Assembly (NCBI GenBank): GCA_016879935.1
Contig: JAACJQ010000210.1
Location: 1-62,322, forward strand
Direction: 5' to 3'
Source: Archangiaceae bacterium
Lineage (GTDB): Bacteria > Myxococcota > Myxococcia > Myxococcales > Myxococcaceae
Length of the DNA stretch: 62,322 nt
The translations under genes and the position numbers were made by a program. This document shows positions 1 to 62,322 of the stretch, one piece after another. Position 1 is the first letter of the stretch. The number at the start of each line of letters is the position of its first letter. A model generated the notes under the pieces. It did not search any database and had not been told where the DNA came from. It saw nothing but the letters and a program-made list of their open reading frames with translations.

Positions 1-28
1 ATGTCTGGAAGCATGGAGCGAACTCTAC

Positions 29-64
29 CCCGCAGGGGCCGATTGACGGTCGACTCCCTGCGGG
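29..64 (-). terminator. Inverted repeat downstream of the first minus-strand gene
   Basis: Two perfect 9-base arms (CCCGCAGGG at 29-37 and CCCTGCGGG at 56-64) flank an 18-base loop, 12 bases past the stop codon of the minus-strand gene at 77-880. It could be an intrinsic terminator for that gene, but no T-run follows, so the function is a guess. Confidence 0.3.
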
Positions 65-76
65 CTCGAGCCTGCT

Positions 77-880
77 TCAGTCGACCCAGAGCACGCCCTC
101 GGGCTGCGAGGCCTGGGTGTTGCCGAAGGTGCGGCGCCACGTGCGGAGGAACAGCGTCGCGTGGTCGGGGTGCTTCACGTGACCGCGCACGTAGATGCGG
201 CCCTTGATGACGACGACCTCGTCTGCCTCGTGAGGACGGCCAGCGCGGCGCAGCTGTGCAGCCTGAGCGATGCCGATATGACGCGCGACGACCGACGTGC
301 TGCTCTGGACCAACGCGTCGACCTCGGTCAGCTCGTCATCGGTCGGGTGCAGAAAGAACCACTCGCCCTGACGAACCGTCTTGCCCGTGCTCCGGCGCTC
401 GGCCTGCACCACGTCGTCACCCTTGAGCGCGACGTGGGCCGCCCACACCGTCGGCGCCGCGCGTGGCAGCTGCGCGATGAACAGGTGCTGCTCGTCCATG
501 CCGACGAGGAAGTGCCGCTTGCGGTCGTCGGTGAAGCGCTCGTACACGCGCGTGCCCGACTTCGTGGTGCGCACCAGGCGAGACCCGTCACGCGGCGCGG
601 GCACGCTCTTGCCCACCTCGAACTCGAAGCGCCGACGCGGCTCGTGCACCATGACGATGAGCTGCTGGCGCGGCTTGTCGACGGTGGTGACGACGACGCG
701 GTTCTCGTCGGCGCCGTGCCACAGCCGAAAGCTCTCGGTCACGCCCACGCGCGGGCGGCGAACGATGTCGAGCTGCACGATGTCGCGGCCCTGACCGCGA
801 CCACCGAAGAGCGGAGCGTCGAGCACCAGCAACGGGAGGCCGGCCTGGGCGAAGCGCGCGACGAGAGGAGCTGCACCCAT
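77..880 (-). CDS. Hypothetical protein, 267 aa
   Basis: I do not recognise the family. The frame is fully open with normal GC-rich codon use and ends at TGA 77-79. The protein is charged and apparently soluble: I see no convincing signal peptide or membrane segment beyond a short hydrophobic stretch (residues 10-25). The C-terminal third holds a basic segment with an RGHVKHPDH motif at about residues 230-238. It lies 74 bp downstream of the STAS-like gene at 955-1383 on the same strand and could share its transcript. The ATG start lacks a strong ribosome binding site, so the N-terminus is uncertain. Confidence 0.7.
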   Translation of the reverse strand: MGAAPLVARFAQAGLPLLVLDAPLFGGRGQGRDIVQLDIVRRPRVGVTESFRLWHGADENRVVVTTVDKPRQQLIVMVHEPRRRFEFEVGKSVPAPRDGSRLVRTTKSGTRVYERFTDDRKRHFLVGMDEQHLFIAQLPRAAPTVWAAHVALKGDDVVQAERRSTGKTVRQGEWFFLHPTDDELTEVDALVQSSTSVVARHIGIAQAAQLRRAGRPHEADEVVVIKGRIYVRGHVKHPDHATLFLRTWRRTFGNTQASQPEGVLWVD

Positions 881-954
881 GACGAACCCGCCGGCTCGAG
901 GCTCCAGACGTGGAGCGCCCGCGCCGACGCGTCACGGAGACGAGGTCTGACTGC

Positions 955-1383
955 TCAGCCGACCTTCTTCAGGTCTTGCGGCTTCGCCGTCTTCAGCCAC
1001 GCGAGCGCGTCGGCCGGGTTCGAGAAGATGCGCACCTCGACACCACCCATCATCTCGAACTGCTTCGCGGTCGCTTTCATCTGCAGCTGGCCGACGGCGC
1101 GTTCGGGGTTGACGATGGCCCAGAAGAGCCAGCCCGTCGCGTGCGCGCGGGGGAACCACTCCGTCGACGCCCACTTCGAGTCGGCCTCGTCGAGCACGGT
1201 GTTTCTCCGGTCGTCGCTCAGCCACTTCTTCGCGCCGGTCTTCTTCATGTGATCGAGGCCACACTCGAGCAGGTCGTGAAAGTCCTTTCCGACCATGCGG
1301 GTGAGGAACTCGTGATGAATGATGCCTTCGGAGTGGTACTTCAAAACGGCGCTGTCGTTCTTGAACACGATGGTTTCGGCCAT
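955..1383 (-). CDS. STAS/SpoIIAA-like protein, 142 aa
   Basis: Small soluble protein starting MAETIVFKND. Its length and alternating strand/helix pattern, ending in an amphipathic helix (NPADALAWLKTA), resemble the SpoIIAA-like/STAS fold found in many myxobacterial single-domain proteins. The ATG at 1383 is preferred over an in-frame GTG 12 bases upstream because GGAGGG sits 4 bases before it. STAS-like proteins often act as partner-switching or lipid-binding modules, but nothing here names a partner. The assignment rests on fold impression only; it could equally be an unassigned family. Confidence 0.55.
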   Translation of the reverse strand: MAETIVFKNDSAVLKYHSEGIIHHEFLTRMVGKDFHDLLECGLDHMKKTGAKKWLSDDRRNTVLDEADSKWASTEWFPRAHATGWLFWAIVNPERAVGQLQMKATAKQFEMMGGVEVRIFSNPADALAWLKTAKPQDLKKVG

Positions 1384-1437
1384 GGGGCCCTCCACGCGGT
1401 CTCCATTTCAAGTCGCTTGCCGCGCTGAAGCGGTTGA

Positions 1438-1791
1438 TCAACCTCGACGTGCGCTGGGGCCTTCGTGACCGCCTGGGTGTTTTGCAGCCGAAAGCCCACG
1501 CGTGAGCCACTGCTCGAGCGTCTTGCGCGTGCGCACGCCGGCCGTCATGACCCTGACGAAGCCGCGCATCGTCCGCCCTCCGAGTTTCATCGGCTGCACG
1601 TGCTCGAGGGCGCAGAGCTGGTCTCGCTCCCCGGGGCGAATCCGCACGAGCAGACCGTCGACGCCGACCGAGCAACACATGGCGCCGTTCACCATGAAGG
1701 CGAGCCCGCCCATCATCGGCTTCTCGACGACGACGCCCTTCGCGCCGAGGAGCTCGCGAACCCGCGCGGCCAACCGTTCATCGATGGCCAT
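1438..1791 (-). CDS. TfoX/Sxy N-terminal domain protein, 117 aa
   Basis: Last gene of a four-gene minus-strand operon. The protein begins MAIDERLAARVREL and contains the TfoX N-domain pattern: a KPMMGGLAFMVNG-like segment, then the 'CCSVGVDGLLVRI' strand and a 'GGRTMRGFVRV' strand. TfoX/Sxy is a competence regulator in gammaproteobacteria; single-domain versions in other phyla are of unknown role. The ATG overlaps the TGA of the preceding gene by one base (TGATG), which suggests translational coupling. Its own stop lies in a 12-base palindrome, GGTTGATCAACC (1432-1443). Confidence 0.85.
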   Translation of the reverse strand: MAIDERLAARVRELLGAKGVVVEKPMMGGLAFMVNGAMCCSVGVDGLLVRIRPGERDQLCALEHVQPMKLGGRTMRGFVRVMTAGVRTRKTLEQWLTRGLSAAKHPGGHEGPSARRG

Positions 1792-2162
1792 CACCGCCCT
1801 GCCAGTCGCGCGAGCTCGTCGGCGGCAGGCTTGAACGCGAGCCGGTCGAAGAAGAGCGTGATGCGCGAGATGCGGCCGGCGTCGACGTGCAGCGACTCCG
1901 CCATCGGCAGCTTCAGGCCTGCGGTCGTCACGAAGTCGTAGATGACGCACACGTCGTCACCCTCGGTGAACACCTGCTTCACCTCGGTGCGCGCCCAGAC
2001 GGGGCCGATGCGTCGCAGCACGGCGAGGTACGCACTCGCGCCACGCACGTCGTTGCCAGGGCTCGTGAAAGCCACGTCGGGCGAGAGCAGCTCCTCGACG
2101 GTGCTGAGCGCCTTGCTGCTGCACGCTTCGATGTACGCGACGGCGATGTCTCTGCTGGTCAT
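1791..2162 (-). CDS. SnoaL/NTF2-like fold protein, 123 aa
   Basis: Small alpha+beta-barrel protein of the SnoaL/NTF2 superfamily: N-terminal helices with 'AVAYIEACSSKALSTVEELLSPDVAFTSP' character (residues 6-34), a following 'RGASAYLAVLRRI' helix and a C-terminal strand with 'ISRITLFFDRLAF'. Many family members are small-molecule isomerases or polyketide cyclases, others just bind ligands; the substrate is unknown. The ATG at 2162 has GGAGGT eight bases upstream. It sits 28 bp after the sigma factor gene, which itself carries a C-terminal SnoaL-like domain, so the two may sense or process the same kind of ligand. Confidence 0.8.
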   Translation of the reverse strand: MTSRDIAVAYIEACSSKALSTVEELLSPDVAFTSPGNDVRGASAYLAVLRRIGPVWARTEVKQVFTEGDDVCVIYDFVTTAGLKLPMAESLHVDAGRISRITLFFDRLAFKPAADELARLAGR

Positions 2163-2190
2163 GAGAGCGACCTCCACTTCGGGTTTCACG

Positions 2191-3099
2191 TCATGACAAC
2201 CGAGGCACCCGAAACTGTGCGGTCTGGCCGACGAACACGTCCATCGAGGCCACGGCGTCGTCGACGAAGCGCAGCACCATGACCGAATGGAGCGCGCCCG
2301 CGCGGGAGAACACGAAGGCCGGCGAACCATTCGCGCGCGTGGGCACGAGCTGAACGCCCCCGGCCCAGAACGACTGGAAGCGGGGTGACGTGAAGAAGGC
2401 GCGCACGGCCTCGACGCCGCGAAACCACATCGCCCACGGAGGCATCGCCAGCTCGACGTCACGCCGCAGCAGCGCCACCAGCGCGTCGAGGTCGTGCGTG
2501 TGCCAGGCCTGCAGAAAGCGCTCGAGCGTCTGCGGCGCCGGCTCATCGTGGTGAAGCTTCACCATCGAGAGCGCCTCACGCCCACGATGGAGCGCGCTGT
2601 TCACCGACGAGACGGTGAGCTCGAGCGCTTCGGAGATCTCCTCCGCCGACCAACCGAGCACGTCTTTCAGCAGCACCGCCGCGCGCTGCCTCGGTGGCAC
2701 CCGCTGCAGCACCGCGATGAACGCGAGCGCCACCGTCTCGCGTCGCTCGAGCTGCTCGTCGACGCCGGGAAACAACAGCGTGTCGGGCGCGGGCGAGATG
2801 AACGACGACGCCTCACCTTCGACGAGCGTGAAGTCGGCGCCCGAAGGAGCCACCTCGAGCTGCGGCATCGTCAGGTGACGCCGGCGCTCGAGTGCGTTGA
2901 GGCAGGTGTTGGTGGCGATGGTGAAGAGCCACCGCTCCATCGGCGCGTCGCCGCGAAAGGAGTCTCTGGCCCGCCACGCGCGCTCCAGCGTCTGCTGAAC
3001 GAGGTCTTCGGCTTCGTCGAAGCGGCCGGCGAGACGGTAACAATGTCGAAGCAGCGCAGGCCGAACCGCAGCGAGCACCGTCTCGAACTCGGCGGCCAT
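2191..3099 (-). CDS. ECF sigma-70 factor with C-terminal SnoaL-like domain, 302 aa
   Basis: Residues 8-75 form sigma region 2 (RPALLRHCYRLAGRFDEAEDLVQQTLERAW, then MERWLFTIATNTCLN). Region 4 is at about residues 125-180 (LQRVPPRQRAAVLLKDVLGWSAEEISEAL with VSSVNSALHRGR). From about residue 190 a SnoaL-like domain follows, as in the TIGR02960/SigG-like sigma group, where the C-terminal domain replaces a classical anti-sigma partner and tunes activity. The gene starts 7 bp after the stop of the membrane Ser/Thr kinase gene, so the kinase may control it by phosphorylation; that last point is inference. Confidence 0.92.
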   Translation of the reverse strand: MAAEFETVLAAVRPALLRHCYRLAGRFDEAEDLVQQTLERAWRARDSFRGDAPMERWLFTIATNTCLNALERRRHLTMPQLEVAPSGADFTLVEGEASSFISPAPDTLLFPGVDEQLERRETVALAFIAVLQRVPPRQRAAVLLKDVLGWSAEEISEALELTVSSVNSALHRGREALSMVKLHHDEPAPQTLERFLQAWHTHDLDALVALLRRDVELAMPPWAMWFRGVEAVRAFFTSPRFQSFWAGGVQLVPTRANGSPAFVFSRAGALHSVMVLRFVDDAVASMDVFVGQTAQFRVPRLS

Positions 3100-3106
3100 G
3101 CGACTC

Positions 3107-4762
<1,656 letters not shown>

Positions 4763-4945
4763 CGCGGGCGCACTCTGACACACCACATGAAGAACAGAAC
4801 GGACTTGAGGGGTTACGCGGCCGTCGCCGACGAACGTAAAGCACTGCCTGAATGGCGCGCACGGCCTCGCGTCCGGGTGCATCGGTCACCACGACGCCAG
4901 CTCCATCTGGAGTGGATCAGCCACATTTCGAGGTAGAACGCCGCC

Positions 4946-5719
4946 ATGCACGCCATCGTCATCGCTCTCGCCGTCCTCGCGCAGATTGGGCCCGACAAGA
5001 AGGTCGACCTGTCGGACAAGAAGGACTCGATGGGCGCCGTCACCGACGGCAAGGGCCACTACGTCATCTACAACGCGAAGGAGCCGCTCGCAGGCCCCAC
5101 CCTGTACGGCGACGGCAAGGTGTTTCACCTCATGCGCACCATCGGGGGCGGGGCGAGCGGCACCGAGAGCTTCAGCCTGAGCTACTGGGACCCGCGCGTG
5201 TACCGGGCCGAGAACAGCTACGCGTCGTTCAACATGAAGGACGACGGCCGGGCGTTCGACAACACCTGCGCCGACATCACCACGAAGCTGACGAAGGTTC
5301 CGAAAGACGAGCTCACGAAGATGCTGGGCTCGGCCGAGTTCCGCGGCTCGAAGTGGACTCGTCGGCCCGCGAGCCTGTTCCGCGACGATACGGGCACCTA
5401 CTACCTCGTCGACCGCCTCCGCACCGATGACGACGCCGACCGCCGCGACTGGCGCGTCTTCATCGGCCCGCGCGGCAAGATGAAGCTCGCCGCGCTCAAA
5501 GACGTGGTCGACGACGACCAGGGCCAGATTTTCGCCACGAAGGACGGCTCGCTGCGCCTCGTCACCGGCACCGGCGAGAAGAAGTGGGTGAAGGGCAAGA
5601 CCGAGCTGAAGCTGACCGAGGTCGACCTCGACACGTTCCGCAACGCGCGCATGGTGTACGTCGAGCTCGGGCCGTACTCGGGCGAGAAGCTCGGCACGCC
5701 CTGCGACGACCTGATGTGA
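4946..5719 (+). CDS. Secreted hypothetical protein, 257 aa
   Basis: Begins with a short signal-like hydrophobic stretch (MHAIVIALAVLAQ) followed by a highly charged, Lys/Asp-rich body. GAGGT lies about 11 bases before the ATG. I do not recognise the family; there are two cysteines and no obvious catalytic motif. It runs divergently from the kinase gene at 3107-4762, separated by 183 bp that may hold both promoters. The next plus-strand gene begins 72 bp further on and is also secreted, so the two may be co-expressed. Confidence 0.75.
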   Translation: MHAIVIALAVLAQIGPDKKVDLSDKKDSMGAVTDGKGHYVIYNAKEPLAGPTLYGDGKVFHLMRTIGGGASGTESFSLSYWDPRVYRAENSYASFNMKDDGRAFDNTCADITTKLTKVPKDELTKMLGSAEFRGSKWTRRPASLFRDDTGTYYLVDRLRTDDDADRRDWRVFIGPRGKMKLAALKDVVDDDQGQIFATKDGSLRLVTGTGEKKWVKGKTELKLTEVDLDTFRNARMVYVELGPYSGEKLGTPCDDLM

Positions 5720-5791
5720 CAAGCGCAGAGAATCGCTGAAGAAGCGTCGAACGACAGATCGCCACGCGGGGTGGTGCGTTGAAGGGCCACC

Positions 5792-7237
5792 ATGCCCAGC
5801 ACGCTCTTTCTCGCGATGGCCACGTTGTTGACCGCAGCTCCGGCGCTCGTCGACGGCGCAAAGGCGAAGCCGCCGACCGCACCTTCGAAGAGCGAACTCT
5901 ACACGACCTATTTCTACACGGCCGGAGAGGCCATCGTGCAGGGCTACGAGTCAGACACGCACGTGCGCATCATCAGCCTCACGGGCAAGAAGGGCACGTT
6001 GTGGGAAGGCACCGTGCACCGCGGCGACGCGACGGTGGTGCAGACGGGGCAGGGCACGTTCGGCTTTCTCTCTGACAAGAAGGCCGCGATTCTGGTCGGC
6101 ACGCCGCAGAGCTGCACGTGCGTCGGCTACTTCGGCAAGGACGAGACCGGTTCGTTCCGCAGCAACCACATGTTCCTCCAGACGCCGCCGCTGTCGAGTA
6201 GCGGCAAGGAGCGCGTCGTCATCTGGGCGATGGAGGACCTCTCGCTCGAGGTGCGCGCGCCGAAGAAGGAGAAGCTCATCAAGAAGGCGACGCTCAAGAA
6301 GGGCGAGTCGCTCACGCTGATTCGGGAGCTCGACGTGGCCGTGGGCGCGACGCTCGAGCTGGTCGCCTCGAGCGGTACGTTCACCGCGCAGGCGTATTGG
6401 GACGAGGGCTTCACGGTGCCGGCCGACAACGGCTCCGCGGGCGGCAAGTCGTTTCACACGTTCGTCGGCAGCGTCACCAACGGCGTGAACGACTTGAACG
6501 TGCTCGCGCCACGCCTCGACGCGAAGGTCGTCATCACCGACCTGGTCGAGAAGAAGGTGTTGTTCCAGGGCGTGGTGAAGGGCGGCGGCGCGAAGACGCT
6601 GACGCTGACGGACAAGTACGTGAGCGTCGAGAGCGACGTGCCGGTGAACGTCGTCGTCGCGGCGCTCGAGCACTACAAGACGGGCTACGCCGAGCACCAC
6701 TTCGCGGCGGGGCTCGAGGGCACGCAGATCGACAACGAGTTCCTCGTCACCACGTCCGGCGAGCTGTGGATGTTCAGCTACTACGACGGCAACGACATCA
6801 CCGTGAAGGACGCGACGACGGGCAAGGTGGTGTTCGAGGGCCGGCTCGACGCGGGCGCGGTGAAGGGCCTGACGCCGGGGCACGGGTTGTTCTCGGTGCG
6901 CGGCTCGCGGGGGCTCTCGACGATGGGCGGCGCGAGCGCGTGCGGTGCAGACTACTCACCGGCTGGCGGGTTGTTTGCCATCGACGACGCAGTGCTCGAG
7001 GTGGTGGCGCAGATTCGCGAGGAGCGCATTCGTGAGGCGACCGCGCAGGGCCGCACGTTGACCGAGCAGGAGCTGAAGGCGCCGGTCAATCAGCAGGAGT
7101 GGACGAAGCACCAGAAGACGTTCCAGGAGTCGTACTCGGCGAAGTCGAAGCCGAAGGGGGCGTCGGCGGCCGAGGCAGCTCCGGCGGCCAAGTCGCTCTC
7201 GCTCGACGAGTTCAACCAGCGGTCGGCCGCGCATTGA
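5792..7237 (+). CDS. Secreted beta-rich hypothetical protein, 481 aa
   Basis: N-terminal signal peptide (MPSTLFLAMATLLTAAPALVDG) followed by an all-beta body of repeated strand pairs to about residue 400, then a charged C-terminal helix region (residues 405-481) rich in Glu, Gln and Ala. GAAGGG precedes the ATG by a normal distance. I cannot place it in a named family; its strand pattern recalls IgGFc-binding-type or adhesin-like domains, but that is weak. Its stop codon is back to back with the stop of the convergent gene at 7238 (TGA|TCA), leaving no intergenic DNA. Confidence 0.75.
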   Translation: MPSTLFLAMATLLTAAPALVDGAKAKPPTAPSKSELYTTYFYTAGEAIVQGYESDTHVRIISLTGKKGTLWEGTVHRGDATVVQTGQGTFGFLSDKKAAILVGTPQSCTCVGYFGKDETGSFRSNHMFLQTPPLSSSGKERVVIWAMEDLSLEVRAPKKEKLIKKATLKKGESLTLIRELDVAVGATLELVASSGTFTAQAYWDEGFTVPADNGSAGGKSFHTFVGSVTNGVNDLNVLAPRLDAKVVITDLVEKKVLFQGVVKGGGAKTLTLTDKYVSVESDVPVNVVVAALEHYKTGYAEHHFAAGLEGTQIDNEFLVTTSGELWMFSYYDGNDITVKDATTGKVVFEGRLDAGAVKGLTPGHGLFSVRGSRGLSTMGGASACGADYSPAGGLFAIDDAVLEVVAQIREERIREATAQGRTLTEQELKAPVNQQEWTKHQKTFQESYSAKSKPKGASAAEAAPAAKSLSLDEFNQRSAAH

Positions 7238-7855
7238 TCAGCGCGTGCGTTTGCGAAGCAGCAGCCACGCGCCGAGCGGAAACGCGAGCACGACGAGCAG
7301 CGCGAAGAGTGAACCGAGCAGCTGCCCGAGCTGACGGTCGTTTCGTTGCTCGGCGGTCTTCCAGGTGACGGGGCCGTCGAAGGAGCGGATGAAGGTGTCG
7401 AAGTCGTGCCGGAGCAGCGCTTCGTTCGAGGCGAGGCCGAGCAACCCGACCTGCATCGCCTCGTGCTCGAAGGGCAGCTGAACGGTGAGCTGGAAGAACT
7501 CGGTGCCGTTGGCGTTGGCGCGTGACTCGAGCACTTCGAGCTCGAGGTCCTTCCAGAGGAGCGTTCGATACGCGAAGGACTCCATCGTGATGCCGCCCGG
7601 AGCGGCTGCTTCTCGGGCGCTCGACTCGACGATGGCGTGGTTGGTGGGCACCTGCGCGATGGTTCCACCGAGGCCGGTGAGCGTGAGCGCGGCGAACGAG
7701 GGGCTGGTTTGGTTCGCGCGCTGCCAGGTTCGGATTCCGGTCGCGAGGTCCGGCTGGGCCTCGAACCCGGCGGGCACCTCGAAGCGGAAGCCGCGAGCGT
7801 CTTGGACCGGCGCCGCTGCGGTCAGCAGGGCCAACAGCGGCAGCGCGGCGACCAT
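7238..7855 (-). CDS. Membrane-anchored exported hypothetical protein, 205 aa
   Basis: Starts with a signal-like segment (MVAALPLLALLTAAAPVQ) and ends with a transmembrane helix (about 178-198, LGSLFALLVVLAFPLGAWLLL) and a basic tail (RKRTR), so most of the chain should face the periplasm. The middle part is unrecognised. Its ATG overlaps the stop of the upstream gene (TGATG), implying translational coupling. It is the last gene of an operon headed by a giant lipoprotein and a Ser/Thr kinase. An upstream extension to 8077 is open but is the reverse reading of the previous gene and is excluded. Confidence 0.8.
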   Translation of the reverse strand: MVAALPLLALLTAAAPVQDARGFRFEVPAGFEAQPDLATGIRTWQRANQTSPSFAALTLTGLGGTIAQVPTNHAIVESSAREAAAPGGITMESFAYRTLLWKDLELEVLESRANANGTEFFQLTVQLPFEHEAMQVGLLGLASNEALLRHDFDTFIRSFDGPVTWKTAEQRNDRQLGQLLGSLFALLVVLAFPLGAWLLLRKRTR

Positions 7856-8748
7856 CAGAACGTCATCGAGAACGAGCTCATCACACCACCCTGTACCGGC
7901 ACGACGACGGCCGACGCAGCGGGTGCATCGCCACCGGGGTTGATCAGAAACACCACCGCACCCGCCGCGAGCGCGACACCACCGGCCACCGACAACGCGA
8001 CGCCCAGGTTCTGTGATTGCGCGGCCTGGTTGTAGGTCGTGAACGCCTCGGGGTTCGTGCACTGCGCATCGGGGCACAACATCTTCACCTTCGCGGCGCC
8101 CGCCGACGCCTGCGCTCCGAACACGCCGCCGACGACCAGAGCGGCGGCACCTGCTCCCGCGACGGCGACGCCAGCGATGCGACCCGGCGTGAAGAACGGC
8201 TTCGCCTCAGTCACCACGACTGGCGTCACCACCGGCGCGACCTCGGGCTTCGTCTCCGGCGGTGGGGCGGTCACCATCGGAACCACCGGCGGCGGCTCGA
8301 CCTTCGGCTGCGGAGGCGGCGTCAGGCCCAGCGTGTTGCGCAGCGTCGTCGAGAACTCGCCCGACAGCTTCGGCTCGGCCTTCGTCACCAGGGCCGCCAA
8401 CGCTCCATCGGCATCGACGACGCCGAGCGACTTTCCGTCTTCGTCGATAGAGAGCCCCTCGACCCGCAGTGTCGCGTCATCGAGCACCGCGCCGACCTCG
8501 ACCGTCACCAGCACCGCGGCTTGCTTCTTTCGCGCCGCCTCGACGAGGCACACGCGCTTGGCTTTGCACGTCGTCAGGTCTTCGACGGCGGCGGCCATTG
8601 GCACGCCCTTCAGCTTTGACGCGACGTCTGCCGCTGCAGCCATCGCCTTCGGGCTGGTGATGCCAGTGCGGCGGCTCAACACCACCCACGCCTGGGGCGT
8701 GGCTGCATGGCTGGTCGACACGACGGCGCACAACGCGAGTGAGAGCAT
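7855..8748 (-). CDS. Exported hypothetical protein with Pro/Val linker and two membrane segments, 297 aa
   Basis: Signal peptide (MLSLALCAVVSTSHA), a globular N-terminal part (residues 16-140) containing 'CKAKRVCLVEAARKKQAAVLV', a Pro/Val-rich linker (about 140-180) and two hydrophobic segments (about 188-208 and 245-265). This layout, a domain followed by proline linker and paired helices, recurs in genes next to myxobacterial kinases, and this one begins 10 bp after the kinase stop at 8759. It may be an envelope partner of that kinase. Function unknown. Confidence 0.8.
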   Translation of the reverse strand: MLSLALCAVVSTSHAATPQAWVVLSRRTGITSPKAMAAAADVASKLKGVPMAAAVEDLTTCKAKRVCLVEAARKKQAAVLVTVEVGAVLDDATLRVEGLSIDEDGKSLGVVDADGALAALVTKAEPKLSGEFSTTLRNTLGLTPPPQPKVEPPPVVPMVTAPPPETKPEVAPVVTPVVVTEAKPFFTPGRIAGVAVAGAGAAALVVGGVFGAQASAGAAKVKMLCPDAQCTNPEAFTTYNQAAQSQNLGVALSVAGGVALAAGAVVFLINPGGDAPAASAVVVPVQGGVMSSFSMTF

Positions 8749-8758
8749 CGGTGTTCTC

Positions 8759-10516
8759 CTACAGCGACGACGTGTCTTCCTCGAGGCGGAGCAACGTCAC
8801 CTCGAGGCTCTCGAGATCGGTCCTCGACAGTGATTCGGCCTGACTGAGTTTGGACTTCACGGCGTTGAGCGTCTTGCGCAGCAGCGCCACGTTCTCACCG
8901 GCCTTCTCTGCCGCGGTCAGCTTCACATCGAGCTTCTTCACCATCGCGTCGAGGCGGGCGGTGGGGTTCTTCACGACTACGGGCTTCGGCTCCACGGGCT
9001 TCGCGACCGGAGGCTCCACGGGCTTGGCAACGTTCGCGGGCTCCACCGGTTTCGCGACGGGAGCGGGTTCGACGGGCTTCACGACGACAGGCTCGATTGG
9101 CGCTGGCGTCGGTGGCTCGACGACGGGTGGCGGCGCGACGACCACCGGCTGCACGACGGGCTGAAGCGAGGGCTGGGTCACAGGCCTCAACGGCTCCTCG
9201 GCCGGCGCGGGCGCACTTGCTCCGCCACTCGACAGCACGACGACGACACCAATCACCGCCGCGAGGGCCACACCTCCGAGCACGAAGAACGGCACCTTCG
9301 AACGCGGCGCAGCGAGCTCGTCTTCGACAGCTTGCAGTTGCTGTGCGGTCGGAGCGCGCTGCGCAGGCGAGTTGAACTCCTTCGTCTTCGCGACGACGGC
9401 GGTGCTGAGCAGGGCGTTGGGCGAGACCTCCTGCGTGGTCGCGAGGTCCTTGCGGGCGGGCTCGAGGTCGGCGGGCTTCACCTCGATGGAGAGCGGCCGC
9501 GGGTCGACCGACGTCGCCTGGGCCTTCGCCTCGGCCGCAGGGTCGACCATCGTCGCCTTCACGTCGAGCGGCACCACGTTGCGGGGCTCGGCGTCGGTGC
9601 CGTACATCTTCTTCAGCTTCACGATGCGCTGGCGCACCGCCTCTGCCGACTCGGGGCGCAGCTCGGGCTTCTTCTCGAGCAGCTGTGCGACGAGCGCGTC
9701 GAGCGTGTCGGGCACGGCGCGGTTCAACGTCGAAACACGTGGTGCAGGCTGCTGTGCATGTTTGAGCAACATCTCCATCACCGAGTCGGCGGTGAAGGGT
9801 TGCTGGCCGGTGAGCAGCTCGAACGCGAGCACGCCGATGGCGTAGAGGTCCATCGCGGGGCCGACGATGCCGCCGTTGGCCTGCTCCGGAGCCATGTACG
9901 CCGGCGTGCCCAGCATGATGCTCGCGCGGGTGGCGGGCGTGTGCCCGAGCACGCCGAGCTTCGCGATGCCGAAGTCGAGCAGCTTCACGTACCGCGACCC
10001 GTCACGCTGACGACACAGGAAGATGTTCGACGGCTTCAGGTCGCGATGAATGACGCCCGCGGTGTGCGCCGATGACAAGGCTGAGAGAACCTCGTCGAGA
10101 ATCACGAGTACGTCTTTGAGCGGTAGCCGGTTGTTCTGCTTTTTGTACGTCGCGAGCACGGCCTCGAGTGGCTCGCCGTCGAGGTACTCCATGACGATGC
10201 ACTGGCGACCGTCGGGCAGTTGGCCAAACCCGAACACGTCGACGATGCCGCGGTGACCGACCTTGTTCACCGCACGCGCTTCCGAGACGAGGCGCTCGAC
10301 GACCTCGGGGTTGTCAGCGACTTCGTGGCGCAGCACCTTGATGGCGACGCGCTTGCCGATGACCGGTTGCTGGCCCTCGTAGACGATGCCCATGCCGCCC
10401 ACGCCGAGGCGGCTCGTCACGCGGTACCCCGACACCTCGGAGCCGATGACCGGGTCTCTCAGGGACGTCGGCTCGAGGCCGGGTCCGTCGTTGTCCTCAT
10501 CGTCGGTCATCGTCAC
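8759..10516 (-). CDS. Membrane Ser/Thr protein kinase, 585 aa
   Basis: Kinase domain at residues 28-300 with glycine loop LGVGGMG (37-43), K60, HRDLKPSN, LLDFGIAKLG and GTPAYMAPEQ, so all key residues are present. After a juxtamembrane stretch comes one transmembrane helix (PFFVLGGVALAAVIGVVVVL, about residues 405-425), a long Pro/Val/Lys repeat linker with many 'PVEPxxVAKPVEP' copies, and a C-terminal coiled-coil-like segment (about residues 525-585). The linker suggests a domain reaching through the cell wall. It begins 6 bp after the giant lipoprotein gene and is followed by two envelope proteins. The start may be the GTG at 10516 or the ATG at 10510. Confidence 0.94.
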   Translation of the reverse strand: MTMTDDEDNDGPGLEPTSLRDPVIGSEVSGYRVTSRLGVGGMGIVYEGQQPVIGKRVAIKVLRHEVADNPEVVERLVSEARAVNKVGHRGIVDVFGFGQLPDGRQCIVMEYLDGEPLEAVLATYKKQNNRLPLKDVLVILDEVLSALSSAHTAGVIHRDLKPSNIFLCRQRDGSRYVKLLDFGIAKLGVLGHTPATRASIMLGTPAYMAPEQANGGIVGPAMDLYAIGVLAFELLTGQQPFTADSVMEMLLKHAQQPAPRVSTLNRAVPDTLDALVAQLLEKKPELRPESAEAVRQRIVKLKKMYGTDAEPRNVVPLDVKATMVDPAAEAKAQATSVDPRPLSIEVKPADLEPARKDLATTQEVSPNALLSTAVVAKTKEFNSPAQRAPTAQQLQAVEDELAAPRSKVPFFVLGGVALAAVIGVVVVLSSGGASAPAPAEEPLRPVTQPSLQPVVQPVVVAPPPVVEPPTPAPIEPVVVKPVEPAPVAKPVEPANVAKPVEPPVAKPVEPKPVVVKNPTARLDAMVKKLDVKLTAAEKAGENVALLRKTLNAVKSKLSQAESLSRTDLESLEVTLLRLEEDTSSL

Positions 10517-10522
10517 GAAGCG

Positions 10523-13500
10523 TCAGGGTACGGGGCGAACATAGATGTCGCTGAACGCATTCTGGTCGGCTGCCGACAGCGCGTCCTGCATGTCGAGGAC
10601 GGCGTACTGACCACCTCGAGAGAGGCGAACGTAGTTGCAGCCGTTGGCTCCGCCGAGCGCTCGCACGACCGGCTGCGAGACATTGGTGATGGTGGTTGGG
10701 GAGCGCCAGACGAAGCAGTCACGGGCCGTGCCGTTCGCGTCCATCGGAACACCTGGCAAGTTGGTCGCGGTCGAGATGAAGGAGAGCGCCAGACCGTCAT
10801 CGCTGAGGAACGTGTTCGAGCTGTCGCCGTTGCCCGAGGCAATCAGCGTCGAAGCGCCGTTGATGGCCGGGCGGCGGTAAATGAAGCGCGTGCCGCGGAC
10901 GGCGCCAGTTACTGGATCGTCGCGGGTGTCGAAGAAGAACGACGTGCCAGCATTGTTCGCTAGAAGGTTGGCTGCGCTGTCAGCTTGGGTCGTGCAAGTG
11001 AGTAGGCCCACATTGTTGTCGCGTGCGAGCCGCGTCGGAACGGGCCCCGGGTTCATCTCCACGAAATAGCCGTGTGAGCAGTCGTCGGGGATAAAGCCAA
11101 AAATAAAAGCGAACGTATTGTAACTAACCCAACGACCATTTCCCGAGAAGAAGCTCGAGCCCGTGTTCGACCCGTTGGACCCGAACTGTTGCGGAACGAT
11201 CCCGCCCATCGAGTTCAGCGAGGCCATGCGCATCACCGGAATCTGCCGGTCAAAGATGTAGATGTCGCCCTCGCCCTGGATGGCGTCGCCCGCAAAGAGG
11301 CCGGTCGAGCGGGTCGACCACATCACGTAGCGTCCGTCACGAGAGAGCACCGCGCTACTGAAGGATTCGGTATTGCCTTGTGGCTGACCGAGCGTGGTCG
11401 ACGTGATGCCAAAGCTGCGCGTGTTGTTCGTCAAGTCGATGACAATAACATCGTTCCCCGCGCCGTTCGTGTCGGGGACGATGGCAGGCCCTGTGGTAAT
11501 GAATGCCGCGAAGCGGCCATCAGCCGAGATGGTTCCACCAAACCCACCCTCCGCGAGCTGCTGACCGGCAGGCCCCGTCGAGAGCCGCGTCGTCGTGTTG
11601 GTGATGAGGTTGCGCAGGAAGACGTCGGGCTGTCCGTTCGTGTCATTCGGCACGAGGTTGGTCGCGGTCGAGGTGAAGACGACGAGTTTTCCGGAGTCGT
11701 CGACGTTCGGATCGACGCTGTTGCCGTTGCCTGCGCCGCCGTCGAGACCGACTGAGACGAGCACAGGAGCGTTCACACACGACGCCGCACGAACCTCACA
11801 CCCGTCGATCGCCAATCCGTTGCAATCGAGGAAGCCGGGGCTGCACACCGTCGTACAGCTCCCGGCCGCGCAGGCCGCCGCTCCATTCGCTCCAGCCGTA
11901 CACGTCACCCCGCACGCCCCGCAATTCGAGACATCGGTCTGCACGTCGACACACACCCCGCTGCTCGCCGCGTTCGCCACACACAACGTGCGCCCGCCCG
12001 TGCAGCTCGCCGAGTCGATGTTGCGCGTCGACAGCCGTGACACCTCGCACGCGTTCAACGCCACGTCGTCATAGATGCGCAGCTCGTCGAACGCGCCGCT
12101 GCCTCTCGAGTCATAGCCGCGGCCCGCCCAGTACGGAGTGCTCTTCGCGAAGTTCGCGATGGGGTAGGTGACACCGGCGTCTCGGTCTGCCGCGAGAACA
12201 CCGTCGATGTAGATGGCGTGCTGCTGGCCCTCGCGCGTCACGACGAGGTGGTGCCACTGGGCATCGTCCTCGCGAGCGGGGCTCACCCCGATGAGGGCGG
12301 TGTAGGCCGAGGCGCTGCTCTGGTCGAACTCGACCGAAGCACCGACCGGGTTGCCGCGAATGGAGAGGAACGTGCCTCCGCTGCCTTCGGTGCGGTTGCC
12401 GAAGATCTCACGCATGCCGTTGGGGCCCGTGCCCAGGTACCAGAGCGAGACCGAGAGGTTTCGACCGGTGGCCGTGATGATGTCCGACGGCAGCTCGACG
12501 AAGCGCCCGCCCGACGTCGGCGTGATGGAGGCGGCCGCGCCGAAAGCGCCAGACGTCACCGCTCCGGCGACCGTGGTGCCCGTCGTCGAGCTCAAGAAGC
12601 CACCCGCCGAGACGAAGCGGCCGGCCTTCGCGCCCGAGCTGCCGCCATCGGGCAGCATGCCGAAACCTCCCAGCAGGTTGCCGGCCACCGCCGTGGGAAC
12701 GACTTCTTCGAACGTCCATTCCCGGCTCGGCCGCGTGCGCACGCCGTGCTCGATGCGCAGCAGGTCGAAGCGTGAGCTGCCCGCCGTCGGCGCACCGTCG
12801 TTGTTGTTGGCGAACACCACCTTCGACCCCGACGCCGCACCCGAAATCGCCGCCGACAGCAGCAGCTCGTTCGCCGCGCCCTTGGTGTGCACCGACAGCT
12901 GCGCGCGCGCGCCGTCGTCGAACACCTCGAACACCACGGGCGCTCCAACCGCGAGCCCGCCGTCGAACACCGCCGTCGCCACCGAGACGCCGTTGTTGCG
13001 CAGCTCGAGCTGATCAGGCTTCACGATGAACTCGACACCCGAGTCGAGCTGAAACGCGCTGCCCGGTACGCCGCTGGTGCGAGTCCACACGTGGGCCCAG
13101 TCGTTGGTCACGCCGCTGGTGAACTCTCCGGTGATGCGCACGGCAGACGAGCTGGCGACCGCGTAGCTCTGCGCCGCCACCACGAGCGCGCTGCGATTGA
13201 CGACGAGCTGACCCGCGGCGACCGAGACCTGCGCACCGCCGTCGGCCGAGACGATTCTCCACCTGCCGGCGTTCGGGGCAGCGCCCGACGAGAAGTCGTC
13301 GAACGTCGCGGGGCGAATGCTGCCCAGGCAGCGGCCGAGCGTGCACGTGTCGGTGCCCGAGCACGCGTCGCCGTCGTCACACGCCGCGCCTTCGGCCTTC
13401 AGCGTCGCCGTGCAGCCACCATCGGCGGGAATGCACACGCTCGTCTCGAAGCAGGCAGTCGGGGTCGCGCACGTCGTGGGAGCCGTGCCGACGCACGCTC

Positions 13501-14374
13501 CGTTCTGGCAGACGTCGGTCGTCGTGCACGCGTTGGAGTCGTCGCAGCTGCCCGTGCGGTTCTGGTACTCGCACGCGCCGTTGGTGGCGTTGCAGGTGCC
13601 GCCCGTCTGACACGCGCCGGGCATCGGGCAGGTGCGCAGCGTCACGACGCAGCCGGCGTCGGTGGCCGAGACGATTTCACAGGGGTTCGACGAGGCGATG
13701 CAGGTGCCGGCGTCGAGGCCCATCGCGGGGAACTGCACGCAGTTGCCGGCCGAGCAGTACTCCGTCGCGTTGCAGGTACGGCCACACATGCCGCAGTTGC
13801 GCGGGTCGTTCTGCTGGTCGAAGCACGAACCGTTGCAGCCCATCGTTCCCGTGGGGCAGGGCGGCGGGCCGGCGTCGACGACGAGCACCCGACAGTTTCC
13901 GCCCGTGCAGTACTCGCCCGTGGCGCAGGTGGTGGTGCAGTTGCCGCAGTGGCCAGGGTCGTTGCGCAGGTCGAAGCAGACGCCGCTGCAGACCGAGAGC
14001 GGCGACTGGCAGGTGACGCCGGCGTCGCCGGAGCCGCCGCCAATCGTCGCGCAGGTGCCCATCACGCACGCTTCGTTGCTTCCACACGAGCGGCCGCAGG
14101 CGCCGCAGTTCGTCGGGCTCGAGCGCGTGTCGACACACTGACCGCTGCACGTCGTCTGACCGGTCGCACACGAGGCGGTGCAGGCTCCGGCGGTACACAC
14201 GCTGCCGGCGGCGCAGGCGTTGCCACAGGCGCCGCAGTGACGGCGGTCGTTCTGTGTGTCGACACAGACGCCATCACACGTCGTGCACGGTGTCGGTGCC
14301 GGGCCAACGCACGCCGACAGCACGGACAGCACCACCGCCGCAGCGAGCGGCATTCCACGCAGTCGAATCGTCAC
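10523..14374 (-). CDS. Giant Cys-rich lipoprotein with LamG-like and beta-propeller domains, 1283 aa
   Basis: The GTG start at 14374 has GGGGAGA eight bases upstream and yields a signal peptide ending in lipobox LSAC (about residue 23). Residues 25-370 are short Cys-rich units (CGACG, NCGxCG, 'C-x-D-xxxDxxHCG') of the kind common in myxobacterial surface proteins. A concanavalin/LamG-type region follows at about 360-760 ('WHHLVVTREGQQHAIYIDG'), then another Cys-rich segment and a TolB/WD40-like beta-propeller (about 860-1283) with 'SADGRFAAF' and 'SRDGRYVMWST' blades. Likely anchored to the outer membrane facing out. First gene of the kinase operon, a candidate input for it. Confidence 0.9.
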   Translation of the reverse strand: MTIRLRGMPLAAAVVLSVLSACVGPAPTPCTTCDGVCVDTQNDRRHCGACGNACAAGSVCTAGACTASCATGQTTCSGQCVDTRSSPTNCGACGRSCGSNEACVMGTCATIGGGSGDAGVTCQSPLSVCSGVCFDLRNDPGHCGNCTTTCATGEYCTGGNCRVLVVDAGPPPCPTGTMGCNGSCFDQQNDPRNCGMCGRTCNATEYCSAGNCVQFPAMGLDAGTCIASSNPCEIVSATDAGCVVTLRTCPMPGACQTGGTCNATNGACEYQNRTGSCDDSNACTTTDVCQNGACVGTAPTTCATPTACFETSVCIPADGGCTATLKAEGAACDDGDACSGTDTCTLGRCLGSIRPATFDDFSSGAAPNAGRWRIVSADGGAQVSVAAGQLVVNRSALVVAAQSYAVASSSAVRITGEFTSGVTNDWAHVWTRTSGVPGSAFQLDSGVEFIVKPDQLELRNNGVSVATAVFDGGLAVGAPVVFEVFDDGARAQLSVHTKGAANELLLSAAISGAASGSKVVFANNNDGAPTAGSSRFDLLRIEHGVRTRPSREWTFEEVVPTAVAGNLLGGFGMLPDGGSSGAKAGRFVSAGGFLSSTTGTTVAGAVTSGAFGAAASITPTSGGRFVELPSDIITATGRNLSVSLWYLGTGPNGMREIFGNRTEGSGGTFLSIRGNPVGASVEFDQSSASAYTALIGVSPAREDDAQWHHLVVTREGQQHAIYIDGVLAADRDAGVTYPIANFAKSTPYWAGRGYDSRGSGAFDELRIYDDVALNACEVSRLSTRNIDSASCTGGRTLCVANAASSGVCVDVQTDVSNCGACGVTCTAGANGAAACAAGSCTTVCSPGFLDCNGLAIDGCEVRAASCVNAPVLVSVGLDGGAGNGNSVDPNVDDSGKLVVFTSTATNLVPNDTNGQPDVFLRNLITNTTTRLSTGPAGQQLAEGGFGGTISADGRFAAFITTGPAIVPDTNGAGNDVIVIDLTNNTRSFGITSTTLGQPQGNTESFSSAVLSRDGRYVMWSTRSTGLFAGDAIQGEGDIYIFDRQIPVMRMASLNSMGGIVPQQFGSNGSNTGSSFFSGNGRWVSYNTFAFIFGFIPDDCSHGYFVEMNPGPVPTRLARDNNVGLLTCTTQADSAANLLANNAGTSFFFDTRDDPVTGAVRGTRFIYRRPAINGASTLIASGNGDSSNTFLSDDGLALSFISTATNLPGVPMDANGTARDCFVWRSPTTITNVSQPVVRALGGANGCNYVRLSRGGQYAVLDMQDALSAADQNAFSDIYVRPVP

Positions 14375-14555
14375 GAGTGTTCTCCCCAGAGAGTGGTGCA
14401 GCGTACCGTTGCGAGCGCGCACTTCGAGAAAATGCTGTCTGCTTTCGCGTGCTTCCGCGTCATGCCAGACGAGTGGGCAGTTCGGTGGGCGGGGCAGGGT
14501 GCTACAAGGCCCCCGCTTCTCGAAGTCGCAGCTTCGAGTGGAGGGGACCCCCGCG

Positions 14556-15446
14556 GTGATCGTTCGCAAGTACCTGAAGCTGTCGGTCGTCGCGCGAGTG
14601 CAGGGCCCACGTGTGCTGGTGGCCGCGGGATGGGCTTCGTTACTCGTGGGGCTCTTCGAGTTCCTGCCTGCGCCGTGGCTCTCGGTGCCGAACACGGCGG
14701 TGGGCCCGATGGCGACGGCACTGGCCATCTTCCTCGCGTTTCACAACAACGGCTCGTACGACCGCTGGTGGGAGGCGCGGAAGCAGTGGGGGCAGCTCGT
14801 GAACTCGAGCCGCTCCTTCGCGCGCCAGGTGAAGTCCTTCGTCGACGACGTGAGCGCGCACGCCGAGCTGATCCACCGGCAGATCGCCTTCGTGCACGCG
14901 CTGCGGTTTCACCTTCGCAAGCAGGCTGATCAGCTGCACGAGCTCGAGCCGTTGTTGCCGAGGGGTGAGCTCGACGAGGTGAAGAAGGCGAACAACGTGC
15001 CGCTCGCGCTCATGCAGAAGCAGTCAGACCGGCTGCGCGCGCTGCGGGCCGCTGGAGCACTCTCTGACTTTCGCGCGGTGCAGCTCGACCAGACCCTCAC
15101 CGACCTCGCCGACGTGCAGGGCGCGTGCGAGCGCATCAAGAACACGCCGCTGCCGAGGCAGTACGAGTTCTACACGCGGCTGTTCGTCTACTTCTTCGTA
15201 CTCATTCTGCCCGCGACGATGCTCGAGTCGCTGGGGTGGCGCACGCCGCTGTTCACCGTGCCGACGAGCTTCCTGTTCTTCGCGCTCGAGGGCGTCGCCT
15301 CGGTGAACGAAGACCCGTTCGAGAACCGAATTCAAGACACACCGATGACGGCGTTGAGCCGCACCATCGAGATCAACCTGCGTGAGCTGAACGGCGAGCG
15401 AGATTTGCCTCCCCCGCTGCAACCCGTCGATGGCTACCTGATGTGA
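14556..15446 (+). CDS. Bestrophin family (UPF0187/YneE-like) anion channel, 296 aa
   Basis: Shows the bacterial bestrophin signature: two N-terminal membrane segments (about 17-35 and 45-62), then 'HNNGSYDRWWEARKQWGQLVN', followed by the long cytoplasmic helical part and a second membrane pair (about 205-245, 'FVYFFVLILPATML' and 'TSFLFFALEGVA'), ending with 'NPFxNxxxDTPM'-type sequence (EDPFENRIQDTPM). The start is the GTG at 14556 with GGAGGGG about 10 bases upstream. Bestrophins are pentameric anion channels; several algal ones carry bicarbonate. The next gene starts 14 bases after this stop (or overlaps it) and looks like a carbonic anhydrase, which points to bicarbonate as the possible cargo. 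Confidence 0.92.
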   Translation: MIVRKYLKLSVVARVQGPRVLVAAGWASLLVGLFEFLPAPWLSVPNTAVGPMATALAIFLAFHNNGSYDRWWEARKQWGQLVNSSRSFARQVKSFVDDVSAHAELIHRQIAFVHALRFHLRKQADQLHELEPLLPRGELDEVKKANNVPLALMQKQSDRLRALRAAGALSDFRAVQLDQTLTDLADVQGACERIKNTPLPRQYEFYTRLFVYFFVLILPATMLESLGWRTPLFTVPTSFLFFALEGVASVNEDPFENRIQDTPMTALSRTIEINLRELNGERDLPPPLQPVDGYLM

Positions 15447-15460
15447 GTGGAGCGCCCGTC

Positions 15461-16876
15461 ATGAACCCTCCTGTTCCTCCTCCCGAGCTGCCCCTCGCCG
15501 AGCGCCTCGTGCGCGTGAACTTCACCGAGCGTCGCGTGCGCAACGCGGCCGGCGTGCCGCTGGTGCCGCCCGAGTACGCGGCCGACACCGGCAAACGCGT
15601 GGCGCTCATCGACGTGCGCGACGAAGGCGACCTCGTCGGCCCGCTCGGCCACATTCCCGGCGTGGTGCACGTGCCGCTCGCCGACGTGGCGCGCATTCCG
15701 TCGGTGTTGGGGCTCGACCAGGTCACGGTGCTCATCTCGAATCACACCGACCGCGCGGGCCGGGCGGCGCTGTTCCTCGAGGCGCTCGGCATGCCCTACG
15801 TCGCCGCGATGGAGGGCGGCATGGCGGTGTGGAAGGCGATGGGCTTCTCGACCTCGCGGCTCACGCTGTTCAAAGACCGGCCGCTCAAGAAGCTCGACCC
15901 GCCACCGCCGCCCCCCGCCGACGGCTTCCTCACGCGCGAGATGATTCACGCGCACGTGGGCCGGCGAGGCAGCGTGAAGTGGATGACGCTGGCCGCGTTC
16001 CTGACTCGAGGCCGCAGGAGCTGCGTCGATGGCCGTGACGACCACGGCGTCATCGGCACGCCGGGCGGAGACACCGGTGAGCTGGCGCTCGCGCTGGCGG
16101 CGTACGAAGCCACCACGGGTGTGACGCTCGAGCAGCACCACATCGACGCGCTCGTGCAGGCGTGGCTCGATACCTTCGGCCGCTTCTATCTGCACAGCGA
16201 CACGCCGACGGTGAACGCGCTCATTCCGAAGCTGCGCGCCGACCCACGGCTGACGAAGATTCTCGAGCCGCTGACACAGCCGATGCAGTGGCGCACGTTC
16301 CTCAAAGGGCCGCCGGTCGAAGCGCGGGAGCCGTTGCTCGAGTGGTACATGAAGCCCGAGGCGATGGGCTGCGGTCACCTGAAGTTGATGACGCTGCACC
16401 CCGAGACGTACGGCGTGCGGCCCGGCCTGGTGCCGCAGGTGCTGCGCGCGTTCTGGACGACGCGGTGGAAGGGCGCTCCCGAGCCCGAGTACGTGGTGCT
16501 CGGCGGCAGTCACGGTGAAGGCGCCGTGGTGAACGTGACGCTCGACGAGAAGCTGTGGACGTTCAGCAAGGTGCCGCTGCTGTCTCCGAGCGTCGACGGC
16601 CTGCAGATGTTCGTGAATCACCCGCAGGTGGCCAGACAGCTTCGCTCGCACGTCGCCGAGTTCCTCTTGCGCGTGGAGTCGCTGTTGCCGGCGGTGCCGA
16701 GCCAACGCAACACCCTCGTCGACAAGGTGTACGAGCTGGGCCAGCGGCACCTCGAGGCGACGCTCGGCGTGCTGGCGTCAGGCCTGCCGATGTTCGAGGT
16801 GCAGTTTCACGGTGGTGAAGACTTCTCGGTCACCGAATTGGCGAAGGCCGACCCGTCGAAGCGCAAGAGTCACTGA
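15461..16876 (+). CDS. Rhodanese-like domain fused to CDCA/zeta-type carbonic anhydrase-like domain, 471 aa
   Basis: Residues 25-125 form a rhodanese fold ('RVALIDVRDEGD' to 'EGGMAVWKAMG'), but the active-site loop reads ISNHTDRAG, with Ser where the catalytic Cys should be, so it is probably inactive. After a Pro-rich linker, residues 150-450 show the landmarks of cadmium/zeta carbonic anhydrases of diatoms: CVDGR (Cys188), GTPGGDTGE, a YLHSD segment (His245), MGCGHLKL (Cys304) and 'GGSHGEGAVVNVTLDE'. Cys188, His245 and Cys304 match the family's Cys-His-Cys metal site. It would interconvert CO2 and bicarbonate in the cytoplasm. ATG 15461 has GGAG eight bases upstream; a GTG at 15443 overlapping the bestrophin stop is the alternative. 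The similarity is from memory and needs a structural check. Confidence 0.65.
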   Translation: MNPPVPPPELPLAERLVRVNFTERRVRNAAGVPLVPPEYAADTGKRVALIDVRDEGDLVGPLGHIPGVVHVPLADVARIPSVLGLDQVTVLISNHTDRAGRAALFLEALGMPYVAAMEGGMAVWKAMGFSTSRLTLFKDRPLKKLDPPPPPPADGFLTREMIHAHVGRRGSVKWMTLAAFLTRGRRSCVDGRDDHGVIGTPGGDTGELALALAAYEATTGVTLEQHHIDALVQAWLDTFGRFYLHSDTPTVNALIPKLRADPRLTKILEPLTQPMQWRTFLKGPPVEAREPLLEWYMKPEAMGCGHLKLMTLHPETYGVRPGLVPQVLRAFWTTRWKGAPEPEYVVLGGSHGEGAVVNVTLDEKLWTFSKVPLLSPSVDGLQMFVNHPQVARQLRSHVAEFLLRVESLLPAVPSQRNTLVDKVYELGQRHLEATLGVLASGLPMFEVQFHGGEDFSVTELAKADPSKRKSH

Positions 16877-16953
16877 GCAGTACGGCCTGACCCACCCTGA
16901 AATCGCGCGCCAGGAAATCGGTTCGCCCCGGCTGCGGAGTAGCGTGTCGCCCG

Positions 16954-18249
16954 ATGCGTTCCACCGCGCTCCTGCTCGTCGTGCTCGCTGGCTGTGGCGA
17001 AGAGGCTGATCAGCCCGGGCAGGTGCGGCAGGCCCTCTCGTCGGGCGTGGTGATCAGCGAAATCTACGGCGGCGGTGGCTCGACCGGAGCGCCCTTCGAC
17101 TCCGACTTCGTCGAGCTGTTCAACCGGGGCAGCAGCACCGTCACCATCGACGGGTGGACGTTGCAGGTCGCGACCGAGACGAGCTCGACGTGGAACGCGG
17201 TGGCGCTGAGCGGCTCCATCGACGCGGGCCAGTCGTACCTCGTGCGCATGGGCGCGGCGGGCATCACGGGCGCTCCGTTCTCGGCCGACACGACGGGCGC
17301 GGCACCGCTGGGCTTCACGGCCGGCAAGGTGTTGCTCGCCTCGTCGACCACCCTCATGAACGGCGCGTGTCCTTCGGGGCCGCTCGTCGTCGACCTCGTC
17401 GGCTACGGCGCGGCGGCCACGTGTTTCGAGCGGGCCCGCGCAGGGTCGCCCTCGGCCACGCTCTCGCTGCAACGTCGCGAAGACGGCTGTGTCGAGCGAG
17501 ACGACAACGCGAACGACTTCGTGCTCGCCTCACCGACGCCCACGCCTTCGACCGAGCAGCCGAGGGTCTGTTCGCCCGATGCGGGGGTTCCACCACCCAT
17601 CGACGCGGGTGTCATCGAGCCGAGCACCTGCCTCGAGATCTCCACCTTCCCTTCCGTCGCGACCCGTGGCGGCTACGACCGCGGAAGAGACCGCTCCTTC
17701 GCGCGGCTCTACACGCAAGAGCCCACGCGCTCGGACGGCGGCATGCAGATGGTCTCGCTCGAGGCTGCCTTCTTCAGCGGGCTCTCGTTGCCGGCCCGCC
17801 GCACCTTCACCCTCGACGGCGGAGTCGACTCCGAGTCGTGCGAGCTGTGCGTGACGTTCGGCCGCCGCTGCACCCGCAGCGCCTGCTCCGAGGAGTTCTT
17901 CATCGAATCAGGCGAGGTCTTCGTCGCGCAGGCAGACCGTACCGACGCGGGCCACTTCGTGGGCAGCATCACCAATGCGCGCCTCGTGCGGTGGGACTTC
18001 AGCAACCACCGCGCCGTTCCCGGTGGGCAGTGTGTGGCCATTCCCTCGCTCTCGGTCGACGTGTGGTGGCCGACGCCGACGGTCGACGCAGGTGTCGATG
18101 GTGGCGCTGAGGGCGACGCAGGCGTCGGCGCTGACGGTGGCGACGAGGTGCCCCTGCCGGGCAAGGGCTGCGGCTGTGGCTCGACTGATGGAATTGCGAC
18201 GCTGGTGCTGGCGGCGCTGCTGCTCAGCCGTCTACGGCTCGTTCGCTGA
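16954..18249 (+). CDS. LTD-domain surface lipoprotein with MYXO-CTERM-like tail, 431 aa
   Basis: Signal peptide with lipobox LAGC (Cys14). Residues 30-165 are a lamin-tail domain (VVISEIYGGGGS, DFVELFNRGSSTVTIDGWTLQ, VDLVGYG), a fold common in secreted and surface proteins. An Asp/Ala-Gly linker and a second domain (210-375) follow. The C-terminus has GKGCGCGSTDG, a hydrophobic stretch (ATLVLAALLLS) and RLRLVR, matching the MYXO-CTERM plan (Cys motif, helix, basic tail) processed by a myxosortase. Having both a lipobox and a MYXO-CTERM tail is unusual. Its last 18 bases overlap the convergent gene at 18232. Confidence 0.88.
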   Translation: MRSTALLLVVLAGCGEEADQPGQVRQALSSGVVISEIYGGGGSTGAPFDSDFVELFNRGSSTVTIDGWTLQVATETSSTWNAVALSGSIDAGQSYLVRMGAAGITGAPFSADTTGAAPLGFTAGKVLLASSTTLMNGACPSGPLVVDLVGYGAAATCFERARAGSPSATLSLQRREDGCVERDDNANDFVLASPTPTPSTEQPRVCSPDAGVPPPIDAGVIEPSTCLEISTFPSVATRGGYDRGRDRSFARLYTQEPTRSDGGMQMVSLEAAFFSGLSLPARRTFTLDGGVDSESCELCVTFGRRCTRSACSEEFFIESGEVFVAQADRTDAGHFVGSITNARLVRWDFSNHRAVPGGQCVAIPSLSVDVWWPTPTVDAGVDGGAEGDAGVGADGGDEVPLPGKGCGCGSTDGIATLVLAALLLSRLRLVR

Positions 18250-18555
18250 CGTCCACGTCGAGAGCGTCGCGGCATCTCCGACGACGGCTTCGAAGCGCCA
18301 CGTCTCGGTCACGTCGTACTGGCTCGCGAAGTCACGGTCGAACACGTACCGCCCCGAGACGTGCCAGCCATCGTCACGACGCGCGGCGCTCTCGAACACC
18401 AGCGCCTCGTCTTGTGAGAGCCCCGGTCGCTCGGGCTGCTTCTCACACACGAGCTCGAACACGCGCGCGACGACGTCGGCGGGCAGGTCGCCCGGGCGGT
18501 CGACGCTCCACGAGAGGCGGAGCTTCTTCGCCGAGACGGCTTCGTCGAACGTCAC
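18232..18555 (-). CDS. Hypothetical protein in the hprK operon, 107 aa
   Basis: Short soluble protein beginning VTFDEAVSAKKLRLSW. The GTG start overlaps the hprK stop codon by four bases (GTGA), so it is most likely translationally coupled to hprK. I do not recognise a family; there is one conserved-looking Cys and a C-terminal beta-rich part (WHVSGRYVFDRDF, VTETWRFEAVV). Longer upstream starts would lie wholly antisense-free but within hprK and have poor codon use. The 3' end overlaps the convergent LTD-protein gene by 18 bases. Confidence 0.7.
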   Translation of the reverse strand: MTFDEAVSAKKLRLSWSVDRPGDLPADVVARVFELVCEKQPERPGLSQDEALVFESAARRDDGWHVSGRYVFDRDFASQYDVTETWRFEAVVGDAATLSTWTSANEP

Positions 18556-19577
18556 TCCACGTCCTCTTCGTAGTGCGGGGTCGGCCGTGGCCCGGGAATC
18601 GCTGCTTTCCCCTGCGACGGCGTGCCTGCGCCCTGCTTCGAGATGGCCTGTGAGAGCCGCTCGGCGAACTCCTGGGCCGAGTGATGGCCACGCAGCTTGA
18701 GCAGGTGATTGCGCGCGGCGACCTCGACGATGGTCGTCATGTTGCGGCCGGGGCGAACCGGCACCACCGCGTGCGGCAGCTCGGCGCCCAGAATGTTCAT
18801 CGACTCCTGCTCGAGGCCCAGGCGGTCGTACTCGGCGCCCGAGGTCCACTCGACGAGCTCGATGACGAGCTCGATCTTCTTGCGGTCGCGTACCGACGCC
18901 ACGCCGAAGAGGTCTTTGATGTTCAGAATGCCGAGCCCACGAATCTCCATGTGGTGCTGAATCATCTCGTTGCCGTGGCCGTACACGTCGCCGCCGCGGC
19001 GCACGAGGTTCACGATGTCGTCGGCCACCAGCCGGTGCCCGCGCATCACGAGGTCGAGCGCGATCTCGCTCTTGCCGATGCCCGACTTCCCCAGCAGCAG
19101 CACACCCACGCCGAAGACGTCGACGAGCACTCCGTGCAGGCTGCCTGAGGCGGTGAGCGTCTCTTCGAGAAACGACTGCACCTGCGAGATGAACGCCGAC
19201 GAGATGAGCGGCGTGCGCATGAGCGCGAGGCCCGTGCGCTCACACCCCTCGAGCAACGGCCTGGGCACCTCGAGGCCCTTGGTCACGACGACGCAGGCCA
19301 GGTTCGACTCGAAGACCTTCTGCAGCACCGCGTTCTGCTCTTCGATGGTGAGGGTCTTGAGGTAGCTGATCTCGGTGTTGCCGAAGACCTGCAGGCGCTC
19401 GGGGTGCAGGTGCTCGGTGAAGCCGGTGAGCGCGAGGCCGGGCTTCTGAATGCGAGAGCTCGAGATGCGGCGCTCGAGCCCCGACTGCCCGGCGACGAGC
19501 TCGAGCTTCAGGTCGTACTGCCCGTCGTCGAGCAGTTGCTGAATCGTGCACGACGGCGTCGTCGAGGTCGTGATCAT
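18552..19577 (-). CDS. hprK: HPr kinase/phosphorylase, 341 aa
   Basis: Residues 1-140 match the N-terminal regulatory domain and 145-310 the catalytic domain: P-loop GKSGIGKS (163-170), the preceding LHGVLVDVFGVGVLL, then 'RGHRLVADD' and the signature 'MEIRGLGILNIKDLFG'. HprK phosphorylates and dephosphorylates a serine of HPr-like phosphocarriers; in proteobacteria it usually serves regulatory PTS systems, not sugar uptake. The ATG overlaps the stop of the cyclic-nucleotide-binding gene upstream (ATGA), and a small gene overlaps its 3' end. A variable Pro/Gly-rich C-terminal tail extends about 25 residues past the catalytic domain. Confidence 0.97.
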   Translation of the reverse strand: MITTSTTPSCTIQQLLDDGQYDLKLELVAGQSGLERRISSSRIQKPGLALTGFTEHLHPERLQVFGNTEISYLKTLTIEEQNAVLQKVFESNLACVVVTKGLEVPRPLLEGCERTGLALMRTPLISSAFISQVQSFLEETLTASGSLHGVLVDVFGVGVLLLGKSGIGKSEIALDLVMRGHRLVADDIVNLVRRGGDVYGHGNEMIQHHMEIRGLGILNIKDLFGVASVRDRKKIELVIELVEWTSGAEYDRLGLEQESMNILGAELPHAVVPVRPGRNMTTIVEVAARNHLLKLRGHHSAQEFAERLSQAISKQGAGTPSQGKAAIPGPRPTPHYEEDVE

Positions 19578-20011
19578 CCCGCGAACTCGTCTTCTCGCGC
19601 CTGGAGCCGCTTGGCGAGCGCACGCACGAGCTGCAGTGACATCGACCGGTTCGAGCGGAGCGCGTCGCGGAAGTCCTGCTCCGAGAGCACGAGCAGGTCG
19701 CAGTTCTCGAGCGCGACGACGGTGGCCGAGCGGGGCGCGGGGTTGATGATGGAGAGCTCGCCGAAGCAGTCGCCGCGCTTGAGCACGTTGACGCGCTTGG
19801 CCCCACGCCGGCCGTCACGGCGCACTTCACAGGTGCCGGTGACGACGAAGTACGCCGCCGCGCCGCTCGCGCCCTCTTTGATGATGACACTGCCGGTGCG
19901 GTGCTGCTCGACGGTGAGACGCGCAGCCAGCTTCTCGAGCTCGCCGTGCGGAACGTCGGCGAGGAGCGGCATGGCCTTCAGCGCGTTGGTGCGTTGGGTG
20001 AGCTCGTCCAT
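19574..20011 (-). CDS. Cyclic-nucleotide-binding domain protein, 145 aa
   Basis: A single cNMP-binding domain: FADVPHGELEKL-type start (LLADVPHGELEKLAARL), 'GSVIIKEGASGAAAYFVVTGTCEV', and the phosphate-binding cassette 'GDCFGELSIINPAPRSATVVA' with Glu and Arg in place (FGEL, PRSA). There is no DNA-binding domain, so it is not a full CRP-type regulator. Being coupled by a 4-base overlap to hprK, it may bring cyclic-nucleotide or c-di-GMP sensing to HPr phosphorylation; that link is inference from position. Confidence 0.92.
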   Translation of the reverse strand: MDELTQRTNALKAMPLLADVPHGELEKLAARLTVEQHRTGSVIIKEGASGAAAYFVVTGTCEVRRDGRRGAKRVNVLKRGDCFGELSIINPAPRSATVVALENCDLLVLSEQDFRDALRSNRSMSLQLVRALAKRLQAREDEFAG

Positions 20012-20092
20012 GGCGCCGAGTTACCACGAGCCGGTGCTCCGAACCTCGTTCAGCAACCCCGGAATCGACCGGGCCGCGACCTGAACCCGTTC

Positions 20093-20791
20093 TCAGCGGC
20101 CGGGCGTCTGTGCTGCCATCACGCCGACGTACTCCTCGGCCGAGATGGAGTTCTGGAACTTCGTCGAGTGAACCATCGCGTGCTGCGGGTTCACCACGCG
20201 CGGCGCGAGTTCCTTCGCCACGTCGAGCTGCGTGATGCCGTGGTCGGCGAACGCGTCGATGACGAGGCCGAGCTGCGCCGCCGTCACGTACTGCCGGGCG
20301 AACATCTTCTGCGCCATCTCTTCGCGGGTAATCGTGTTGCGCTGCGCTCGCAGCGTCTGCAGCACGCCGGCGAACGTCGCGCCATCCATCGGGAGCTGAC
20401 CGTTCTTGCTCATCAGACACCCAGGGTCACTCGGGCCCGTGCCGCAATCACGCGCCACCTGCTGCTGCACGTACACCGGCTGCTGCTGCACCACGACGCG
20501 CTCACGCACCATCACCGGCGCGGGCTGCTGCACGATGACGCGCTCACGCACCACCACCGGCTGCTCGACGACCACCGTGCTCGTCTGCACCACGCCGCCC
20601 ACCCGCACGTTCGCCTGAACGCCGGGCATCACCACGGAGGCGCCGAGCGGGCCGACCTGCACCGCGGCTCCGACGGTGCCGACCTGCACTGCCGCGCCCG
20701 TCACCTCGACCTCTTCGACCTCGCCGACCTGCGCGAAGGCCATCGACGACAGACACGACACCACCACCGCTGCACGCAGCATGCGCTTCAT
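20093..20791 (-). CDS. Secreted DUF4476-domain protein, 232 aa
   Basis: Signal peptide (MKRMLRAAVVVSCLSSMAFA) with AGGAG about nine bases before the ATG. Residues 22-125 are low-complexity Val/Gln/Pro repeats ('VVVRERVIVQQPAPVMVRERVVVQQQ'-like, split copies). The C-terminal 95 residues contain paired helices typical of DUF4476 (TFAGVLQTLRAQ, MFARQYVTAAQLGLVI, AKELAPRVVNPQH). The role is unknown; secreted or surface location is likely. It stands alone, with 81 bp to hprK-operon genes downstream and 100 bp to the next gene upstream. Confidence 0.82.
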   Translation of the reverse strand: MKRMLRAAVVVSCLSSMAFAQVGEVEEVEVTGAAVQVGTVGAAVQVGPLGASVVMPGVQANVRVGGVVQTSTVVVEQPVVVRERVIVQQPAPVMVRERVVVQQQPVYVQQQVARDCGTGPSDPGCLMSKNGQLPMDGATFAGVLQTLRAQRNTITREEMAQKMFARQYVTAAQLGLVIDAFADHGITQLDVAKELAPRVVNPQHAMVHSTKFQNSISAEEYVGVMAAQTPGR

Positions 20792-20891
20792 GGAAACCCG
20801 CTCCTGGTTGTTCGGACCCGACACGTCCTTCGCGCCGGCCTGTCCTCTGTCTTGGGAGGGGCTCGGCCGAATTATGAAAGAATCGACGGGC

Positions 20892-21527
20892 TCACTTCTT
20901 ACGCGACGCAGCCTTCCCTTTCGCCGCCGGAGCGAGCCTGCCGGCCGTCACCACGAGTGGAGCGCCGCCACCGGAACGGGCGACCGTGTAGCTGATGCCG
21001 GTGATGGTGGCCGGCTCCCACGCGCCGTCGACCCACAGCTTCACCGCGCCCGGCTCGTACCGGAGGGTCGGGTCACCAGGGTCGGCCGAGACGCCGTCGA
21101 GCTGGTTCTGGAGCGCCTGCCAGTTGGCCTCGGCCGTGCCCTCGGGCCGCATCACGCCTCCCGAGCGCTTCACCTTCCAGTCGAAACCCGGAGGCGCGTT
21201 CTCGGCGGCCTCGAGCGCCTTCCACAGCGCCTTGTCCTCGCAGATGAAGCCGTGCTGCGTCGCCGAGCCGATGATCAGGTCGCTGGCCTTCTTCCGCGTT
21301 CGCGCGTCGAAGAGCAGGCCGGTGTCGGAGAACTGAAACCAGTGCGCGACCGGCACACCGTCGTCGAGCACGTTGGCCGAGGCGACGTCGCGTGAGCCCA
21401 GCCACTCCTCGAAGGAGCTCCATTCTTCGAAGCCGCCACAGGCCATGAAGAGCTGCGCGACACAGCGCTGCTCGAGCGGTTTGAGCTCGGTCCACCGGGT
21501 GCGGGTGTTCAGCCTCGAGAAGTACAT
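20892..21527 (-). CDS. Hypothetical protein with Lys-rich C-terminus, 211 aa
   Basis: Soluble protein starting MYFSRLNTRTRW (a GTG nine bases upstream is also possible). It contains 'QRCVAQLFMACGGFEEWSSFEEW', a middle segment 'ASDLIIGSATQHGFICEDKALWKALE' (split here as seen) and ends in a basic AKGKAASRKK tail that could bind nucleic acid. I do not recognise the family. It is divergent from the lipoprotein gene at 21598; the 70-bp gap between them should hold both promoters. Confidence 0.72.
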   Translation of the reverse strand: MYFSRLNTRTRWTELKPLEQRCVAQLFMACGGFEEWSSFEEWLGSRDVASANVLDDGVPVAHWFQFSDTGLLFDARTRKKASDLIIGSATQHGFICEDKALWKALEAAENAPPGFDWKVKRSGGVMRPEGTAEANWQALQNQLDGVSADPGDPTLRYEPGAVKLWVDGAWEPATITGISYTVARSGGGAPLVVTAGRLAPAAKGKAASRKK

Positions 21528-21597
21528 GGCGCGCACTGTGCCGTGCCCCCACCCGAGGGTCGAGCGCGCGGCACGCCGGTTGCGCTGCGGCCGCGCC

Positions 21598-23742
21598 ATG
21601 CGTTGGCTCCTCCTCGTACTCGTGGTGACGTCGTGTGCTGATCCACTCGTGGTTTCCACGGGTTCGGGCGAGGTCGAGATGGGCGCCTCAGTCGACTTCC
21701 CACCGACGGCCCTCGGATTTTCGAGGGTTCGCTCGCTGACCGTCACCAACCGCTCGCGAGTGGCGAAGACGCTGACGCTCGGCACCCAGGCTCCGTTCTC
21801 CACCGCCGCCTCCATCGACGTGCCGGGCGGCGCAGAGGTGAACGTCGACGTCACCTTCACGCCTTCGACGGTTGGGGCGGTGAGCGGCGTGCTGCGCGTC
21901 GATGGCCTCGAAGTGGCGCTGCGTGCAGAAGGTGTCGCGCCGCTCGACTGCGGCGCTCCGGGCGTCTGTGGCACCGTTCGCTTCGACGCCGAGACGTTGG
22001 CCTGCGTGCGCACGCCGAAGGCCGACGGCACCGCGTGTGACGACGCGCTCGCGTGCATCGAGGCAGGCTCGTGTCAGTCGGGCACGTGCGTGGGCCGCGC
22101 GGCACGCTGTGATGACGCGAACACGTGCACCACCGACTCCTGCGCCGTCGGGAGCGGGTGCCTGCACGTCGCCGTCGAGTGCGCACCGCCCACCAACCCC
22201 TGTCAGGCCGCGCTGTGCGACCCGCTGCGAGGCTGCGGCACCGCGCCGGTGATGGATGGAACGCCCTGCGGCGCCGTCAGCTGTGAGCTTGCCAACGTGT
22301 GCCTCGCCGGCCAGTGCCGCGCCGTCGTGCCTCCCGAGGGGTTCACCTGCTCGCCCGCCTCGGCCTGTCGTGGTGAGGGCGTGTGCCGCAACAAGGTCTG
22401 CGAGCGGCCGCCCGAACACACGCTCTCGCCCCGGTGGACGTACTCGGCCAGCACCCCCGACTTCCGCTTCGAGGGCGTCACCGACGAGCAGGGCAACTGG
22501 TACTGGGTCGAGTGCTCCAACACGTACGTTCGAATGGGCACGCCGCGAGACGCCAACGTGCCGAAGCAGCCCGACCATCGCTGCGTCGTCACCTCGCGCA
22601 CCAACGAAGGCCTCGAGCGTTTCGCCACCGAGGTGAGGGGCCCGGGCGTGACGGGCACGAACCTGGCCGGCCTCCAGCTCGTCTCGGGTGGCGCGTTCAT
22701 CTTCGCCGACGCCGATGGAGCGCTCGCCGCCGTCGACGTCACCACGGGCTCGTTGCGGTGGCAGCGCGCGCTCTCGACGCCCTCGCCGCACATTCTCGCG
22801 CTCGCAGACGACGGGCACGGTGCGCTCTGGAGCATCGTGCGCTCTGACGGTGAGACCGAGGCGTGGTCGCTCGTTCGGTTCAACGCGGCCACGGGACAAC
22901 TGCTCGGCTCGGTCGAGCGGCCCTCGCGTGTCACGGGCCTGGTGACGTCGGAGCGCGGCGCCGCGTTCGTGATGAGAGACCAGCCCAACGTCATTCTGCC
23001 CATCGACCCGTTCCCCGCGCCGGTGGCCCTGCTCGAACGAATCGAGGCCGATGGTGGTGTCGCGTTCTCGAGCAACCTGTTGCGGGCGAGCCCGCCAGTG
23101 ATGGTGGTGGGCGACCGGGTCGTCATGGCCGACGACGCCGTCTTCGATGCCACCGATGGCCGCGAGGTCGAGCAGCCGTCATCGCCCGAGTGGAACACGG
23201 CGTCGTGGAAGGGCCTCTCGAATGGCACCACGCGCGTGCGGCTCGCGGCTGAGCGTGCTCCTTCGGCGCCGCTGCCTCCATCGATTCCACCGCCAGTCGT
23301 TGCGTTGCAGTCGGTCGATTCGCGCGGCGTGCGTTCGCGCCCGTTCACCATGGTGGCCGACGTGGTGAGCGACGCGTTCCTCACGTCGCAGGGCGACTCG
23401 CTGTTCGTCGCCACGAAGCTGAACAGTCTGCGCAGCCCGAACGCTGCCGACGAGACCCGCGTGCGGCAGGTGCACCCGCTCGGCGTCGAGTTGATGAGCT
23501 GCCCGCTCGTCGACCGCCTGCCTGGAGCCACCGTCGACACCCCGCTCATCCTCTCGTCGACGGTCGGCACCAACGGCCGCTCCATCGCCGTGCGGGCGAG
23601 CGAGACCGACTGTGCGACGTGTGACCTCTGGTCGCCGCCGCGCATCGCCGTCTACGACCTCGGCCGGCCTGCTCCGGGCGTCGCCACCCGCGGGTGGGTA
23701 GGGCCGCGAGGCAGCCCGCAGTCAGGCGCGCACCCGAAGTGA
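21598..23742 (+). CDS. Lipoprotein with ASH-like, Cys-rich and beta-propeller regions, 714 aa
   Basis: Signal peptide with lipobox VTSC (Cys13). Residues 20-115 resemble an ASH/HYDIN-type Ig-like domain ('PTALGFSRVRSLTVTNRSRVAKTL', 'VDVTFTPSTVGAVSGVL'). Residues 117-280 are Cys-rich modules with 'DGTACDDALACIE', 'CDDANTCTTDSC' and 'DPLRGCG', as in many myxobacterial surface proteins. Residues 290-714 look like a PQQ/propeller repeat domain ('ADGALAAVDVTTGSLRWQRAL'). Probably exposed on the outer membrane; no enzyme motif seen. It converges on the repeat lipoprotein at 23751 with 8 bp between stops. Confidence 0.88.
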   Translation: MRWLLLVLVVTSCADPLVVSTGSGEVEMGASVDFPPTALGFSRVRSLTVTNRSRVAKTLTLGTQAPFSTAASIDVPGGAEVNVDVTFTPSTVGAVSGVLRVDGLEVALRAEGVAPLDCGAPGVCGTVRFDAETLACVRTPKADGTACDDALACIEAGSCQSGTCVGRAARCDDANTCTTDSCAVGSGCLHVAVECAPPTNPCQAALCDPLRGCGTAPVMDGTPCGAVSCELANVCLAGQCRAVVPPEGFTCSPASACRGEGVCRNKVCERPPEHTLSPRWTYSASTPDFRFEGVTDEQGNWYWVECSNTYVRMGTPRDANVPKQPDHRCVVTSRTNEGLERFATEVRGPGVTGTNLAGLQLVSGGAFIFADADGALAAVDVTTGSLRWQRALSTPSPHILALADDGHGALWSIVRSDGETEAWSLVRFNAATGQLLGSVERPSRVTGLVTSERGAAFVMRDQPNVILPIDPFPAPVALLERIEADGGVAFSSNLLRASPPVMVVGDRVVMADDAVFDATDGREVEQPSSPEWNTASWKGLSNGTTRVRLAAERAPSAPLPPSIPPPVVALQSVDSRGVRSRPFTMVADVVSDAFLTSQGDSLFVATKLNSLRSPNAADETRVRQVHPLGVELMSCPLVDRLPGATVDTPLILSSTVGTNGRSIAVRASETDCATCDLWSPPRIAVYDLGRPAPGVATRGWVGPRGSPQSGAHPK

Positions 23743-23750
23743 GGCGCTGA

Positions 23751-24467
23751 TCAGACGCAGCACAACGAGCCGGTCCACTTCCCGCGGCAGCCAGAGGCGG
23801 TGCCCTGCACGCACGTCATCGACGAGCGAAGGCAGCAGGCAGCCCCCGTCCACTTCAGGTCGGTGCCGGTGCACCACGTCGCCGTGCCATCGACGCACTG
23901 CGACCAGGTCGCCGTGACGCAGCAGCGCGAGCCGGTCCACTCCAGTTCGGTGCCGGTGCACCACGTCGACGTGCCCGCCACGCACTGCCGGTACGCGCGG
24001 CCGACGCAGCACTTCGAGCCCGTCCACTGCAGGTCGGTGCCGGTGCACCAGGTCGCGGTGCCGTCGACGCACTGGCCGTACGTCGAGTCGGCGCAACACA
24101 TCGAGCCGGTCCACGTCAGGCCGCTACCCGAGCACCACACCGACGTTCCCGCGACGCAGGTGTTCGTCGCCGAGCCTCCGCCCGTTCCGCCCGACGAGCC
24201 CGGCGCGGGGTGACCGAACGAGAGGCACACCTCGGTGCACTGCTCTCCCATCGCGCAGCGGCGGTTGTCGCAGCGCTTCGAGTTCACCGGGCTGCCATCG
24301 CCGCACCGGCACACGATGTTCGGGCAGTCTTCGCCTTTCGAGCATTGGGCGGTCGGCGTCGGTGTCGGGGTGGAAGGCGTGGGCGTGGGCGCTGACGCAT
24401 CGGGAAGGTCGATGACGGGTCCACAGCTGATCAACAGCGAGGCGAGCGCGAGGCGGAGCGTGTTCAT
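23751..24467 (-). CDS. Lipoprotein with five 29-residue Cys/Trp repeats, 238 aa
   Basis: Lipobox LISC (Cys15), a Thr/Pro linker (about 25-40), a Cys-rich segment (42-81), a Gly/Ser linker and then five tandem repeats (residues 104-237) of the form C-V-x-G-T-x-x-W-C-x-G-x-x-L-x-W-T-G-x-x-C-C plus seven residues. Each repeat has four cysteines, presumably disulfide-paired outside the cell. The last copy is shortened. I know no named family for it. The gene shares a 41-base upstream element with the lipoprotein gene at 25268-26464. Confidence 0.88.
   Translation of the reverse strand: MNTLRLALASLLISCGPVIDLPDASAPTPTPSTPTPTPTAQCSKGEDCPNIVCRCGDGSPVNSKRCDNRRCAMGEQCTEVCLSFGHPAPGSSGGTGGGSATNTCVAGTSVWCSGSGLTWTGSMCCADSTYGQCVDGTATWCTGTDLQWTGSKCCVGRAYRQCVAGTSTWCTGTELEWTGSRCCVTATWSQCVDGTATWCTGTDLKWTGAACCLRSSMTCVQGTASGCRGKWTGSLCCV
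23757..24158 (-). repeat. Tandem protein-coding repeat, period about 87 bp, five copies
   Basis: The repeat cysteines that open each unit fall at residues 104, 133, 162, 191 and 219, giving unit lengths of 29, 29, 29 and 28 residues. Copies 2 and 4 are nearly identical (CVDGTATWCTGTDLxWTG), which points to recent internal duplication or gene conversion. Confidence 0.85.
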
Positions 24468-24505
24468 GCACCGTCATTGGGCGCGGCGACTTCTTTCCGT
24501 CACGC
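24465..24505 (-). promoter_or_regulatory. Conserved 41-base upstream element, copy 1
   Basis: On the minus strand the 41 bases ending at this lipoprotein's start codon read GCGTGACGGAAAGAA, nine variable bases, CCCAATGACGG, one base, GCATG. The same arrangement precedes the gene at 25268-26464, with 34 of 41 bases identical. Both lie directly against the start codon, so the element could be a promoter, a short leader or an operator. GGAA in the first block recalls the -35 box of ECF sigma promoters, but spacing to a -10 is not convincing. Confidence 0.6.
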
Positions 24506-24560
24506 GTGATGAATAGGCGCAGCGCCGACCCGTCGGTGTGGCCGGCCGATGGAGGGGTTC

Positions 24561-25172
24561 GTGCTGGTCTCAGTCATCTCGGGTCTCCTGCTCGCGGCAT
24601 CACCGCCGCCAGAGGGCACGCGCCTGTCGGTCACGCTCGACGGCGCGCGCACCGACGCGTTGCAGCGAGCCGTCTGGGCGCACGAGCCGAGCGATGCGCC
24701 ATTTCCCCAATTGAGCCCGGGCTTCGGTGGAGGTCTGAGCGTCGAGCTGGGCATGCAGCTGCCGAACCTGCGCTGGCTCGGCTTCTTCGTCGGGGCGCGG
24801 GGCCGACTCGGGAGCTGGCGGGGCGCGACGCTCGATGACGCGGCGTCGTTCTGGGACCTGGGGTTGCGCAGCCGAATCGAGCTCGTCCTCGGCCCGGTCG
24901 CGTTGTGGGGCGGCATCGGAACCTCGGCCGGAAACGTGGTGGCGCGTACCCGTGGCGTCGAGCGAGAGGTGGTAGCGCACGCCGTCGACTTCAGCGCCGG
25001 GCTTCGCGTGAAGGTGCTGGGCCCGCTCGGGCTCGGTCTGTTCGTCGAGACCCAGCACGCGTCGTCGTTCGCTCGGCCGCAGGAGGAGTTCTCGACCCTG
25101 CGTCTGGGCCTCGACCTCACGCTCACGTTCGACCTGGGCGCTCCGGCGAGCGAGCGCCCGGCAGCGCGTTGA
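24561..25172 (+). CDS. Exported beta-barrel-like hypothetical protein, 203 aa
   Basis: Signal-like N-terminus (VLVSVISGLLLAASPP) and alternating hydrophobic strands with Gly and aromatic residues ('LRWLGFFVGARGRLGSW', 'FDLGAP' end), as in small outer-membrane barrels. The GTG at 24561 is preferred because GGAGG lies 5 bases before it; an in-frame ATG at 24549 overlaps that site. No family recognised. Its stop lies in palindrome CGTTGATCAACG. Confidence 0.72.
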   Translation: MLVSVISGLLLAASPPPEGTRLSVTLDGARTDALQRAVWAHEPSDAPFPQLSPGFGGGLSVELGMQLPNLRWLGFFVGARGRLGSWRGATLDDAASFWDLGLRSRIELVLGPVALWGGIGTSAGNVVARTRGVEREVVAHAVDFSAGLRVKVLGPLGLGLFVETQHASSFARPQEEFSTLRLGLDLTLTFDLGAPASERPAAR

Positions 25173-25203
25173 TCAACGGCAACGAGAATGGCTTTCTGGG
25201 TGC

Positions 25204-25221
25204 GGAAGCGAGATTGCTTCC
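25204..25221. terminator. Hairpin in a convergent gap
   Basis: GGAAGC, a six-base loop (GAGATT) and GCTTCC form a perfect 6-bp stem in the 95-bp gap between the convergent genes ending at 25172 (+) and 25268 (-). It may terminate both transcripts; no T-run is present on either side. Confidence 0.35.
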
Positions 25222-25267
25222 ACCACCGGTGCTGCGCGTTCGAACTCGGCGGCCACCGCGAGCAGGT

Positions 25268-26464
25268 TCAGCGGCGCCCCGGCCATGCGAACTCGGCGTG
25301 CAGGGTGAACAAGCGAGGCACCACCGCGCCGTCGACTCGCACCGGCGTCAGGTGACCGCCGGCCTTCGTCGAGAACGAGCGCCAGTCGACCTGCTCCGCG
25401 GAGCCGTCGAACGACGACACCTTCACGACGTCGGCGAGGCCCACGAGCTGCGGCTCCTCCGACGCGGCGTCGACCTCGACGACCACGCGCTTCTTTTCGT
25501 CGATGAACCGTCTCGTCGCGCGTGAGCTCTTCACGTCCATCGGAGGCAGACCGCCTGCCGTGCCGAGCAGATCGAGCGCGGTCGACACCTCTGCCACGTC
25601 TTTCACCAGCGTCGCGCCCTCGGTCGTCTCGAGCTCTTCGGCGAGCTTCTTCACGCGCGAGACCTGCGCCGGCACGTTCGCCGGCTGCCACGCCCGCCAC
25701 GAACCATTCACGAACTCCAGCGGCCGCGCCTCGAACACGCCGTCGCCTCCGCTCGAGTCGACATGCCCTTCGAGCGCCTTCGCCATCTGCCGAATCGCGT
25801 CGGCGTTGGTCGCGTCGGCGAGCCCGATGGCCTGATCCGTCGGCGCCAGTGCGACCAGGTGCTTCACGCCGAGCCGCGCGAGGAACGGCTCCGACACCAG
25901 CGCGCTCGACGCGGGAATGCCGACGTTCGGCTTCGTCACCACGAGCCACGCGCCCGGAGCCACCTTCACCAGCGCGTCGGCCGAAGGCTGCTGCGCCACC
26001 TCGAGCTGGGCCACGAGCGCTGCGTCACCATCGACACACCAGCGCGCGCCGTCGACGTCGACCGCCATCGCCTGCACCGGAAGCCCCAGCACCGTCACCG
26101 CCGCCGGCACCTTCACGTCGGCCGGCGCGTTCACCCGCCGCATGGTGCGAAACAGCGCCTGAAGCCCCGCGCCCTGCGGCTCGAGATAGCGGGTGCGGGT
26201 GCTCGTTCGGCAGCTGCGCTCGATGGTCGATTCGAGCAGCTCGTTCAGGTCGTCTCTGGCTTCACGACGAACCCGCGCGGCCTCGAGGTCTTCACGGAGC
26301 TGTGCGCGCAGCGTGCGGTCGAAGTCGTCGTCGGCGTGTGGTGCGTGCAGGTGGAGCGGTTTCAGGGCTCCCGTCGCGCGTGGCTTGAACCGTGCGCGGC
26401 CTTTGCAGCCGCCGAAGGCAGCCACCAGCAGCGCGAAGAGAATCGAGAGCGTTCGTGCGTTCAT
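25268..26464 (-). CDS. Lipoprotein of unknown function, 398 aa
   Basis: Lipobox FGGC (Cys20) after MNARTLSILFALLVAAFG. A charged N-terminal region (residues 45-85) with many Arg/Glu looks helical or coiled-coil ('LREDLEAARVRREARDDLNELL'). The rest has alternating strands and helices with no catalytic motif I recognise. It is preceded by the 41-base element shared with the gene at 23751-24467, so the two are probably co-regulated. Divergent from the von Willebrand A lipoprotein at 26573. Confidence 0.82.
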   Translation of the reverse strand: MNARTLSILFALLVAAFGGCKGRARFKPRATGALKPLHLHAPHADDDFDRTLRAQLREDLEAARVRREARDDLNELLESTIERSCRTSTRTRYLEPQGAGLQALFRTMRRVNAPADVKVPAAVTVLGLPVQAMAVDVDGARWCVDGDAALVAQLEVAQQPSADALVKVAPGAWLVVTKPNVGIPASSALVSEPFLARLGVKHLVALAPTDQAIGLADATNADAIRQMAKALEGHVDSSGGDGVFEARPLEFVNGSWRAWQPANVPAQVSRVKKLAEELETTEGATLVKDVAEVSTALDLLGTAGGLPPMDVKSSRATRRFIDEKKRVVVEVDAASEEPQLVGLADVVKVSSFDGSAEQVDWRSFSTKAGGHLTPVRVDGAVVPRLFTLHAEFAWPGRR

Positions 26465-26502
26465 GCTCCGTCATTGGGAGCACCTCTTTCTTTCCGTCAC
26501 GC
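26462..26502 (-). promoter_or_regulatory. Conserved 41-base upstream element, copy 2
   Basis: Second copy of the element at 24465-24505: GCGTGACGGAAAGAA, nine variable bases, CCCAATGACGG, one base, GCATG, with the ATG as the start codon of the lipoprotein at 25268-26464. The two downstream proteins are not obvious paralogues beyond being lipoproteins, so the conservation points to shared regulation, not to a recent whole-gene duplication. Confidence 0.6.
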
Positions 26503-26572
26503 AGGCCATGTCGCGCGTCGGCGAAGAGGTGGTGGGCTTGTCACGGTGGCAGCGCGGGGCTTGAGTGCGCCC

Positions 26573-27664
26573 GTGCGGATCCGCTCCCTCGTCGTGGCCG
26601 TCGTGCTCGCGACCGTCGTCTTCACCTGCGGCCGCACCGAGGTCGTCAGCTTCGACGTCCCCATTCCCACGGTCGACGCAGGCCGTGACGCCGGGCCGAT
26701 GCTCGACGCCGGTGTTCAGCCCTTCGACGCGGGCATCAAGCCGTGCCTCGAAGGCCGCTTCCCACTCTCGCCCGCGACGCCGGTGGTAGTGCTGGTGCTC
26801 GACAAGTCAGGCTCGATGGCCGAGCGCTTCGGCGGGCCCACCACCGACACCAAGTGGAACGCGCTGCGCGACTCGTTGCGCACGACGCTGCCCGCGGTGA
26901 ACGACACCATGGAGCTGGGCCTGTTGCTGTACCCGGTGAGCCTCAACCAGTCGTGCTCGAGCTTCGTGCGGCCCAACCCCGAGCCTGCCCTGCGGCAGGT
27001 GCCGACCATCATTCAGGCCCTCGACGATGCGCTGCCCGCGGGTGGCACGCCCACCGCCGACGCGATTCAAGCCGCTGCCAACTCGTTGCTCACGCGCCGC
27101 ACCGCCTCGAGCGCCCGCGCCCTCGTGCTGGCGACCGACGGCGTGCCCAACTGCAACTCGGTGCTGAACCCGAGGGCGTGCGTGTGCAGCGCGACGCCTC
27201 CCTGCAGCGCGCTCGCCTGTGTCGACGACGAGCGCTCGGTACTGAGAGTCGCCAACATCGCCGACGCGGGCATTCCCACCTACGTCATCGGCATCGAGTC
27301 GAGCAGCGCGGGCTCGTTCGACTCGCTCGACCGCATGGCCGTCGCTGGAGGCCGCGCCCTGCCCGCGATGCCCGGTGCCCGCCGCTACTACGCCGCCACC
27401 AGCAGCGCCGAGCTCGCCACGGCCTTCTCGTCGATTCGTGACCAGGTGGCGCGCTGCACCTTCCTCACCTCGTCGGTGCCCAACGCCACCGGCAGCATCA
27501 GGGTCGAGGCCGATGGGGTGGTGGTGCCTTTCGACCCGAGTGGCGTCATGGGGTGGAGCTGGAGCGACCGCTTCAACGGCGAGGTCGTCTTCCGGGGCGG
27601 CGCCTGTGCGCAGGTGATGTCGGGTGCTCAGCGGCTCGAGGCCGTCGTCGCCTGCGGGCAGTGA
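26573..27664 (+). CDS. von Willebrand factor A domain lipoprotein, 363 aa
   Basis: The GTG at 26573 gives a signal peptide with lipobox VFTC and mature start CGRTEVVSFD. After a DAG-rich linker, a vWA domain spans about residues 60-300: MIDAS motif DKSGSM, conserved GGTPTADAI and ATDGVPN, so metal binding should be intact. A short C-terminal domain follows (RVEADGVVVPFD). Surface-anchored vWA proteins generally mediate adhesion or protein binding. The mature N-terminus CGRTEVVS recurs in the small lipoprotein at 34404. Confidence 0.9.
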   Translation: MRIRSLVVAVVLATVVFTCGRTEVVSFDVPIPTVDAGRDAGPMLDAGVQPFDAGIKPCLEGRFPLSPATPVVVLVLDKSGSMAERFGGPTTDTKWNALRDSLRTTLPAVNDTMELGLLLYPVSLNQSCSSFVRPNPEPALRQVPTIIQALDDALPAGGTPTADAIQAAANSLLTRRTASSARALVLATDGVPNCNSVLNPRACVCSATPPCSALACVDDERSVLRVANIADAGIPTYVIGIESSSAGSFDSLDRMAVAGGRALPAMPGARRYYAATSSAELATAFSSIRDQVARCTFLTSSVPNATGSIRVEADGVVVPFDPSGVMGWSWSDRFNGEVVFRGGACAQVMSGAQRLEAVVACGQ

Positions 27665-27757
27665 CGTCGCCGCGGTGCTCGAAGGCGCGGCTGGCTGCAT
27701 CTGGCGCACATGGTGCGCCTCCCGTCGGTGCGAGCTGATCATGCTACCGTTCCGCTC

Positions 27758-30700
27758 GTGTTCTCCCGCTCCAGCCTCCATGTCGTCGTCTTCAGCCTCG
27801 CGCTGGCCACCTCTGGCTGTCTCTGTGTCGACCCGTCGAAGGTGACGGCGTTCGCGTGTGGTGAAGGCGGAGCGTGTGGAGACGGCCTGCAGTGTTGTGG
27901 TGACGGGCTCTGTCGGGCCTCGTGTTCGACGACTGGCAGCGGCGGTGGCACGGGCGGAGGCAGCGTTCAGGCGGGCGGGGCGGCGTCGACGGGTGGTGGC
28001 GGCGCGATGACGGGTGGTGGCTCCACGGCGGGTGGCGCTGGGACCGGCGGCGGAGTGGCCGGTAGCGGCGCCGGTGGTGGCCAGAGCGGCGGCCTCACGG
28101 ACGGCGGCGCGGCGTGTTCCCCCGAGACGTGCCCCAACGGCTGCTGCAACGGAACGGAGTGCGTCGCCGGCACCGCCACGACGGCTTGCGGCGCACGAGG
28201 CGCGGCGTGCTCGGCGTGCCCTTCGGGGGAGCCGTGTGTGAACGGCGCGTGCGGCGCGTGCGCGACCACCTGTCAGGGCTGCTGCGTCGGCAGCACGTGC
28301 ACCACCCGAGACCGTGACGCCTGTGGGCCGACGGGGCAGGCGTGCGCGCCTTGTGGCTCGACGGCAGACAGCTGCAGCACCGCCGGAGAGTGCTCGTGTG
28401 GTTCGGGCCGTGCCTGTGCGTCGGGCCAGCGGTGCAGCGGCGGCGTCTGCGTCTGCGACGCCTCGAGCTGTCCGTCGGGGTGCTGCACCGCGGGAGGCCA
28501 GTGCGTGGCCGTCGCGGCGCAGAACGAGACGTTGTGTGGAACGGGAGGACAGCTCTGCGCCGGGTGCTCCTCTCCGCCCGCGCCCGTCTGCTCCAACGCC
28601 ACCACGCGTCGCACGGGCCAGGTTCCCGGCACCTGCACCGCGGGTCAATGTCAGTACACGACGGTCGATACGATGTGCATGAATGGCTGCAATGGTGGCA
28701 ATTGTGTTGGCGATGTCTGTCAAGGCTGTTTGACGCCACCGCCCGCGGTCTGCATGGGCTCCACGCGCCGCTCGTACACGACGCCCGGCACCTGCGGCAC
28801 GGGTGGCTGCACCTACTCGGCGGTCGACACCGCGTGCCCGTTTGGCTGCAGCGGCGGCGCGTGTCTGCCCGACCCCTGCACGGGCATCTCGTGCAACACG
28901 CCGCCTCCGCCCTCGTGCAACGGCAACGTGCGCACCTCGTCGACCTCACCTGGCACGTGCTCGGGCGGCAGCTGCACGTACTCGTCGAGCACCCAGACGT
29001 GTCCGTTCGGCTGCAACGCGGCCAACGGCAGCTGCAACGCCGACCCCTGCGCGAGCGTGACGTGCAACACACCGCCGGCCGCCACCTGCACCGGGAACGT
29101 TCGCAACGGCTTCGTGGTGCCCGGCACGTGCAGCGGCGGCACCTGCTCGTATGCACCACAGACGACGACGTGCGCGAACGGCTGCTCGGGCGGCGTCTGC
29201 CAGGGCGACCCGTGTCAGGGCGTGACGTGCACCACACCTCCGTCGGCGACGTGCGCGAACTCCACCACGCGGCGCACCTTCGCCTCGACCGGCACCTGCT
29301 CGGGCGGTTCGTGCAGCTACACGCCTACCGATACGGTGTGCCCGTTCGGGTGCAGCGGCGGCGCGTGTCAGGCCGACCCCTGCGCGAGCGTGACGTGCAA
29401 CACCGCGCCGGCCGCCGACTGCGCTTCGGCGACGCAGCGCCGCACCTACTCCGCGCCCGGCACATGCTCGGGAGGCACCTGCAGCTACTCGTCGATGGTG
29501 ACGACCTGCAACACACCGCCCGCCACCACCTGCGCGAACGCGACGACGCGGCGCACCTACTCGGCGACCGGCGCCTGCTCGGGCGGCACCTGCAGCTACA
29601 CGCCCACCGACACGGTGTGCCCGTTCGGCTGCAGCAACAACCAGTGCAACCCCGACCCGTGCGCGAGCGTGACGTGCAACACGCCGCCCGCCGCTGACTG
29701 CGCGTCGTCGACCCAGCGGCGCACGTATTCTGCGCCCGGCTCCTGTTCGGGTGGCACGTGCAGCTACCCGCCGTCGGTGATGACCTGCAACACGCCGCCC
29801 GCCGCGGTCTGCGTGAACTCCACGACCCGGCGCACGTACTCGACGTCGGGCTCGTGTGCGGGTGGCACGTGCAGCTACACGCCAACCGATTCGGCGTGCT
29901 CGTTCGGTTGCAGCGGTGGCGTCTGCAACGGAGACCCCTGTGCGAGCGTCACCTGCAACACGCCGCCTGCGGCCGACTGCGCCGACTCGACGACGCGCCG
30001 CACCTACAACTCGCCGGGCAGCTGCTCGGGCGGCTCCTGCAGCTACACTTCGCAGAACTTCCCCTGCACCCTGCCGGCGCCCATCTGCGCCAACGCGAGC
30101 ACGCGACGCACCTACTCGTCGGCCGTCTGCTCTGGCGGCACGTGCTCCTCGACACCCAACGACACGAACTGCCCCTTCGGGTGCAGCGGCGGCGCCTGCA
30201 ACCCCGACCCCTGCGCCAGCGTCACCTGCAACTCACCGCCTGCAGCCGACTGCGCCGACATGAGCACTCGCCGTACGTACAACTCACCCGGCAGCTGCTC
30301 AGGAGGCACCTGCAGCTATTCGTCGCAGAACTTCGCCTGCAACACCCCGCCCGCTCCCACGTGCATCAGTGCGACCGTCGCGCGCACGTACAGCGGCGGC
30401 AGCTGCAGCGGAGGTCTGTGCAGCTACACCTCGGCGGACACCACCTGTGCGAACGGCTGCTCTGGTGGCGCCTGCATCAGCTGCGTTGCGGGCACGGCGT
30501 GCAGCTCCAACCCGACCCAGTGCAAGACGGGCATCACTGCGTGCCCGGGAGGAGCGAACAGCGTCGCGACCTGTGTGGACAACGGCAACGACCCGGACGG
30601 GTCGGCCTGCAGCGGCGGAACATGTCTGACGGGCAGCTGTTGCACGGGGTGCATCTCTGGTGGGCTCTGCCGGCCCGGCACGACCCGCACCCTCTGCGGC

Positions 30701-30835
30701 TTTGGTGGTGACATCTGCGTCAACTGCGGCATCGGTGGCATTTGCAGCAATCAAACCTGCCAGGCGACCTGCAACTGCGTCCAAGGGTGTAACCCATCGT
30801 GTCCCGAACAATGCGCCGACCAAATCTGCTTCTGA
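27758..30835 (+). CDS. Giant Cys-rich repeat lipoprotein, 1025 aa
   Basis: The GTG at 27758 gives signal peptide MFSRSSLHVVVFSLALATSGC (lipobox TSGC); an ATG at 27710 would add 16 polar residues. A Gly/Ser/Thr linker (about 60-115) leads into Cys-rich modules and then, from about residue 290 to 900, a long array of units built from 'C-N-T-P-P-A-A-x-C-x-x-S-T-x-R-R-T-Y-S', 'G-S-C-S-G-G-T-C-S-Y' and 'CPFGCSGGxCNxDPC'. Cysteine content is extreme, so the protein must fold by disulfides outside the cytoplasm, perhaps as a stiff filament. No enzyme motif. The next gene starts inside its 3' end. Confidence 0.88.
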   Translation: MFSRSSLHVVVFSLALATSGCLCVDPSKVTAFACGEGGACGDGLQCCGDGLCRASCSTTGSGGGTGGGSVQAGGAASTGGGGAMTGGGSTAGGAGTGGGVAGSGAGGGQSGGLTDGGAACSPETCPNGCCNGTECVAGTATTACGARGAACSACPSGEPCVNGACGACATTCQGCCVGSTCTTRDRDACGPTGQACAPCGSTADSCSTAGECSCGSGRACASGQRCSGGVCVCDASSCPSGCCTAGGQCVAVAAQNETLCGTGGQLCAGCSSPPAPVCSNATTRRTGQVPGTCTAGQCQYTTVDTMCMNGCNGGNCVGDVCQGCLTPPPAVCMGSTRRSYTTPGTCGTGGCTYSAVDTACPFGCSGGACLPDPCTGISCNTPPPPSCNGNVRTSSTSPGTCSGGSCTYSSSTQTCPFGCNAANGSCNADPCASVTCNTPPAATCTGNVRNGFVVPGTCSGGTCSYAPQTTTCANGCSGGVCQGDPCQGVTCTTPPSATCANSTTRRTFASTGTCSGGSCSYTPTDTVCPFGCSGGACQADPCASVTCNTAPAADCASATQRRTYSAPGTCSGGTCSYSSMVTTCNTPPATTCANATTRRTYSATGACSGGTCSYTPTDTVCPFGCSNNQCNPDPCASVTCNTPPAADCASSTQRRTYSAPGSCSGGTCSYPPSVMTCNTPPAAVCVNSTTRRTYSTSGSCAGGTCSYTPTDSACSFGCSGGVCNGDPCASVTCNTPPAADCADSTTRRTYNSPGSCSGGSCSYTSQNFPCTLPAPICANASTRRTYSSAVCSGGTCSSTPNDTNCPFGCSGGACNPDPCASVTCNSPPAADCADMSTRRTYNSPGSCSGGTCSYSSQNFACNTPPAPTCISATVARTYSGGSCSGGLCSYTSADTTCANGCSGGACISCVAGTACSSNPTQCKTGITACPGGANSVATCVDNGNDPDGSACSGGTCLTGSCCTGCISGGLCRPGTTRTLCGFGGDICVNCGIGGICSNQTCQATCNCVQGCNPSCPEQCADQICF
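28740..30480 (+). repeat. Imperfect coding repeats in the Cys-rich lipoprotein
   Basis: More than ten imperfect units encode alternating CNTPPAADC-, TRRTYS-, CSGGTCSY- and CPFGCSGG-type segments. Nucleotide copies such as GCGAGCGTGACGTGCAACAC recur several times (for example near 29055, 29385 and 29665). The array is in frame throughout and is a protein repeat, not a CRISPR. Confidence 0.85.
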
Positions 30836-31047
30836 AACTCCTCCTGCTGACGCTGTTCGTTCCGCTCCTGGCCGCGGCGCAGTCGCCGTGTGAAGCGAAG
30901 TGCAACCAGCAGGCGTCCGACTGTCTCAAGCAGTGCGCCGGAGACCCGAAGGACGCCTCGAAGCCCGACCAGGCGAAGCGGCTCATGGAGTGCCTCAAGA
31001 CGTGCGAGGTCGAGGTGAAGCCCTGCCGGGACGCGTGCCGCAAGTGA
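30811..31047 (+). CDS. Small secreted Cys-rich protein, 78 aa
   Basis: Signal peptide (MRRPNLLLKLLLLTLFVPLLAAAQ) followed by a 54-residue mature chain with eight cysteines in a regular CxxxC-type spacing (CEAKCNQQASDCLKQC, then CLKTCEVEVKPCRDAC), suggesting a paired-helix disulfide hairpin. It starts inside the 3' end of the giant Cys-rich lipoprotein gene (25-base overlap), and its stop overlaps the next gene's GTG, so three genes are chained by overlaps. Role unknown. Confidence 0.82.
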   Translation: MRRPNLLLKLLLLTLFVPLLAAAQSPCEAKCNQQASDCLKQCAGDPKDASKPDQAKRLMECLKTCEVEVKPCRDACRK

Positions 31048-31481
31048 GCGCGATTCGGCATCTGTTCACTGCGCGCACCGCCCGGCCGAAGCTCGAAGCT
31101 TCGATGCGCGCCATCACCCGCGCAGCCATCTATCTCGCGTCGGCCGATGGCGCGGTGCAGGAGTCTGAAATCGAAGCGTTGGTCGACGACGTTCGCGACG
31201 TGGTGGCGCGCAGCGTGGGCATCGAGCACGTCGACGAGTACGCGAAGGTGGCCATGCTGCTCGACGAAGCGCGCGCGGCCGTCAAGGCGCTCGCCGTCGA
31301 GGGGCGCCCGACCTTCGTGCAAGGGCTCGCGAAGGTGCTCGAGGGTGACTTCCGGCGTGACGCGCTGAAGGTGGCGCTCGACGTGGTGCGCGCCGACGGC
31401 GTGGTGAGCCCCGCAGAGCAGGCTTCGCTCGAGGAGCTCTCCCATGCCCTCGGGGTGGAGCCGTCTGATCTGGTCCGCTGA
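31044..31481 (+). CDS. TerB-like domain protein, 145 aa
   Basis: All-helical protein with two TerB/DjlA-N-like halves: 'AAIYLASADGAVQESEIEALVDDV' (about 30-53) and 'ALDVVRADGVVSPAEQASLEELS' (about 112-134), each with an ADGxxxxxE acidic motif that binds metal in the family. Usually cytoplasmic and often linked to membrane stress systems. The GTG start overlaps the stop of the small Cys-rich gene by four bases. Confidence 0.8.
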   Translation: MSAIRHLFTARTARPKLEASMRAITRAAIYLASADGAVQESEIEALVDDVRDVVARSVGIEHVDEYAKVAMLLDEARAAVKALAVEGRPTFVQGLAKVLEGDFRRDALKVALDVVRADGVVSPAEQASLEELSHALGVEPSDLVR

Positions 31482-31535
31482 CGTCTGCTGCTGTAATGCC
31501 CGTCGGCCGTCGTCCACTCCTGGGGGAGCCCCGCC

Positions 31536-32135
31536 ATGACCCGCCCGCTTCGCCTCGCCGTCTTCACCGTCGCCACGCTCGTGGTCTTCGTCGTCGGGAG
31601 CCGGGCGTACGCGCAGGCCACCTGTTCACGCCCGACGAACTGGGGCTCGAGCTGGTCGACGCTCATTCACTTCTGCCCCGACAGCCCCGCGAAGGCGTCG
31701 GAGATGAACGACGACCTCGCCACCATCGTCGGCTACATCGAGACGAAGACGGGCACCGTCGGCCAGCCGCTCACCATCAGCGGCACGCCCGTGAACTCCG
31801 CGAACATCGCCGACGGCACCATCGCGAGCGGCGACCTGGCGGCGGCCAGCATCGGCCCGCGGGAGATTGCCGACGGCGGCATCACGGCCTCGAAGCTCGC
31901 CAACCGGCTTCCGGTGTACACGCAGCACCCGCAGTGCGGAGACGAGAACCTGTTGTCGTTGTCGACGACGTGCACTGCCACCGTGAACACGTCGCCGTGT
32001 GGAACCAGCGGCTGCGCCGTCGGTCTGTTTCGGCTCCTCCAGTGTGATGGCAGCTGGGGGTCGTGCACGTCGCCCGTGCCGACCATCGTCTGCAGCCGAA
32101 ACAACACCTTCCGCGGCTTCCTCGTCGGCCCCTGA
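31536..32135 (+). CDS. Secreted hypothetical protein, 199 aa
   Basis: Signal peptide MTRPLRLAVFTVATLVVFVVGSRAYAQ with a strong GGGGGAG before the ATG. Residues 50-125 carry a stalk-like repeat (ANIADGTIASGDLAAASI, EIADGGITASKL) of the type seen in tail-fibre and collagen-like proteins; the C-terminal part has several cysteines. Family unknown. It converges on the sigma-54 activator with 9 bp between stops. Confidence 0.78.
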   Translation: MTRPLRLAVFTVATLVVFVVGSRAYAQATCSRPTNWGSSWSTLIHFCPDSPAKASEMNDDLATIVGYIETKTGTVGQPLTISGTPVNSANIADGTIASGDLAAASIGPREIADGGITASKLANRLPVYTQHPQCGDENLLSLSTTCTATVNTSPCGTSGCAVGLFRLLQCDGSWGSCTSPVPTIVCSRNNTFRGFLVGP

Positions 32136-32144
32136 CGAGCTGCG

Positions 32145-33596
<1,452 letters not shown>

Positions 33597-33725
33597 CGCG
33601 AGCGCACGTTAGCGCGCACGCCGCTCGAAGAGAGGCGTTTCAGCCGGCCGGGGCCACGTTTGTCGCTTGGGTGGGGCTGATCATGCCCGTGGCAGCGGCC
33701 GGCGGGTCTGCTCAACTGCGACCTG

Positions 33726-34400
33726 ATGAAGTCCTTCTTGTTCGGCGCGTTCATCGAATACCTCTCGCTCGACCGGGCTGGCGCGAGGTGGCGCACCGCG
33801 ACGGCGCTGCTCGTCTCGAACGCGCTCGTCATCGTCGGCGCGCTGCTCTTTGACTGGTCGTTCGGCGTCGTGATGTTCCTGTACTGGGCCGAGAACCTCG
33901 TCATCGGGGCATTGCAGGTGCTGAAGATGGCGGTGAGCGCGAAGCGCTCCCGGCGGTGGAAGGAGTTCTTCTCGATGGCCCCCTTCTTCACGGTGCACTT
34001 CGGTGGCTTCACGGTGGGCCAGGGCATCTTCATGATGATGCTGGCCGGCCAGACCGGCTCGCGTGACGCGCTGCTCGACGAGCTGAGCCACGCCCTCGAC
34101 CCGAGGGCATCGAGTCTGACCACGTTTCTCGAGGGCCTGTGGCCCCCCTTCCTGCTCGCGGCGCTCTCTCACCTCTATTCCTTCTGGAAGCACACGGTTC
34201 GCGGCACGAGTGCGAAGCCGATGATGGACCTGATGTTCGAGCCGTATGGCCGCATCTTCGTGATGCAGTTCACCGTGCTGGGCGGCTTCTGGGTCATCAA
34301 CACCTTCACCGACAAGGGCCTGGGCCCGCTGCTGTTGATGATGGCGGTGAAGACGGTGTTCGACTTCAGCGGGCACTTCAAACAGCACGCGAACGACTGA
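33726..34400 (+). CDS. DUF6498-like multi-pass membrane protein, 224 aa
   Basis: Five or six hydrophobic segments (about 27-43, 45-65, 80-105, 135-155, 175-215) with short loops and a 'FYWAENLVIGALQVLKM' segment (seen as FLYWAENLVIG) typical of the DUF6498 family. Inner-membrane protein of unknown role. GC-rich codon use matches neighbours. It converges on the small lipoprotein gene at 34404 with 3 bp between stops. Confidence 0.82.
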   Translation: MKSFLFGAFIEYLSLDRAGARWRTATALLVSNALVIVGALLFDWSFGVVMFLYWAENLVIGALQVLKMAVSAKRSRRWKEFFSMAPFFTVHFGGFTVGQGIFMMMLAGQTGSRDALLDELSHALDPRASSLTTFLEGLWPPFLLAALSHLYSFWKHTVRGTSAKPMMDLMFEPYGRIFVMQFTVLGGFWVINTFTDKGLGPLLLMMAVKTVFDFSGHFKQHAND

Positions 34401-34403
34401 ACG

Positions 34404-34718
34404 TCAGGGCGTGCAGGCAACGCAGCGGCCGCTGAAGTGCGGGCTGCACTCGGCGCACATGCCGCCGTCACAGAAGATGACCTCGGGCTGCTCGTCGGCG
34501 CCGCACGTCGGTGGTGGCGCGCCACACGAGACCTCGGGTGTCGAGCCGCAGCGCGCACACGACGGCGGCGTGGTGTCGCGGCACGAGACGGGCTTCTCGG
34601 GAGTCATCACCGACGGCGTCACGCTCACCACCGCCACGCCCGGCGACACCACCTCGGTGCGGCCGCAGCTCAGCAGCAGAAGGAGAAGGGCACACCTCAC
34701 CTGCCCTTCATTGCGCAA
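34404..34718 (-). CDS. Small Cys-rich lipoprotein, 104 aa
   Basis: Signal peptide with lipobox LLSC and mature start CGRTEVVSPG, nearly the same as the mature start of the vWA lipoprotein at 26573. The rest is Pro/Thr-rich with about ten cysteines (CARCGSTPEVSC, CAECSPHFSGRCVAC), probably disulfide-bonded. Unknown function. Confidence 0.8.
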   Translation of the reverse strand: MRNEGQVRCALLLLLLSCGRTEVVSPGVAVVSVTPSVMTPEKPVSCRDTTPPSCARCGSTPEVSCGAPPPTCGADEQPEVIFCDGGMCAECSPHFSGRCVACTP

Positions 34719-34753
34719 GCGGGCCTCGGCGTGTGGCTCGTTCTGTATATGCC

Positions 34754-34782
34754 TTGACAGGAATATGCGGAATGGAGAATAT
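34754..34782 (+). promoter_or_regulatory. Candidate promoter of the ArsR gene
   Basis: A perfect TTGACA (34754-34759) is followed after 17 bases by GAATAT (34777-34782) in a local AT-rich patch unusual for this window. If this is the promoter, transcription would begin near 34789 and the protein would start at ATG 34793 on a very short leader, in conflict with the upstream ATG 34772. The direct repeats GGAATAT/GAATAT nearby could be part of an autoregulatory operator. Confidence 0.35.
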
Positions 34783-35131
34783 ATGGTCCGTCATGTACGC
34801 GACCTTCGCCGCCCTCGCAGAGCCGAACCGGTTTCGAATCGTCGAGCTGCTCCGCGCCGGAGCGCGCCCCGTGAACGACATCGGGGTCGAGCTCGACCTT
34901 GCCCAGCCGCAGGTGAGCAAACACCTTCGCGTGCTGAAGGAGGTCGGCCTGGTGGAGGTCGAAGCCCGCGCGCAGCAGCGCCTCTACGCGCTCGACCCCG
35001 CGCCGCTCCAGGAGCTCGACCGCTGGCTCGAGAAGTACCGCGCGCTCTGGGTCGAGCGGTTCGAGCAGTTGGACGAGGTCATCAACGCAGCACACACACA
35101 GGAGAAGCGCCGTGGCCGAAAGAAAAGGTGA
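34772..35131 (+). CDS. ArsR-family transcriptional regulator, 119 aa
   Basis: Winged helix-turn-helix with ArsR hallmarks: FAALAEPNRFRIVELLRAG, the recognition helix in LAQPQVSKHLRVLKEVGLVEV and the wing ARAQQRLYAL. It lacks the metal-binding CVC motif, so it belongs with the non-metal group found next to AHSA1 genes. The start at 34772 has AGGAA upstream; ATG 34793 is an alternative. Its stop is overlapped by the following AHSA1-domain gene, a standard pair in which the regulator controls its neighbour. Confidence 0.92.
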   Translation: MENIWSVMYATFAALAEPNRFRIVELLRAGARPVNDIGVELDLAQPQVSKHLRVLKEVGLVEVEARAQQRLYALDPAPLQELDRWLEKYRALWVERFEQLDEVINAAHTQEKRRGRKKR

Positions 35132-35636
35132 GACGTCGTTGAAGTTGGTGGGCGACTGCGAGCTCGAGATTTCGAGGGTGTTCCGCGCTCCGCCGCGCGT
35201 GGTGTTCGAGGCATGGACGAAGGCCGAGGTGGTGGCGAAGTGGTGGGCGCCGAAGTCGCGCGCCGACATCGTCGAGTGCACGGCCGACGTACGCCCCGGT
35301 GGAGGTTATCGCTACGTGCTGCGAGCCAGGCCTGGGCACGGCTTCGAGAAGGCGGGTGGAGACGTGTTCGCCTTCTCGGGCAAGTACCTCGAGGTCACGC
35401 CGTTCTCGAAGCTCGTCTACACGCACGTGTTCGAGCCCATGGCGCACGCCGGTGGCTGCACCATCGCCGTCACGTTCCAGCAGCAGGGTGACTCGACGCT
35501 CCTCATCTCGCGAGAGACGTATTCGTCGCGCGAGGTGCGGCAGATGGTGCTCGACACCGGCATGGAGCACGGCATGCGCGAGACGATGGACCAGCTCGAC
35601 GACCTCGTCGCCGCGTCGGTCGCGCGGTCGCGGTGA
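35112..35636 (+). CDS. SRPBCC/AHSA1-domain protein, 174 aa
   Basis: START-like fold typical of the Aha1 C-terminal/SRPBCC family: 'ISRVFRAPPRVVFEAWTKAEVVAKWW' opening (residues 20-45), 'DVRPGGGYRY' and 'YLEVTPFSKLVYTHVF' strands and the long C-terminal helix (GMRETMDQLDDLVAA). Binds a hydrophobic ligand in its cavity; the ligand is unknown. The GTG start lies inside the ArsR gene with AGGAG nine bases upstream. Confidence 0.9.
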   Translation: MAERKGETSLKLVGDCELEISRVFRAPPRVVFEAWTKAEVVAKWWAPKSRADIVECTADVRPGGGYRYVLRARPGHGFEKAGGDVFAFSGKYLEVTPFSKLVYTHVFEPMAHAGGCTIAVTFQQQGDSTLLISRETYSSREVRQMVLDTGMEHGMRETMDQLDDLVAASVARSR

Positions 35637-35707
35637 GCGCGGTTCACTCCGCTGGTGCGCGTCGCGCTCGTGATGCGGGCGAGTGCAGCTCGCTCCCCGG
35701 TGAACGG

Positions 35708-36065
35708 TCAGCGCTGCCCAGCGCGGAGCGAGATGCGCGTCGAGCGCAGTGCCCAGTGCAAGGTGCTCGAGACGCCTCGCATCTGCTCGACGTCGTCGAG
35801 CTTCATCGCGAGGTCTTCGGTGACGCACGCGAACCGCGGGAAGTCGTCGCTCGCAGTGCGCAGGTGACGCCACGCGGCTCCTGCGAAGACGACGGGGCTT
35901 GAACCCGACGTGACCAGCCTCAGGGAGCGCGAGTGATGATGGTCGCGCCCATGGCATCAAGTGCGCCAGGACCAGACGGAATGGCGCCATCTCTGTGCCA
36001 ATGACGATGCCAGGTGAAGTCGGGGCGGGCGGGTGCGCGTTGTAAGCCCCAGATGGATAGATAGA
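35708..36065 (-). pseudogene. Decayed gene fragment with one frameshift and no start
   Basis: The 442-bp stretch between the AHSA1 gene and the MarR gene has no intact gene, but the minus strand reads protein-like in two frames. From about 36065 to 35920 one frame encodes a stretch including RPDFTWHRHWHRDG and DAMGATIITRAP before a stop; from 35956 to 35708 a second frame encodes LVTSGSSPVVFAGAAWRHL and ends in LRAGQR. One extra base near 35922 would join them into one chain of about 118 residues. Codon third positions in the second part are strongly GC, as in real genes here. No ATG, GTG or TTG start exists, so the 5' end is lost. Family unknown. Confidence 0.4.
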
Positions 36066-36078
36066 CTATCTATCCATC
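36052..36078. promoter_or_regulatory. Perfect 27-bp palindromic operator
   Basis: GATGGATAGATAG (36052-36064), a central A, and its exact reverse complement CTATCTATCCATC (36066-36078) lie directly against the ATG of the MarR-family gene at 36079. Such a long perfect palindrome is the classical shape of a MarR dimer site, and its position would block transcription or leaderless initiation. It leaves no room for a ribosome binding site between operator and start. Confidence 0.8.
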
Positions 36079-36558
36079 ATGACCTCTCAACCTCACCCCA
36101 GGCCCGCCGCCTTCACCAATCTCCTCATGTGGAAGCTCTGGTGGCTGCGCCGAATCCTCAACGTCGAACTCTCGAAGCTGGCGAACAGCCACTTCATCTC
36201 GGAGTCGGCACTCGAGGTGCTCCTCGAGCTGATGCAGGCACCCGACGGCCTCACCCAACGCGAACTCGCCGACACTCTCAGGCTCCGCGGCCCCACCATC
36301 TCGGTGGCCATCGACAAGGCAGTCGAAAGCGGCCTCGTTCGAAGACGGCCCGACGAGGAGGACGGCCGAGCATGGCGCGTCACGCTCGAGAGGAACGCGC
36401 CCACGAAGCAGCTCGCCGAGCAGTTCGAGCTGTACGAGTCGACGCTCAAGGAGAAGTACACGAAGGAGGAGCTGCGCCTCGTAGGTCGCGTGCTCGATGA
36501 CTGGATTTCGCTGCTCAAGGGAGACACCTGGCTTCCCTGGTCGAAGAAGGGCGACTGA
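36079..36558 (+). CDS. MarR-type winged-helix regulator, 159 aa
   Basis: MarR-like layout: N-terminal dimer helix (LLMWKLWWLRRILNVELSKL), recognition region LTQRELADTLRLRGPTISVAIDKAVESGLV and wing RRRPDEEDGRAWRVTL, then C-terminal dimer helices. The DxR wing motif (DEEDGRAWR) is present. It sits directly behind a 27-bp palindrome and therefore probably represses itself. The unusual Trp-rich N-terminus (MWKLWWLRR) could form part of a ligand pocket. The next gene is 49 bp away on the same strand. Confidence 0.88.
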   Translation: MTSQPHPRPAAFTNLLMWKLWWLRRILNVELSKLANSHFISESALEVLLELMQAPDGLTQRELADTLRLRGPTISVAIDKAVESGLVRRRPDEEDGRAWRVTLERNAPTKQLAEQFELYESTLKEKYTKEELRLVGRVLDDWISLLKGDTWLPWSKKGD

Positions 36559-36607
36559 CGCTCCGCCCGCATTGGTCGCGTGCGCCGACTTCCCGTAGAA
36601 GGCCCAC

Positions 36608-39259
36608 GTGCCTTCGACCCCAGAAATCCTCGCGCCTGCTGGTGACGCCGAGAGCCTCGACGCTGCCCTCGCCGCCGGTGCCGACGCCGTCTACTTGGGC
36701 CTCGACGAAGGGCTGAACGCCCGCGCGCGCGCGACGAACTTCTCGGTCGCCTCGCTGCCCGAGACGCTCGACCACCTTCACCGCGCGGGCGCCCGGGCCT
36801 ACGTCACCCTCAACACGCTCGTGTTCGAGAACGAGCTGCCCATCGTCGAGCAGCTGATCCGCGCGTGCGCCTCGGCTGGCGTCGACGGCGTCATCGTGCA
36901 GGACCCCGCGGTGGCGCTGCTCGCGAGGGCCGTCGCTCCGACGATGGAGGTGCACGCCTCGACGCAGATGACCGTCTCGAGCCCCGAGGCCGCACACTTC
37001 GCGAAGGCGCTGGGCATCACCCGCATCGTCGTGCCCCGCGAGCTCTCGGTCGACGAGGTGCGCACCTTCGCGAAGGGCACCGACCTCGAGCTCGAGGTCT
37101 TCATTCACGGCGCGCTCTGCATGTCGTGGAGCGGCCAGTGCCTCACGAGCGAAGCCTGGGGCGGGCGCTCGGCGAACCGGGGCCAGTGCGCGCAGTCGTG
37201 CCGGTTGCCCTACGACCTCGTCATCGACGGCGCGGTTCGACCCCTCGGTGACGTCGCCTACCTGCTCAGCCCGATGGACCTCGCCGGCGCACGGGCCTTC
37301 GAAGCGCTCGCCGACATCGGCGTCGCGAGCCTGAAAATCGAGGGCCGCCTCAAGGGCCCCGCGTACGTCGTCACCGCAGTCGAGGGCTACCGCCGCTGGC
37401 GTGACGCCGTGCTCTCGAAGCAGCACCAGTCGACGCTCGCCCAGCAGCAGCTGCAGAAAGACCTCGGGAAGATGGCCGTCGCGTACTCGCGCGGGTTCTC
37501 CGACGGCTTCTTCGCGGGCTCTGACCATCAAGACCTCGTCGAAGGGCGTTTCCCCAAACACCGCGGCGCGCTCCTGGGGGTCGTCGCCGAGGTGAAGGGC
37601 CAGAGCGTTCGCATCGAGCGGGCCGAGCGGCGCGCCTCGGGTGGCGCAGCGGTCGGCGGTGGAGCACCCGAAGGCGCGACGAAGGTCGCGTTGCCCGTCA
37701 TCGGTGGCGCCTCGCCTGCCGACGCACGCGGTGTTCCGCTCGACGTGCCCGAGCCGATTCCCGGCTGTGGGGTCGGCTTCGATACCGGCCGGCCGCAAGA
37801 AGAAGAACCGGGCGGGCCCCTCTTCGGCGTGGAGCCGGCGCCGCGTGGCTTCTGGCTGCGATTTGGAAAGCCCGGCCCCGACCTCTCGCGCGTGCGGCCC
37901 GGGCATCAGGTGTTCCTCTCGTCTGACCCACGCCTCACCGCCGAAGCGAAGAGCGCGGTCGACGAGGGCGCGAAGGGCGTCTCGGGCCGCATTCCCACGG
38001 TGCTCACGGTGCGCGGCAGCGAAGGCTCGTCACTGCACGTCACGCTGAAAGCGACGGGCCCGGTCGGGCGCGACGTGACGGTCGAAGGCCAGACGGCAGA
38101 GCTGCTCACGAAGGCGACCGGCGCAGGGCTCGGCGTCGAGGTGCTCTCCGACAAGCTCGGCTCGTTCGGTGGCACCCCGTTTCGTCTGCAGTCCATCGAC
38201 CTCGACGCGTTTGGCTCGGGGCTCCATCTGCCCGTGTCGTCGCTGAAGGCGCTGCGTCGCTCACTGGTGACCGAGCTCGAAGCGAAGGTGCTCGCGCGCA
38301 CACGTCACGCCGTCGCCTCACGACCCGTCGCGGCGCAGGTCGTGGCCGACGCCTCGAAGCTGCAGGTGCCGCAGCGGTGGAGCCCGCCTTCGGCGCCGGC
38401 GCTCATTCCCCTCGTGCGCACGCCCGCGCAGCTCGAAGCCGTCATCGCGGCGAAGCTGCCCGAGGTCGAGCTCGACTGGATGGAGCTCGTCGGTCTCGAG
38501 AAGGCCGTCACCCGCGCGAAGCAGGCCGGCCTGTTCGTCACCATCGCCACCACGCGCGTGCAGAAGCCGGGAGAAGAGGGCATCGACTCGCGGCTCACGC
38601 GGCTCGCGCCCGACGGCGTGCTCGTTCGTCACTGGGGCGGGCTCGTGCACTTCTCGAAGCTGGCCACGCGGCCAGTGGTGCACGGCGACTTCTCGTTGAA
38701 CGTCACCAACAGCGTCACGGCCCATCAACTGCTCGCGCTGGGCTGCGACTCGCTCACCGCCGCGCACGACCTCGACGAGACGCAGCTGCATCAACTGCTC
38801 GCGAACGTTCCCGCCGAGCGCGTCACCGTCGTCGGCCATCACCACATCGCCACCTTCCACACCGAGCACTGCGTGTACGCGCACACGCTCTCGCGCGGCC
38901 GCGACTTTCGCACCTGTGGCCGGCCGTGTGAGCAGCACCGCGTCGCTCTGCAGGACCGCGAGGGCAAACAACACCCCGTCGTCGTCGACGTCGGCTGCCG
39001 GAACACCGTGTTCAACGCGCAGGCCCAGACGGCTGCGAGCGCCGTGCCGAAGCTGCTTCGCGCCGGGGTGAAGCGCTTTCGCGTCGAGTTCGTGTGGGAA
39101 GACGAGGCCACGACGGCCTCGGTGCTCGCAGGGTGGAAGGACCTGCTCTCGGGCGCGGAGTCTCCGCAGGGCCTCGTGAAGCGCATCGCCGTGCACGAGC
39201 AGTTCGGCGTGACGGCGGGCACCATGCGCACGCTGTCTCCGCTCGAGGTCGAACGATGA
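36608..39259 (+). CDS. Peptidase U32 family protein, RlhA-like RNA hydroxylase, 883 aa
   Basis: Residues 1-260 match the U32 core: 'EILAPAGDAESLDAALAAGADAVYLG' opening, 'EVFIHGALCMSWSGQC' and 'GGRSANRGQCAQSCRLPYDL'. Cys171, Cys178, Cys194 and Cys198 are the four positions expected to hold an iron-sulfur cluster. The long middle (300-560) fits the DUF3656 collagenase-like part, and 'CGRPCEQHRV' near residue 775 is a second Cys motif. Although named peptidase, characterised relatives (RlhA, TrhP) hydroxylate cytidine in 23S rRNA or uridine in tRNA. At 883 residues it is longer than E. coli RlhA (roughly 650). The stop overlaps the chorismate mutase gene. Confidence 0.9.
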   Translation: MPSTPEILAPAGDAESLDAALAAGADAVYLGLDEGLNARARATNFSVASLPETLDHLHRAGARAYVTLNTLVFENELPIVEQLIRACASAGVDGVIVQDPAVALLARAVAPTMEVHASTQMTVSSPEAAHFAKALGITRIVVPRELSVDEVRTFAKGTDLELEVFIHGALCMSWSGQCLTSEAWGGRSANRGQCAQSCRLPYDLVIDGAVRPLGDVAYLLSPMDLAGARAFEALADIGVASLKIEGRLKGPAYVVTAVEGYRRWRDAVLSKQHQSTLAQQQLQKDLGKMAVAYSRGFSDGFFAGSDHQDLVEGRFPKHRGALLGVVAEVKGQSVRIERAERRASGGAAVGGGAPEGATKVALPVIGGASPADARGVPLDVPEPIPGCGVGFDTGRPQEEEPGGPLFGVEPAPRGFWLRFGKPGPDLSRVRPGHQVFLSSDPRLTAEAKSAVDEGAKGVSGRIPTVLTVRGSEGSSLHVTLKATGPVGRDVTVEGQTAELLTKATGAGLGVEVLSDKLGSFGGTPFRLQSIDLDAFGSGLHLPVSSLKALRRSLVTELEAKVLARTRHAVASRPVAAQVVADASKLQVPQRWSPPSAPALIPLVRTPAQLEAVIAAKLPEVELDWMELVGLEKAVTRAKQAGLFVTIATTRVQKPGEEGIDSRLTRLAPDGVLVRHWGGLVHFSKLATRPVVHGDFSLNVTNSVTAHQLLALGCDSLTAAHDLDETQLHQLLANVPAERVTVVGHHHIATFHTEHCVYAHTLSRGRDFRTCGRPCEQHRVALQDREGKQHPVVVDVGCRNTVFNAQAQTAASAVPKLLRAGVKRFRVEFVWEDEATTASVLAGWKDLLSGAESPQGLVKRIAVHEQFGVTAGTMRTLSPLEVER

Positions 39260-39531
39260 TGACGCCGAAGCAGCGCGAGTACCTCGAGACCAACCGCAAG
39301 CTCATCGACAACCTCGACGACGCGCTGCTCGACCTCCTGGCCCACCGCGCCCAGGTGGTCGACGCGCTGTGGCAGTGGAAGGAGCAGCAGGCGCTGCCCC
39401 GCACCGACCCGGCCCGTGAAGCCGAGGTCGTCGAACGCCTGCTCGCTCGGGCAGAGACGAAGGGCCTCTCTCGCGACGCGGTGAAGCCGCTGCTGGCCGC
39501 ACTCATCGGCAAGCGGCTGCTGGCGGGCTGA
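39256..39531 (+). CDS. AroQ-type chorismate mutase, 91 aa
   Basis: Single helical chorismate mutase domain: NRKLIDNLDDALLDLLAHRAQVV, WKEQQ and 'PAREAEVVERLLARA'. Arg14, Arg31, Lys42 and Arg54 line up with the E. coli AroQ catalytic residues Arg11, Arg28, Lys39 and Arg51; the Gln88 equivalent is not evident. It converts chorismate to prephenate. Its first ATG overlaps the U32 gene stop (ATGA), so the two are translationally coupled. It is not fused to prephenate dehydratase or dehydrogenase and no other aromatic pathway gene is near. Its stop is back to back with the convergent gene at 39532. Confidence 0.88.
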   Translation: MMTPKQREYLETNRKLIDNLDDALLDLLAHRAQVVDALWQWKEQQALPRTDPAREAEVVERLLARAETKGLSRDAVKPLLAALIGKRLLAG

Positions 39532-40863
39532 TCAGCGCTGGAACCAGTTCACCGTCTTCTCGCTGTCGGCGCCGTGCTTCAGCACCGTCGACAGGTACGT
39601 CTCGAAGTCGGTCACCTTCGTGTCTTCCCAGGCGGCGCCGTGGTCGTCACCCAGCCCCACACGCGGGTTGCCCGGGTTGTCGATGAGCGCGAGGCCGACC
39701 GGGTAGAAGCCGTTGTGAACGTCGAGCGGACGCAACGACTTCGAGAACGAGAGCAACGGGTACGTCTTGCGCCCGAAGGTGGTCTCCTCGTCGTCCGTCA
39801 TGTGGTCGAACCAGAGCTGCCCCTCGCCGTTGGCGAGGAACACTTCACTCAACGTCGGAATGTGCAGGCCGATGGGCAGCTGGAAGTTCTCCGAGAAGCG
39901 CCACATCGCGTCGATGGCCTTCTTGTCGTACTTCTCACCGACGGGCTCGAACTCGTCGTCGAAGTCGTCGCGGTCGCGTCGGTCGGCGTACAGCTGTAGC
40001 CCGTTCGTCTGCCGGAAGAAGGTGAGAATCGACGCGTGGAGCGGCACGCCCAGCGCGTGCTCGACCTTCGCAATCTCACGCTCCGTGACCGGCGGGTGCG
40101 TGAAGTACGCGAGCAGCACGACGTTCTCGTCGGCCTTGAGCTTCGCCACCAGCGCGTCGAAGCGGGCCAGCGCGTCTTTCAGCGCTCCAGTCAGCAGCGG
40201 CTCGATGGCCTCTCGTTCGGCCTTGCGCAGCGCCTCGGCCGCCTTGGGCTTCGCCTCGAGCGTGAGCTGAAGCGCGAGCACTTCGCCGCGCGGGTCTCCG
40301 TTCGTCTGCAGCTGGTCAGCGTAGACCTCCCACTCGGCCGTCGAGGCCCTGGGGCCGGGGGTGTCGTTCTTCGGCGTCTCGAGCGCGTCGAACTCGGCCT
40401 CGGTCATCGTCGCGATGCCCAGCGCCTGGGCCTTCGACAGCTTCGAGCCGGCGTCGTTGCCGACGAGCAGCAGCTCCGTCTTCGGCGTGACCGAACTGCC
40501 GACGGTGCAGCCCGCGGCGACGAGCAGCTTCTCGAGCTCCTTGCGGGGGCGGGCGAAGGTGCCGGTCACCACCACCGTCTTGCCCTTGAGCGTGATGGGC
40601 GTGGCACCCTTCGGCTTTGGCTCGACCTTCGGTGCTGGCGCAGCCTTCGGCGCGTCGCGCTCGACGTAGCCCTTCTTCGTCTTCTCGTTGATGAGCCGCG
40701 CCCACAGCTTCTCGGCGGCTGCTTCGCTGCCTTCGTCCTTGAGGGTGCTCTGCCCGTGCGCGCCAATCTTTCCGTAGCGGGTGTTGACGACGGTGCCATC
40801 GCGCCAGACCTCCCAGAACTTGTTCGAGGTGCCTTCGCTGAATTCGAAGTAGCGCTTCGTCAT
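39532..40863 (-). CDS. WGR-BRCT-TIGR02996-SMI1/KNR4-like fusion protein, 443 aa
   Basis: Residues 1-70: WGR domain (FWEVWRDGTVVNTRYGKIG), as in poly(ADP-ribose) polymerases and bacterial MolR-type proteins. Residues 88-162: BRCT domain ('LKGKTVVVTGTFARPRKELEKLLVAAG', KTELLLVG). Residues 176-205: the Myxococcales repeat-companion motif (EWEVYADQLQTNGDPRGEVLALQL). Residues 265-440: SMI1/KNR4-like ('ALGVPLHASILTFFRQTNGLQLY'), a fold widespread in toxin-immunity and polymorphic systems. The combination suggests a DNA-damage or DNA-end-binding adaptor. GGAG precedes the ATG. Confidence 0.88.
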   Translation of the reverse strand: MTKRYFEFSEGTSNKFWEVWRDGTVVNTRYGKIGAHGQSTLKDEGSEAAAEKLWARLINEKTKKGYVERDAPKAAPAPKVEPKPKGATPITLKGKTVVVTGTFARPRKELEKLLVAAGCTVGSSVTPKTELLLVGNDAGSKLSKAQALGIATMTEAEFDALETPKNDTPGPRASTAEWEVYADQLQTNGDPRGEVLALQLTLEAKPKAAEALRKAEREAIEPLLTGALKDALARFDALVAKLKADENVVLLAYFTHPPVTEREIAKVEHALGVPLHASILTFFRQTNGLQLYADRRDRDDFDDEFEPVGEKYDKKAIDAMWRFSENFQLPIGLHIPTLSEVFLANGEGQLWFDHMTDDEETTFGRKTYPLLSFSKSLRPLDVHNGFYPVGLALIDNPGNPRVGLGDDHGAAWEDTKVTDFETYLSTVLKHGADSEKTVNWFQR

Positions 40864-40956
40864 GAGGTCTCCAGGGTGGTGTGCCTTCGACCCCTGACGC
40901 CTCGACGGAGTGCAGCTTTGCGTTCACCCACGGGCGAGTGCGGTACAACGTGGTCG

Positions 40957-41580
40957 ATGCGAGTCGTCTGCTTCTTCGCGCTCGTGGTCATCACCGGCTG
41001 CCCACCCGGGCTCGGCGCGAAGACCGTCAGCTGCGCTCCCGATGGCGGCCTGTTGGGCTGCTTCGAGTGGACGGGGGCCGACCTGCCTGCGCTGGGCGCC
41101 ATCGACCTCACCTGCACGCAGATGGGCAGCACGAGCTTCGCGGGCGAGTGCCCGACGACGCTTCGAGAGACAGGCTGCCGCGTGGAGCGGAGCGGCTTCG
41201 TCGAGACCCGCTGGTACCGCTTCGGCACGGGCGCGGAGGTGCTGGGCGATTGCGCCGACGCTGGCCGGCTCGTCGTCTACGCCGACGACGTCGACGGAGG
41301 AGCCGAGACCCCAATCGGTGACGCGGGCGTTCGGTGCTCGATGACTGGCGGGGCGACGTCGGTGGTGACGTTCCTCAACGTGTCGTCGGCGCCGGTGGTG
41401 CCGAGCTGGGTGTCGCCTGGCACCTGCGCCGAGCTTTCGTACGCACCGCTCGCGCCCGGTGCCGGCGTGAATCAACCCCCGTTCATCGGCCACGTGTGGC
41501 GGTTTCGTCGTGGCGCTGGCGGGCCGTTGCTTCGCGAATACGTCGTCGAGGCGGTGAGCGGGTCGGTCGCGATTCGGTGA
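40957..41580 (+). CDS. Lipoprotein with VHL beta-like domain, 207 aa
   Basis: Lipobox ITGC (Cys15), a Cys-rich first half (26-128) and a C-terminal domain (135-200) that lines up with the beta domain of the von Hippel-Lindau protein: VVTFLNVSSAPVVPSW, SYAPLAPGAG, FIGHVWRFRR and LLREYVVEA. Trp151, Tyr162, His179 and Trp181 correspond to human Trp88, Tyr98, His115 and Trp117, four of the five residues that hold hydroxyproline in VHL. In a bacterial exported protein it may bind a peptide or polymer. The stop is back to back with the stop at 41581. Confidence 0.72.
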   Translation: MRVVCFFALVVITGCPPGLGAKTVSCAPDGGLLGCFEWTGADLPALGAIDLTCTQMGSTSFAGECPTTLRETGCRVERSGFVETRWYRFGTGAEVLGDCADAGRLVVYADDVDGGAETPIGDAGVRCSMTGGATSVVTFLNVSSAPVVPSWVSPGTCAELSYAPLAPGAGVNQPPFIGHVWRFRRGAGGPLLREYVVEAVSGSVAIR

Positions 41581-42288
41581 TCAGAACGCGTAGCCACCCA
41601 ACAGCCCGGCCTGCCACGCGAGCCCCGGCCCGGCGGCGGTGCCTGCGAGGTCGAGCTGCGCGCGTGCGCCGAGGTGCAACGAGCCCAGCGCTACCACCAG
41701 CTCGGCGCCATGCGTGCGCAGCAGCAGCGCGCCGTTCGCGGTGCCGGGCATCCACCGCCAGCCGAGACTGACGGAGTCGTCGTCGGAGAGGAAGACCTGC
41801 AAGCGCACCCCGAGCGTCGCGAACGCCCGCCAGGTGTCGCTCCAGCGCGCGCCATCGAGCTCGAGGCCGAGCCCTGCCAGCGCCAGCACTCGCCAGTCGT
41901 TCCACCGCAAGAAACGGGGGCAGAAAACCCACGCGGCTTCGGGGCGCAGCAAGAGCCCGCCCGAGCCCGGGGTCTCGGGAGGGTCGGCGTAACGCTCGGC
42001 GAGGCTGAACCCGGCCGTCACCCTGAACTCGATGCCCTGCAACGTGCCGAACTGTGTGTACAGCCCGAGGTACCCGCCCTCGAAGGCGAGACCGAAGCTG
42101 AACCGGGAATAGGTGCCGGCGCCGGGGTGACCGGGGTTGGTGCCGCTCTGAAACTGGCCGAGCCCGACGAGGCGGAACGAGGTGTTGCCGTACAGCTTGT
42201 GGCTGCGCTCGCGCAGCGTGCCTTCGTCGTCGTCGCCGAACGCGGCCGTCGCCACCAGCGTCAAGAACAGCGCGAGGCGGGCGCTCAC
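41581..42288 (-). CDS. Outer-membrane beta-barrel-like protein, 235 aa
   Basis: Signal peptide MSARLALFLTLVATAAFG, then alternating amphipathic strands with Gly and aromatic girdle residues (YSRFSFGLAFEGGYLGLYTQF, VLALAGLGLEL) and the terminal aromatic LGGYAF expected for barrel insertion by the Bam machinery. The GTG start overlaps the stop of the preceding outer-membrane gene (GTGA). Last gene of a four-gene operon. Confidence 0.8.
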   Translation of the reverse strand: MSARLALFLTLVATAAFGDDDEGTLRERSHKLYGNTSFRLVGLGQFQSGTNPGHPGAGTYSRFSFGLAFEGGYLGLYTQFGTLQGIEFRVTAGFSLAERYADPPETPGSGGLLLRPEAAWVFCPRFLRWNDWRVLALAGLGLELDGARWSDTWRAFATLGVRLQVFLSDDDSVSLGWRWMPGTANGALLLRTHGAELVVALGSLHLGARAQLDLAGTAAGPGLAWQAGLLGGYAF

Positions 42289-43202
42289 AGGCGACCTCCG
42301 ACCTCGAGGTTGAACCCCAGCCTGCCTTCGGTGACGCCCAGGCCGCCCAGCACCACCTGCCCGCGCACGTAGACGAAGTTCGTGAGGTGCACGTACGCGA
42401 TGGCGCGCAGCGGGCTCGGCGCGACGACGCCCGACTGGGCCGGGTCATCGTCGAGTGTGGTGAGCGTGTAGACGTTGGGCTGCCACTCGAGCGCCACGTC
42501 GGCGAAGCGCGTGAGGGGCACGTGCACGCGGCCGAGCAGCCCGACGTTCTGGTACGTCAGCGAGGTCGCCATGCCCGCCTGGCCGACCCATGAGAGCGGC
42601 GCCGACACGTTCGCGCCCGAGACGCCAGTCGACAACACCCCGGGCAGGCTGCCGAGCGACCCGAGCTGAAAGCTCACGCCCACCGAGAGCTCGTAGCCAG
42701 ACGCCGTCGAGGGCCCGGGGCTGAAGCCGAGCACCTTCGGCGCGTAGACGGTGAGCTCGAACCAGCTCACCAGGCCCTGCACAGCCTGGCGCGCGTCGGC
42801 GAGCTCCGACTCCAGCTGCGCCTCCGACTTCGTGGTGCTGTACGTCGTCGTCCGTGCGGTCTCGACCTTGTACTCACGGCCGTCGCGGTAGCGCGTCTCG
42901 TACTCGCTCTCGATCTGCACGTTCACCGAGCCCAGGCCGACGCCGAGCTGCGAGAGCGCCAGCAGCAAGAGCTGCGAGAGGAACCCCTGGTGTTGCACGA
43001 ACCGAACGCCCGTCTGGCCGATGGTCGCCGCGCCCGGTGCATGGAGCAGCCCGCCCAGACCCCACGTCACCCCGAGCTCGTAGAAGCTGCCGCCGTAGCG
43101 GCCGGTGCCCGAGAACAGCGACGACAAGCCTGGCTCCGCGCGGGCCACCCCAGCCCACAGCACCAGCGTCAGCAGCGCCGCCCTGGGCACCAAAGAGGCC
43201 AT
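42285..43202 (-). CDS. Exported outer-membrane-type protein, 305 aa
   Basis: Signal peptide MASLVPRAALLTLVLWAGVARA with AGGAG five bases before the ATG. It contains Gly-rich beta strands throughout and a charged middle segment (about 100-145) with 'ESEYETRYRDGREYKVETARTT' character (shown in part). The C-terminus ends LEVGGRL. Probably a barrel or periplasmic partner of the next gene product. Starts 12 bp after the cyclase-like lipoprotein gene. Confidence 0.78.
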   Translation of the reverse strand: MASLVPRAALLTLVLWAGVARAEPGLSSLFSGTGRYGGSFYELGVTWGLGGLLHAPGAATIGQTGVRFVQHQGFLSQLLLLALSQLGVGLGSVNVQIESEYETRYRDGREYKVETARTTTYSTTKSEAQLESELADARQAVQGLVSWFELTVYAPKVLGFSPGPSTASGYELSVGVSFQLGSLGSLPGVLSTGVSGANVSAPLSWVGQAGMATSLTYQNVGLLGRVHVPLTRFADVALEWQPNVYTLTTLDDDPAQSGVVAPSPLRAIAYVHLTNFVYVRGQVVLGGLGVTEGRLGFNLEVGGRL

Positions 43203-43214
43203 GCGCTCCTCTGT

Positions 43215-43880
43215 TCAGGACTGGGGCTTCGTGCACAACGCGAAGGGGAACTTCGAGTCGCGCGCGCCCTCGGGCTGTACGACACAGCCCGCTTTCGCCT
43301 CGGGGCTGAGCGCGTCGAACACCTCGATGCCCAGCAGCAGCTCTTCGGCTTCACCCATGTCTTCACCGAGCTTCGAGGCGCGGTTGACGGCGTCGCCGAA
43401 GAGGTCGTTGCCGACGCGCAGCACGTCGCCCTTCGCGATGCCGATGCTGACGCGCAGCGCGTGGCCCTTCGCCTTCTCGACCTCGAGCGCCGCGAGGAAC
43501 TCCTTCGCGAACGCCACCAGCCGCGCCGCGTCGTCAGACACGATGAACAGGTCGTCGCCGTACTGCTTCACCAACTCGACGTGGTGCTTCGCCATCAGCG
43601 GCTCGGCGACGCGCTCCATGCGGCGAATCTGCGCGAGGAACCAGGCAATGCCCTTCTCGCGCGTGAGCTTCGAGAAGCCGCTCATGTCGGAGATGAAGAC
43701 GGCGAGCGGCTGCATGCGGCCCCTCAGCTCGGTGTCTTTCGCCGCGGCGCGCGCCTCGTCGTTGGCGTCTTCGGCGGCGATGCGCTCGTCGAGCATTCGG
43801 TCGAGGTCTCGCTCCTGAAACGAGACGCCAGACGTCGTCGCGCACCCGCTGGCGAGCGCGAACAGCAGCAGCTTCTTCAT
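43215..43880 (-). CDS. Lipoprotein with class III nucleotide cyclase domain, 221 aa
   Basis: Signal peptide with lipobox ASGC (Cys13), then a helix and a cyclase homology domain (55-215). VFISDMSGFSKLT supplies metal Asp65, VKQYGDDLF supplies Lys106 and Asp109, and FGDAVNRASKLG supplies Asn166, but the usual transition-state Arg is Lys170. So the site is nearly complete. An exported lipoprotein would not meet ATP or GTP, hence this may be a binding or sensing domain; alternatively the lipobox is spurious and the protein is cytoplasmic. GGAGGGG precedes the ATG, overlapping the DUF2378 gene's end. Confidence 0.85.
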   Translation of the reverse strand: MKKLLLFALASGCATTSGVSFQERDLDRMLDERIAAEDANDEARAAAKDTELRGRMQPLAVFISDMSGFSKLTREKGIAWFLAQIRRMERVAEPLMAKHHVELVKQYGDDLFIVSDDAARLVAFAKEFLAALEVEKAKGHALRVSIGIAKGDVLRVGNDLFGDAVNRASKLGEDMGEAEELLLGIEVFDALSPEAKAGCVVQPEGARDSKFPFALCTKPQS

Positions 43881-43884
43881 GAAG

Positions 43885-44433
43885 TCACCCCTCCCACTCG
43901 ATGCGAAACACCATGACGTCGCCGCTGACGCTCTCGATGGCGACGCGCCCCTTCACGTTCAGCAGCGCGAGCCCGCCGTCGAGCACGCCCGCGATGTAGT
44001 GCGGCAACGGCTCGGAGCGTACCGTCACGAGCGCGACCGTCTGCCCGGGAAACGACACCGACGACTCGGTGTAGTTGTCGCCGGTGCGGAACGCCCGGGT
44101 GAGGCGCTCGAGGGCGCGGCGGGTTCCCAGCACCTTGAGCAGCTGCGCCGACGCCGCGCCCAGCATGGTGCATTGCCAGCCATCGATGAAGCGGCGCCCG
44201 ATGCGGCGGTGGGCTTCGTCGCGGGTGCACGAGTCGTAGATGACGTCGGAGATGGCATCGAGCCACTCCTTGAGCCGGCTCGAGGGCCACGCTGGCGGGA
44301 ACGGTTGGCTCGGGTCGAGGGCGAGCGTCTTCAGCTTCGAGGCCAGCGCGTCGTCGACGTCTGGGTGCAGCCCGCGGAGAAGGCCTTCGGCCTGTGCGGG
44401 AAAGATGACGCGCTCGAGTTCGGCACCAGCCAT
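43885..44433 (-). CDS. DUF2378 (TIGR02265) family protein, 182 aa
   Basis: Matches the myxobacterial paralogous family TIGR02265: start MAGAELERVIFPAQAEGLLRGL, middle 'YDSCTRDEAHRRIGRRFIDGWQCTMLGAAS' segment (shown in parts) and the end 'VEVSGDVMVFRIEWEG'-type (here SVSGDVMVFRIEWEG). The family is expanded in Myxococcales with no settled biochemical role; the beta-rich C-terminus suggests ligand binding. First gene of the operon with the cyclase lipoprotein and two outer-membrane proteins; 4 bp separate it from the cyclase gene. Confidence 0.9.
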   Translation of the reverse strand: MAGAELERVIFPAQAEGLLRGLHPDVDDALASKLKTLALDPSQPFPPAWPSSRLKEWLDAISDVIYDSCTRDEAHRRIGRRFIDGWQCTMLGAASAQLLKVLGTRRALERLTRAFRTGDNYTESSVSFPGQTVALVTVRSEPLPHYIAGVLDGGLALLNVKGRVAIESVSGDVMVFRIEWEG

Positions 44434-44535
44434 TGCCGGGCCAGTATGCCCATCGCCACGCGCGGGGGTACTGGTTCCGCTCGAGGTGGAACGACGCGTT
44501 GACGGGCGCCGCCGCGGGGAGTCGAGTGCGCCGCC

Positions 44536-45234
44536 ATGCGCGCCGTCATTCTGCAGCACGAAGCTCACGAAGGTCTGGGGTTGTTCGAAGCCGCGCTCTC
44601 GAGCGAGGGCTTCTCGTTCACGAAGCGGTTTCGCGGGGTGGAGCACGCCGACCTCGAGGCCGAGTTGGTGGTGATTCTGGGTGGCTCCATGAGCGTCGCC
44701 GACACCAGCGCGCACCCGTTCTTGAACGACGAGCTCGCGTTTCTCATCGAGCGGCTCGCGCTCGAGCGCCCCTGCCTCGGCATCTGTCTTGGCGCTCAGC
44801 TGCTCGCGGCCGCGGCCGGCAGCACGGTGACTCGCGGGAAGAACGGGTTCGAGGTGGGCGTCGCGCCCGTGCGGTGGACGAAGCAGGCCCTCGAAGACGA
44901 CGTGCTCACAGGGCTCAAGCCGAAGTCGATGGTGGCGCACTGGCACGAAGACACCTTCACGCCGGTCGAGGGCGCGACGTTGCTGGCCTCCACAGACCGG
45001 TACACGCAGCAGGGCTTTCGGCTCAAAGACAGCTTCGGGTTTCAGTTTCATCTCGAGCTGACCGGCGACGTCTTCGGCCAGTGGCTCACCGGCGCGAAGG
45101 ACGAGCTCGCCGCTGCAGGGAAAGACGTGACGGAGCTCTCGTCGCACCTCGGCAAGCTGCGCGGCGCCGAGGCCGAGAACCGCGCCGTCGTCGAGCGGCT
45201 CGCCCATCACTTCGCGCGCGTCGCGAGACGATGA
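44536..45234 (+). CDS. Class I glutamine amidotransferase, 232 aa
   Basis: GATase-1 fold related to the GMP synthase glutaminase: ILGGSMSVAD, nucleophile elbow GICLGAQ (Cys84) and FQFHLE (His172, Glu174), a complete Cys-His-Glu triad. It would release ammonia from glutamine or hydrolyse a gamma-glutamyl compound; no synthetase partner is adjacent. The N-terminus begins MRAVILQHE as in stand-alone GuaA-like proteins. Divergent from the DUF2378 gene and convergent with the WD40 kinase (9 bp). Confidence 0.93.
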   Translation: MRAVILQHEAHEGLGLFEAALSSEGFSFTKRFRGVEHADLEAELVVILGGSMSVADTSAHPFLNDELAFLIERLALERPCLGICLGAQLLAAAAGSTVTRGKNGFEVGVAPVRWTKQALEDDVLTGLKPKSMVAHWHEDTFTPVEGATLLASTDRYTQQGFRLKDSFGFQFHLELTGDVFGQWLTGAKDELAAAGKDVTELSSHLGKLRGAEAENRAVVERLAHHFARVARR

Positions 45235-45243
45235 CGGCTCGTA

Positions 45244-48200
45244 TCAGGGCCGCAATGACGCGGGGAGAAGCGGTCCTCCGAAGTCGACGTGCCTCACCGT
45301 GGCGCCGTCGAAGGTGAGGCCTCGGGTCTGCTCCAGCTCGGCTGCGGTCGTTCGCCGAGGCGTCAGGTCGAGTCTGGTGATGTTCGCACCGCCAATCAGC
45401 AGCACCTCGGCGCTCGGCCAGCTCAACGCGCGCGGCGCTCGTTCGAGGCCCTCGAGCTCGAGCAGCGGAGTGAGCTCGCCGGCGTGCCAGATCATGACGG
45501 TGCCATCGCTCGAGGCGCTCGCGAACCGCTCGCCGTCGGGAGAGAACGCCACCGCGGTGACGAAGCTGCGGGGGTTCGACAGCACCGCCTCGGTCGCGCC
45601 CGTCTCGGTGTTCCACACGCGCACCGTCTTGTCCCAGCTGCCTGAGACGATGTGTCGCTCGTCGGGTGACAACGCCACGCAACGAACGCCGCGCCAATGG
45701 CCAGTCAGCGTGTGACGGCGGTGGCCCGACGGCAGCTCGAAGACGCCGAGGGTCAAGTCGTAGCTGGCGGTCACGGCGCGGTGCCGGCCCAGCGCGAGCG
45801 CGAAGATGTCGGAGTCGTGGCCTCCCAACGTCGGCCCTGACGAGCCCTCGTCGAGCGCGTGGAGCTCGACCTGCCGTGTCCCTCCGACGGCCGCCGCCCA
45901 TCGCTCATCGGGGTCGACGGCGAGCGCCGACAGGTGTGGCGCCGCACCGATGAAGCGGCTCTGGCCGGTGGCGTCTTCGACGAAGAGCTGCCCTGTTCGC
46001 TCGAACCACCCCGCCCACAGCCGCCTGCCACCCGACACGCTGCGGACGAGCGCGACGTTCACCTCAGGTGATTGGCCCGGCAGCCGCTCGAGGGTCGCGA
46101 GGTCTCTTCGAACGACGCGCCAGCCCTCGGCGAGCAGGAGCCCACCGTCTTCGAGGTCGAGGTGCGGGCCCGTTCGTGGGGGCAGTGGGCGCTCGACGCG
46201 TGGCGGAAGCGCGGCACGGAGCAGCTGCCCGCCTTCCGTCGCCACCACCGTTGCCCAGGGCACCCGAACGAGGGCCGAGCCCGGCGTGTCGAGGCCTTCC
46301 ACCGCGACAGGGTTCCAGTCGTCGAGGCCCGCGTCGGTCTGCTCCAGCTCCCAGGTTCGAAGCTGCCCGTCGCCGCTCGTCGACTGAAGATGGCTGTCGT
46401 CGAGCCACACCACCGCCGACACACCCTGGAGATGGCCCACCAACGTGCTCGGCGTTCCGATGGGCACGCTCGTGTTCCAGACCTTCACCGTGCGGTCGCG
46501 TGACGCCGAGGCGAAGCGACGCCCGTCAGGCGCGATGGCGAGGTCGTTCACGCCGTCGTGGTGTGCGTCGAAGCGAGCCAGCAGCCCACCGTCGACCGAC
46601 CAGAGCGCGAGCTCTCCGTTCCACGCGCCGGTCGCCAGCCATCGGGAATCGGGACTGATGGCGATGGCGTGCAGCGGCGTGCGATGCGCGGCCCAGTCGC
46701 CCATCGTCGCGCCGCTGGAGTTGGTGACGAGCCTCATTCGCCCGTCTTCGGTTCCCACCGCGACGAAGTCGGCCGAGGGCGCGGCGGCCAGCGCGTCGAC
46801 CTCGGAGCCGGCATCGACCATCAGCGCCGAGGTTCGAGCCGCGAGGCTCCATGCCACCACCGTTCCGTCACGGGCTCCCGAGAAGAGCAGGGCGCCGTCG
46901 TTCGAGAACGCGAGCGCAGCCAGTGGCCCCCGATGCGCTCCCGCCGGCATCACCAGGGGCTTGCGCTCGTTCTCGGCGAAGAGCGCGACCGTACCGTCTG
47001 GAGCGGCAGCGGCGAGCGTTCCCCGGGCTGCGTGAAACGCCACCGCCGTCACCGGGTTTCCTTCGAAGGGTGTCAGCCGGGCCTGCACCGTCGAACGGCC
47101 GGCGGCGGCGGCAAGCATGAGCGTGGCGCCGTCGTGGTTGGCGAGGTCGACGGCGTGGGCGCTGGCCAGCGCCGCTTCGTCCCAGGCGCCTCTCGCTTGC
47201 GCGCGCCGTGCGGACTCGAAGAGGTTGGAGGCCAACGCTCGTCTGGCCGCGGCTTCGCTCCGCCCCGTCAGCACCGCTGCAGCGAGCGCCACCACGGCCA
47301 CCGTCACGGCGAGGAGCGAGGCGGCGCGGTACCGCCGAAACGTTCGAGCGGCGACCTCGGGGAGCGCGTACTGGTGCGCGCGCACCACGTCTCCCGTCAT
47401 CCACGCAGCGACGTCGGCCGCGAGCTCGGTGGCGTTCGGGTAGCGCGCCGCCGGCTCGAACGCGGTGGCGCGGTTGACGATGGCGGCGAGCGGCCTCGGG
47501 CGGCGCGTGTCGTCGGCCACGTCGAGCAGCTGACGAAGAATGACGCCCAACGCGAAGACGTCGGTCTCGGGCCCGACGAGGCCGCCACGGGCCTGCTCGG
47601 GGCTCTGGTAGCCCGGCATGCCGACGATGCGCGCAGCCACGGGCACGTCTTCGCCAGTGCTGACCGCGAGGCCCCAATCGAGAACCACCGTCGAGCCGTC
47701 GTCACCGAGCGCAATGTGCTCGGGCTTGAGGTCGCGATGCACGACACCGCGTGAGTGGGCGTACCCCATCGCGTGACAGGCCTGCAGAAACCGCGGGAGC
47801 AGTCTGAGCCGCTCATCGAGCGTTCGGCTCTGGGTGAGCGCCTCGCGAAAAGAGCGGGGGCCACTTCGGGCCGTGACGAGCCGCTGTGCGCTGTAGGGCG
47901 CACCGTCAGCTCTGCGGCCAATCTCGAACACGGTGGTGATGCCGGGGTGGTCGAGCTGCGCCACCAGCCGTGCCTCGCGCAGCGCTCGCGCTCCGTCACC
48001 GTGGGGGAACTTGAGCGCCACCTCGCGGCCCAGGTGATGGTCCCACGCCAGCCACACCCGGCCTTCGGCGCCTTCGCCGAGCTCGGCGCGCAGCTCGTAC
48101 CGGCCTGCGGCCTCGGAAGTGACGTCGGGCTCGGCCGCCACCGCTTCGGGAGCGGTCTCATCGACCAGCCCGGCCACCACGGCGCAGCATCGGTCACACG

Positions 48201-48288
48201 ACTCGAGGTGCCGTTCGACCTCGAACCCCGCGCCCGCGCTGGAGCGCGTGGTGAACTCCAGCAGCGCTTGTTCGTCTGGGCACGGCAC
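45244..48288 (-). CDS. Zinc-finger Ser/Thr kinase with WD40 repeats, 1014 aa
   Basis: Residues 1-40: anti-sigma-type zinc finger (Cys3, HLESCDRC with His27, Cys31, Cys34). Residues 63-310: kinase with GEGAEG loop, K93 in VALKF, HRDLKPEH and DWG. The DFG motif is DWG and the catalytic-loop Asn is His, so activity may be altered. One membrane helix (about 325-345), then WD40 repeats from about 400 to 960 ('AFSPDGERFASASSDGTVMIW', 'GSWDKTVRVWNTETG'). The GTG start has GGAGGT five bases upstream. Last gene behind a sigma factor and two lipoproteins; the zinc finger could hold that sigma factor. Confidence 0.92.
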   Translation of the reverse strand: MPCPDEQALLEFTTRSSAGAGFEVERHLESCDRCCAVVAGLVDETAPEAVAAEPDVTSEAAGRYELRAELGEGAEGRVWLAWDHHLGREVALKFPHGDGARALREARLVAQLDHPGITTVFEIGRRADGAPYSAQRLVTARSGPRSFREALTQSRTLDERLRLLPRFLQACHAMGYAHSRGVVHRDLKPEHIALGDDGSTVVLDWGLAVSTGEDVPVAARIVGMPGYQSPEQARGGLVGPETDVFALGVILRQLLDVADDTRRPRPLAAIVNRATAFEPAARYPNATELAADVAAWMTGDVVRAHQYALPEVAARTFRRYRAASLLAVTVAVVALAAAVLTGRSEAAARRALASNLFESARRAQARGAWDEAALASAHAVDLANHDGATLMLAAAAGRSTVQARLTPFEGNPVTAVAFHAARGTLAAAAPDGTVALFAENERKPLVMPAGAHRGPLAALAFSNDGALLFSGARDGTVVAWSLAARTSALMVDAGSEVDALAAAPSADFVAVGTEDGRMRLVTNSSGATMGDWAAHRTPLHAIAISPDSRWLATGAWNGELALWSVDGGLLARFDAHHDGVNDLAIAPDGRRFASASRDRTVKVWNTSVPIGTPSTLVGHLQGVSAVVWLDDSHLQSTSGDGQLRTWELEQTDAGLDDWNPVAVEGLDTPGSALVRVPWATVVATEGGQLLRAALPPRVERPLPPRTGPHLDLEDGGLLLAEGWRVVRRDLATLERLPGQSPEVNVALVRSVSGGRRLWAGWFERTGQLFVEDATGQSRFIGAAPHLSALAVDPDERWAAAVGGTRQVELHALDEGSSGPTLGGHDSDIFALALGRHRAVTASYDLTLGVFELPSGHRRHTLTGHWRGVRCVALSPDERHIVSGSWDKTVRVWNTETGATEAVLSNPRSFVTAVAFSPDGERFASASSDGTVMIWHAGELTPLLELEGLERAPRALSWPSAEVLLIGGANITRLDLTPRRTTAAELEQTRGLTFDGATVRHVDFGGPLLPASLRP

Positions 48289-48327
48289 CTGACCTCCAAT
48301 GCCCCGGCTGGTGCGGAGAGTCGAGCC

Positions 48328-49299
48328 TCACGGCGCGAGGTCGCGCACGGTCAGCGTGGTTCCCTTGAGGAAGAACGTCGCCGTTCGTGTTCGAGCGCCG
48401 TTCATCGTCTGCAGCTCGACCGTCACCGTCACGCCGTTCATGTCGAGGCGGCTCTTGAAGGCAGCCATCAGCGTCGACGACGAGCCCGCGAATTGAATCT
48501 TCGGCCGCGCGTTCGAGGTGACCTGCACGACGAGCTGAATGCCGGTCGGCGTGCCACCGACGATGGCGGCACGACCCGCTGCCGTCTTCTGCAGGAACTC
48601 GCCCGCGCCGAAGAGCGAGGCCTCGATGCCCGTGGCGGCCTGGAGCGCCGAGGTGTCGCTCGTCGTGAGCGCGCGCTCCTCGAACTCGTACTCGATGACG
48701 AACAGCGCGCCTTGCGACTGAATGGCGGCGTTCGTCGTCGCATCGACGAAGGCCCGCGAGGCCCACACGCTGGTGTAGCCGGTGACGCCCGAGCAGTTCG
48801 AACCGCCCGACAGCGCCACGCCTCTGGCCGCGTTGAAGTAGGGGAAGGTGACTCGGAGCTGCGACGCAGGAATCGGGCAGGCCGCGCCGCCTCCCGAGGT
48901 CGAGCCTCCGCCCGAGCCTGAGCCACCAGCCGAGGCGGAGCCGCCACCAGAGGCCGACCCGCCACCGGATGCGCCGAGACACGACAGCGGGTCCTGGTCG
49001 CAGGTCTGGGCTTCGATGCAGCGCAGCTCTGCGTCCGTCCTGATGCGCTGACACAGGGCCTCGCACCCCGTGTCGAGGTCGGGCGGGAGCGCTCCGCACG
49101 CCATGAAGTGCGGCACGCATCGGGCCGGGCAGTTCAGCGTGGGGCTGCCACCTCCCGCCGAGCCACCGCCGACTGCACCGCCAGCGCCGATGGGCCCGAG
49201 GCCGCCGGCCGTACCGCCGCCGGCTCCACCGCCAGGCGTCGGCATCGGCCCGCACGCGCCGAGCGCCACCACCATCGTCAGCGCGAGTCTGCGCACCAT
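48328..49299 (-). CDS. Lipoprotein with Gly/Ser linkers, 323 aa
   Basis: Signal with lipobox LGAC, Gly-Gly-Ala linker (about 20-50), Cys-rich module (CPARCVPHFMACG, CEALCQRI, CIEAQTC), a second GGGS/GGSAS linker, then a C-terminal domain (about 145-323) with alternating strands. The ATG overlaps the preceding gene's stop (TGATG); a GTG nine bases upstream is possible. The 39-bp gap to the WD40 kinase suggests one transcript. Unknown function. Confidence 0.83.
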   Translation of the reverse strand: MVRRLALTMVVALGACGPMPTPGGGAGGGTAGGLGPIGAGGAVGGGSAGGGSPTLNCPARCVPHFMACGALPPDLDTGCEALCQRIRTDAELRCIEAQTCDQDPLSCLGASGGGSASGGGSASAGGSGSGGGSTSGGGAACPIPASQLRVTFPYFNAARGVALSGGSNCSGVTGYTSVWASRAFVDATTNAAIQSQGALFVIEYEFEERALTTSDTSALQAATGIEASLFGAGEFLQKTAAGRAAIVGGTPTGIQLVVQVTSNARPKIQFAGSSSTLMAAFKSRLDMNGVTVTVELQTMNGARTRTATFFLKGTTLTVRDLAP

Positions 49300-49823
49300 C
49301 ACTCGCACCCCATCGTGACGCCGCCAGTGACGGCGTCAGCCGAGCAACGCATGCGCGTGCCCGCTCGGCACGACGTCACCGCCGTGGCCGAGAGGCAGTA
49401 GCTCTGTGAGTTGCGACACGCCGACGTGTTCGAGGTGCAGCGTTTCACGTTGAGGTTGCAGAGCTCGGTGGCGGCGTTGCACGTCGTGTTGAGGCACGAG
49501 AACGTTCCCGCGCAGCTGGGGCCCGAGCTGGAGCCGCCACCGCCTCCGTTCGATGCCGTTCCGCCAGCGCGGCCGCCTGCCGTGACGGCCGAGCCGCCTG
49601 CGCTCCCTCCGGGACTTCCACCCGCCGCAGCCGACGAGCAGCTCGCGACCTCGGTCGTTCCGGCGGTTCCACATTCGAACGCCGCGTTGTCGAAGCAGAG
49701 CCGCTCGCCACAGGTCGTGGCCCGCTTCGTCACGCCGTTGATGGTGAGCATGCAGTCACAGCTGGCCCCCGGCTCACAGGAGGCCGAGAGCAGCGCCAGC
49801 AGGAGGGGAATCGTCAATCGCAT
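49299..49823 (-). CDS. Small Cys-rich lipoprotein, 174 aa
   Basis: Signal peptide MRLTIPLLLALLSASC with lipobox SASC. Two Cys-rich segments (CDCMLTINGV, CGERLCFDN; and FSCLNTTCNAATELCNL, CRNSQSYCLSA) flank a Gly/Ser linker. Same style as the following lipoprotein, to which it is coupled by TGATG. Family unknown; presumably envelope-exposed and part of the sigma/kinase operon. Confidence 0.82.
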   Translation of the reverse strand: MRLTIPLLLALLSASCEPGASCDCMLTINGVTKRATTCGERLCFDNAAFECGTAGTTEVASCSSAAAGGSPGGSAGGSAVTAGGRAGGTASNGGGGGSSSGPSCAGTFSCLNTTCNAATELCNLNVKRCTSNTSACRNSQSYCLSATAVTSCRAGTRMRCSADAVTGGVTMGCE

Positions 49824-49900
49824 TCCCCGAAGACGGCTCGGGCCGGCGAGCCGCGCACAGAATTTCCACCGAGCCCGAACTCCGAAGTGGTTCCCGCGGC

Positions 49901-50755
49901 TTACGGCCCCTCGCTCGCAGGCCCCCCCGGTGACGACAGCAGACCCGAGAAGCTCAATTCACGAGTCATCGACGAGCCGATGACGCTCTCGACCTGCGAG
50001 CTGGGCCAGCCGTGCGTTCGCGTCAATGTCTGGCGAACCCAGCTCACGACCGCGGTGCGTGCTCCATCAATCCACCGGCGGGCCGTCGACGGCGCGACGT
50101 GGAAGATGCGCGCCACCTGCTCTGCGCCCAACGACTGAAACACCACCAGACGCAACACGACCTTCTCGCGGCGGGGCAGGCGGCGAAGGGCTTCGGTGAA
50201 GGCGGCGCGCAGAATCGGCCACTGCTGTTCGTTCATCGCGGTCGCGTCTGGTCGAGCGGTCGCGGCTCCGAGGGCGTGAAGCCAGGCCTCGTTGGGTTCG
50301 GTGCTGGCGGGGCCGACGGAGTCGAGGGCCAGTCGAATCGCAATCGTGCGGAGCCACGCCGAGAGCGCACCCTGGCCACGCCAGGCACGCAGGCGCGCCG
50401 GGCCGTCGGCCACGTAGAGCCGGCTGCGCACCGCCTGGGCGAGGTCGCCGGGCTCGACGTGCGAATACGTTCGAGCGACGCGCGCGACGGCCGGAAGCAG
50501 GAAGTGCTGGTCCAACGCAGCCATCGCCGACGAGTCACCACTGGCCGCGGCCTCGACGAGCAGCAGCTCGGCCCAGCGAACGCCGGTGAGCTCGGCGCCA
50601 GACCCAAGTCGTGAGCCCCAGCCGCGAAGGTGTTGTTCGGGCGCGGTGAGGCCCCACGCGCGAGCCGCTTCGATGGCTCCCGCCAGCTCGGAGACGAGCG
50701 ACGAAGGCACCACGATGCCAGCCGCCTCGAATGCTGTGAGCCAGGGGATGGTCAC
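49901..50755 (-). CDS. Sigma-70-like factor, Myxococcales family 1 type, 284 aa
   Basis: A sigma-70 relative with a long N-terminal extension (1-75). Region 2 lies at about 95-160 (SHVEPGDLAQAVRSRLYVADG, then ALSAWLRTIAIRLALDSVGP) and region 4 at about 195-245 (LRRLPRREKVVLRLVVFQSLGAEQVARIFHVAPSTARRWIDGAR). This plan fits the Myxococcales sigma group TIGR03001. It heads a four-gene operon ending in a zinc-finger kinase, 77 bp upstream of the first lipoprotein gene. The GTG start at 50755 lacks a strong ribosome site. Confidence 0.85.
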   Translation of the reverse strand: MTIPWLTAFEAAGIVVPSSLVSELAGAIEAARAWGLTAPEQHLRGWGSRLGSGAELTGVRWAELLLVEAAASGDSSAMAALDQHFLLPAVARVARTYSHVEPGDLAQAVRSRLYVADGPARLRAWRGQGALSAWLRTIAIRLALDSVGPASTEPNEAWLHALGAATARPDATAMNEQQWPILRAAFTEALRRLPRREKVVLRLVVFQSLGAEQVARIFHVAPSTARRWIDGARTAVVSWVRQTLTRTHGWPSSQVESVIGSSMTRELSFSGLLSSPGGPASEGP

Positions 50756-50825
50756 GCCCGGGCCTCATCGCCGATTTCGTCAGGGTCTGGTGAATTTCGA
50801 GCGACGAATCGACGCGTGACCGTCG

Positions 50826-51911
50826 TTACGGCGTGGGCGTCGGCGACGTGGTGGCGACGCCCGTCACCCAGGCCTGGCGAATGAGGCGGCCGCACTTGAG
50901 CGAGGCGACGCCCTGGTCTCCGCCTGCACTCGGAGCGCGGCGAGCCACGAGGCCGTACCAGGTCTTCGTCTGGTCGACCCACGGGTAGAAGCCGAGCGCG
51001 CCCGCGCTGCTGAAGGCGTGGTCGCCAACCATCGGGTCGTCCTCCACCCAATGGCCGAGCGAATATCTCCAGCCCTCGGTGGGCGGAGCAGGAGAGGCGA
51101 CGGCCCCGGCGACGCATGCCTCCGACGCGCAGACCTTCTCACCGCCCAGGTTCGCCGACATGACGAAGCCACCGTTCAGCATGCGACGGAGGAACGTCGC
51201 GTAGCCGCGCGCGCTGGTGTTGGCGCCGCCCGCGAGGTTCGTCTGCAGGTAGCGCAGGTCTCCGAGCCCGAGCACCGAGTCGACCTCGGTCGTCAGCGCC
51301 GCGGCATTCATCGCGCCCAGGCCCATGACAGTCGCCGCGTGTTTCTGAAAGTGGCCGGCGCTGTAGAAGAACTTTCCGACGGCGGTGGGGCGCTCGACCG
51401 CGCTGGCCGCGCACTCGGCGACCGTCTCTCCGGCAGCGCAGGTGAGCTCCTTCGTGCCCATCGTCGCGGGGAACACCGTGCCGCTGGTGAAGTTCAAGAA
51501 GGGCACGTCGCTTTGGCGAACGCTGCCGACCTTCTGCAGCACGTACGTCGAGTAGAGCCACTTCGACGCCGAGGCGATGGCGATGACCTGCGTGGGCATG
51601 GGCGTGTTGGAGCCCATCACCGACCCCGAGGCGCGCAGGCCGTCGCGGTCTCCAATCTCCCAGTAGAAGCCCTCGGGGAGCGCGGTGAGGCTGCAGGCCG
51701 GGTTCGTGTTCGCCGTCTGGGTTGCGGCAGCGATGCGCGCGGCTTCGGTCGGGCCCGCGTCGATGGCACCCGCATCGAGCGATGTGCCCGCGTCAGCCGA
51801 CAGGCCTGCGTCGAAGTCCTGCGTGCCGCTGTCTGCGCCGGCATCGAGGGCAGGGAGGACGGGCCCACAACCCACCAGAAAGACGAAGGACAGGGGAAGC
51901 GCTCGGAGCAT
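50826..51911 (-). CDS. Penicillin-binding-fold serine hydrolase lipoprotein, 361 aa
   Basis: Lipobox VGC (Cys15), Asp/Ala-Gly linker (22-55) and a beta-lactamase/DD-peptidase-like domain. The SxxK motif is Ser114-Ala-Ser-Lys117 in IASASKWLY; the second motif reads Y183-S-A-G instead of YxN. A late 'KTWYGLVARRA' strand could hold the third motif but shows no KTG. So catalysis is possible but not certain; it may be a derived esterase or peptidase acting outside the cell. It stands alone, 70 bp from the sigma gene. Confidence 0.78.
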   Translation of the reverse strand: MLRALPLSFVFLVGCGPVLPALDAGADSGTQDFDAGLSADAGTSLDAGAIDAGPTEAARIAAATQTANTNPACSLTALPEGFYWEIGDRDGLRASGSVMGSNTPMPTQVIAIASASKWLYSTYVLQKVGSVRQSDVPFLNFTSGTVFPATMGTKELTCAAGETVAECAASAVERPTAVGKFFYSAGHFQKHAATVMGLGAMNAAALTTEVDSVLGLGDLRYLQTNLAGGANTSARGYATFLRRMLNGGFVMSANLGGEKVCASEACVAGAVASPAPPTEGWRYSLGHWVEDDPMVGDHAFSSAGALGFYPWVDQTKTWYGLVARRAPSAGGDQGVASLKCGRLIRQAWVTGVATTSPTPTP

Positions 51912-52008
51912 GCCCCTCGAACCCGTGCGCCACGGGAAAGTTGCGCGGGCGAAGGTTCTCGCGGGGCTACCGAGGTTCGCCGAGAGGATTGCGATGCCCG
52001 CTCCTGCG

Positions 52009-53080
52009 TCACTCGTCGGCGTGGAGTTGCAGCGTTCTCACGCTCGTCCCTGAAGCGGTCGGCGCCGCAGTGCCCACGACGTCACCGCTCGCGGTCTGAA
52101 CGAACACACAGCGGCGGCTTCCCGGCGGCACCTCGAGGGTGGCGGTGGTCGAGCCGTCGAGCGAGACGCTGCTCCAGCGGCCCCACGACTCGTGCGGAGC
52201 ACACCTGTTCTCGGCATCGGGCAACAGCTCTTCGAACCACGCGCGCACGAGCGGCAGTGGCGTCTTCATCGCCTTCACCTGCACTCGCAGCGTCGCGGGT
52301 GGAGCCGGCGACAACACCACGCGCTGCTGACTGGGCGCGACGAGCTGTGCAGCGACGAGCTTCCCGACCTTGACCGCCACCACCGACCACACGCCGCGCT
52401 CGTCGCTCGAGCTGGGAACGCGCTCGGGCGCCAGCGCGGTTTTCCCTGAGAACGACAACGGCACCGAGCGTGCTGCCGTGTCTGGCCAGTCGAACGGCGG
52501 AATCGCGTGGAGCCAGCCTGTGACCTGAGTCGTGCTGTCCGTCTTCACCACCACCACCAGCGGCGTCGCGGGCCGACGGTGAATCGTCACCGTCTGCCGA
52601 CCATCGCGCACCGGGCTCACCTCGACGCCGCGCGGGCTGGGCCTCGAGCAATGCACAGGCGCCGAACACCTGCTCGCGTCGCAGCGTCGTGACTCCCGAG
52701 ACGTGCACGCGTTGTGGCGATGGCTGCAGTCCCACGTCGGCGGGTCCATCGGGTGACGAGAGCACGACCTCGAGCGTCGGCTGTGGTGGAGCCAGACCGG
52801 TGAAGGCCAGACACAAGCCCTCCGTCGACCGACCCTCTTCGAGTTCGGCGAGCTCGTGCTGAAGCTCGACCACCTCATCCGAGACGAGCGCGCAGACCGC
52901 GCCGTGCTCATCTCGAGGACATGCGCTCGACTGGGCGCCCTCGTCCTGCAGCGTCTGACCGGGCCTCAGACCAGAGCGCAGACCAGCGCTTCCGTCGTCA
53001 TGGAGAAGCGCAGGAAGCTGAATGCCCGCGTCGGTCTGGGCAGAAACCCGAGCGGCGCAGAGCGCGAAGACTGTGCACAC
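52009..53080 (-). pseudogene. Exported protein gene interrupted by a frameshift
   Basis: From GTG 53080 the frame encodes a signal peptide (CTVFALCAARVSAQ) and a soluble domain up to 'FGACALLEAQPA' near 52640; from there the coding frame continues one base on, reading GVEVSPVRDGRQTVTIHRR and running to TGA at 52009 (end LQLHADE). Both halves have gene-like codon use, and neither alone is complete. One extra base, probably in GCGCGGCG at about 52626-52640, explains it. Either a sequencing error or a real recent mutation. Together about 356 residues; family unknown. Last gene of the ATP-grasp/GCS2 operon. Confidence 0.75.
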
Positions 53081-53100
53081 GCTCTGCGCGAAGGCACGCT

Positions 53101-55065
53101 TCAGGCGCCGTCTTTCGAGGCTCCAGTGCCCTGTGACTCGAGCACTTTCGTCGCCGCGTCGACGAACTCGTTCTCGGTCAACATCGCGACGATGTGCCCA
53201 TCGACCGCAACCGGCAGCGCGCCCACCTTGTGCCGCTTCATCAGCGCGATGGCCGTCGCCGTCGACGTGTCAGGCGTCACCGTCACGAGGTCGGTCTTCA
53301 TGATGGCCGAGACCGCACCACCACGCGGGGCCGCGCCTCGCGCGACGTCGGTCAGATGCCGCATCACCCCGCGCGACGACACGAGCCCGACCAGCCGGCC
53401 CTTCTCGTCTTCGACCGGCACGTAGCGCACGCGCTCCCAGGCCATCAGCTCGCTCACGAGTTCGACCGGGTCATCGGGGCTCACGCTGTAGATGTCGCTC
53501 ACCATCAACTGCGACACCTTCTGGAAGTCGGTGCTCGCCGCGTCCTTCTCGCTGAGCGTGGCGAGCTCCCAGTCGGCGACGACGGTGTCTGACTTCTGCC
53601 GCGCCACCATGCCCGCCACCAGCGCCGTCGCCCGCGCGCCTGGCGTTCCACGGCCCTTCATGCGCGAGAGCGAGTTGAGCTGCCACGACGAGCCCGTGTG
53701 CAGGCTGCGCGCGCGCCGCTCGATGATGCCGAGGTAGCGGTTGATGTCTTTCGGGTTCACCTTCGCGCGGTCGAGGCCGGCGCGCGCGAGCGGCAACAAC
53801 CTGTCGAGCACGAGCGGCTGCGCCAGCACCTCTTCTCCGTCGAGCCAGGTGAAGCGCGCCCGCAGGCCGTCACGCGCAGCGGCGTACAGGTTCACCCGCG
53901 CCTCGTCGAAGCTCATGCGCTCGGCGACGTCGTCGATGGTCGCTCCGAGCTCGCTCATCAGGCCGAGCCAGAACGCGCCGTTCGCCACCTCGTCGGCAAT
54001 CGTCGGGCCCGACGGCAGACACCGCAGCTCGATGCGCAGGTGCGGCTTGCCGTTGTCAGAGATGCCGTAACACGGGCGATTCCACCGATAGACGGTGCCC
54101 GAGTGCAGGCGCAGCGCCTTCATCGACGGCACGAGGCCCGCTTCGAGCGCCTCGAGCCCATCGGGCCCGTCTTGCGTGGTGCCGACGAGCGGGCGGAAGC
54201 GCGAGACGTTCTCTTTGAACAAATCGACGACGCTGCCCTTGAGCCAGCCGCGGCCGAACGACACACGACCGATGGAGTCCCGCAGGTGCAGGCCCGGCGT
54301 GCGAATGTCACAGCTCTGCTCGAAGACGGCGATGCGCGTCTCGCTCCAGAGGCGGCGGCCGAAGAGCAGCGGCGAGTTCGTGCCGACGGCCAGCACCGGC
54401 GCCGTCAGCATCTGGGCCAGGTTGTACATCTGGGCGAAGCGCTCGGGCTCGGTCAGCTGCAGGTGCACCTGAAAGCTGGCGCACGTCGCCTCGACCATCA
54501 CCGAGTCGTGCTTCACGACCAGCTCGTCCATGCCGCGAATCGAGAAGTCGAAGTGCTCGCCGCGCGCGCGCTGCATGGCGCGGTTGAGCGCCTGGTACCG
54601 CGGCTTGGGCACCATGTTCTCGAGGCCGAGGTCGGTCTTGTGAATGGTGGGCAGAATGCCGGCGAGCACCGGGGTGACGCCCATGGTGGCGCCCGCTTCA
54701 CGCACGCGCGCGTAGAGCTGGTGCAGCTCGGCCTCGAGCGTCGCCAGGCCGTCACCGGCGAACGTCTGCGACGAGGCGTTCATCTCGAGGTTGAAGGCGC
54801 CGAGCTCGGTCGTGTAGCGCGTCGGGTCTTTGAGCTTCTCGAGCAGTGGCATCGCCGCGCCCGTGGGCTGGAACGCGGAGTCGACGAGGAACATCTCCTG
54901 CTCGGCGCCGATACGAGAGACGCCACGCTCGAAGGCGCCGCCCTTCACCATGCGCTCGAGCGCCCGCAGCTCGCTCAACAGCGCGTGCATGTAGTCGCGG
55001 CGCGACTCGCCGTTCAGCTCGCCATCGACTTCTTTGTGGCGCTGCGTCGTCTCCAGCTCGGCCAT
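53101..55065 (-). CDS. GCS2-family glutamate-cysteine ligase-like enzyme with C-terminal CBS pair, 654 aa
   Basis: Residues 45-430 are a GCS2-type carboxylate-amine ligase: 'RIGAEQEMFLVD' metal site, 'YTTELGAFNLEMN', 'HSDxxVMVEATCASFQVHLQL'-like (seen as KHDSVMVEATCASFQVHLQL), 'LLFGRRLWSETRIAVFEQS' and RIELRCLPSGP. The C-terminal part (about 520-635) is a CBS pair ('LMVSDIYSVSPDDPVELVSELM', 'IMKTDLVTVTPDTSTATA'), a nucleotide-sensing module not normal for this family. It should form gamma-glutamyl or similar amide bonds using ATP; the substrate is unknown. The esterase gene ends 36 bp upstream. Confidence 0.92.
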   Translation of the reverse strand: MAELETTQRHKEVDGELNGESRRDYMHALLSELRALERMVKGGAFERGVSRIGAEQEMFLVDSAFQPTGAAMPLLEKLKDPTRYTTELGAFNLEMNASSQTFAGDGLATLEAELHQLYARVREAGATMGVTPVLAGILPTIHKTDLGLENMVPKPRYQALNRAMQRARGEHFDFSIRGMDELVVKHDSVMVEATCASFQVHLQLTEPERFAQMYNLAQMLTAPVLAVGTNSPLLFGRRLWSETRIAVFEQSCDIRTPGLHLRDSIGRVSFGRGWLKGSVVDLFKENVSRFRPLVGTTQDGPDGLEALEAGLVPSMKALRLHSGTVYRWNRPCYGISDNGKPHLRIELRCLPSGPTIADEVANGAFWLGLMSELGATIDDVAERMSFDEARVNLYAAARDGLRARFTWLDGEEVLAQPLVLDRLLPLARAGLDRAKVNPKDINRYLGIIERRARSLHTGSSWQLNSLSRMKGRGTPGARATALVAGMVARQKSDTVVADWELATLSEKDAASTDFQKVSQLMVSDIYSVSPDDPVELVSELMAWERVRYVPVEDEKGRLVGLVSSRGVMRHLTDVARGAAPRGGAVSAIMKTDLVTVTPDTSTATAIALMKRHKVGALPVAVDGHIVAMLTENEFVDAATKVLESQGTGASKDGA

Positions 55066-55101
55066 GGAAACTCTCCCCAGGTGTTGCAGCGGTGCGGCGG
55101 T

Positions 55102-55851
55102 TCAGCTCTGCGGCGTCGTCGGCTTCGTCCACTCGTCGAGGTACTTCGGCAGCATGGCACGCCACGTCACCCAGTCGTGGTCCCACTTGGGGCCCCACGA
55201 GTCGACGTAGTTGGGGATGCGCTTGGGCCCGAGCACGTTGGCGAGCCCCCAGCTCTCTTTGAGCGACTCCCACTTTCCTTCACCCGTCACGATGTGAATG
55301 TAGCGGGTCTGCAACAGCTCGAGGTGGCGGCCGTGCAGGTGCGGCACGAAGTACAGCGGAGACGCCCGCCGGAAATCGTCGGTCGGGTGGTCGGCCTCGA
55401 TGAAGCGCATCAAGTTGAAGGTGCCGCTCATCGGCAGCGCCTTCGTGAAGACGTCGGGGTAGCGGCACACGAGCGCAGCAGCATGGAACGCGCCGATGCT
55501 GGCGCCCGTCGTCCAGATGGGAATGTCGGGGCTCTGACAGTCCATTCGAATCGCGGGCACGACCTCTTCACGAATGTACTGATGAAACTGGTCCTGCATC
55601 TTCATGCGGTAGGCGGGGCTGCCGATGCGGTTGAACCACACCCGCCCGCCCACGCTGTCGCACGAGTACACCTTGATGCGCCCCGCGGTGAGCAGCGGGT
55701 CGAGCACCTTCATCATCTGAAACCGTTCGATCTCTTCGGCGTCGCCACCCGCGGTGGGCAACACCAGCACCGGCTGACCGAACGTGCCCCAGCGGGCGAG
55801 CGTCGCTTCCTGGCCCAGGCGCTGCGAATACCAACGTGACTTGAGGAACAC
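55102..55851 (-). CDS. Esterase-family alpha/beta hydrolase, 249 aa
   Basis: Alpha/beta hydrolase of the enterochelin-esterase-like superfamily: start SRWYSQRLGQEATLARWG, nucleophile elbow GASIGAF (Ser118), late Asp and His ('WDHDWVTWRAMLPKYLDEW'). The family (COG4947-type) has no fixed substrate. Neighbours 10 bp and 36 bp away are an ATP-grasp and a GCS2 ligase, so it may cleave an ester or amide made by them. Confidence 0.88.
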   Translation of the reverse strand: MFLKSRWYSQRLGQEATLARWGTFGQPVLVLPTAGGDAEEIERFQMMKVLDPLLTAGRIKVYSCDSVGGRVWFNRIGSPAYRMKMQDQFHQYIREEVVPAIRMDCQSPDIPIWTTGASIGAFHAAALVCRYPDVFTKALPMSGTFNLMRFIEADHPTDDFRRASPLYFVPHLHGRHLELLQTRYIHIVTGEGKWESLKESWGLANVLGPKRIPNYVDSWGPKWDHDWVTWRAMLPKYLDEWTKPTTPQS

Positions 55852-55860
55852 GCGTGCCTT

Positions 55861-57099
55861 TCAGGGACAGCCGGCGGCGCGCCAGCTCTGAATGCGTTGC
55901 CAGAACAGCTCGGTGAACTTCTCGACCTCGTGTGCAGGAAAGAGCGCGGCCACCTTCTGGCGCACGGCCTCTTTTGCTTCGGGCGTGGCGAAGAACTCGT
56001 ACGCTTCCGCATCGAGGTGCTTCAGGTGCATGCCGCAGAACTCCTCGAAGCGCGCCGTCTCGAAGCGCTGGTCGGCGATGGCGGCGTAGCGGTCGAGCTT
56101 CTCGGCGTACGAGAGGTCCTTCGCGGCCACCTCGTAGAAGGGCGCCCAGTCGAGGTTCTTGCGGAACGGCCGCTTCGTCGCGGCGCAGAACAACGTCCAC
56201 CGCAGGTACGACTTCACCAGCCAGGGGAAGTGGAAGTGCAGCGACGTCACCTGCGAGTCGGGGCACGGGTTCGCGAAGTCGATGGGGTGCCAGACCCCGT
56301 TCTTTCGCAATGACTCACACGAGTTGAAGTCCCACCCGAAGAACGCGTTGATGGTGAGCGTGACTTTTCGCAGGTGCTCCTGCTCTGCCTTTGGCAGGAA
56401 ATCGACCTTCTGCGTGTACCGGTCGTGCAGCGGAGCATCGGGCGCGTACGAGACGTGCCGCGTCTGCGGGCCGAAGCCGATGGTGCGCACGAACGCGTCG
56501 TAGCCCTCGACCGAGGCCTGCGCGTGCATGACCGACTTGCCGCTCTCGTCGTACGCGGCCCACGCGTCTTTCGTGTTCTTCACGCGCGTGACGTTGCGCC
56601 AGCCGCCGCCGTCGTACGGCTTCATGAAGAAGGGCCAGCCCAGCTTCTCGCCAATCTTGCCGAGGTCGAACAGCTTCGCGTACCGCTTGAGCGTCACCTT
56701 CGCGTCGACCTGGTCCTCCGAGTACTCCTTGGCGGGCAACATCCACGTCTCGGGAATCGGCAGGCCCAGCTTCATCATCGCCGCGTAGCTGGTGTGCTTC
56801 TCGTTGCTCTGCACGCTCCAGGGGTTGTTGAAGACGTACAGCCCGTCCATCAACAGGCCCTTCTTGATCCACTCGCGCTGGCTGTGCATCCAGTGGGTCA
56901 GACGGTCGACGACGACGTCGTAGCCGACAGGCTCGCGCAGGTTGAAGGGTTGAATGGCGACGCGCTCGACCTCGAAGCGCACCGTGTCTCCGCCGATGGC
57001 AAGCTTGAGGTTCAGGCGTTTGACGAGGTGCTCGAAGCACAACGGCCAGCACAGGTCGGCGCCGAGCGACAGACCGATACGTCGGGTGACTTCAGCCAC
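55861..57099 (-). CDS. ATP-grasp-like ligase, 412 aa
   Basis: ATP-grasp layout with the preATP domain (1-95, FNNPWSVQSNEKHTSY), nucleotide-binding 'GWPFFMKPYDGGGWRNV' (154-170) and a metal-binding 'FFGWDFNSCESLRKNG' with DFANPCPD (about 254-285). Such enzymes join carboxylates to amines or thiols with ATP. The closest described relatives are RimK-like or YheC/D-like proteins; this one is not a close match to either by eye. It is packed between two esterase genes (9 bp on each side). Confidence 0.82.
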   Translation of the reverse strand: MAEVTRRIGLSLGADLCWPLCFEHLVKRLNLKLAIGGDTVRFEVERVAIQPFNLREPVGYDVVVDRLTHWMHSQREWIKKGLLMDGLYVFNNPWSVQSNEKHTSYAAMMKLGLPIPETWMLPAKEYSEDQVDAKVTLKRYAKLFDLGKIGEKLGWPFFMKPYDGGGWRNVTRVKNTKDAWAAYDESGKSVMHAQASVEGYDAFVRTIGFGPQTRHVSYAPDAPLHDRYTQKVDFLPKAEQEHLRKVTLTINAFFGWDFNSCESLRKNGVWHPIDFANPCPDSQVTSLHFHFPWLVKSYLRWTLFCAATKRPFRKNLDWAPFYEVAAKDLSYAEKLDRYAAIADQRFETARFEEFCGMHLKHLDAEAYEFFATPEAKEAVRQKVAALFPAHEVEKFTELFWQRIQSWRAAGCP

Positions 57100-57108
57100 G
57101 GAAGCTCC

Positions 57109-58248
57109 TCATTCGTACACGAACATCAAAGGACCGGGGAACAACCACGACAACCCTTCACGCAGGCGGTCGCGCCAGTTCTGCCAGTTGTGCCCATCGC
57201 GGGCCTCGACGAAGCGCACCTGCATGCCGGTGGCGTCGAGCAGCGGAACGAGCGAGCGGTTCTCGTAGATGAGCGACTCGTACACGCCGCAGCTGACGAA
57301 GACGCGCTGGCTCATGGCGGCCGGCTTCTCGCGGTAGGCGTTGACGAACTCGACGATGCGGTCGAACAGCGGGCCGCGGCGGTTGCGGCGGCCGATGTCG
57401 GTGAAGGCGAAGCTGCCCGACTGGAGCAACAGCCGCCCCCACACGCCCGGGTGCCGGCACGCCGTCGAGAACGAGGCCACCGCGCCGAACGAAGCGCCCA
57501 GCAGACAGCGCGCGCGCGGCTCGTCGACGAGGGGGAACTTCATGTTCATGTACGGCAGCAGGTCGTTGGTGATGTACGAGGCGTGGTTCTCGTCGGCCGC
57601 GTACTCGCGCAGGCGGTCGGGCGAGTCGGTGAACGCCACCACCAGCTCGGGGATCTCGAGGCGGTGGATGAGGTTGTCGAGCACCGTCTTCATGCCCGTG
57701 TAGTTCAGGTAGTCGCTGCCATCGTGCACCACCAGCAGCGGGTAGCGCCGCGTCTTGCGATAACGCGCCGGCAAGTACACCTGCACCACGCGGTGGCCGT
57801 ACACGCGGCTCGGCACCTTCACGCGCTCGATGACGCCGGGGCGCGCGGTCGAGTCGGGCTGCGTCCATTCCGGGCTGACGTAGCCGGCGCTCTGCAGCAC
57901 CGAGTTGGCGCCGAACGGGTCGCGCGCGCGGTTGGGGTTGAGGGGGTCTTCGATCCACTCCCCGCGACCGTCGCGGTGAATCTCGTATTTGTATTCGACG
58001 CGCGAGTTGCCGGGAATCTCGAGCGTCAGATGCCAGATGTCTGTGTTTGGCGCGCGCGTCAGCGTGGTGGACGACTCGAGGCCATAGACCCAGTGCCGCA
58101 CGTTCACGGCCTCGGCCTGGCCCATCCACACGAAGGTGACGTGCGAGTCCTCCACGAGGGGGAAGGTGTGGGCGTTCAAGAACGCGCGCAGTTTGCCCGC
58201 GTCACCCCAGGCTGAAATCAGTTCGTCGATGGCTCTGTGCTGCGTCAT
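57109..58248 (-). CDS. Enterochelin-esterase (Fes)-like hydrolase with N-terminal E-set domain, 379 aa
   Basis: Residues 30-125 form a CBM48/E-set domain (FVWMGQAEAVNVRHWVYG, DPLNPNRARDPFG), residues 140-379 an esterase domain: 'RVVQVYLPARYRKTRRYPLLVVHDG', nucleophile GASFGA (Ser253), ARDGHNWQNWRDRL (catalytic His). Fes-type enzymes open cyclic siderophore esters, but no siderophore genes are nearby. Its ATG overlaps the S51-like gene's stop (ATGA). An upstream extension to 58353 is rejected because of this overlap. Confidence 0.88.
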   Translation of the reverse strand: MTQHRAIDELISAWGDAGKLRAFLNAHTFPLVEDSHVTFVWMGQAEAVNVRHWVYGLESSTTLTRAPNTDIWHLTLEIPGNSRVEYKYEIHRDGRGEWIEDPLNPNRARDPFGANSVLQSAGYVSPEWTQPDSTARPGVIERVKVPSRVYGHRVVQVYLPARYRKTRRYPLLVVHDGSDYLNYTGMKTVLDNLIHRLEIPELVVAFTDSPDRLREYAADENHASYITNDLLPYMNMKFPLVDEPRARCLLGASFGAVASFSTACRHPGVWGRLLLQSGSFAFTDIGRRNRRGPLFDRIVEFVNAYREKPAAMSQRVFVSCGVYESLIYENRSLVPLLDATGMQVRFVEARDGHNWQNWRDRLREGLSWLFPGPLMFVYE

Positions 58249-59183
58249 TGCGGCAACGTGTCTCCCGCGTGCGTGAGGTTCACCACGCCGTTGGAGCGCG
58301 TCACGCGCCCGTTCTGAATCACCACCGACGACCGCGCCGGAAACGCGATGCACCGCGAGGGCGCGAAGCGGCGCGCCACCAGGTGCACGTGCGGCACGTC
58401 GTCGAGCTTCAGGCGCCGCTCCGGCTCGGGGAAGACGACCAGGTTCGGCACCAGGCCCAGGCCCGCGTCGAGCACCTCACTCGCGCCGCGGCCCTGCGGA
58501 GGGTCGTCGTGAAAGAGCACCACCCGCTGGCTCACGGCCATCGCGCCGGCCGACCAGGCGAAGAGCGTGCGCGCGCCCACCAGCGTCTCGAGGCCGAACA
58601 GGAGCAGCCGGTTCACCAGCACCGCCACATGCCCGCCGGCGATGGCGATGGCGCCGCAGTCAGACAGCGCTTCGATGAGGTCGCCGCGGTGCCGCGCGAT
58701 GGTGGGGCGGTGCAGCGGCTTCCACTTCTCGTTGAACTCGGCCCGCACCTTCGCGCACTGGTACAGGTGCCACGCGTCGAGGTCGCGAATGGCGTCGATG
58801 CACGCCTGCTCGACCTCTTCACGAATGGCCTCGGGCTGCTTCGACTCGCGCACCAGCCGCTCTGCTTCGAGGGCGTGGTCGAGGCGCAGGCGATAGACGT
58901 CTTGCAGGGCGCGCAGGTGGTTCTGGCGCTCCTTGTGGGCCTGCGCGAACTCGGGGTCTTGCCGAAACAGCTGCTCGCCCCGCTTGTAGAGCATGAGGTT
59001 GACGGTGTTGCCCTCGAGGTCCTTCGAGAGCTCTTCGTCTTCGTCCTCGCGCTCCTGCCAGCCGGCGGTGACGACGGCGATGCGGCCCTGCACGCCGGCT
59101 TCCTTCACCGCGGCAGAGAGGGTGGGCTCGAAGCGCTGGGCTCCGAGGAGCACGGCGGTGGCGCTGGGGGTGGAGTCGGGCAT
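58245..59183 (-). CDS. Peptidase S51/cyanophycinase-like protein, 312 aa
   Basis: Type-1-glutamine-amidotransferase-like fold as in peptidase E and cyanophycinase: AIAIAGGHVAVLV, nucleophile elbow FAWSAGAMAV (Ser211) followed by VVLFHDD. The later HF-R-R motif of peptidase E is replaced by FPEPERRL, so catalysis may differ. Residues 45-165 are a long helical insertion not seen in peptidase E. First gene of the operon with esterases, ATP-grasp and GCS2. The ATG at 59183 follows a 73-bp gap. Confidence 0.82.
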   Translation of the reverse strand: MPDSTPSATAVLLGAQRFEPTLSAAVKEAGVQGRIAVVTAGWQEREDEDEELSKDLEGNTVNLMLYKRGEQLFRQDPEFAQAHKERQNHLRALQDVYRLRLDHALEAERLVRESKQPEAIREEVEQACIDAIRDLDAWHLYQCAKVRAEFNEKWKPLHRPTIARHRGDLIEALSDCGAIAIAGGHVAVLVNRLLLFGLETLVGARTLFAWSAGAMAVSQRVVLFHDDPPQGRGASEVLDAGLGLVPNLVVFPEPERRLKLDDVPHVHLVARRFAPSRCIAFPARSSVVIQNGRVTRSNGVVNLTHAGDTLPQ

Positions 59184-59256
59184 GCGGCGAGAGAAGCCCG
59201 GTGAGTGTACCGTGCCCCTGCTCACCGCGCGACGATAGAGCGCATGCTCCTGCGAA

Positions 59257-62200
59257 TCAGGGCTCGGCGCAGATGACCCTGAAGCTGTTGTTGCACGAGG
59301 TGGTGCCCATGCCGAAGAAGTCGGAGGCGACGCTCGCGGTGCGGCCCACGATGCCTCCGAACACGCCCGCGGAGGCTGACGTGTAGTTGCTGCACGTCGA
59401 GGTCGAGGTGCCGACGACCGACGGGCTGCTGGCGCCGTTCCACGCGTACACCTCGCCCGCGAGGTACGAGCCGTCGTCGGCCACCCACGGGCCGCCGTTC
59501 AGAGACTCCGCCATGATTTCGGCGCCCGTGCCCACCACCACGCCGTCGGTGCGGTAGTAGGTGCTGGTCGAGGTGAGCCGCCCGCCCGCCGTGATGGCAG
59601 TGCTGGCGACGAGCGCGACGAAGCTGCGGCTCGAGTAGGCCGAGGGCTTGTGCGCGTTGCAGAACGAGTCGACCGAGCCGATGCCGTTGCCCGAGCTGGG
59701 CACGAAGGTGGCCACCGTCGTGTAGAGAATTTTTCCGCCCACCGGCACGGTGGGCTGCGACGCCAGCGTCGTCGAGGTGCGCTGCAGACAGTAGATGCGC
59801 AGGCTCGAGCCGCACGAGATGCCGGCGAAGGCGAAGCTCCAGCGGCTGGGCCCGCCGCTCGTGATGCCGACGTCGTTGGTGCCCGAGGTCGAGGTCCAGT
59901 TGGTGCAGTTGCCCGGAGACGCGGTGCCGTCACCGTACGTTCCCGTCCACGCGTATTCGTTCACCAGCTTGCCGTACTCGTCGAGGTTCGGTGACACGAG
60001 CAGGCGGTTCGCCAGCAGGTTCGTCTCGCTCGTGGCCACCAGCTCGGTGTCGATGCGTCGGTAGTGACCGCGGTTGGCGCCAAGGCGGGTGGTGGCCAGG
60101 TTCGACGGCGTCGAGACCCAGGCGACGTAGCTGTCGTTGGTGGTGGCGTTGATGCCCGCTGCCGTCGCGAGCGCGTTGCACTGGGCGTCGTAGGCCGCGG
60201 GCGAGCCGAGGTTGCCGGCGAAGCGCGTCGACGAGACGAAGATGAGGTTGCCGCTGTAGCCGAGGTAGCGGGCGTTCGCGCTGGTGTGCGCCGTCATGCT
60301 GATGGTGCAGAGGTTGCCGTGGCCGTAGTCGGTGCAGACCGTCGGAGCGACCCAGTACGCGAAGTGGAGCGTCGAGCCGTTCGCAGTGGGGTTCGCGCGT
60401 ACGGTGACCGAGGCGTTGTCGTCGTAGAGCGCTGAGCAGGGGGTGGTGCCGCAGTTCTGCAGGCGGTTGTCCGTCGTCGAGACGGTGCCGCCCGAGAACG
60501 AGGCGACGATGCTGAGGCGCCACTGGCCACGGCCCGTCGCGGTCAGCGAGACCGAGCCGCCCGTGGCTGCGGTGAGGGTCAGCGTGCCGTTGCGCACGCC
60601 GCCAGCGCTGGGCGTGAAGGCGACGTTCATCGAGCAGCTGCCACCGGCCGCGATGGCGACGCCACAGGTGTTGTTGCTGACGACGAACTCGCTCGCGTTG
60701 GTGTTGGTGAAGGTGGGCACGCTCGTCGGCAGGTCGCCCGTGTTCTGAATCGTCCACGTGAAGGCGGGCGAGGCGACGCCGACCTCCTGGCCCGCGTAGT
60801 CACGGGAGGTGATGGCGGCGAAGAGCGTCGCCGGGTTCTGCACGTTCGCAGTGAGGGTGAGCGAGGGGCTGCTGCCCGGCGTCGCCGAGGCCGTCAGCGT
60901 CGCCGTCTTGCTGCCGTTGCCATTGGCTGCAGCCGCCGAGAAGCGCACGGCCGAGGTGCACGACTGGCCACCGGCCAGCGGCTGGCCAATCTGACACGCC
61001 GTGGCTCCCGACGAGACCTGCCACTGCGCGGCGTTGGCTCCCGAGAGGCCGAGGCTCAGCGCGCCCGATGACTGCTGGCCCGTGTTGGTGACGGTGAAGC
61101 TCATCGTCTGCGTGGTGTTGAGCAACACGTTGCCGTAGTTGGCGTTCGAGCCCGAGGCGGCCACCAGCGTGAGCGCTGCCGGAGAGATGGCGCTGCCGGT
61201 GATGGAGTAGACGGCCGGCCCGCCGGGCATCGCCGAGGCCGTGAGCGTCGCGGTGTGCGTGCCCGAGGCGGCCGGCGAGTAGAGGATGACGCCCGTGCAC
61301 GAGCCGTGCGCTGGCACCGAGTTGCCCGAGCATGTCGAGCTCTGAATCGAGTACGAGCTCGCGCCAGTTCCGGTGAAGCCGAAGCTGACGACGCCCGAAG
61401 CCACGTCACCGTCGTTCACGAGGGTGAAGTTCTGGGTCGAGGTCTGCCCGGCGACGATGGTGAAGAACGTCGTCGAGGGCTGCGTGAACGACAGCGAGGC
61501 CGGCGCCTGACCGACGCCCGAGAGCGTCGCCTGCGCGGTGTTGCTGCCCGAGGTCGCGCTCACGAAGCCGCTGAGGCTGCCCGTCGTCTGGGGGGTGAAG
61601 GTGATTCGAATGGAGCAGGTGGCGTTCGGCATGAGCGCCACCGTGCAGGTGTTGCCGCTGGGAACGAAGCTGCTGGCGAACGAGCCGCCGACCGTCACCA
61701 TGGGGGTGGAGAGATTGCTGCCGCCAGTGTTGCGAATGGTGAAGTCCTGAAACCCGCCCGACTGCATCAACACCACGCTGCCGAAGTCGCGGGTCGTGGG
61801 CGTGATGCTCAAGGCTCCGGGCGCGATGCCGGTGCCCTGGACGGTGGCCGTCGGGTTGCCGCCCGGCATCGCCGAGGCTCCGAAGGTGGCCGACTGAGGG
61901 CCCGCGGCTGCAGGCGCGAACGAGAGCGTGACGGCGCAGGTGACGCCGGCGCCGATGGTGGCGCCACAGGTGTTGCTCACCACTGAGAAGACGCCCATCG
62001 GCGTCATGCTGAACGACGGCAGTCCCGACGGCACGTCGCCACGGTTGGTGACGCTGATGGTGGCGGTGCTCGAGGCGCCGTTCACCACGGAGCCGAAGTC
62101 GATGAGGTTCGTCGACAGCTGCAGCAGCGCCTGCGCCTGACCGAGGCCGCTGAGGTTCACGGTGACGGGCGTGACGCCCATTCCACCGACGGTGAGCACG

Positions 62201-62322
62201 GCGGTGCGGGTGCCCGGCGCACCAGGTGAGAAGCGCAGGGTGATGGTGCAGGTGCCCGAGGCAGCCACCGTCTGGCCCACACAGCCATCGACCGACCTGG
62301 CGAACTCAGTGGCGTTGGTGCC
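59257..62322 (-). CDS. Giant ASH/HYDIN-type repeat protein with DUF1554-like C-terminus, 5' end outside window
   Basis: Open to the window edge; at least 1021 residues. The visible N-terminal part is at least six Ig-like 'choice-of-anchor' repeats of about 100 residues: 'DFGSVVNGASSTATISVTNRGD', 'CAVTLSFAPAAAGPQSA', 'TFTVTNTGQQSSGAL' and so on (shown in parts). From about residue 640 two C-type-lectin-like/DUF1554-like domains follow (NLIFVSSTRFAGNLGS and KILYTTVATFVPSSGNG), each with paired cysteines and ending FRVICAEP or LRIYCLQR. Secreted surface adhesin is likely. No signal peptide can be seen because the start is missing. Confidence 0.88.
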   Translation of the reverse strand, partial: GTNATEFARSVDGCVGQTVAASGTCTITLRFSPGAPGTRTAVLTVGGMGVTPVTVNLSGLGQAQALLQLSTNLIDFGSVVNGASSTATISVTNRGDVPSGLPSFSMTPMGVFSVVSNTCGATIGAGVTCAVTLSFAPAAAGPQSATFGASAMPGGNPTATVQGTGIAPGALSITPTTRDFGSVVLMQSGGFQDFTIRNTGGSNLSTPMVTVGGSFASSFVPSGNTCTVALMPNATCSIRITFTPQTTGSLSGFVSATSGSNTAQATLSGVGQAPASLSFTQPSTTFFTIVAGQTSTQNFTLVNDGDVASGVVSFGFTGTGASSYSIQSSTCSGNSVPAHGSCTGVILYSPAASGTHTATLTASAMPGGPAVYSITGSAISPAALTLVAASGSNANYGNVLLNTTQTMSFTVTNTGQQSSGALSLGLSGANAAQWQVSSGATACQIGQPLAGGQSCTSAVRFSAAAANGNGSKTATLTASATPGSSPSLTLTANVQNPATLFAAITSRDYAGQEVGVASPAFTWTIQNTGDLPTSVPTFTNTNASEFVVSNNTCGVAIAAGGSCSMNVAFTPSAGGVRNGTLTLTAATGGSVSLTATGRGQWRLSIVASFSGGTVSTTDNRLQNCGTTPCSALYDDNASVTVRANPTANGSTLHFAYWVAPTVCTDYGHGNLCTISMTAHTSANARYLGYSGNLIFVSSTRFAGNLGSPAAYDAQCNALATAAGINATTNDSYVAWVSTPSNLATTRLGANRGHYRRIDTELVATSETNLLANRLLVSPNLDEYGKLVNEYAWTGTYGDGTASPGNCTNWTSTSGTNDVGITSGGPSRWSFAFAGISCGSSLRIYCLQRTSTTLASQPTVPVGGKILYTTVATFVPSSGNGIGSVDSFCNAHKPSAYSSRSFVALVASTAITAGGRLTSTSTYYRTDGVVVGTGAEIMAESLNGGPWVADDGSYLAGEVYAWNGASSPSVVGTSTSTCSNYTSASAGVFGGIVGRTASVASDFFGMGTTSCNNSFRVICAEP

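Follow-up and report, generated by a model that had tools for sequence, protein, structure and literature searches.

Results

The gene pair

The window analysed here is a stretch of DNA of 62,322 nucleotides, taken from a 9.5 Mb Myxococcota assembly, in which a bestrophin gene is followed on the same strand by a gene for a rhodanese fused to a C-terminal domain resembling zeta-class carbonic anhydrases (CAs), the class that includes the cadmium carbonic anhydrases (CDCA) (Table 1). The gap between the bestrophin stop codon and the ATG at 15461 is 14 bases, and an alternative in-frame GTG at 15443 would make the fusion gene overlap that stop. The first-pass annotation of this DNA had described a bestrophin gene and a second gene lying 14 bases apart or overlapping, and this arrangement is borne out by the ORF list and by the match to PF25539.

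Table 1. Features of the bestrophin and fusion genes, in positions of the window
Feature	Position	Strand	Evidence or remark
Bestrophin_2 family channel gene	14556..15446	+	296 aa, GTG start, MIVRKYLKL...; PF25539 E 3.5e-73; KpBest 4wd7 E 1.1e-39 (aligned)
Rhodanese-zeta-CA-like fusion gene	15461..16876	+	471 aa, ATG start; translation and ORF list
Rhodanese domain, residues 45-126	15593..15838	+	PF00581 E 6.6e-9; nearest PDB entry: BpPRF, in its rhodanese part
Ser93 in the rhodanese catalytic Cys position	15737..15739	+	alignment of 27 homologues
Predicted zeta-CA-like (CDCA-like) domain	15911..16876	+	AF2 model pLDDT 88.8; VIA-align Z 9.4-9.7 to all listed CDCA entries
CVDGR, residues 188-192: predicted metal ligand Cys188 and Asp190/Arg192 dyad	16022..16036	+	invariant; equals CVDGR of CDCA repeats
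PGG, residues 201-203	16061..16069	+	invariant; common to CDCA KMPGG; ordered-motif test
HSD, residues 245-247: predicted metal ligand His245	16193..16201	+	H and D invariant; CDCA VHGD; ordered-motif test
Helical insert of ~50 residues between His and second Cys	16202..16366	+	motif spacing; helices at model residues 98-146
GCG, residues 303-305: predicted metal ligand Cys304	16367..16375	+	GCGH invariant; CDCA MLGCGFFKLW aligned
GSHGE, residues 349-353	16505..16519	+	HxE invariant; matches CDCA GSHxE; ordered-motif test

Both the Bestrophin_2 profile and homology to KpBest place the upstream gene product among the bestrophins. Aligned to KpBest, its neck residues are Thr54-Ile58-Phe62 and not the anion-selective I-F-F, which is a feature of eukaryotic anion-channel bestrophins; the middle neck residue is Ile or Leu in every bestrophin linked to a homologue of the fusion gene. 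KpBest itself has the neck I-I-F and is a Na+ channel, in which the change I66F favours Cl- (PMC8496536). Since the middle Ile is of the KpBest type, the premise of an anion channel, from which the annotation had started, is weak. Bicarbonate transport has been proposed for algal bestrophins (PMC8438413).

A second bestrophin gene of the source genome (contig C299, L085:4793-5664) is split between frames and contains an internal TGA. On the minus strand of the window, positions 10523-14728 encode a long protein that is rich in Cys and in which C-G-x-C units recur; its mechanically assigned start overlaps the bestrophin gene, and the true start probably lies lower.

Motifs and conservation of the C-terminal domain

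The numbering Cys188/His245/Cys304 given for the C-terminal domain is exact, as judged from the translation and the motif positions, and the CVDGR motif noted there is present. In alignments of 20-25 homologues, with identity down to 29-40% and including a second phylum, the residues found to be invariant (window numbering) are C188, D190, G191, R192, P201-G202-G203, H245, D247, G303-C304-G305-H306, H351 and E353, and at the sequence level the Cys/His/Cys ligands and the Asp-Arg dyad follow the CDCA order. Each of the three CDCA repeats and 30 ORFs of the family contain the ordered pattern CxDGR-PGG-HxD-GCG-GxHxE, which is absent from the approximately 2,470 other ORFs scanned; given this absence and the invariance of Cys, His, Cys, PGG and HxE among the homologues, the five-block motif is not a product of chance. 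The spacing from the His to the second Cys is 59 residues in the window protein, compared with 10 in CDCA, and helices fill the difference. Only one such domain is present in the window protein and in each homologue read, as opposed to the tandem repeats of CDCA1.

Profile searches and predicted fold

The annotation had proposed an HMM search against the cadmium carbonic anhydrase family, and in this search the Pfam CDCA model did not match the domain. Pfam and NCBIfam scans of the C-terminal domain returned no CA family even at E 10, and the curated cut-off of PF18484 (CDCA) was reached neither by the window protein nor by 25 homologues, with 0 of 195 Myxococcota genomes containing a match above it. 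PF00484 (Pro_CA) likewise gave no match to the C-terminal domain at E 10, which leaves it outside the beta-CAs as defined by that profile, and searches of the PDB by phmmer and with profiles recovered only rhodaneses and noise, and no CDCA. Against a CDCA profile of only three rows, hhalign aligned 15 columns consisting of the GCG block alone, a shortness that is probably due to the thinness of the CDCA profile together with the insert, which breaks the local alignment. Our own profile alignment, in which gaps were cheap, gave scores of 135, 117 and 99 for the three CDCA repeats, as against a mean of 84 (sd 12, maximum 120) for 400 shuffles, so that one repeat exceeds all of the shuffles, the third is non-significant and the significance overall is moderate.

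Structure prediction was carried out with AlphaFold (AF2, no templates) for the window domain (pLDDT 88.8) and for L088, a stand-alone homologue that is approximately 36% identical to it (pLDDT 91.6). When the model of the window domain was compared using VIA-align, all five listed CDCA entries were matched at Z 9.4-9.7, followed by a beta-CA at Z 3.3; for the L088 model the CDCA entries scored Z 11.8-12.6 and were followed by CsoSCA at Z 3.9, with the CDCA matches of both models spanning 177-185 residues. Foldseek placed CDCA at rank 1 for the window domain with a probability of 0.94, but with an E value of 0.1, and for L088 at rank 10 only (E 3.3). Two separately predicted models therefore match the CDCA fold in VIA-align, and the first alone does so at rank 1 in Foldseek. 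A Foldseek search of the model against a library of viral structures gave nothing useful, and no relatives of the domain were found in the viral contigs scanned.

According to the first-pass annotation its reading would fall if the domain lacked a structural match to CDCA; such a match was found in both models, and the proposed relation to zeta-CAs is thus borne out at the level of predicted structure. Taken together with the motifs, this indicates that the C-terminal domain is probably a distant bacterial homologue of zeta-CAs lying outside curated PF18484, and we infer from it a zeta-CA-like way of working, with metal binding and CA activity.

The rhodanese domain

The rhodanese had been described as inactive, which holds for the window protein, where Ser93 occupies the place of the catalytic Cys of the active-site loop, but not as a rule of the family, as approximately one third of the homologues keep the Cys. 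Among the 27 aligned homologues, the residue at this position is Ser in 17, Cys in nine and His in one, and sulfurtransferase activity is therefore inconstant in the system. The N-terminal rhodanese is present in all Myxococcota forms read over their full length and in L035; stand-alone domains with no rhodanese fusion occur among the homologues from the second-phylum class. Devoid of the catalytic Cys here, the fused rhodanese would most likely act as a docking or redox-sensing module.

Distribution and gene neighbourhoods

The family was found in 20 of 195 Myxococcota genomes (~10%) and, in one class of a second phylum, in five of 245 genomes, one of these matches being marginal (E 5.5e-4). 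In G184 an in-frame TGA interrupts the zeta-CA frame close to where the CA part begins (L036:3889-4927), and the copy in G143 (L075) is split between frames; in both cases assembly error or decay is possible. The second copy of G112 (L068:1277-4239) is rhodanese-fused, has no bestrophin neighbour and adjoins the gene of a membrane protein that contains a spermine/spermidine synthase domain.

A bestrophin neighbour is present in approximately 12 of the 26 rhodanese-fused genomes with readable flanks (the window, G151, G154, G112, G076, G082, G086, G090, G068, G147, where it lies on the downstream side, G184 and L033). About half of the homologues show no such adjacency; those lacking it include G153, G069-G072, G182, L031, L032, L034 and L035. 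On the tree of the domain the bestrophin label needs six changes and the linkage lies on several separate branches. A second tree, of bestrophins with and without the linkage, spreads the linked ones over several clades, the starred branches forcing five changes; it does not separate gain of the linkage from its loss. Genomes carry approximately 0-6 bestrophins, from which our own arithmetic gives an expected chance adjacency of well below 1% per genome, and in G184 and G201 no bestrophin other than the linked one was detected. The annotation's expectation that the pair would be conserved outside the source genome is accordingly upheld, with the adjacency recurring on several branches and with bestrophins of different clades. 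The idea of the adjacent bestrophin as a single co-inherited partner was dropped, as the linked bestrophins belong to different clades.

Other membrane carriers occupy the same place elsewhere. In L030, a Myxococcota MAG in whose genome no bestrophin was detected, the fusion gene lies directly downstream of dabA-dabB (PF10070 E 7e-151; PF00361 E 2e-40; L030:2-4912). In the second phylum, L088 (L088:919-10248) shows the order SulP, zeta-CA-like gene, SulP and MBL/rhodanese, with an SQR-like flavoprotein nearby, a neighbourhood that is possibly a carbon-plus-sulfur cluster; the order is the same in L097, with SulP on both sides and one SulP cut by the contig end. In L098 (L098:850-6076), the zeta-CA-like gene stands beside TauE/SafE, MBL-rhodanese and two Sulf_transp (YedE-type) genes, and the Nannocystis homologues come after an amino-acid permease gene. 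What these neighbourhoods have in common is a soluble CA-like protein encoded next to a membrane protein that carries inorganic carbon or small anions. The proposed pairing of channel and anhydrase is thus sustained insofar as the bestrophin linkage recurs, but bestrophin shares its place with other transporters, DAB and SulP being linked to the gene in different lineages.

Discussion

Proposed function

The reading that we favour, with moderate confidence, is that the window protein is a zeta-like carbonic anhydrase serving adjacent inorganic-carbon transporters, with the rhodanese as a docking or redox module. Its single CA-like domain would combine a metal site of the Cys/His/Cys type and an Asp-Arg dyad with an additional helical insert. 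The enzyme, soluble and presumably cytoplasmic, would convert CO2 into bicarbonate and back on the inner side of a membrane carrier of inorganic carbon encoded next to it. The carrier would be the bestrophin in this genome and DabA/DabB or paired SulP in relatives. DAB complexes carry out inorganic carbon uptake, also in heterotrophs (PMC13144422; PMC8438413), and the SulP family includes bicarbonate transporters as well as sulfate permeases (PMC10880623). In this heterotroph the enzyme would provide or withdraw bicarbonate to meet the needs of carboxylation reactions and of pH balance, with the channel moving either bicarbonate or the compensating ion. The analysis shows the gene structure, the conserved residues, the match in predicted fold and the recurring linkage; physical coupling to the carrier, the direction of flux, the part played by the rhodanese and the distant homology itself are all points that we infer.

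The RuBisCO large subunit was not detected in the source genome, in keeping with the earlier description of a non-photosynthetic bacterium, and neither was DabA; a role of the CA in Calvin-cycle carbon fixation was dropped on these grounds. The source genome does encode beta-CAs, so that the domain is not its sole CA, and taken together these results make the supply of bicarbonate or the control of pH a more probable role than carbon fixation.

Alternative explanations

The main rival, prompted by the position of some homologues among sulfur genes, is that the zeta-CA fold serves here as a CS2 or COS hydrolase, instead of or besides acting on CO2, which would release H2S and CO2 and leave the sulfide to be handled by the rhodanese and the sulfur genes. 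Consistent with this are the rhodanese fusion of the Myxococcota family, with its catalytic Cys kept in nine homologues, the MBL-rhodanese and SQR-like flavoprotein of the L088 neighbourhood, the TauE/SafE, MBL-rhodanese and two Sulf_transp genes beside the L098 homologue, and the transport of sulfate also by SulP proteins; in addition, zeta-CAs with CS2 hydrolase activity are the subject of a 2021 paper, going by its title in the reference list of PMC13144422. In the window protein and most bestrophin-linked homologues, however, the rhodanese site holds Ser, and no sulfur genes were observed next to their genes. DabA/DabB and bestrophins are not known to have a role in sulfur metabolism, and we consider hydrolysis of CS2 or COS unlikely, albeit deserving of serious attention. 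Somewhat less probable still is that a CA-fold domain of weak catalytic power senses bicarbonate or pH and gates the adjacent channel or transporter, the rhodanese providing a redox input: fusion to a mostly Cys-less rhodanese, the ordinary beta-CAs of the genome and the adjacency to DabA, which itself has a CA-like site (PMC13144422), would fit such a sensor, but the full conservation of the ligands and the Asp-Arg dyad over two phyla suggests selection on catalysis.

The remaining alternatives concern the identity of the domain and the meaning of its neighbours. The absence of a profile-level sequence match, the 50-residue insert and the appearance of beta-CA and CsoSCA at low Z could all be explained if the domain were not homologous to zeta-CAs and were a convergent protein, or a separate offshoot of the beta-CA superfamily, sharing the C/H/C site. 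Against this stand the wide gap in Z that separates CDCA from beta-CA for each of the two models and the PGG and GSHxE blocks in CDCA order, and we hold it to be improbable. The neighbourhoods might also be incidental, with no functional tie between the protein and the bestrophin, as the genomes lacking the adjacency would suggest; yet an arrangement expected at random in well under 1% of genomes recurs on several branches and with bestrophins of different clades, and other carbon-type transporters are also linked to the domain, making mere coincidence very improbable.

Novelty and significance

We found neither a bacterial rhodanese-zeta-CA nor its pairing with a bestrophin described in the open-licence literature searched. 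Zeta-CAs are reported as mainly restricted to diatoms and protozoa (PMC13098186, a 2026 survey; PMC7215798), and as a 2024 survey counted zeta-CA Pfam matches among prokaryotes (PMC10880623), a bacterial zeta-CA as such is not wholly unreported. We give about an even chance to a broader proposal, namely that a widespread, unannotated bacterial clade of zeta-CAs, missed by the Pfam CDCA model, serves as the soluble partner of several mutually unrelated carriers of inorganic carbon (bestrophin, DAB and SulP) in bacteria that lack RuBisCO, and that zeta-CA would then be an old bacterial class and not peculiar to diatoms.

If true, a bacterial family with a predicted zeta fold would offer a possible bacterial root for the zeta class and simple single-domain enzymes for the study of Zn and Cd use, and would point to coupling of transporters and CAs in heterotrophs. 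Bacterial bestrophins, the physiological role of which is obscure, would gain a partner that can be tested, and a single enzyme around which bestrophin, DAB and SulP have repeatedly been exchanged would constitute a natural experiment on how transporters and enzymes are coupled.

Comparison with known systems

The closest known counterpart is CDCA1 of Thalassiosira weissflogii (PDB 3BOB, 3BOH, 3UK8, 7BEZ; PF18484), which has the same predicted fold (Z up to 12.6), the CVDGR, PGG, HxD, GCGxxKL and GSHxE blocks in a common order and the set of two Cys and one His. In contrast with the three repeats of CDCA1, the bacterial protein has a single domain with an insert of ~50 residues and scores below the Pfam cut-off, and it is fused to a rhodanese and encoded beside transporter genes. 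The beta-CAs, including CsoSCA, have in common with it the C-x-D-x-R ... H ... C logic of the metal site, but reach only Z 3-4 and show no Pro_CA match.

Coupling of CA-type chemistry to a membrane transporter is likewise the principle of the DAB/MpsAB systems (DabA PF10070, DabB PF00361), and one homologue lies directly downstream of dabA-dabB; the protein described here is, however, a separate, zeta-like and rhodanese-fused one, in a genome where no DabA was detected. A functional pairing of bestrophins with a CA is also found in the Chlamydomonas CCM, between the bestrophin-like proteins BST1-3 and a luminal CA, although that CA, CAH3, belongs to another class, whereas here the two genes are adjacent and the host is a bacterium without detected RuBisCO. 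Finally, the SulP genes flanking the stand-alone homologues L088 and L097 recall the bicarbonate transporters of the BicA type, with the differences that transporter and enzyme are here encoded by separate genes, that the enzyme is predicted to be zeta-like rather than a beta-CA, and that SulP proteins also carry sulfate.
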